Source: Spirochaetota bacterium
Lineage (GTDB): Bacteria > Spirochaetota > Spirochaetia > DSM-27196 > PWMO01
Reading direction: 5' to 3'
Assembly: GCA_009908735.1 (NCBI GenBank)
Contig: JAAAOR010000039.1
Coordinates: 1-21,628 of the forward strand
DNA length: 21,628 bases
The position numbers were made by a program, and so were the translations under genes. Position 1 is the first letter of the stretch, and every line of letters begins with the position of its first letter. The notes under the pieces are model-generated. The model was not told the DNA's origin, searched no databases, and worked only from the letters and a program-made list of their open reading frames with translations. This document shows, piece after piece, positions 1-21,628 of this stretch.

Positions 1-999
1 CGACGTGAGGAGCCGCTCTACCGCGTGGAGGCCCGCGACAGCCGCCTGGCAATCGACTTCTCGCACATACTTACCGACGGCTTCGGCGCGCTGCGCATGC
101 TCGTGTCCCTCGGCGCCGAGTACCTGCGCGAGTGCGGCGTGAGCGTCCCGGGCAACGACTACCTTCTCGACCCTGATGAAGTCCCGGGCGAGGGTGAGTT
201 CGAGGACGCCTATAAGGCCTACTATCGCCGGGGCCTCCCGGGGCCCGAGTCCCTCTCCCCGGCGTATCATCTGCCGGGCATTCGCGCGTGGCGCCGGTAC
301 CGCAGCATCACCGGCCGTGCACCGGTTCCCGCGGTGAAGGCCGCGGCGAAAGAGCGGGGGGCGAGCATCACCGAGTATTTGACCGCGGTATACATGCACG
401 GCCTCGCACAGGTCCATGCGCGGCAGCAAAAGTCGCGCGTCAAACCGCGACGCAGCGTCATCAGGGTCGAGGTGCCGGTGAACCTGCGGCGGTTCTATCC
501 CTCGGAAACCATGCGAAACTTCTCGCTCTTCGTCATGCCGGAGATCGATCTGAGTCTGGGCGAGTACGACTTCGACGAGATCGCCCGCTCCGTGCATCAC
601 ACCATGCGCACCCAGGTCGAGGAGAAACAGCTCGGCCGCCAGATCTCGCGGAACGTCGCCGGCGAGCAGAACCCTATCGTACGCGCCATTCCCCTGTTCA
701 TAAAGGATTGGTACCTTGCCTTCCTGCACGACCGCTACGGCGACAACCTCTATTCGGGGGTCATCTCCAACCTCGGTCCCATGAGAATACCGGCGGAGAT
801 GGAAGAGCGCGTGAAGGGCGCGGGATTCGTGCTTGGCCCAAATCCCATGCTGAAGAAGAATCTCGCCGTGGTAAGTCTTTCCGACGAGCTCTACATGACG
901 TTCGGGAGCGTCATAGAGCGCCGCGACCTCGAGCGAAACGTGTTTCGCACCCTCGTTGATCACGGCATACCGACGAGCGTAACGGAGGCCGGCATATGA
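1..999 (+). CDS. HxxxD-type acyltransferase (alcohol acetyltransferase / condensation-like), 5' truncated by window edge
   Basis: The reading frame is open from base 1, so the gene begins upstream and about 332 C-terminal residues are visible. An HILTDGFG motif near the visible N-terminus matches the HxxxDG active site of the BAHD/condensation/alcohol-acetyltransferase superfamily, which moves acyl groups from CoA or carrier thioesters onto hydroxyl or amino acceptors. A later VNLRRFYPSETMRNF segment and a SNLGPMRIP segment are typical of the second half of this fold. The stop overlaps the start of the next gene (ATGA), so the two are probably translated together. Similar acyltransferases are known to sit beside DUF6320 proteins. 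The acyl acceptor cannot be told from sequence; with a patatin two genes on, lipid or wax-type chemistry is a guess. Confidence 0.75.
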   Translation, partial: RREEPLYRVEARDSRLAIDFSHILTDGFGALRMLVSLGAEYLRECGVSVPGNDYLLDPDEVPGEGEFEDAYKAYYRRGLPGPESLSPAYHLPGIRAWRRYRSITGRAPVPAVKAAAKERGASITEYLTAVYMHGLAQVHARQQKSRVKPRRSVIRVEVPVNLRRFYPSETMRNFSLFVMPEIDLSLGEYDFDEIARSVHHTMRTQVEEKQLGRQISRNVAGEQNPIVRAIPLFIKDWYLAFLHDRYGDNLYSGVISNLGPMRIPAEMEERVKGAGFVLGPNPMLKKNLAVVSLSDELYMTFGSVIERRDLERNVFRTLVDHGIPTSVTEAGI

Positions 1000-1703
1000 A
1001 AATCTGTCCACACTGCGGTGTTTTCGTGGAGGACGAGAGCTCACGTTGTCCGCTGTGCCTGACGCCCCTCGTCGACGGTGGCGAGGCACGTGAGGACGGG
1101 AAGGGGGACGCGGTCACCGGCGGCGGACCTACCGTACCCCACGGCGGACCGCGATTCTGGCTGTTAGAGATTCTGAGCCTCCTCGCCGCCGTGAGCGCAA
1201 TCGTCGTCTTTGCGGCGGATTTCGCCTTCGGGTTCACCCTCACGTGGTCGCCCATTCCGCTCTCGGCGATTATCTACGCGTGGGCCGTCGCCGTTGCCGT
1301 GGTGGTTCTCGGTCGGCGCGAGGTCCTCCTTTCGGTAACCTTGACGGGCGCGACCCTGCTCTTTCTGCTGGTGCTCGATGTCCTCACGGAGGGGAAGGCG
1401 TGGTTCCTGATGCCGGCATTGCCGCTTACGCTGCTCACGGCTGTGGTCACGGGGCTGCTCGTGTGGATCGCCCGGCGGCGCGGGGTGTCGAGGTTGCCGG
1501 CCGTTGCCATGGTTCTCGTCGGAGGCGGGATAGGCTCGCTCGGGGTAGAGCTTATCCTCGAGCTCCATCGCGGTGGGCCGCTGCGGGTAAGCTGGTCGAT
1601 AGTCGTGCTTGCCTGCGCCCTGGCCATCGCACTCGTCGTGATTCTCGTGCACCGGAGGCTGCGGCTGCGGCACACCTCCCTCGAGCGCATCTTTCACATG
1701 TAG
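996..1703 (+). CDS. DUF6320-type zinc-ribbon membrane protein
   Basis: A 235-residue protein. It opens with a compact zinc ribbon (Cys4, Cys7, Cys18, Cys21 as CPHC...CPLC). After a linker of about 25 polar residues come roughly six hydrophobic segments (about residues 52-75, 82-102, 109-127, 136-156, 167-185 and 197-217) and a basic tail, so it is an inner-membrane protein with a cytoplasmic metal-binding N-terminus. This layout fits DUF6320, which has no assigned function. Its ATG overlaps the stop of the acyltransferase, which fits a dedicated partner, perhaps a membrane anchor or substrate handler (inference). Confidence 0.7.
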   Translation: MKICPHCGVFVEDESSRCPLCLTPLVDGGEAREDGKGDAVTGGGPTVPHGGPRFWLLEILSLLAAVSAIVVFAADFAFGFTLTWSPIPLSAIIYAWAVAVAVVVLGRREVLLSVTLTGATLLFLLVLDVLTEGKAWFLMPALPLTLLTAVVTGLLVWIARRRGVSRLPAVAMVLVGGGIGSLGVELILELHRGGPLRVSWSIVVLACALAIALVVILVHRRLRLRHTSLERIFHM

Positions 1704-1742
1704 CGGGGTAGCGGGCCATATGGAACGACGAAGGATCCGAAG

Positions 1743-2555
1743 GTGAAACTCAAGCGATTACTGGGTCGAAGGATGCGTGTCGGTCTCAGCCTTGCCGGCG
1801 GCGGCGCCAAAGGGGTGGCGTATATCCCGTTTCTGCGGGCCCTCGAAGAGCTCGATGTTGATATCGCCGCCATTTCCGGGTCGAGTATCGGTGCGGCCAT
1901 CGGCGGTCTCTACGCGGCAGGGCTCGGGCCTGCCGAGCTTGCCGGCGTGCTCGACTCGTTCCGCCCCGGACATCTCCACGAGGTGTTTCGCATCAATTGG
2001 CACGGGCGCGGACTCATCAGCGGCAAGAGCGTGCGTGGGTTTCTCGAGAGCACGCTTCCGGTAGAGCGCTTTGATCAGACCCGGGTGCCGCTGAAGGTCG
2101 TGGCCACCGACTACTGGCGTCGCGAGCAGGTCGTCTTCGATTCCGGTTCTCTCGTGGACGCCATCCAGGCAAGCACCGCGGTCCCCGCGGTTTTCGAGCC
2201 CGTGGTGCTCGACGGGCGGGTTCTCGTTGACGGCTCCATCAAGAACACGCTCCCCTACGAGCTCCTGCGTGACGAGTGCGACTTCATCATTGGCCTCGAC
2301 GTGTCGAACCGGGCCAAAGACCCCGACCGCACCGACCTGCCACGCACCCTCGTCATGGTTCTCAATACCTTCCGGATTCTTACCGACAGCAACACCGAGT
2401 ACAAACTGCGCTACGACCCTGTCGATCTTTACTTCAGACTGAAGCTGCCGGATATTGAAATGCTTGATTTCTACAAGTACCACGAGATTTTCGACACGGT
2501 GGGGCCGGAGGTGGAGCGGTTCACCGCAGAGCTTTTGAAGAAGCTGGGGTTGTAG
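1743..2555 (+). CDS. Patatin-like phospholipase
   Basis: A 270-residue single-domain patatin. The oxyanion loop GGGAKG (residues 19-24), the nucleophile elbow GSSIG (Ser48) and the catalytic Asp163 in a DGS motif (the family usually has DG[GA]) are all present and correctly spaced for the Ser-Asp dyad. Such enzymes hydrolyse acyl esters of phospholipids or related lipids. No signal peptide or beta-barrel domain is seen, so it is probably cytoplasmic or peripheral on the membrane. I took the GTG start at 1743, which has an AAGGA stretch just upstream; an in-frame ATG at 1773 also precedes the conserved RVGLSLAGGG strand. It lies 39 bp after the DUF6320 gene and is probably in the same transcript. 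Confidence 0.9.
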   Translation: MKLKRLLGRRMRVGLSLAGGGAKGVAYIPFLRALEELDVDIAAISGSSIGAAIGGLYAAGLGPAELAGVLDSFRPGHLHEVFRINWHGRGLISGKSVRGFLESTLPVERFDQTRVPLKVVATDYWRREQVVFDSGSLVDAIQASTAVPAVFEPVVLDGRVLVDGSIKNTLPYELLRDECDFIIGLDVSNRAKDPDRTDLPRTLVMVLNTFRILTDSNTEYKLRYDPVDLYFRLKLPDIEMLDFYKYHEIFDTVGPEVERFTAELLKKLGL

Positions 2556-2660
2556 GCGCCTCGGGTGTTGATAGAAGATACCCCGAGTGCTCGGTCGCTC
2601 TTCAGAGACGGCCGAGCTCTGACCTTTCCGGGTGCGGCCCTAGCCGGCAGGAGGAGCCCC

Positions 2661-3392
2661 ATGGCTAAACAGACACCGGTTCAGATGAGCCGGGACGAGG
2701 TGCTTGCATTCCTTGAAGAGCACGGCAGCGAGACCGCGAAGAAGACGCTGGTCAAACACGGTGCGCGCGAGCCGTTTTTTGGCACACGCATTGGAGACAT
2801 GAAGCCGCTTGTGAAGAAGATAAAGTGGGATCATGAGCTTGCCCTCGAGCTTTACGAGACGGGCAACAGTGATGCCATGTATTTCGCGGGGCTTATAGCA
2901 GACGAGACCAAAGTAACAAAGGAGCAGCTTCAGCACTGGGTGCAGCAGGCGTACTGGTACATGCTCAGCGAGTGTACCGTCGCCTGGCTGGCTGCCGAGT
3001 CCCCGTACGGCTTCGAGCTCGCCCGCGAATGGATGGCAGCTGATGAAGAGATGATCGCCTGCGCCGGCTGGTCTACCTTCGCATCGCTCCTGCAGATCAG
3101 GAGTAATGATGACTTCGATCCGTCGGAGCTCGAACAGCTGCTCGACACCGTCGAAGAAACAATCCACGAAGAGCGGAATCGGGTTCGCTACGTCATGAAC
3201 CAGTTCGTGATAAGCGTGGGTTCCGCGGTGCCCGCGCTCACCGAGCGGTGCAAGCAGATTGGTGAGCGCGTCGGCACGGTCCGGGTGGACATGGGGGAGA
3301 CGGCCTGCACGGTGCCACTCATCAAGCCGTACATCGAGAAGATCGAGTCCCGCGGGAAAATCGGGAAGAAGCGCGCCGCGGCCAGGTGTTGA
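2661..3392 (+). CDS. DNA alkylation repair protein (AlkD-like HEAT-repeat glycosylase family)
   Basis: A 243-residue all-helical protein of the AlkD-like DNA alkylation repair family, whose characterised members excise bulky or cationic alkylated bases without base flipping. The helical repeats and the C-terminal VDMGETACTVP segment match that family. The ATG at 2661 is preceded by a strong AGGAGG at about -9, so the open frame starting at 2565 is too long and its first 32 codons are unlikely to be translated. The patatin gene ends 105 bp upstream. Whether this member is catalytically active cannot be judged by eye; the subfamily is close to proteins annotated only as alkylation repair. Confidence 0.85.
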   Translation: MAKQTPVQMSRDEVLAFLEEHGSETAKKTLVKHGAREPFFGTRIGDMKPLVKKIKWDHELALELYETGNSDAMYFAGLIADETKVTKEQLQHWVQQAYWYMLSECTVAWLAAESPYGFELAREWMAADEEMIACAGWSTFASLLQIRSNDDFDPSELEQLLDTVEETIHEERNRVRYVMNQFVISVGSAVPALTERCKQIGERVGTVRVDMGETACTVPLIKPYIEKIESRGKIGKKRAAARC

Positions 3393-3458
3393 TTTCTCTA
3401 TAATCAGAGTCGTTTCTTCCTGCTCCGGTGGTGTTAGCCTGGGAGCCGGGCCGCCCCA

Positions 3459-3487
3459 TTGGGCTTCTTCCGTGTTACATTTATATC
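3459..3487 (+). promoter_or_regulatory. Candidate sigma70-type promoter for the DUF6249-sigma-anti-sigma operon
   Basis: TTGGGC at 3459-3464 and TATATC at 3482-3487 are separated by 17 bp, about 30 bp before the DUF6249-type start. The -35 match is modest. It is the best promoter-like element I see in the 124-bp gap after the AlkD-like gene. Confidence 0.4.
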
Positions 3488-3516
3488 TGAAGCTTGATCT
3501 ACGGGAGGTATCCTCG

Positions 3517-3858
3517 ATGGAGAGCGTTCCGTCTCCGGCAGCTCAGCTCATGGTCACGGTGATCCCGATTGTCGGCATAGTTGTGGCCGGCGTCATGGTG
3601 TTTTTTTTCCTTCTCTGGAGCCACCGGCAGCGCATGGCTCAAATAGAACGGGGTATGAAGCCGCCACCGGTGATCGACCTCAAGAGATTCAGTTTGCTCT
3701 TCGGGCTGCTCGCTACGGCGGTTGGCCTGGTGCTTACTCTCGTCGCCGTACTGGCGGAACGCGGGGGCTACGGTCTATTGGGCGGGCTCATCCCTATATC
3801 CGTCGGCGTGAGCTTTCTCGTCTACTACCACATTGTGACAAATGAACGGGGCCAATGA
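3517..3858 (+). CDS. DUF6249-type small membrane protein
   Basis: A 113-residue protein with a first membrane helix at about residues 11-33, a short basic cytoplasmic loop (HRQRMAQIERGMKPPP), and two more hydrophobic segments at about 54-74 and 81-104. This pattern, including the 'QMAQIERGMKPP'-like loop, resembles DUF6249 proteins, which are typically found next to ECF sigma factors. The ATG at 3517 follows a GGGAGG Shine-Dalgarno at 3503-3508; the open frame extends upstream without any better start. Its stop overlaps the ATG of the sigma factor (ATGA), so the two are coupled. Function is unknown; a membrane sensor or accessory role for the sigma/anti-sigma pair is inference. Confidence 0.75.
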   Translation: MESVPSPAAQLMVTVIPIVGIVVAGVMVFFFLLWSHRQRMAQIERGMKPPPVIDLKRFSLLFGLLATAVGLVLTLVAVLAERGGYGLLGGLIPISVGVSFLVYYHIVTNERGQ

Positions 3859-4442
3859 GCGACAATTCCGCTCGGGACCAGGAGGATCTGGCTGTTGTTC
3901 GCTCGGTCTTGGACGGCGATCGAAACGCGTTTCGCCGGCTGGTGGAGAAGTATCAGCCGGCGGTGGCGGCCATCGGCAGGCGAAGCGTCGGCGTGCGCGA
4001 GGACCTCAAGGACTTCGTGCAAGACGTTTTTCTGAAAGCATTTACGCATCTCGGGCAGTTTTCCGGCAAAGGACGATTCTACTCCTGGCTCATGCGTATC
4101 GCCTATACCACGGCGATCAACCGGAGTCAGCGCAAGAGTCCTGAGGTTCCTACTGACCCGGAGTTACTCTCGCGTCTGTGGCACGCATCCCGGGAGCGTG
4201 AGCCGGATCGTGCCACAGAGCGCACCGTGTTGTGGGAGTCGATCGTCGCCGCAATCAGCGAGCTTCCCGGGCAGCTCGCCCTGTCGGTGGAGCTCTTCTT
4301 CGTAATGGGCCTTCGCTACCGGGAGATCGCAGAGATGACCGGCGTGCCGGTCAACACCCTTAAGTCCCACATCCGTCGCGCACGGCGCTTACTGCAAGAG
4401 CGGTTGGACCAGTCCATGTTGGAGGATCACGATGACCTGTAA
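3855..4442 (+). CDS. ECF (sigma-70 family) RNA polymerase sigma factor
   Basis: A 195-residue protein with the two-domain ECF layout. Region 2 is at about residues 25-92 (YQPAVAAI..., LKDFVQDVFLKAF, FYSWLMRIAYTTAINRSQR) and region 4 at about 130-185, with a helix-turn-helix YREIAEMTGVPVNTLKSHIRRARRLL. Region 4 binds the -35 element, region 2 the -10. It overlaps the DUF6249-type gene by 4 bp and the anti-sigma gene by 11 bp, so all three are very probably produced together. ECF factors usually activate their own operon, but I could not identify the specific promoter motif. Confidence 0.92.
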   Translation: MSDNSARDQEDLAVVRSVLDGDRNAFRRLVEKYQPAVAAIGRRSVGVREDLKDFVQDVFLKAFTHLGQFSGKGRFYSWLMRIAYTTAINRSQRKSPEVPTDPELLSRLWHASREREPDRATERTVLWESIVAAISELPGQLALSVELFFVMGLRYREIAEMTGVPVNTLKSHIRRARRLLQERLDQSMLEDHDDL

Positions 4443-4908
4443 CGAAATCGAAAGGAGGCTTCTGGAACGGGACCACGACGAGGCCCTTAGTCCCAAGGTG
4501 GTGGCTCACTTAAGGGAGTGCCCGAGGTGCCGTCGCCTGGCGAAAACGCTCGAGGTCGCCGAGGGTGACCTGATGATGGCCTCGGAAGCCGGAGCCGATC
4601 CCGATCTCGTGAGCGCCGTGATGATGAAAGTTGAGAAGAGCGAAGTGTATCCGGCCCGCACACATTCTCTTACTCGCTGGCTTTTCGGCGGTCTCTGGCT
4701 CGTGACCGCTCTTCTGGCGGTTCGACAAAGCGATCCGTTCCGATTTCTGCTGGGAAGCGTCGTGGGGCCGCGGGTCGATCTGTCGGTGATGGTGGTCACA
4801 GGCTTCGGAGTGGTGGCGTATTTGGCGGTCTTCGTCATCGCCAACGGCGATCGGCTGGAGGAGATGGTCCATAATCTGGTGAGACGTAGCGGCCCCGGGC
4901 GCAGCTAA
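4432..4908 (+). CDS. Membrane-bound zinc-finger anti-sigma factor
   Basis: A 158-residue protein with an N-terminal ZAS/zf-HC2-like domain: Cys3, then His26 with CPRC (Cys31, Cys34) as the H-x3/4-C-x2-C metal site. Two membrane segments follow, at about residues 79-98 and 120-142. In this family the N-terminal domain holds the ECF sigma factor at the membrane until a signal releases it. It starts inside the 3' end of the sigma gene and is the last gene of the operon. No large periplasmic sensor domain is present; the loop between the membrane segments is only about 20 residues, so signal input may come through the DUF6249-type partner (inference). Confidence 0.85.
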   Translation: MTCNEIERRLLERDHDEALSPKVVAHLRECPRCRRLAKTLEVAEGDLMMASEAGADPDLVSAVMMKVEKSEVYPARTHSLTRWLFGGLWLVTALLAVRQSDPFRFLLGSVVGPRVDLSVMVVTGFGVVAYLAVFVIANGDRLEEMVHNLVRRSGPGRS

Positions 4909-4923
4909 GACGGATCGGCCGGC

Positions 4924-4950
4924 GGTCACGCCACCGAAGGCGTGGCCTTT
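4924..4950 (+). terminator. Candidate intrinsic terminator after the anti-sigma gene
   Basis: A 9-bp stem (4924-4932 GGTCACGCC with 4939-4947 GGCGTGGCC, one G-T pair) encloses a 6-nt loop and is followed by only three T. It lies 16 bp after the anti-sigma stop and overlaps the 3' end of the convergent desaturase gene. The weak T tract lowers confidence. Confidence 0.4.
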
Positions 4951-5942
4951 CGCAGCGACCTGAAACTAATGAGCCGATCGTTCGCCTCGTCCCAGAGATT
5001 CATATTCACTGATTCAAAGCTATGTCTGACGGTGAGGTAATCCTTCAGCCTGAGCTCCGGAATGTCGTCAAGGCAGCGCTGCAGGTTGTAGTTGGGGATA
5101 CGGGGGCGCAGATGGTGGACGTGATGGAGGCCGATATTGGCGCTAAACCACTGGAACAGCTTGGGCAATTTGTAATAGGAGCTCCCTTCCATGGCGGCGT
5201 CCACGGTGTGCCATTCCTTCTCGCGCTTCCAATACCCTGGGTCGAACTGGTGCTGCACATAAAAGAGCCAAATGCCTGCCATGCCTGCAAAGTACATAAT
5301 CGTTAGCTGAATGAGCAAATAGTTGCCAAGCCCAATGGTTACGGTTGCAACGAGTACGATGGCTGCAATAGCGCCATTGGTGATCCAGACGCTCCTGCGT
5401 TGTCTCTTGTTGTCCAGTTTATGCGGCTTTCGCTGAGCCACAATAAATAGTAACAGCGGAGCGACTCCGAACATGAAGACCGGGTTCCGGTAGATCCTGT
5501 AGGCGAGACGTTTCCACCATGGGGAGTCGATGTACTCCTGCGCGGTCAACGTCCATACCTCGCCGATGGTTCGCCGGTCGAGGTTGCCGGAAGTGGAGTG
5601 GTGCACTCCATGTCCGTGTTGCCAGGAACCGTAGGCGGTAAAGGCGAAGACTCCGAGGATGTGGCCCACGATCCGGTTCGCCTTCTGGCTCTTGAAAAAG
5701 GAGCCGTGGGAGCAGTCGTGAAACAGCACGAAGAGGCGCACCATGAAGGCAGCAGCCGGAATCGAGAGAAGGATGGTCGCCCAGGCGGGATATCCCGCCT
5801 CTATAGATAGGTACATCAGTACGGCAAGTCCGAGGTAGGGGATTAGAGTATTCGTTAGCTGCCATACCGCACGCGCGGTGGCAGGTTTTTCGTACGCTTT
5901 GAGCTGAGCGACCCAGCTTGGTTTTTCCTGGTTACGTTCCAT
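4926..5942 (-). CDS. Membrane fatty acid desaturase (acyl-lipid type)
   Basis: About 338 residues with the three histidine boxes of membrane di-iron desaturases: HDCSH, HGHGVHH and HHVHH followed by LRPRIPNY, the last typical of acyl-lipid delta-12/omega-3-like enzymes. Several hydrophobic segments flank the boxes. The enzyme uses O2 and an electron donor to insert a double bond in membrane acyl chains. Two starts are possible: GTG at 5957 or ATG at 5942; neither has a clear Shine-Dalgarno, and I prefer the ATG. It is read in the same direction as the Crp/Fnr gene 129 bp upstream, but the gap allows its own promoter. No electron-transfer partner is in the window; regiospecificity is not decidable by eye. 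Confidence 0.9.
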   Translation of the reverse strand: MERNQEKPSWVAQLKAYEKPATARAVWQLTNTLIPYLGLAVLMYLSIEAGYPAWATILLSIPAAAFMVRLFVLFHDCSHGSFFKSQKANRIVGHILGVFAFTAYGSWQHGHGVHHSTSGNLDRRTIGEVWTLTAQEYIDSPWWKRLAYRIYRNPVFMFGVAPLLLFIVAQRKPHKLDNKRQRRSVWITNGAIAAIVLVATVTIGLGNYLLIQLTIMYFAGMAGIWLFYVQHQFDPGYWKREKEWHTVDAAMEGSSYYKLPKLFQWFSANIGLHHVHHLRPRIPNYNLQRCLDDIPELRLKDYLTVRHSFESVNMNLWDEANDRLISFRSLRKATPSVA

Positions 5943-6071
5943 GCATGAGACAGACACGAAACGTCAGGTTTGGTTGCACCGTTTGTGTAACTTGTTCATG
6001 TCACGATGGGATCTACAGATTCAACGGGACACACGGCATGCCCCATGAGGTCGCAGTCGCCCTGGGGAGCA

Positions 6072-6821
6072 CTACTCCTCCATCGCCTCCGGTAGTAGGC
6101 GGCGGAACTCGGCCCGGACGACCTCGTAGCACTCGCAGACCCGCGCCTCGAGGCCGGGCCTGTCGAGCACGGTGATCCTTCCGCGTTTGTAGTGTATCAG
6201 CCCCGCCCGCTGGAGTTTACCCGCCGCCTCGGTTACCCCCTCCCTTCTGACTCCGAGCATGTTGGCGATGAGCTCTTGTGTCATTCCGAGCTCATTGGAC
6301 GGCAGCCTATCGAGGCTCAAAAGCAGCCATCTGCACAGTTGCTGGTCTACGGTGTGGTGGCGATTGCATACCGCCGTCTGCGCCATTTGGGTAATCAGCG
6401 CAAGAGTGTAACGCAGTAACAGTTGTTGCAGGGCCCCGGAGCGGTCGAATTCCTCCCGAAGGAGATTGGCACGCATTCTATACCCCTCTCCGGCGCTCTG
6501 GACCACGCCGCGATTCGGCATGGTATCGCCACCCATGAACAGTGCGATTCCGACGACGCCCTCTCTGCCCACAACGGCGATCTCCGCGGAAGCACCGTTT
6601 TCCATGACATAGAGAAGCGATACTATTGCCGTTGTGGGGAAATAGACCCAGTCGAGCTTGCCGCCCGACTCGTAGAGCACCTCCGCGAGAGGAAGAGAAA
6701 CCGGCTCGAGGTGTGGCGACAGCCTCCTATACTCCTGCTCCGGGAGAACCGAGAGTAGACGGTTTTGCCGCGGATTCGATCCTGTGTGTCCGGATGAGGC
6801 GATGAGCCGTTCCTCCCACAT
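6072..6821 (-). CDS. Crp/Fnr family transcriptional regulator
   Basis: A 249-residue protein with a cyclic-nucleotide-binding-like beta roll (about residues 20-140, ending in a LLRYTLALITQMAQTAVCNRHH dimer helix) and a C-terminal winged helix (about 170-235, MTQELIANMLGVRREGVTEAAGKLQRAGLI). The cysteine cluster of FNR is absent, so an Fe-S oxygen-sensor role is unlikely. The usual cAMP-contact R-x-x-S/T pattern is also not evident, so the ligand is unknown. It matches a widespread Crp/Fnr subgroup with the LFMGGDTMPNRGVVQSAG segment. The start has no proper Shine-Dalgarno (AGG directly abuts the ATG), but TATACA lies 8 nt upstream, so the mRNA may be leaderless. Control of the downstream desaturase is possible but unproven. 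Confidence 0.88.
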   Translation of the reverse strand: MWEERLIASSGHTGSNPRQNRLLSVLPEQEYRRLSPHLEPVSLPLAEVLYESGGKLDWVYFPTTAIVSLLYVMENGASAEIAVVGREGVVGIALFMGGDTMPNRGVVQSAGEGYRMRANLLREEFDRSGALQQLLLRYTLALITQMAQTAVCNRHHTVDQQLCRWLLLSLDRLPSNELGMTQELIANMLGVRREGVTEAAGKLQRAGLIHYKRGRITVLDRPGLEARVCECYEVVRAEFRRLLPEAMEE

Positions 6822-6849
6822 CCTATGGTTGTATAGGGTAGTGTCGTTG

Positions 6850-7083
6850 TCAATAGCGCCTCTTTATTCGCGTATCCCCGCTGCGGGCTTTCGTCTGGAG
6901 GGCATCGCGTATCTCGGCGTATTCGTCTCGGGCTGCCTCCATGGCCTGGTGCCAGTTCACCTCCGTAACGGTGGCACCGCCAAAACGATTGTGTGCCTCT
7001 ACATGTCTCCCGTCGGTGCGCTACCGCACCGACTGTTCGACAAACTGTTCGTACGCTTTCTCACGTGACAGGAGGCCAATCCC
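6850..7083 (-). pseudogene. Possible decayed gene on the minus strand between crp/fnr and ftsH
   Basis: One minus-strand frame reads like protein across this otherwise empty gap: 19 codons from 7080 (containing REKAYEQFVEQSV), an in-frame TAG at 7021-7023, then 56 codons (containing HVEAHNRFGGATVTEVNW and EAARDEYAEIRDAL) ending at a TGA at 6850. There is no convincing start codon or ribosome site, and its 5' part runs into the ftsH leader. I do not recognise the family. It could be the remnant of a small gene, or chance; the composition looks better than chance to me. Confidence 0.3.
7012..7051 (+). promoter_or_regulatory. Hairpin plus tandem repeat in the ftsH leader
   Basis: A perfect 9-bp inverted repeat (GTCGGTGCG at 7012-7020 and CGCACCGAC at 7025-7033, 4-nt loop) is followed directly by two copies of ACTGTTCG at 7032-7039 and 7044-7051 (12-bp period). 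The block ends about 32 bp before the ftsH start and its AGGAGG site. It may be an operator or an mRNA structure; there is no T tract, so it is not a terminator. Confidence 0.4.
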
Positions 7084-8973
7084 ATGTGGAAAGACATATT
7101 CAATAGAAACTCAAAAACACCCGGCAAGATCTCGCTCTGGCATATACTATTAGTCTTCCTTCTCTTGACCGCCGTGCGCCCTCTGTTGGGCTCTCTCTTC
7201 GGGAGCGGCCCGAGAGACTTCTCCTACAGCGAGTTCACCTCGGCGGTCGTGGCGAACGCGGTGGAAAGCGTCACCATCGGCGCCGAGCGCATAGACGGCG
7301 TCCTCGCCGACGGAAGCTCCTTCAAAACGGTGCGCGTCGAGGACTCCTCGCTTTTGCCGATCCTGCGTGAGCACGGCGTAGCGGTGCGCGGGCGCACAAG
7401 CAGTAACCTTCTTGGATGGCTATTTCCGTTGGCGCTTATGTTCGGCGTATCCTTCTGGATGATGCGGCGAATGAGCGGCGGGAAAGGGGGTATCGGTTCC
7501 GGCCTTTTCTCTTTCGGCAAGAGCAAAGCGCGCATGACTGAAGGTGAGCAGAGCGGCGTCACCTTTGAGAATATCGGTGGTGCCGGAGAAGCGGTCGCGG
7601 ACCTGCGCGAAATCACCGAGTTCCTGAAGAGCCCCGACCGCTTTCAGCGGCTCGGCGGTAAGATGCCCAAAGGCGTGCTCCTTGTGGGACCCCCGGGAAC
7701 CGGTAAGACGCTTCTGGCGAGGGCAACGGCCGGGGAGGCGGGAGTTCCGTTCTTCTCTCTCAGCGGAGCGGAGTTTGTGGAGATGTTCGTTGGTGTCGGC
7801 GCCTCGAGAGTCCGGGATCTTTTTCAGCAGGCAAAGACCAAGGCCCCGGCGATCGTTTTTATCGATGAGATCGACGCCATAGGCAGTCGGCGATCCGGCG
7901 GCGTGGGAATGCCGACAAACGACGAGCGAGAACAGACGCTTAACCAGCTTCTCGCCGAGATGGATGGATTCCAGCCGACCACGGGGCTCATTCTCATTGC
8001 CGCCACCAATCGACCGGAGGTGCTCGACCCGGCGCTCCTTCGCCCCGGTCGTTTTGATCGGCGGGTAGTGGTGGGGCTGCCGGACCTCGCCGGACGCCTG
8101 GAAATACTCGAGATACACACCGAGGGAATCACCCTTGCCCCCGACGTGAAGCTCGAGAAGCTTGCCCGGATAACGCCGGGATTCTCCGGCGCCGATGTGG
8201 CGAACGTCATTAACGAGGCGGCGCTCCTGGCTTCACGGGACGACAAAGAGGCGGTTTCCGCGGGAGACTTCGATAGCGCCATCGAGCGTGTCGTTGCGGG
8301 CTCGGAGCGCAAAACCCGCGCCATGAACGAGCGGGAGAAGCGGGTAGTGGCGGCGCACGAGGCCGGACACGCCCTGGTTGCGGCCCTGATTCCCGGAGTT
8401 GATCCGGTGCACAAGGTGAGCATCATTCCCAGGGGCAACGCCCTCGGCTACACCTGGCAACGGCCGGTGGAAGATCGCTACATAATGGGCCAGGAAGAGT
8501 TGCAGGATCGCCTGGCCGTACTCCTCGGGGGACGGGGCGCGGAGCGGCTCGTATTTACGGAGAACTCAACGGGAGCCGTCGACGACCTTGCGCGCGCCAC
8601 AGATCTGGCACGAAGAATGGTGACCGAGTACGGTATGAGCGAGGATCTCGGCCCGGTACGCCTCGCTTCGGACACGGAGGCGCAATATCTCGGTGCCTCG
8701 GGACATCTGGATGCCTCGGTGAGCGCAACAACCGCGGCGAAGGTGGATATAGAAACCGTCCGGATCGTTCGGGACGCTCTTAACAGGGCGATTGGCCTTC
8801 TTACAACGAACCGGAGCGCTTTGGAGGCCCTGTCACAGCTCTTGAGCGAAAAAGAGACGGTAAGCGGTGAAGAGATTGAAGGGATTATTGCCGGGCGGAG
8901 AAGGGCCCATCCGGAAAGCGCGGAGGTTTCGGGGAATAACGGCCGCGCGGATCCCCTCGCATCAATTCGTTAG
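7084..8973 (+). CDS. ftsH: ATP-dependent zinc metalloprotease FtsH
   Basis: A 629-residue membrane AAA+ protease that forms hexamers and degrades membrane and regulatory proteins. The layout is standard: membrane helix 1 at about residues 17-38, a periplasmic FtsH-extracellular domain, helix 2 at about 109-127, then the AAA+ module with Walker A GPPGTGKT (from about 201), Walker B FIDEID (around 259-264) and the second-region-of-homology [10 protein letters not shown]. The peptidase has zinc motif HEAGH (425-429) and an Asp pair at 500-501 that would supply the third ligand. An AGGAGG lies at about -10 before the ATG. The gene ends convergently with the GH130 gene, the two stop codons overlapping. 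Many genomes carry more than one FtsH; whether this is the main copy cannot be seen here. Confidence 0.96.
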
Positions 8974-10250
8974 TCGTCCTCGAGGAGGGCGGCAAGAAGA
9001 TCGTCGACGGATACCGTCGCAATGGTAGTGGCCCGGTCGCTCATCGCATAGGGCATGATCAGACTCCGGCCGTGGAGAAGAGATCCGCAACTGTAGACCA
9101 CGTTCGGCACGTACCCCTCCCGTTCCGCTCCTTCCGCGGTGATCAGCGGCTGCGAGAGGCGGCCGAGTACCTTCGTGGGGTCGTCGAGGTCGAGCAACAC
9201 GGCGCCGAGACTGTATGTTCGCATCGGCCCGACGCCGTGGGTGACTACGATCCATCCGGCCTCCGTTTCTATGGGGGAGCCGCAGTTACCAATCTTTACC
9301 GACTCCCAGGGGGCTTTCGGGCGCAGGATGAGAGTCGGGTCACTCCAGCTGTGAGGGTCCTCGGAGAACATGATGAGGATGTTCTCGTTATCCTGGCGCG
9401 AAAGCATGGCGTAGCGCCCGGCGATACGCCGGGGAAAGAGGGCCATTCCCTTATTCTGCACAGCGGAGCCGCCGAGGGTCATCACCCGAAAGTGCAGGAA
9501 GTCCTCCGTCTCGATGAGTTGCGGCGATATCCCGTGGCCGTTATACGCCGTGTAGGGCGCGTAGTACCGCGCCGATCCGTCGTCTTCCACAAAACGAACA
9601 AATCGCGCGTCCTCGATTCCGTTGCTTTCGTTCGAGCTGACCGGAAAGATAACGCGCTCGTCCACCGACAGTGTGGGTGGAAAATCGATGGCGTAGATCA
9701 CCTTCTTCTTTTTGTAGCGGGGATTGGGCTGAATCTGGGCGAGGCTCGTAAACCCCGTGGTTGGGTCGAGTTCTATCTCGCCGTCGCCGTCAATCGTGCC
9801 TTGCCGAAACTGAATGGAGGAAATATGGCCCTCACCCACGCTGCGGAGGCTCATTATAAAGCGAGCTCCCCCCGGAGGCGCCTCCGACTGGTCCGGATGA
9901 AGGACAATGGAGGGGTTAAACAGTGCTGCGCACTCGAGGGAGTACTCACCGGAGAACTGGGCCCCGAGGAGGAGTCTTCTCGTGCGGGAGAGAGGAGTTT
10001 TGGCCGCAATATGAGGCGCCACGCGATCGTAATTCGCCAGAAGCGTTGACTCCAGGCCGCGATGACGACCGCCGAACAACCGGGTCACCGATTCCATCGA
10101 GCGGAGGGCATCCTCCTCGGTCAACGCCATGGTACGGTCTACGATTGCACCGAGGTGCCCTTCATCGGAGGGGACGAAGGGTCGCAGCACCACGCGCTCG
10201 CAGCGGGGCTCCAAAGTGAACGGATGGCGACGAATCAGAATCTTTTTCAC
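8970..10250 (-). CDS. GH130 family mannoside phosphorylase-like protein
   Basis: About 426 residues with features of the five-bladed beta-propeller GH130 family: NPSIVLHP, GIEDARFVRF (the conserved E-D-x-R segment), NKGMALFPRR and GWIVVTHGVG. Family members phosphorolyse or hydrolyse beta-mannosides, releasing mannose 1-phosphate in the phosphorylases. I place the start at GTG 10250, which overlaps the TGA of the glycosyltransferase gene (GTGA) with an AAAGGA just upstream; the longer open frame from 10382 overlaps that gene deeply and has low-complexity Arg/Gly-rich sequence, so it is rejected. Being coupled to a glycosyltransferase suggests turnover of the same mannose-containing glycan. 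Substrate and phosphorylase versus hydrolase activity are not decided. Confidence 0.85.
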   Translation of the reverse strand: MKKILIRRHPFTLEPRCERVVLRPFVPSDEGHLGAIVDRTMALTEEDALRSMESVTRLFGGRHRGLESTLLANYDRVAPHIAAKTPLSRTRRLLLGAQFSGEYSLECAALFNPSIVLHPDQSEAPPGGARFIMSLRSVGEGHISSIQFRQGTIDGDGEIELDPTTGFTSLAQIQPNPRYKKKKVIYAIDFPPTLSVDERVIFPVSSNESNGIEDARFVRFVEDDGSARYYAPYTAYNGHGISPQLIETEDFLHFRVMTLGGSAVQNKGMALFPRRIAGRYAMLSRQDNENILIMFSEDPHSWSDPTLILRPKAPWESVKIGNCGSPIETEAGWIVVTHGVGPMRTYSLGAVLLDLDDPTKVLGRLSQPLITAEGAEREGYVPNVVYSCGSLLHGRSLIMPYAMSDRATTIATVSVDDLLAALLEDD

Positions 10251-12520
10251 GTTTGTTTTCCTTTGTCGACTGCGACCGGAAGTTCGGCCAGTTTCATCTC
10301 GGCCAGGGAAAGGTGAAAGGCGAGGGTCGACTCGGCGCCCTGATTTTCGTTTACCCGGTCCACGTGGAGGCCGTCGGCGCACCCCCCGGTGGCGGGGTCG
10401 TAGAGCGACAGGCCGAGGTCGTTACGCCCGAGAAACCACTCGAAGGAACGTCGTGCCCCGTGCCACCACCTTCGGTCTCCGGTGGCGCGAAACGCCGCCA
10501 AACAGGCGGAAACCATGGCCTGAGCCTCAACCGGTTGCTGGTCAAAGTCCGCCCTCTCACCTCCACGCGCGTAGAATCCGTTGCTTCCGATGGGACGGAA
10601 GTTCCCGGACTGGGTCTCCTGGATGGAGTCGAGCCATCCGAGCGTCTCGAGCCCGAGTTCCATGGCTCGGGCATTCGGCATCGAACGCCCGCTCAGCAGG
10701 AGTGCCTGGGAGAGGCGCGGGTTTTCGTAGGTTGCTCGCTCTTCGAACCAGGGCCACTCATCGGTGGCGCACTGCTCCCACGCATGTACCAGGCGGTCGG
10801 TCAACTCTTGGCGCATATCCATAATCGGCTCCGCACCGGGGTAGTAGCGCAAATAATAGTGGAGCCCGATCAGGGTGAACGCCCACGCCCGAGGAGACGT
10901 GAAGGTTCGTACCGTTTCAATTCCCTCTTCGAGGAGCCGCGCCGAAAGCTGTCGGTGACCCGCCCCGTGAGCGCGGCCGGCCCCGATACCCAGTGCCCAG
11001 AGCGCCCTGCCGTGGCTGTCTTCGCTCCCCGCCTCCTCGAGCCACTCTCGGGTGAAACTCATGAAGTTCCGGAAGCGGCCGGTGTCACGATTCATGGCTG
11101 CAAGAAGGTATGAGAGGTAGCTCGACTCCTTGTCTCGGAGTTTCACGTGTGAGGAGGTTGCTCCTGTTTCATCGAGCAGGCAGCACAGCAGGAATGCCCG
11201 GGCGTTATCGTCGGTGCAGTATCCTTCCTGAAAGTCCGGCACATCGAACTTGGCGTGCTGGAGGATCCCCGTTTGATCGCTCATGCGAAGGAGATGGTCG
11301 AGCCGTAGCAGGGGAAGGTCGTAGGGTCGGCCGTCCAATGTCCACTCCGCCAGAACCCGGCGAGACTCGACCTTGCGTCCGGCAACCGCGTCCCGGAATG
11401 ACTCGAGATACCGGTCGGCGGCGGCGGGCCATATCATATCGCGCCCGATTCGATGGGCCTCCCGTCTTGTGCGGTCGAGGAGCTGTGGGTTATCGAGGTA
11501 GTCGGTTACGCCGGCGGCGATCGCTTCCGAATCCCGGAAGGGCACCAGGGTGCCTCGTCCCTGGGCGAGCAACTCCTGCGCGTGCCAGTAGGGGGTGGAC
11601 ACTACCGCTTTCCCCGCGCCAAAGACGTAGGCGAGGGTGCCGGAGGTTATTTGTGCTTCGTTGAGATAAGGCGTCAGATAGACGTCCGTGGCACCGATAA
11701 ACTCTTTTAGCTCTTCGAGGGATACGAAGCGGTTATAGAAGATCACGTGGTCGCGGACGCCTTTCTCCTCGGCGAGTCGTTCCAATCCGAGGCGGTAGCT
11801 CTCTCCGTTGGTGGCAACGAGATGAGGATGCGTGGCGCCGAGAATCAGGTAGATCGCTTTCGGATGCCGAGCGATGATCGCAGGCAGCGCCTCAATCACG
11901 TACTCGATGCCTTTGCCGGGGCCGAGGAGGCCGAAGGTAAAGAGCACCTCCCGACCCTCCACACCGAACTGGATCTTGTAACTCTCCGAGTCGACGAAGG
12001 GCATGTCCGGAATGCCGTGCGGTATGAGCTCAATTTGCTGCTCCGACACCCCATAGGTATCCGTGAGAATCTCTCGACCCTTTTCGGCCATCACAATCAG
12101 CCGATCGCTGCGCCGGATGAGCTCGTCCATCACGTTTCGTTGGGCGGGGTCGGGATTCCCAAGGATGGTATGCAGGGTCGTCACCACCGGCATGCGCACC
12201 TCTTTCAGAAGCGCAATCAGGTGGCTGCCGGCCTGGCCGCCGTAGATCCCGAACTCGTGCTGCACGCACAAAACATCGGCCTTGGAGAAGTTCAGGAGGT
12301 CCGCCACGCGCCTGTAGGAATCGAGGCTTTGCTCGGCAAGCTCAAAGCGTACCCGACTCGGATAGTCATATCCTTGGGCAAGATCATTGACGGCACAGGC
12401 GTAGACCTCGGAGGCCGGAGAGGCGGTGGCAACTGCTTCACATATGTCGGAAGTGAAGGTCGCGATCCCGCAGAGCCGGGGAACGAATCCACCAAGAAAC
12501 GCAATTCGTTCTACAGACAT
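10247..12520 (-). CDS. GT4 glycosyltransferase fused to a C-terminal six-hairpin-like domain
   Basis: A 757-residue cytoplasmic protein. Residues 1-380 form a GT-B glycosyltransferase: the N-terminal GGFVPRLCGIATFTSD loop, FGLLGPGKGIEYVIEAL at the start of the nucleotide-sugar domain, and the GT4-type block EAQITSGTLAYVFGAGKAVVS. Residues from about 390 on form an all-alpha, Trp/Tyr-rich region (YCTDDNARAFLLCCLL, EDSHGRALWALG, RWWHGARRSFEWFLG) that looks like an (alpha/alpha) toroid of the six-hairpin glycosidase type. Fusions of this kind next to GH130 genes are known in diverse bacteria; the product is probably a mannose-containing glycan (inference). The ATG at 12520 has only a weak GTGAAAG upstream. 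It overlaps the GH130 start by 4 bp. Confidence 0.85.
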   Translation of the reverse strand: MSVERIAFLGGFVPRLCGIATFTSDICEAVATASPASEVYACAVNDLAQGYDYPSRVRFELAEQSLDSYRRVADLLNFSKADVLCVQHEFGIYGGQAGSHLIALLKEVRMPVVTTLHTILGNPDPAQRNVMDELIRRSDRLIVMAEKGREILTDTYGVSEQQIELIPHGIPDMPFVDSESYKIQFGVEGREVLFTFGLLGPGKGIEYVIEALPAIIARHPKAIYLILGATHPHLVATNGESYRLGLERLAEEKGVRDHVIFYNRFVSLEELKEFIGATDVYLTPYLNEAQITSGTLAYVFGAGKAVVSTPYWHAQELLAQGRGTLVPFRDSEAIAAGVTDYLDNPQLLDRTRREAHRIGRDMIWPAAADRYLESFRDAVAGRKVESRRVLAEWTLDGRPYDLPLLRLDHLLRMSDQTGILQHAKFDVPDFQEGYCTDDNARAFLLCCLLDETGATSSHVKLRDKESSYLSYLLAAMNRDTGRFRNFMSFTREWLEEAGSEDSHGRALWALGIGAGRAHGAGHRQLSARLLEEGIETVRTFTSPRAWAFTLIGLHYYLRYYPGAEPIMDMRQELTDRLVHAWEQCATDEWPWFEERATYENPRLSQALLLSGRSMPNARAMELGLETLGWLDSIQETQSGNFRPIGSNGFYARGGERADFDQQPVEAQAMVSACLAAFRATGDRRWWHGARRSFEWFLGRNDLGLSLYDPATGGCADGLHVDRVNENQGAESTLAFHLSLAEMKLAELPVAVDKGKQT

Positions 12521-12612
12521 TCTTTCACTGTGCTCTTTGGCATTGGGCCTCCGTTCTCGGCAACAACTCTCTGCAACTGCTCTCTGCTGAAGATACGGCT
12601 TTCTAACCGAAA

Positions 12613-12644
12613 GAGTATCTTTTCCCCCGACGAATGAGTATCTT
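12613..12644. repeat. Direct repeat GAGTATCTT upstream of the glycosyltransferase gene
   Basis: Two copies of GAGTATCTT (12613-12621 and 12636-12644, 23-bp period, close to two helical turns) lie about 93-124 bp upstream of the glycosyltransferase start, in the 271-bp divergent gap shared with the next gene. They could be a regulator site. The rest of that gap shows only a short dyad GGTTA-N6-TAACC at 12730-12745. Confidence 0.25.
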
Positions 12645-12791
12645 ATTTGTAGAGCCGCGAGCGGATGCCGTTCTTCTTCCCGCGACTTCCGCGGATCCGA
12701 TGCACTACAGACTTCAACACCATAGATCGGGTTAATGTACTAACCGAACTCCGTCAGATCAGCCACGGTTAAGGACGGAAGGGAGAGACCC

Positions 12792-13304
12792 ATGGAAAAG
12801 AACGAGAAGAGAACGATGTTCATTAATCGCGTTCTGTCATTTGCCGCCGGCGGCCTGCTTGTCTTTGCGGTGATGAGCTTCACCGTGGTCAACAGTGCCA
12901 AAGCCGAGAACAAGGAGCTTTCTCAGGCTCTTGATACCTCGAGGTTCGAGGCTGGTCGTCTTCTGGAGGACGCCAGGGCGCAATTGTCGGCCGGAGACTA
13001 CGAGGAGGCGGAAGCTTCCTTGACGGTACTGTTCGCCAACCAGCCGGGCTCGCCGGAGGCCACCGAAGGAAAAGCTTTGCTTGCCACGGTGAAACAGGAA
13101 GCAGCCGCAGCCGACCAACGATGGGAAGCAGCGCTCCCCTCCATCCGAAAGGAATGGACCGAGACGATGGCGGCTGAGCTCCGGGCGGAACTCGAAGCGA
13201 ATCGAGCCAAGTTCGAAAATGACTTGGAAGCGACCATCAACAAGGCTTGGGAGAAAGCGCGCTCCGATGTGCGAGTTGAGTGGAGCGGCGAACAGCAGTC
13301 CTAA
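12792..13304 (+). CDS. Membrane-anchored or exported coiled-coil protein of unknown function
   Basis: A 170-residue protein not assigned to a family. A basic N-terminus is followed by a hydrophobic segment (about residues 12-35) ending VVNSAKAEN, which could be a Sec signal peptide (AKA-E cleavage) or an anchor. Next comes a TPR-like pair of helices (about 52-95, ARAQLSAGDYEEAEASL), then a charged Ala/Glu-rich helix likely to form a coiled coil (about 98-160). A GGGAGA ribosome site precedes the ATG at 12792, and a strong terminator follows within 30 bp, so it looks like a single-gene unit with a periplasmic or envelope role (inference). Confidence 0.7.
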   Translation: MEKNEKRTMFINRVLSFAAGGLLVFAVMSFTVVNSAKAENKELSQALDTSRFEAGRLLEDARAQLSAGDYEEAEASLTVLFANQPGSPEATEGKALLATVKQEAAAADQRWEAALPSIRKEWTETMAAELRAELEANRAKFENDLEATINKAWEKARSDVRVEWSGEQQS

Positions 13305-13330
13305 AAGCAACGCTCGCGTAGCATAGCTAA

Positions 13331-13356
13331 GGCCCGCCTTCCCGGCGGGCCTTTTT
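13331..13356 (+). terminator. Intrinsic terminator
   Basis: A perfect 8-bp GC stem (GGCCCGCC at 13331-13338, GGCGGGCC at 13344-13351) with a 5-nt loop is followed by five T. It lies 27 bp after the stop of the exported coiled-coil protein gene. It could partly serve the mer-like relic arriving from the other strand, but the T tract is on the plus side. Confidence 0.9.
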
Positions 13357-13471
13357 CGGTCCGTACCTGCATCAGGCTTCCCGTACACTGACTTATCTGC
13401 TAAAACCGGGAGTCGGAACCCGTGCGGGCAGACACTTTATCGCTACCCCCAAACCGACCTGATTCTTTGTG

Positions 13472-14022
13472 CTACATTGCCCTCTTTATTCGTTCCCGGA
13501 GGAGGTCCGTGCTGGGCCAACCTTTACCGTTGTTCTCTTCATACCTGCGGCACGCCATCACCCCGTTTCCCTGGTAGCCCTCGAGGTCCTGTTCGTTGAC
13601 TTTGATAGTGGGAGATCCGGCGAAATGGAGTTCCTGGGCTCGATCTAAGTCTTCGACTGCAATGAGCTGTACTGAGGCGTCTATCTTCTCCTCCACAAGG
13701 ACGTCCAGAATATCGTTCCACGCCTGCCGGTACGACGGGCACGGGTCTGTGGGAGCCCGGCTCCGCCAGCAGCCGACGCAATGTCCACTCGAAGGGACAG
13801 TAGCTCCCCGATTTCCCTCAATGAGAAACCGAGCCGCTTGGCGTGGGCGATGAAACGCAACCGGTTGACCGCCTCCGGCGGAAACTGTCTGTATCCCGAC
13901 TCGCTCCGCTCCCGGGAACGATAGCGTGCGGGGCCGCCGCCCGGCGGCAATCGGGAACTCGCGCGGATCGGCGTAAAGCAGCAGATAGCCGTTATGACGG
14001 CTACTACTATGCCGAACTTCAT
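13472..14022 (-). pseudogene. Fused relic of a mer-like cluster: MerF-like start, MerR middle, thioredoxin-like end
   Basis: On the minus strand an ATG at 14022 with a GAAGGAA ribosome site starts a hydrophobic MKFGIVVAVITAICCFTP, the N-terminus of a MerF-like mercuric transporter with its Cys pair. It then breaks off and in the same frame becomes the middle of a MerR regulator (RSESGYRQFPPEAVNRLRF..., KRLGFSLREIGELLSLRVD), lacking the N-terminal HTH start and the C-terminal dimer helix and metal Cys region. After a shift to another frame comes the end of a small thioredoxin-like protein (CPSYRQAWNDIL..., FAGSPTIKVNEQDLEGYQG), which runs to the stop at 13472. Such Trx-like proteins often accompany MerR and Mer genes. 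No part can function as in the intact family, so at least two deletions and one frame change have occurred. Confidence 0.75.
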
Positions 14023-14051
14023 GAGCCGGTTCCTTCGAGGAGCACACGCGG

Positions 14052-14080
14052 TTGAATACACTACACTTGGAGAGCATTAT
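14052..14080 (+). promoter_or_regulatory. Candidate fitA promoter
   Basis: TTGAAT at 14052-14057 and CATTAT at 14075-14080 are separated by 17 bp, 35 bp before the fitA start. The -10 overlaps the first AGCATT repeat, which would allow autorepression by the antitoxin. Confidence 0.45.
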
Positions 14081-14096
14081 TAGCATTGCAAGCATT
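14073..14096 (+). repeat. Three AGCATT iterons upstream of fitA (probable operator)
   Basis: AGCATT occurs at 14073-14078, 14082-14087 and 14091-14096, an exact 9-bp period, ending 18 bp before fitA. Ribbon-helix-helix antitoxins bind short tandem sites and repress their own promoter, so this is probably the FitA operator. The repeats also lie upstream of the mer-like relic on the other strand. Confidence 0.5.
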
Positions 14097-14114
14097 GCTG
14101 TCACAGGAGCTGCC

Positions 14115-14369
14115 ATGGCTACGTTGACCATACGGAACTTCGACGACGAGCTGAAGTCCCGTCTAAGGGTTCGGGCCGCACGGCATGACCACTCGATGGA
14201 AGAAGAAGCAAGATCAATCCTCCGAAACGCATTGTCGGATTCCGAGGACATCGAGGAATCGATCGGCATCGGAACTCGAATCCGGAAACGACTGGAAGGT
14301 GTCGGAGGTGTCGATCTCGGCATATCCGGGAGAACCGAGAAGCCTCGAATCCCTGAGAACCTCGAATGA
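14115..14369 (+). CDS. fitA: FitA-type ribbon-helix-helix antitoxin
   Basis: An 84-residue protein whose N-terminus (MATLTIRNFDDELKSRLRVR, then HDHSMEEEARSILRNAL) is the Arc-like ribbon-helix-helix of FitA/VapB-type plasmid-stability antitoxins. The C-terminal 40 residues are less ordered, as usual for the toxin-wrapping tail. AGGAG at 14105-14109 supports the ATG at 14115; the open frame from 14052 has no ribosome site. Its TGA overlaps the ATG of the toxin gene, the normal arrangement, but that toxin gene is destroyed, so this antitoxin is now an orphan. It may persist as an anti-toxin against related PIN toxins elsewhere or simply as a repressor (inference). Confidence 0.85.
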   Translation: MATLTIRNFDDELKSRLRVRAARHDHSMEEEARSILRNALSDSEDIEESIGIGTRIRKRLEGVGGVDLGISGRTEKPRIPENLE

Positions 14370-14458
14370 TCGTCCTGGACACGAACGTCCTCTCCGAGAT
14401 CATGAAGCCGGAACCGGGACTCGAACCCGGACGGGCCTTACGGCCCAAAGGATTTTAA
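14366..14458 (+). pseudogene. fitB: Truncated FitB/VapC PIN-domain toxin fused into a tRNA-Leu fragment
   Basis: The reading frame begins MIVLDTNVLSEIMKPEP, an exact PIN-domain start with the first catalytic Asp (Asp5) and the usual FitB-like sequence. From about codon 15 the DNA is the reverse complement of the 3' half of a tRNA-Leu, giving a short nonsense tail and a TAA at 14456. A full toxin is about 130-140 residues, so the nuclease core is missing. The join lies in shared bases (GCCGGAACCG) that make sense both as toxin codons (K-P-E-P) and as the tRNA acceptor end. Confidence 0.85.
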
Positions 14459-14461
14459 GTC
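14407..14461 (-). repeat. Duplicated 3' half of tRNA-Leu (att-like direct repeat)
   Basis: 53 of 55 bases match 15135-15189. The copy covers the acceptor 3' strand, T arm, variable arm and anticodon loop of the minus-strand tRNA and stops just past the anticodon. The only differences are two adjacent bases (14448-14449 AA against GG) in the 3' strand of the anticodon stem. It cannot make a tRNA. Confidence 0.9.
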
Positions 14462-14472
14462 AGAGGCTGGTA

Positions 14473-14501
14473 TTGAAATAGCATGCGCAACATGCTATTC
14501 T
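14473..14501 (+). promoter_or_regulatory. higBA promoter with overlapping palindromic operator
   Basis: TTGAAA (14473-14478), a 17-bp spacer and TATTCT (14496-14501, preceded by TGC as an extended -10) form a strong promoter. A perfect 9-bp inverted repeat (AATAGCATG at 14477-14485 and CATGCTATT at 14491-14499, 5-bp centre) fills the spacer and overlaps both hexamers, the expected place for the HigA repressor. Transcription would start at about 14508-14509, at the higB start codon itself. Confidence 0.7.
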
Positions 14502-14508
14502 TTTACGT

Positions 14509-14808
14509 GTGATTCAGTCATTCCGGGACGATGCGGGTGAAGACCTGTTTAATGGACGGAACACCAAACAAGCTCGCAAAACGTGTCCGGAATCTCTGTG
14601 GAGAGTGCTATCCAGGAAGCTGGATGCGCTCGATTCCGCCGAACGTCTGGAGGATCTTCGGATACCACCGGGTAATCGTCTCGAGCACCTCTCAGGAAAG
14701 CGAGCCGGACAACACAGCATCAGGGTGGACGAGCAGTATCGGATCTGCTTTACCTGGACCGAGGGTGGACCGGAGAACGTCGAGGTGACTGATTATCACG
14801 ATGAGTGA
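14509..14808 (+). CDS. higB: HigB-family (RelE superfamily) mRNA interferase toxin
   Basis: A 99-residue protein starting MIQSFRDDAGEDLF and ending in the RelE-fold strands SGKRAGQHSIRVDEQYRICF and VEVTDYHDE, as in HigB toxins that cleave mRNA on the ribosome. Length is normal for the family (about 92-110). The start is GTG at 14509; no Shine-Dalgarno is present and the -10 ends only 7 nt upstream, so translation is probably leaderless. Toxin-first order with the antitoxin just downstream is typical of higBA. All expected parts are present, so it looks functional. Confidence 0.9.
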   Translation: MIQSFRDDAGEDLFNGRNTKQARKTCPESLWRVLSRKLDALDSAERLEDLRIPPGNRLEHLSGKRAGQHSIRVDEQYRICFTWTEGGPENVEVTDYHDE

Positions 14809-14816
14809 GGGAGCAT

Positions 14817-15125
14817 ATGGTACGAGTACCTACTGATCGACAGCCTACCCATCCCGGAGAGATCCTGAGAGAGGAGTTCCTTGAGCCGATGGGCCTTACG
14901 CAACAGGAACTTGCGGATGCGATCCACGTTCCGTTTCAACGTGTTAACGAGATTGTCCGGGGGCGCCGAGCGATGAGCACTTCCACGGCACTTCGGTTGT
15001 CTCGATATTTTGGGACAACCGCAGGGTTCTGGATGAATCTGCAGCTACGGTATGATCTTTACAAGACCGAGCGTTCCGAGAAGGAAACCCTTGAGGACAT
15101 CGAGCCTTTGCATCAAGTGGGCTGA
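14817..15125 (+). CDS. higA: HigA-family antitoxin (XRE helix-turn-helix)
   Basis: A 102-residue protein with the HigA hallmark HPGEILREEFLEPMGLTQQELADAI, an XRE-type helix-turn-helix through residues of about 30-80 (VPFQRVNEIVRGRRAMSTSTALRLSRYFG) and the family end FWMNLQLRYDLY. It neutralises HigB and represses the promoter at 14473. I choose the ATG at 14817, with AGGGAG at 14808-14813; an upstream in-frame GTG at 14805 overlaps the higB stop and has no ribosome site. The gene ends 8 bp from the 3' end of the tRNA-Leu. Confidence 0.93.
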   Translation: MVRVPTDRQPTHPGEILREEFLEPMGLTQQELADAIHVPFQRVNEIVRGRRAMSTSTALRLSRYFGTTAGFWMNLQLRYDLYKTERSEKETLEDIEPLHQVG

Positions 15126-15133
15126 GCTTGTTC

Positions 15134-15219
15134 TGCCGGAACCGGGACTCGAACCCGGACGGGCCTTACGGCCCAGGGGATTTTAAGTCCCCTGCGTCTA
15201 CCAGTTCCGCCATTCCGGC
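15134..15219 (-). tRNA. tRNA-Leu (anticodon UAA)
   Basis: Read on the minus strand it folds as a complete class II tRNA of 86 nt: acceptor GCCGGAA/TTCCGGC, D arm with ACTGGTAGACG, anticodon stem GGGGA/TCCCC with loop CTTAAAA (anticodon TAA), a long variable arm (GGGCCGTAAGGCCC), T arm with GGTTCGAGTCC, and discriminator A as required for leucine. CCA is not encoded. It is the attachment site of the adjacent mini-island. Confidence 0.97.
15135..15189 (-). repeat. att-like direct repeat inside the intact tRNA-Leu
   Basis: This is the partner of the remnant at 14407-14461 (53/55 identical). It begins at the last acceptor base pair and runs just through the anticodon loop, a region commonly used as a tyrosine-integrase crossover core. 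Confidence 0.85.
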
Positions 15220-15242
15220 GCGCACCTGCGGCGTGCCCGCGC

Positions 15243-15271
15243 ATTCTACGGCGAGAGGCGGCGGGGGTCAA
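15243..15271 (-). promoter_or_regulatory. tRNA-Leu promoter
   Basis: On the minus strand TTGACC (15271-15266), a 17-bp spacer and TAGAAT (15248-15243) give a near-consensus promoter about 24 bp before the mature tRNA 5' end. Confidence 0.75.
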
Positions 15272-15380
15272 TCTGATTTAACGAGGCCCCACTGCGGGAA
15301 TATGCGCCACCCGCAGCCCGGTAGATGCGGCACGTATATAACACAATGTATTACCATAATGAAGAAAGAATTAAATGTCG

Positions 15381-15409
15381 TTGACATATTGGAGGGCGCG
15401 GAATATGGT
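15381..15409 (+). promoter_or_regulatory. Promoter of the histidine kinase gene
   Basis: TTGACA (15381-15386) and TATGGT (15404-15409) are separated by exactly 17 bp. The -10 ends 8 nt before the ATG, so the transcript would begin at or next to the start codon. Confidence 0.65.
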
Positions 15410-15417
15410 TTGAAGCG

Positions 15418-17046
15418 ATGAGTTCGCTACCGCCTCTCATCGCCACAACTCTGGGCTCTGCCGTGCTCCTGTTTCTTGCGCACGGGTACCTGCTGCGCAC
15501 GCAGGGCTCCCGTGCCCTGTATCTGTGGACCGGGGCGTGGCTCGTCTATTCTCTGCGTTTCGTCGCGGCGTTTGCCGAGGAGGTTACCGGAGACGCGCCG
15601 TTGTTGCTGTGGTTCAACCAGGCTGCGGCGGTAATCACGGCGCTGTTGCTGCTCTGGGGCGCTCTCGCGCACACGCGCGGTCTGAACTCGCCCCCGTGGC
15701 CGTGGATCCTGCTTTCCGTGGGGCTGGGTGTCTGGCTTACCGTCGCAATCCCGCTCGGCGTGGCTCGGCCGATTGTATTTACTCCTGTGTTTTTGTTCCT
15801 GGCCGTCGCCAACGGTGTTATCGCTGTCGTGTACCTGACTACGTCGAGATTTACCCGGCACACCCGGGTCTTCGTCGGTGTCGTGTTCGCACTCTGGGGC
15901 CTGCACAAGCTGGACTACCCACTGCTGCGTGGCATACCGGAGGCGGCAACCTGGGGGTTCGCAGCGGGGGCGGTCCTCACGATGGCTGCAGGGGTGGGCC
16001 TTCTTACCGCCTATCTCGAGGAGGCCCGACGCAGTGCGCGTGAGCACGAGCGACGTTTCGAGGGTCTTGTGGACTCTTTAGACGACGTCGTGTTTACACT
16101 CGACTCCGAGGGGCGCTTCACGGGTGTATACGGAAACGCGGCGGATAAGATGCCGGTGACCCTCGACGGGGTTGTCGGCACAGTGGTCATGGACCTTTTT
16201 GGCCCAGAAGTCGGCCGGCATCACGCCGAGATGGTGCAGATAGCGCTCCGGCAGGGTCGGTCGGTGAGCTATGAGTGGAGCTACCCCGGCGCCGACGGGG
16301 CGCCACGCTATATGCTGACAACCCTTTCGCCCGTGCGACAATCCAACGGGCCATCCGGGGAGCTTGTCGGGATTGGGCGCGACATCAGCAACATGAAGCA
16401 GATTCAGTTGCGACTCGAGCGAAGCCTCGACGAAAAGGCGATCCTCCTCAAGGAAGTGCACCACCGCGTGAAGAACAACCTTCAGATCATCGTGAGCCTC
16501 CTTCGACTGCAGTCGCAGGATCTCGAAGACGGTGCGGCGAGGCGCGCGTTTCGGGACACTATGGCCCGTGTCGCTTCCATGGCCGAGGTGCACGAGCGGA
16601 TCTACGAGTCGGATGACCTCGCCTCGCTGCCGTTTACCGCTTACCTTCAAGATCTCGGTAACCGCATTCTCAATCTCTACGCCGTGATGGGGCAGGGGGG
16701 CGAGCTTCGTGTTTCCGGCTCCCGCGATCGGCTGGAACTGGCTACGGCAATTCCTCTCGGCCTCATCGCGACCGAATTGATCTCCAACTCGGCCAAACAC
16801 GGGGTGCGGGGCCGCGTGGATGGGCTCGTTACCGTCACCTTCGAGGCATCCGACACGATTTACACGCTTACCGTTACAGACAACGGGCCGGGGCTTTCGC
16901 CGGACTTTGCCCCGGGAGCGAGCCGAACGCTCGGGATGACTCTGGTCTCTTCCCTCTGCGATCAGCTCGGCGGAAATCTCACATGGGAATCGGATCCCGG
17001 GGCGAGCTTTCGGGTGACGGCGCCTCAACGGGCCACGGAGCAGTAG
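15418..17046 (+). CDS. Membrane sensor histidine kinase, PAS plus HisKA_2/HATPase
   Basis: A 542-residue kinase. Residues 1-200 hold about seven hydrophobic segments, a seven-helix membrane sensor region. A PAS domain follows at about 215-328 (RFEGLVDSLDDVVFTLDSEG ... GIGRDISNMKQ). The HisKA_2 helix has the motif EVHHRVKNNLQ; His349, just before RVKN, is the likely phosphorylation site. The HATPase has N-box ATELISNSAKHG (about 455-466), TDNGPGL and a final GMTLVSSLCDQLGG. This class often signals to response regulators with RNA-binding or other outputs; none is encoded nearby, so it is an orphan here. No Shine-Dalgarno is at a usable distance and the start sits 8 nt from the -10. The signal is unknown. 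Confidence 0.9.
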   Translation: MSSLPPLIATTLGSAVLLFLAHGYLLRTQGSRALYLWTGAWLVYSLRFVAAFAEEVTGDAPLLLWFNQAAAVITALLLLWGALAHTRGLNSPPWPWILLSVGLGVWLTVAIPLGVARPIVFTPVFLFLAVANGVIAVVYLTTSRFTRHTRVFVGVVFALWGLHKLDYPLLRGIPEAATWGFAAGAVLTMAAGVGLLTAYLEEARRSAREHERRFEGLVDSLDDVVFTLDSEGRFTGVYGNAADKMPVTLDGVVGTVVMDLFGPEVGRHHAEMVQIALRQGRSVSYEWSYPGADGAPRYMLTTLSPVRQSNGPSGELVGIGRDISNMKQIQLRLERSLDEKAILLKEVHHRVKNNLQIIVSLLRLQSQDLEDGAARRAFRDTMARVASMAEVHERIYESDDLASLPFTAYLQDLGNRILNLYAVMGQGGELRVSGSRDRLELATAIPLGLIATELISNSAKHGVRGRVDGLVTVTFEASDTIYTLTVTDNGPGLSPDFAPGASRTLGMTLVSSLCDQLGGNLTWESDPGASFRVTAPQRATEQ

Positions 17047-17083
17047 TTGACAACAGCACTCAAGCATAGCGACCTTTAGACCT

Positions 17084-17458
17084 ATGAAGACGAAACTTTT
17101 TCTTATCATTGCCGTGCTTGTTATTGGGGCCGTTCCGGCCATATCGCAGGAAGTCGTCGATCTCACCGATCAATCGGGGGCCGTCAAAGAGGTGACCATC
17201 ACGAACGAGGGCTACAACTACATGCCCAGCGAAATTCGTGTGAATGTCGGAGACACAGTCCGGTTGACTTACGAAAACGGAGGTGGGTTCCACGACTGGG
17301 TGCTGGATGAGTTCGACGCATCCACCCGACGTATCAGCGGCGGAAGCACCGCTACGATAGAGTTCACCGCCGACGAAGCAGGGACCTTCGAGTTCTACTG
17401 CAGCGTGGGAAACCACCGAGCCCTGGGTATGGTGGGGGACTTCGTCGTCGTAGAGTAA
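17084..17458 (+). CDS. Secreted cupredoxin (plastocyanin/azurin-like blue copper protein)
   Basis: A 124-residue protein with a signal peptide (basic MKTK, hydrophobic to about residue 20, AISQ-E cleavage region) and a cupredoxin domain. The four type-1 copper ligands are visible: His70 (GFHDW), Cys106, His111 and Met116 in FYCSVGNHRALGM. It would carry electrons or bind copper outside the inner membrane. It lies 37 bp after the histidine kinase in the same direction, so a shared transcript is possible, although a TTGACA at 17047 without a clear -10 leaves a separate promoter open. No Shine-Dalgarno is evident. The redox partner is not in the window. Confidence 0.92.
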   Translation: MKTKLFLIIAVLVIGAVPAISQEVVDLTDQSGAVKEVTITNEGYNYMPSEIRVNVGDTVRLTYENGGGFHDWVLDEFDASTRRISGGSTATIEFTADEAGTFEFYCSVGNHRALGMVGDFVVVE

Positions 17459-17473
17459 GCCCGGTGTCGCGGT

Positions 17474-17495
17474 GGTCCGGCTCCAAAGCCGGGCC
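17474..17495 (+). terminator. Stem-loop after the cupredoxin gene
   Basis: A 9-bp stem (GGTCCGGCT at 17474-17482, AGCCGGGCC at 17487-17495, one T-G pair, 4-nt loop) starts 16 bp after the cupredoxin stop. It has no T tract, so it may stabilise the mRNA end or terminate weakly. The rest of the gap to 17618 shows nothing I can support. Confidence 0.35.
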
Positions 17496-17618
17496 CCGCG
17501 GGTGCCGCCAGTTGGGGCCCACGCTGCCGAGGTACTCGGCACCGCCGCGGGTTTATGCTCTTTGCTGCCGCACGTGGCAAGTCCGCGGGAGCCGTCCTCC
17601 CGTCGTTCGCCGCTTCCC

Positions 17619-18140
17619 TCATAGTAGCTTTACCCATTCGGTCCACAGCGCACTTTCCTTCGCAATCTCAAAGCCTGCCGAGTGATGTAGCGCAGCCCCC
17701 GCCTCATTTTGTTGCGAGCTTCTGCTATAGACCTCGCGGATCCCATCACGGCGAAGGACGTGGAACATATCGTCGAAAAGCTTCCGTCCGTAGCCGCATC
17801 TGCGATAAGTGCGCTCCACGGCGACGTCGAAGAGGTAGGCGGCCTCGGTGTTAGGACTTCGCCTCGGCCAGGGGGCGCAGCGGTAGCATCCGATGACGCG
17901 TCCGCTATCATCTTCGAGCAGGCGAATGATGTCGTCACGAAAATCGATGTGCTTAATAATGTCGTGCTTGAACTTCTCGCGCGAGAGCCCGAAACCCGAC
18001 GACGCGGCGGTTTCAAAGAGAAGATTCAGCAGTTGGTCGAGATGCTCTGCGCGGTAATCAACGATTCGCGTCCAGGTGGGAGCCGAGGGCTTGCTCGAGG
18101 ATTGCGCCCCTGCCGGGTTCCGTCTCAACCAGTCGAGCAT
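17619..18140 (-). CDS. GNAT family N-acetyltransferase
   Basis: About 173 residues with a single acetyltransferase fold. The acetyl-CoA loop is YLFDVAVERTYRRCGYGRKLFDDM (motif A, R-x-x-G-x-G as RRCGYG at about 108-113), followed by REVYSRSSQQNEAGAALHHSAGFE, the usual C-terminal GNAT strand-helix. The first 40 residues are less conserved. I take the ATG at 18140; the open frame to 18305 overlaps the preceding PilZ-like gene. It is 37 bp downstream of that gene and probably cotranscribed with rep and it. The acceptor is unknown. Confidence 0.75.
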   Translation of the reverse strand: MLDWLRRNPAGAQSSSKPSAPTWTRIVDYRAEHLDQLLNLLFETAASSGFGLSREKFKHDIIKHIDFRDDIIRLLEDDSGRVIGCYRCAPWPRRSPNTEAAYLFDVAVERTYRRCGYGRKLFDDMFHVLRRDGIREVYSRSSQQNEAGAALHHSAGFEIAKESALWTEWVKLL

Positions 18141-18177
18141 GCACTCATCCCGAACGCGGAGCAGGCGGTCCGGTGAA

Positions 18178-18531
18178 TCATCGATCCGCCCGTCGATCGA
18201 GCAACGTATGGTAAGCGCTGAGATCGGTATCCGAAGAAAACTGTATGCTGATCCGTGAGGTTTGCGGATCGACCGGTTGCGTGTACACGAGCTCCTCGGC
18301 CACATGAAATCTGCCGCTTCCGTCCTCGAGGGCGACGTCGAAGCTCTGTATATTTCCCGCCGCTATGGGCACCAGAAGCGCGATATCGTAGTGGCTCGCA
18401 TCTATGGTGCGCGCCTCCACCTTGTGGCCGTCACTGAACTCGATGGTGACTGTTTGAAGCTCCGAGGGAAGCTCGTCGCCTTCGATGCGGGTGTGCCGCC
18501 GTCGCTCTTTGTGTCTCATATCGAACCGCAT
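18178..18531 (-). CDS. PilZ-like protein with altered motif
   Basis: About 117 residues starting with RRRHTR, a match for the RxxxR c-di-GMP contact of PilZ domains, followed about 30 residues later by TIDASHYDIAL, where the normal [D/N]xSxxG has Asp in place of the Gly. The beta-rich remainder fits a PilZ barrel. Either a weak c-di-GMP sensor or a non-binding PilZ homologue is possible. The start is uncertain (ATG 18531 or 18519; neither has a good ribosome site). It lies 73 bp after rep in the same direction. Confidence 0.6.
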   Translation of the reverse strand: MRFDMRHKERRRHTRIEGDELPSELQTVTIEFSDGHKVEARTIDASHYDIALLVPIAAGNIQSFDVALEDGSGRFHVAEELVYTQPVDPQTSRISIQFSSDTDLSAYHTLLDRRADR

Positions 18532-18604
18532 TCTACACCGCGCCCGGCACCGTCGCAACCGCGCTCCGAACGGCACTACGAGATTGGTCGTGAGGTGCGC
18601 CCGG

Positions 18605-20617
18605 TCACTCGGCCCCGAACTTCGCCTTCATCGCCGCGAAGTAATCCGCGGCCTCCTCTTCATCGACAACCTCCTCCGGCTCCGACTGCGCGATGAGCTC
18701 GGCGGGGATCTCCTCGAGGAAGGGAGAGGGACGGCATTCGATCTGCTCGCGCATGACCTTGCGAGTAAGGCAGGAGGTCATGAACAGGCGCTCTTTCGCG
18801 CGGGTAATCGCGACGTAAAACAGCCGCCGCTCCTCCTCGACGTTGCGCTCGGAGTCTTCGAGGGCCCGCGCATGGGGAATGATGTCGTCCTCCACGCCCG
18901 CGAGAAACACCACGCGGCGCTCGAGGCCTTTAGCCGCGTGAATGGTCATGAGCCCCACGCGTCCGCCGTTCTCGTCGTCATCGAGATTGTCCTTGACTTG
19001 CAGGCTGATGCGATTGAGGTAGTCGAAGAGCGAGGGCTCGAGCACGTCAGGGTCGTTTTCGTAGTCGCGGATGAACTCCACGAGAAACTGCACGTTTCGG
19101 AACTTGGCGGTGGCGGTGCGCTCGCTCTGCTGGTACTCCTGCACGAGGTGGCCCCAGTAGCCGATCTCGGTGATGAGCGAGGAGAGGATCTCCGACATCC
19201 GGGAGGCAGCCAGAAAGGCATCACGATAGCTCTCGATGAGCTCGATGAAGCCGGCCAGATCCTCGCGGGCCTTCGGCGCGAGGCGCGAGTCTTCGGCGGC
19301 AACAACCTCGCGAATGGTGGAGTACATCGAGAGCCTTTTTTTCTCGGCGACCTTGTTCAGCTCCTCGAGGGATTTCTTTCCCACGCCGCGGCGCGGAGTG
19401 TTTATGATGCGAAGCAGGCTGATGTCGTCGTCGTGGTTCGCCATCACCCGCAGGTAGGAGACGATGTCTCGCACCTCCTTGCGCTGGAAGAAGCTCTGCC
19501 CGCCGGAGACCCGGTAGGGGATGTTCTCGCCGAGAAAGGCCTCCTCGATGTGGCGGGCGAGACTGTTAGTGCGAACGAGAACGCCGATGTCCTCGTAGCG
19601 GATCCGGTCGCGCTGGGCGAGGCTCTTTATCTTCTCGGCGATGAAGCCCGCCTCTTCGCGCTCGTCGGCGGGAAAGTGCAGCTCGATGGGCCGACCGCCG
19701 CGCAGGCCCGTCCACAGCTCCTTGTGTTTGCGGTCGGTATTGTTCGCGATGAGGCGATTCGCCGCGGCGAGGATGGTGTCGGTGGAGCGATAGTTACGCT
19801 CGAGCTTGATCTCGGCAAGTTCCGGAAAGTCCGTTTCGAAATCCAGGAGGTTTCCGAAGTTCGCGCCCCGCCAGGAGTAGATGGACTGATCGTCATCGCC
19901 GACCACGCACACGTTTCGGTGTTTCTCTGCGAGCAGCTTCATGAAGCGGTACTGATCGCCGGAGGTATCTTGGAACTCGTCGACGAGGACGTAGCGGAAC
20001 TGCTCCTGGTAGGCCTCGCGGATGTCGGCAAAGCGGCTCATCAGCTCGACCGGCAGGAGAATCAAGTCATCGAAATCGACCGCGTTGTAGAGCTTCATGT
20101 GCTCGCGGTACTCGCCGAACAGATCCTTGTAACGTCCCAGATCATCGTCCCAGCCGGCCCGACCCGTGCGTATACGGGAGAACTCGTTCAGTAACCACTT
20201 GAGCTCGCCGGGGTCGAGGGTAAACTTGATTTCCCGCGCGGTCTCTTTGAGAAGTGATATCTGGTCGGCGGTGTCGTAGATGCTGAAGTTCTCACGATAG
20301 CCGAGACGGGCGATGTGCTGCTTAAGCACCTTCACGCCGAATGCGTGGAAGGTGGAGCAGGTGAGGTTTCGAAGCGGCTTGCCCGTGAGTTCTTTCACCC
20401 GCTCACGCATTTCGCGGGCGGCCTTGTTGGTGAAGGTCAGCGCAAGAATGGCGCTCTGCGGCACTCCCCGGGAAAGCATGTTCGCGATGCGATAAGTGAT
20501 GACCCGCGTTTTCCCTGAGCCCGCGCCGGCAATGATGAGGAGCGGGCCGTCGGTCGTTTCCACCGCGCGTATCTGCTCGGGATTGAGTTCGTTGTGGTAG
20601 GCGAGGCTTTGTGACAT
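18605..20617 (-). CDS. rep: Rep-type superfamily 1 DNA helicase
   Basis: A 670-residue UvrD/Rep helicase with all SF1A motifs: Walker A GAGSGKT (31-37), TFTNKAAREM, DEFQDT, GDDDQSIYSWRGA, NYRSTDTI, MTIHAAKGLE and the VAITRAKERL motif. Length and details such as GGQSFFQRKEVRDIVSYLRVMANHDD and RIINTPRRGVG are closer to E. coli Rep (673 residues) than to UvrD, although PcrA-type naming is possible. It is an ATP-driven 3'-5' helicase acting in replication restart and clearing of proteins from DNA. The C-terminus is acidic (EEVVDEEEAADYF). The ATG at 20617 has no Shine-Dalgarno; see the promoter entry. It begins a minus-strand run with the PilZ-like and GNAT genes. Confidence 0.95.
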   Translation of the reverse strand: MSQSLAYHNELNPEQIRAVETTDGPLLIIAGAGSGKTRVITYRIANMLSRGVPQSAILALTFTNKAAREMRERVKELTGKPLRNLTCSTFHAFGVKVLKQHIARLGYRENFSIYDTADQISLLKETAREIKFTLDPGELKWLLNEFSRIRTGRAGWDDDLGRYKDLFGEYREHMKLYNAVDFDDLILLPVELMSRFADIREAYQEQFRYVLVDEFQDTSGDQYRFMKLLAEKHRNVCVVGDDDQSIYSWRGANFGNLLDFETDFPELAEIKLERNYRSTDTILAAANRLIANNTDRKHKELWTGLRGGRPIELHFPADEREEAGFIAEKIKSLAQRDRIRYEDIGVLVRTNSLARHIEEAFLGENIPYRVSGGQSFFQRKEVRDIVSYLRVMANHDDDISLLRIINTPRRGVGKKSLEELNKVAEKKRLSMYSTIREVVAAEDSRLAPKAREDLAGFIELIESYRDAFLAASRMSEILSSLITEIGYWGHLVQEYQQSERTATAKFRNVQFLVEFIRDYENDPDVLEPSLFDYLNRISLQVKDNLDDDENGGRVGLMTIHAAKGLERRVVFLAGVEDDIIPHARALEDSERNVEEERRLFYVAITRAKERLFMTSCLTRKVMREQIECRPSPFLEEIPAELIAQSEPEEVVDEEEAADYFAAMKAKFGAE

Positions 20618-20627
20618 CGTTCAGGCC

Positions 20628-20655
20628 ATGCTACAGATATTCACGGCTCATGCAA
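20628..20655 (-). promoter_or_regulatory. Candidate rep promoter
   Basis: On the minus strand TTGCAT (20655-20650), a 16-bp spacer and TAGCAT (20633-20628) end 10 nt before the rep ATG, so the leader would be only about 3 nt. Confidence 0.45.
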
Positions 20656-20688
20656 GGACCCCGGGCTCTGCCGTTGCTTTGTCCATGC

Positions 20689-20718
20689 TTGACGCTCTAT
20701 AGCGGCCGCGGATACGGT
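20689..20718 (+). promoter_or_regulatory. Candidate promoter of the HAD phosphatase-phosphohexomutase unit
   Basis: TTGACG (20689-20694) and TACGGT (20713-20718) with an 18-bp spacer; the -10 ends 7 nt before the GTG start. It is divergent from the rep promoter within a 108-bp gap. Confidence 0.45.
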
Positions 20719-20725
20719 ATGGGAC

Positions 20726-21397
20726 GTGAAGCTCAAAGCCGTACTCTTCGACCTCGATGGTACCCTGCTGGATACCCTACCGGATATTCGCGACGCCATG
20801 AACGCCGTCCTCGCCCGCCACGACCTCCCTCAGTACGATATGGAGTCCTACCGGGGGATGATCGGGTGGGGGATCGGACGGCTCGCGGAGCTTGCTATTC
20901 CGGAGGAGTTTCGCTCCGAGGTGGACGCAGCCGAGCTTGCCGAGGAAATGCGCCGGGCCTACTTGTCGCATCCGCTTGAGTCCAGCGTGCCCTTTGAGGG
21001 CGTGCCACAACTCATCGAGGCCCTTCATACGGCGGGTGTGCCGATGGGGGTGCTGTCTAATAAAGTGCACGAGCTCACACATCGACTCATAGCCAGAGCT
21101 TGGGGTGAGGGGGTGTTTCGGGCCGTTTACGGCGCACGTGACGACCTTCCGATGAAGCCGCACCCCGAGGCTGCCCAGCGTATTGCCTCCGAGCTCGGGG
21201 TGGAGCCGTACCAGGTGGTCTTCGTAGGCGATACCGCAATCGACATGGAGACAGCGCAGGTGGCGGGCATGTACCCGGTGGGTGTCGGCTGGGGCTACCG
21301 GGAGGTGGAAGAGCTGTGGATGCACGGGGCTGCCATGGTGGTCTCGAGCCCCGATGAAATACCGCCGCTCACTCTCGGCGGAGCACACGACGAATAG
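20726..21397 (+). CDS. HAD family hydrolase, phosphoglycolate phosphatase-like
   Basis: A 223-residue HAD phosphatase. Motif I is FDLDGTLLDT (nucleophile Asp9, acid Asp11), motif II is the Ser in VLSNK, motif III the Lys in MKPHPE, and motif IV is VGDTAIDM. A helical cap lies between motifs I and II (about residues 15-85), as in Gph/beta-phosphoglucomutase-type members. It probably removes phosphate from a small molecule, 2-phosphoglycolate being the commonest guess. The start is GTG at 20726, without a clear Shine-Dalgarno. A phosphohexomutase gene follows 33 bp on, so a sugar phosphate substrate is also plausible. Confidence 0.9.
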   Translation: MKLKAVLFDLDGTLLDTLPDIRDAMNAVLARHDLPQYDMESYRGMIGWGIGRLAELAIPEEFRSEVDAAELAEEMRRAYLSHPLESSVPFEGVPQLIEALHTAGVPMGVLSNKVHELTHRLIARAWGEGVFRAVYGARDDLPMKPHPEAAQRIASELGVEPYQVVFVGDTAIDMETAQVAGMYPVGVGWGYREVEELWMHGAAMVVSSPDEIPPLTLGGAHDE

Positions 21398-21430
21398 CGG
21401 CCAAGCGAACAAGCAATAGGAGACGACAGA

Positions 21431-21628
21431 ATGGACCGACAGGAAATCGAACAGCGCGCGAAGGAATACATCGGACTTGAGAGTGATGAAGCGTTTCGCG
21501 ACGGTGTACAGCAGCTCCTCGACAAAGGCGACTGGGATGAGCTCTCCGATCGCTTTTATACCGACCTCGAGTTCGGCACGGGCGGGCTCCGGGGCGTCAT
21601 TGGCGGCGGATACAACAGGATGAACCCC
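21431..21628 (+). CDS. Phospho-sugar mutase (phosphoglucomutase/phosphomannomutase family), 3' truncated by window edge
   Basis: The first 66 codons are visible, starting at an ATG with AGGAGA at 21418-21423. The sequence [25 protein letters not shown] is the characteristic N-terminus of the alpha-D-phosphohexomutase superfamily (bacterial phospho-sugar mutases of about 570-600 residues); the FGTGGLRG loop contacts the substrate phosphate. The phosphoserine loop and the other domains lie beyond the window. It interconverts hexose 1- and 6-phosphates, and would link to mannose 1-phosphate from the GH130 enzyme if it accepts mannose (inference). Confidence 0.9.

Follow-up and report, generated by a model that had tools for sequence, protein, structure and literature searches.

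Additive flexible genomic islands, described in ‘Ca. Actinomarinales’ (PMC7771536) and ‘Ca. Methylopumilus’ (PMC10872708), are small cassettes at tRNA genes that are marked by partial tRNA repeats and that can be as short as 330 bp. Cis-mobilizable elements (CIMEs) are characterised by the presence of both attachment sites together with the lack of integration and transfer genes (PMC5704250). Tycheposons of Prochlorococcus are tRNA-bordered cargo elements of 4–200 kb with a tyrosine recombinase, xerD (as cited in PMC10872708). Among the literature matches listed, represented by titles and abstract openings, none describes a tRNA cassette with toxin–antitoxin (TA) genes only, although the print record may still contain one.

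Here, we compare these systems with a locus contained in a stretch of 21,628 nucleotides of spirochaete DNA (henceforth the window; positions given without a locus name refer to it). We consider it probable that the segment 14407–15219 represents an integrative island, reduced and non-autonomous, next to the 3′ end of tRNA-Leu(UAA), with a horizontally spread higBA cassette as its core. Its anatomy fits additive islands and CIME-like remnants, i.e., known kinds of element; what is particular is that a TA pair is the sole cargo and that it recurs at one tRNA. The locus differs from additive islands in its spirochaete host, in a repeat that reaches the anticodon loop (53–57 bp) and in the recurrence of one homologous TA cassette at the same tRNA in at least two orders. 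It resembles a CIME in its anatomy (attachment-site repeats and cargo without integration or transfer genes), but it measures 0.7 kb and holds a single TA pair, whereas a CIME derives from an ICE or IME and is mobilised by accretion. With tycheposons it shares cargo bordered by a tRNA gene, while lacking their tyrosine recombinase. The features of the locus are as follows.

14115–14369, plus strand: fitA-like ribbon-helix-helix antitoxin gene in the left flank, outside the repeat (PF22513, E 1.9e-19)
14366–14458, plus strand: vapC/fitB remnant of 30 codons and a stop, beginning with ATG 14366 and reading in frame into the tRNA copy
14407–14461, minus strand, like the gene: att-like copy of tRNA-Leu positions 31–85, 53/55 identical
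14473–14501, plus strand: promoter-like site before higBA, TTGAAA-17-TATTCT
14509–14808, plus strand: higB, intact gene of a RelE-like toxin of 99 aa (PF05015, E 5.9e-20)
14817–15125, plus strand: higA antitoxin gene, HTH_3 (PF01381, E 1.1e-10), with the frame also open from GTG 14805
15134–15219, minus strand: intact tRNA-Leu(UAA), the target gene at one island end (ARAGORN; Rfam tRNA, 58.3 bits)
15271–15243, minus strand: promoter-like site upstream of tRNA-Leu(UAA)

A preliminary description of this DNA had reported a 55-bp copy of the 3′ half of tRNA-Leu(UAA), 728 bp from the intact gene and in the same orientation, with the geometry of an integrase-made island and nothing except higBA between the repeats. 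These observations were borne out by ARAGORN, Rfam and shuffled sequences. Specifically, 14407–14461 and 15135–15189 form a direct repeat of 55 nt at 96% identity and a spacing of 728 bp; the copy runs from the anticodon stem-loop to the acceptor end and leaves out the discriminator base, so that a whole tRNA stands at one end and a direct 3′ fragment at the other. A 24-base probe from the repeat, allowing up to 3 mismatches, hit exactly two places in the window and none in 100 shuffles. Neither ARAGORN nor Rfam called a second tRNA at 14407–14461, and the tRNA 5′ half that would mark an independently decayed gene was looked for beside the copy and was absent. Between the repeats lie, in order, 11 bases, the promoter-like site, higB, higA and 8 bases up to the tRNA end, meaning that the cassette is a TA operon with its likely promoter and next to no other content. 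We regard an assembly artefact or chance as scarcely credible: several relatives’ contigs do break at or near tRNA-Leu, which marks it as a hard-to-assemble place, but copy and gene have two mismatches between them, the flanks of the copy are unique, a like layout is found in a related genome (G294, see below) and the shuffles gave no match.

The cargo has the arrangement of a type II higBA system, i.e., a HigB-like toxin gene followed by an HTH antitoxin gene, with overlapping frames and in one operon. A perfect 9-bp palindrome (14477–14485/14491–14499) lies within the spacer of the promoter-like site, and a similar layout of promoter and palindrome was seen by eye in all 6 aligned loci, with the palindrome imperfect in some of them. 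From its placement, the palindrome is the probable operator of higBA, and the operon is probably autorepressed.

We then compared the tRNA-Leu(UAA) locus across the class. The window tRNA was matched in 360 of 394 genomes, with at most 2 candidates scored per genome, and loci were chosen by their rank of similarity to the window tRNA or for kinship in HigA or family; of 72 loci, the 64 with a called UAA gene were kept and 8 were dropped. Downstream copies reaching tRNA position 31 or 32 were found in 4 of these 64 loci, with inner ends at position 31 in the window, in G294 (locus L145) and in G269 (L253), and at position 32 in G284 (L155), where the inner end is less sharp, as a looser repeat goes on past position 32 with mismatches (62 nt, 94%). 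No upstream copy reached the anticodon stem-loop at any of the 64 loci, a control weaker than the downstream count given that 43 of them had no more than 1.6 kb of upstream sequence; when only loci with at least 3.5 kb on the side concerned are considered, the counts are 4 of 43 on the downstream side and 0 of 20 on the upstream side. An inner end at this place is what tyrosine integrases leave when they recombine in the anticodon loop, and we take position 31/32 to be their crossover position. Since four loci share one inner end at the anticodon loop, an integrase is the likely maker of the copy.

No recombinase adjoins the attachment site, in line with the earlier claim that the island has none: higB and higA are the only genes between the window repeats, and no integrase was detected downstream of the 64 tRNA-Leu loci (344 kb in total, up to 8 kb each, the full 8 kb in 19) with 15 proteins as queries, of which two were apparently read in a wrong frame. 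Likewise, a PF00589 search of the contigs with tRNA-Leu or higBA in 14 genomes gave no tyrosine recombinase, such enzymes being present elsewhere in the same genomes. Two of the loci with the long copy, L155:2882-6408 in G284 and L253 in G269 (G269:C1:3396000-3405600), are 3.4-kb islands with other cargo and no detected integrase, each with a perfect 53–54 bp 3′ copy of tRNA-Leu(UAA) at its far end; in G269 the repeat continues for about 115 bp beyond the tRNA end and takes in what looks by eye like a terminator stem.

A copy could also have arisen without any integrase, through template switching or a tandem duplication affecting the tRNA tail, with higBA settling there by ordinary recombination. 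We find this quite unlikely. It would agree with the 66-bp tail repeats at L145 and L151, with single downstream tails of 15–20 bp at six loci (L205, L222, L225, L246, L250 and L259) and with a vapC junction that falls in a short look-alike stretch (see below), but duplication alone does not predict one inner end common to four loci, nor related higBA in two orders.

HigA at 80% identity or more was found in 5 of the 394 genomes (G028, G252, G294, G188 and G297), and 15 HigB clusters matched at 81–94%, three of which are named (Alkalispirochaeta sp., Spirochaetaceae and Spirochaetia). A related higBA lies on the 3′ side of tRNA-Leu(UAA), in the same orientation, in the window, in L145 (G294) and in L205 (G028), with 1.26 kb between higA and the tRNA in L145 and about 0.54 kb in L205. 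The L145 locus reads tail repeat, tRNA copy (5589–5645), higB, higA, a truncated Mutator-type transposase, two tail repeats and tRNA-Leu (7798–7882), and is thus a larger version of the island, at 2.2 kb. L205 reads 17-bp tRNA end, higB, higA, about 0.54 kb and tRNA-Leu. The alignment across genomes proposed in the preliminary description hence turned up a larger island with related higBA at the same tRNA, one in which no integrase was detected. For G188, G252 and G297 the linkage to tRNA-Leu is only suggested: in L206 (G252) a decayed copy lies left of higBA and the contig stops 10 bp past higA, while in G188 (L207) and G297 (L208) the contigs end 195 bp and 212 bp past higA, with tRNA-tail sequence before the end. 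In G297, tRNA-Leu(UAA) is on a separate contig, and the 493 bp downstream of it are without higBA. The expectation that higBA at this place is accompanied by the repeat therefore held in part, L145 having the copy and L205 only the 17-bp tRNA end, with no long copy on the L207 contig and the G297 tRNA elsewhere. More distant HigA relatives (L209–L212, 64% or less) had no tRNA within the stretches examined (n=4).

To place the cassette relative to its hosts, UvrD was taken as a yardstick of divergence in place of RecA, which was matched in 3 of the 5 genomes. Among 21 genomes searched, G252 and G294 gave the best matches to the window UvrD, at 62% identity, which identifies the window as spirochaetal; at this distance no relative close enough for an empty-site comparison was found. 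Strongly shared DNA is confined to a promoter–higBA block of about 655 bp. In higBA DNA, the window is 82–84% identical to G294, G028 or G252 and 72–74% to G297 and G188, and G294, G028 and G252 are 90–91% identical to one another. By contrast, UvrD identities among the window, G252 and G294 are 64–65%, well below the 82–91% of higBA, whereas in the same-family pair G294–G188 the two measures are alike (higBA 76%, UvrD 75%). The G028 UvrD match, at 37–42%, is probably a paralogue and gives no measure of that genome’s divergence. The order of G252 (46 genomes) contains G294, G188 and G297, with G028 outside it, so at least two orders have related higBA at one and the same tRNA. Upstream of this tRNA, the neighbours are different as well: a histidine kinase in the window, a SpoU methylase region in the family of G294 and a TatD region in L205. 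That higBA is far more alike than UvrD, in differing flanks, points to a horizontally spread cassette. Vertical inheritance, in which an ancestral higBA stood beside tRNA-Leu(UAA) and both flanks were rearranged later, would account for the same orientation in 3 of 3 resolved cases, but HigA at this level of identity in just 5 of 394 genomes and a higBA similarity that contradicts UvrD similarity make it highly improbable.

The left end of the window copy holds a feature that had been overlooked, the start of a second toxin gene (vapC) joined in frame to the copy. In L207 (G188) the corresponding vapC is complete, a PIN gene (PF01850), next to a fitA that is a 74% homologue of the window’s fitA-like gene. 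DNA homology between the window and this fitA–vapC pair stops at 14417, 11 bases within the copy, and those 11 bases are identical to L207 at 8 positions; vapC start and tRNA end look alike at the junction. The simplest reading would be that a deletion trimmed a longer island.

The islands of G294 and G028 share a 133-bp arm left of higBA (71% identity), which starts 3 bases past the tRNA core in G294 and 47 bases past the 17-bp tRNA end in G028. A class-wide search returned the arm in these two genomes only (2 of 394, with at most 2 candidates scored per genome); it missed a weaker match in L208 of G297 (66% over 102 bp), meaning that the arm is not unique to the two islands. The window is without the arm and has no room for it. 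This suggests that the window copy is a reduced form, and probably an immobile one.

Of the two readings offered in the preliminary description, a core left after an island shrank is thus the better one, and for the window copy we prefer shrinkage to present mobility on account of the vapC cut at the tRNA copy and the missing arm. The other reading, a present-day minimal mobile cassette in which promoter–higBA and the tRNA cores are excised and inserted by an integrase that acts in trans and is encoded on a passing element or at another place in the cell, strikes us as unlikely. The short cargo, the recurrence of a related cassette beside this tRNA in two orders or more, the G284 and G269 islands with the same breakpoint and no detected integrase, and the tyrosine recombinases elsewhere in the 14 scanned genomes are all compatible with it; yet the window lacks the arm common to G294 and G028, its cores differ at 2 of 55 positions, and the vapC truncation speaks of a past deletion rather than a clean insertion. 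The broader proposition, that promoter–higBA and tRNA-Leu(UAA) cores constitute a dedicated non-autonomous mobile unit of less than 1 kb that an integrase acting in trans has carried between spirochaete orders, we put forward as a tentative possibility.

For the reduced island that we favour, the following course of events would fit the comparison of these loci. A higBA element would have entered by site-specific recombination in the tRNA anticodon loop; the 3′ portion of the present tRNA would then come from the element, and the original 3′ portion, pushed aside, would be the distal copy; the recombinase would have been lost, or may never have been part of the element. DNA between vapC and the distal copy would later have been lost in this lineage, probably when the short look-alike stretches of vapC and the tRNA end recombined; this would have fused vapC to the copy and left no cargo other than promoter–higB–higA. 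Selection against loss, presumably through addiction, is the most likely reason why the pair persists. Against this course, homology of the window to other islands starts at the promoter, and the cassette might have come by another route. Moreover, neither an empty site, an excised junction or a circle, nor a recombinase specific for tRNA-Leu(UAA), came to light in this comparison.

Several TA pieces are stacked near one tRNA end in L207:4633-6043, left of a complete higBA: the order there is fitA, intact vapC, a higA without its own higB, higBA, a repeat with the tRNA tail and the contig end. In G206, a VapC-like frame recognised by eye (L164:6118-6498, minus strand) enters the intact tRNA-Leu with its 3′ end, much like the window vapC at its tRNA copy; it appears to be a further toxin gene truncated by the end of a tRNA-Leu. 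Further left in the window, 13472–14061 holds a piece of a MerR-type regulator and a minus-strand frame whose homologue lies left of higBA in L207 and L208; this stretch may be part of an older, larger island.

The locus offers a natural test case of whether an insertion at a tRNA gene can be maintained, or even disseminated, by nothing more than a TA pair. The three resolved copies, some with extra DNA and some without, span at least two orders and could reveal what shrinking islands lose first and whether the addiction module goes last. Should the unit still be mobile, it would count as a very small element borrowing the integrase of another, and if spread in trans is the true reading, one of the smallest site-specific integrative elements would carry a TA pair and nothing else as cargo.

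Enrichment of TA genes at tRNA-Leu was not established: PF05015 accounted for 2 and HTH_3 for 3 of 143 ORFs within 1.4 kb downstream at 57 loci. Among plasmids, 36 records matched short parts of HigB or the tRNA, with no match reaching 80% coverage of the query, and none of 22 pattern matches in viral contigs was a HigB relative. The spot is variable on one side: upstream there is often TatD (21 of 146 ORFs, 62 loci), and downstream no family exceeds 3 of 143 ORFs among the 25 commonest of 67 families, single matches being hidden in these counts.

Units of 66 bp, each combining a hairpin, recognised by eye, with 16–18 bp from the 3′ end of the tRNA, occur downstream of tRNA-Leu(UAA) in G294 (L145:5524-5589 and 7667-7797) and G305 (L151:27-158); the window has none. 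We set these tail repeats aside as a source of the long copies, which have one common inner end. They resemble the tail repeats of E. coli tyrT, which are arranged in tandem downstream of the gene and contain the tRNA 3′ end. In L145, a higA fragment and the Mutator-type transposase fragment each end about 15 bp or less from a 66-bp unit.
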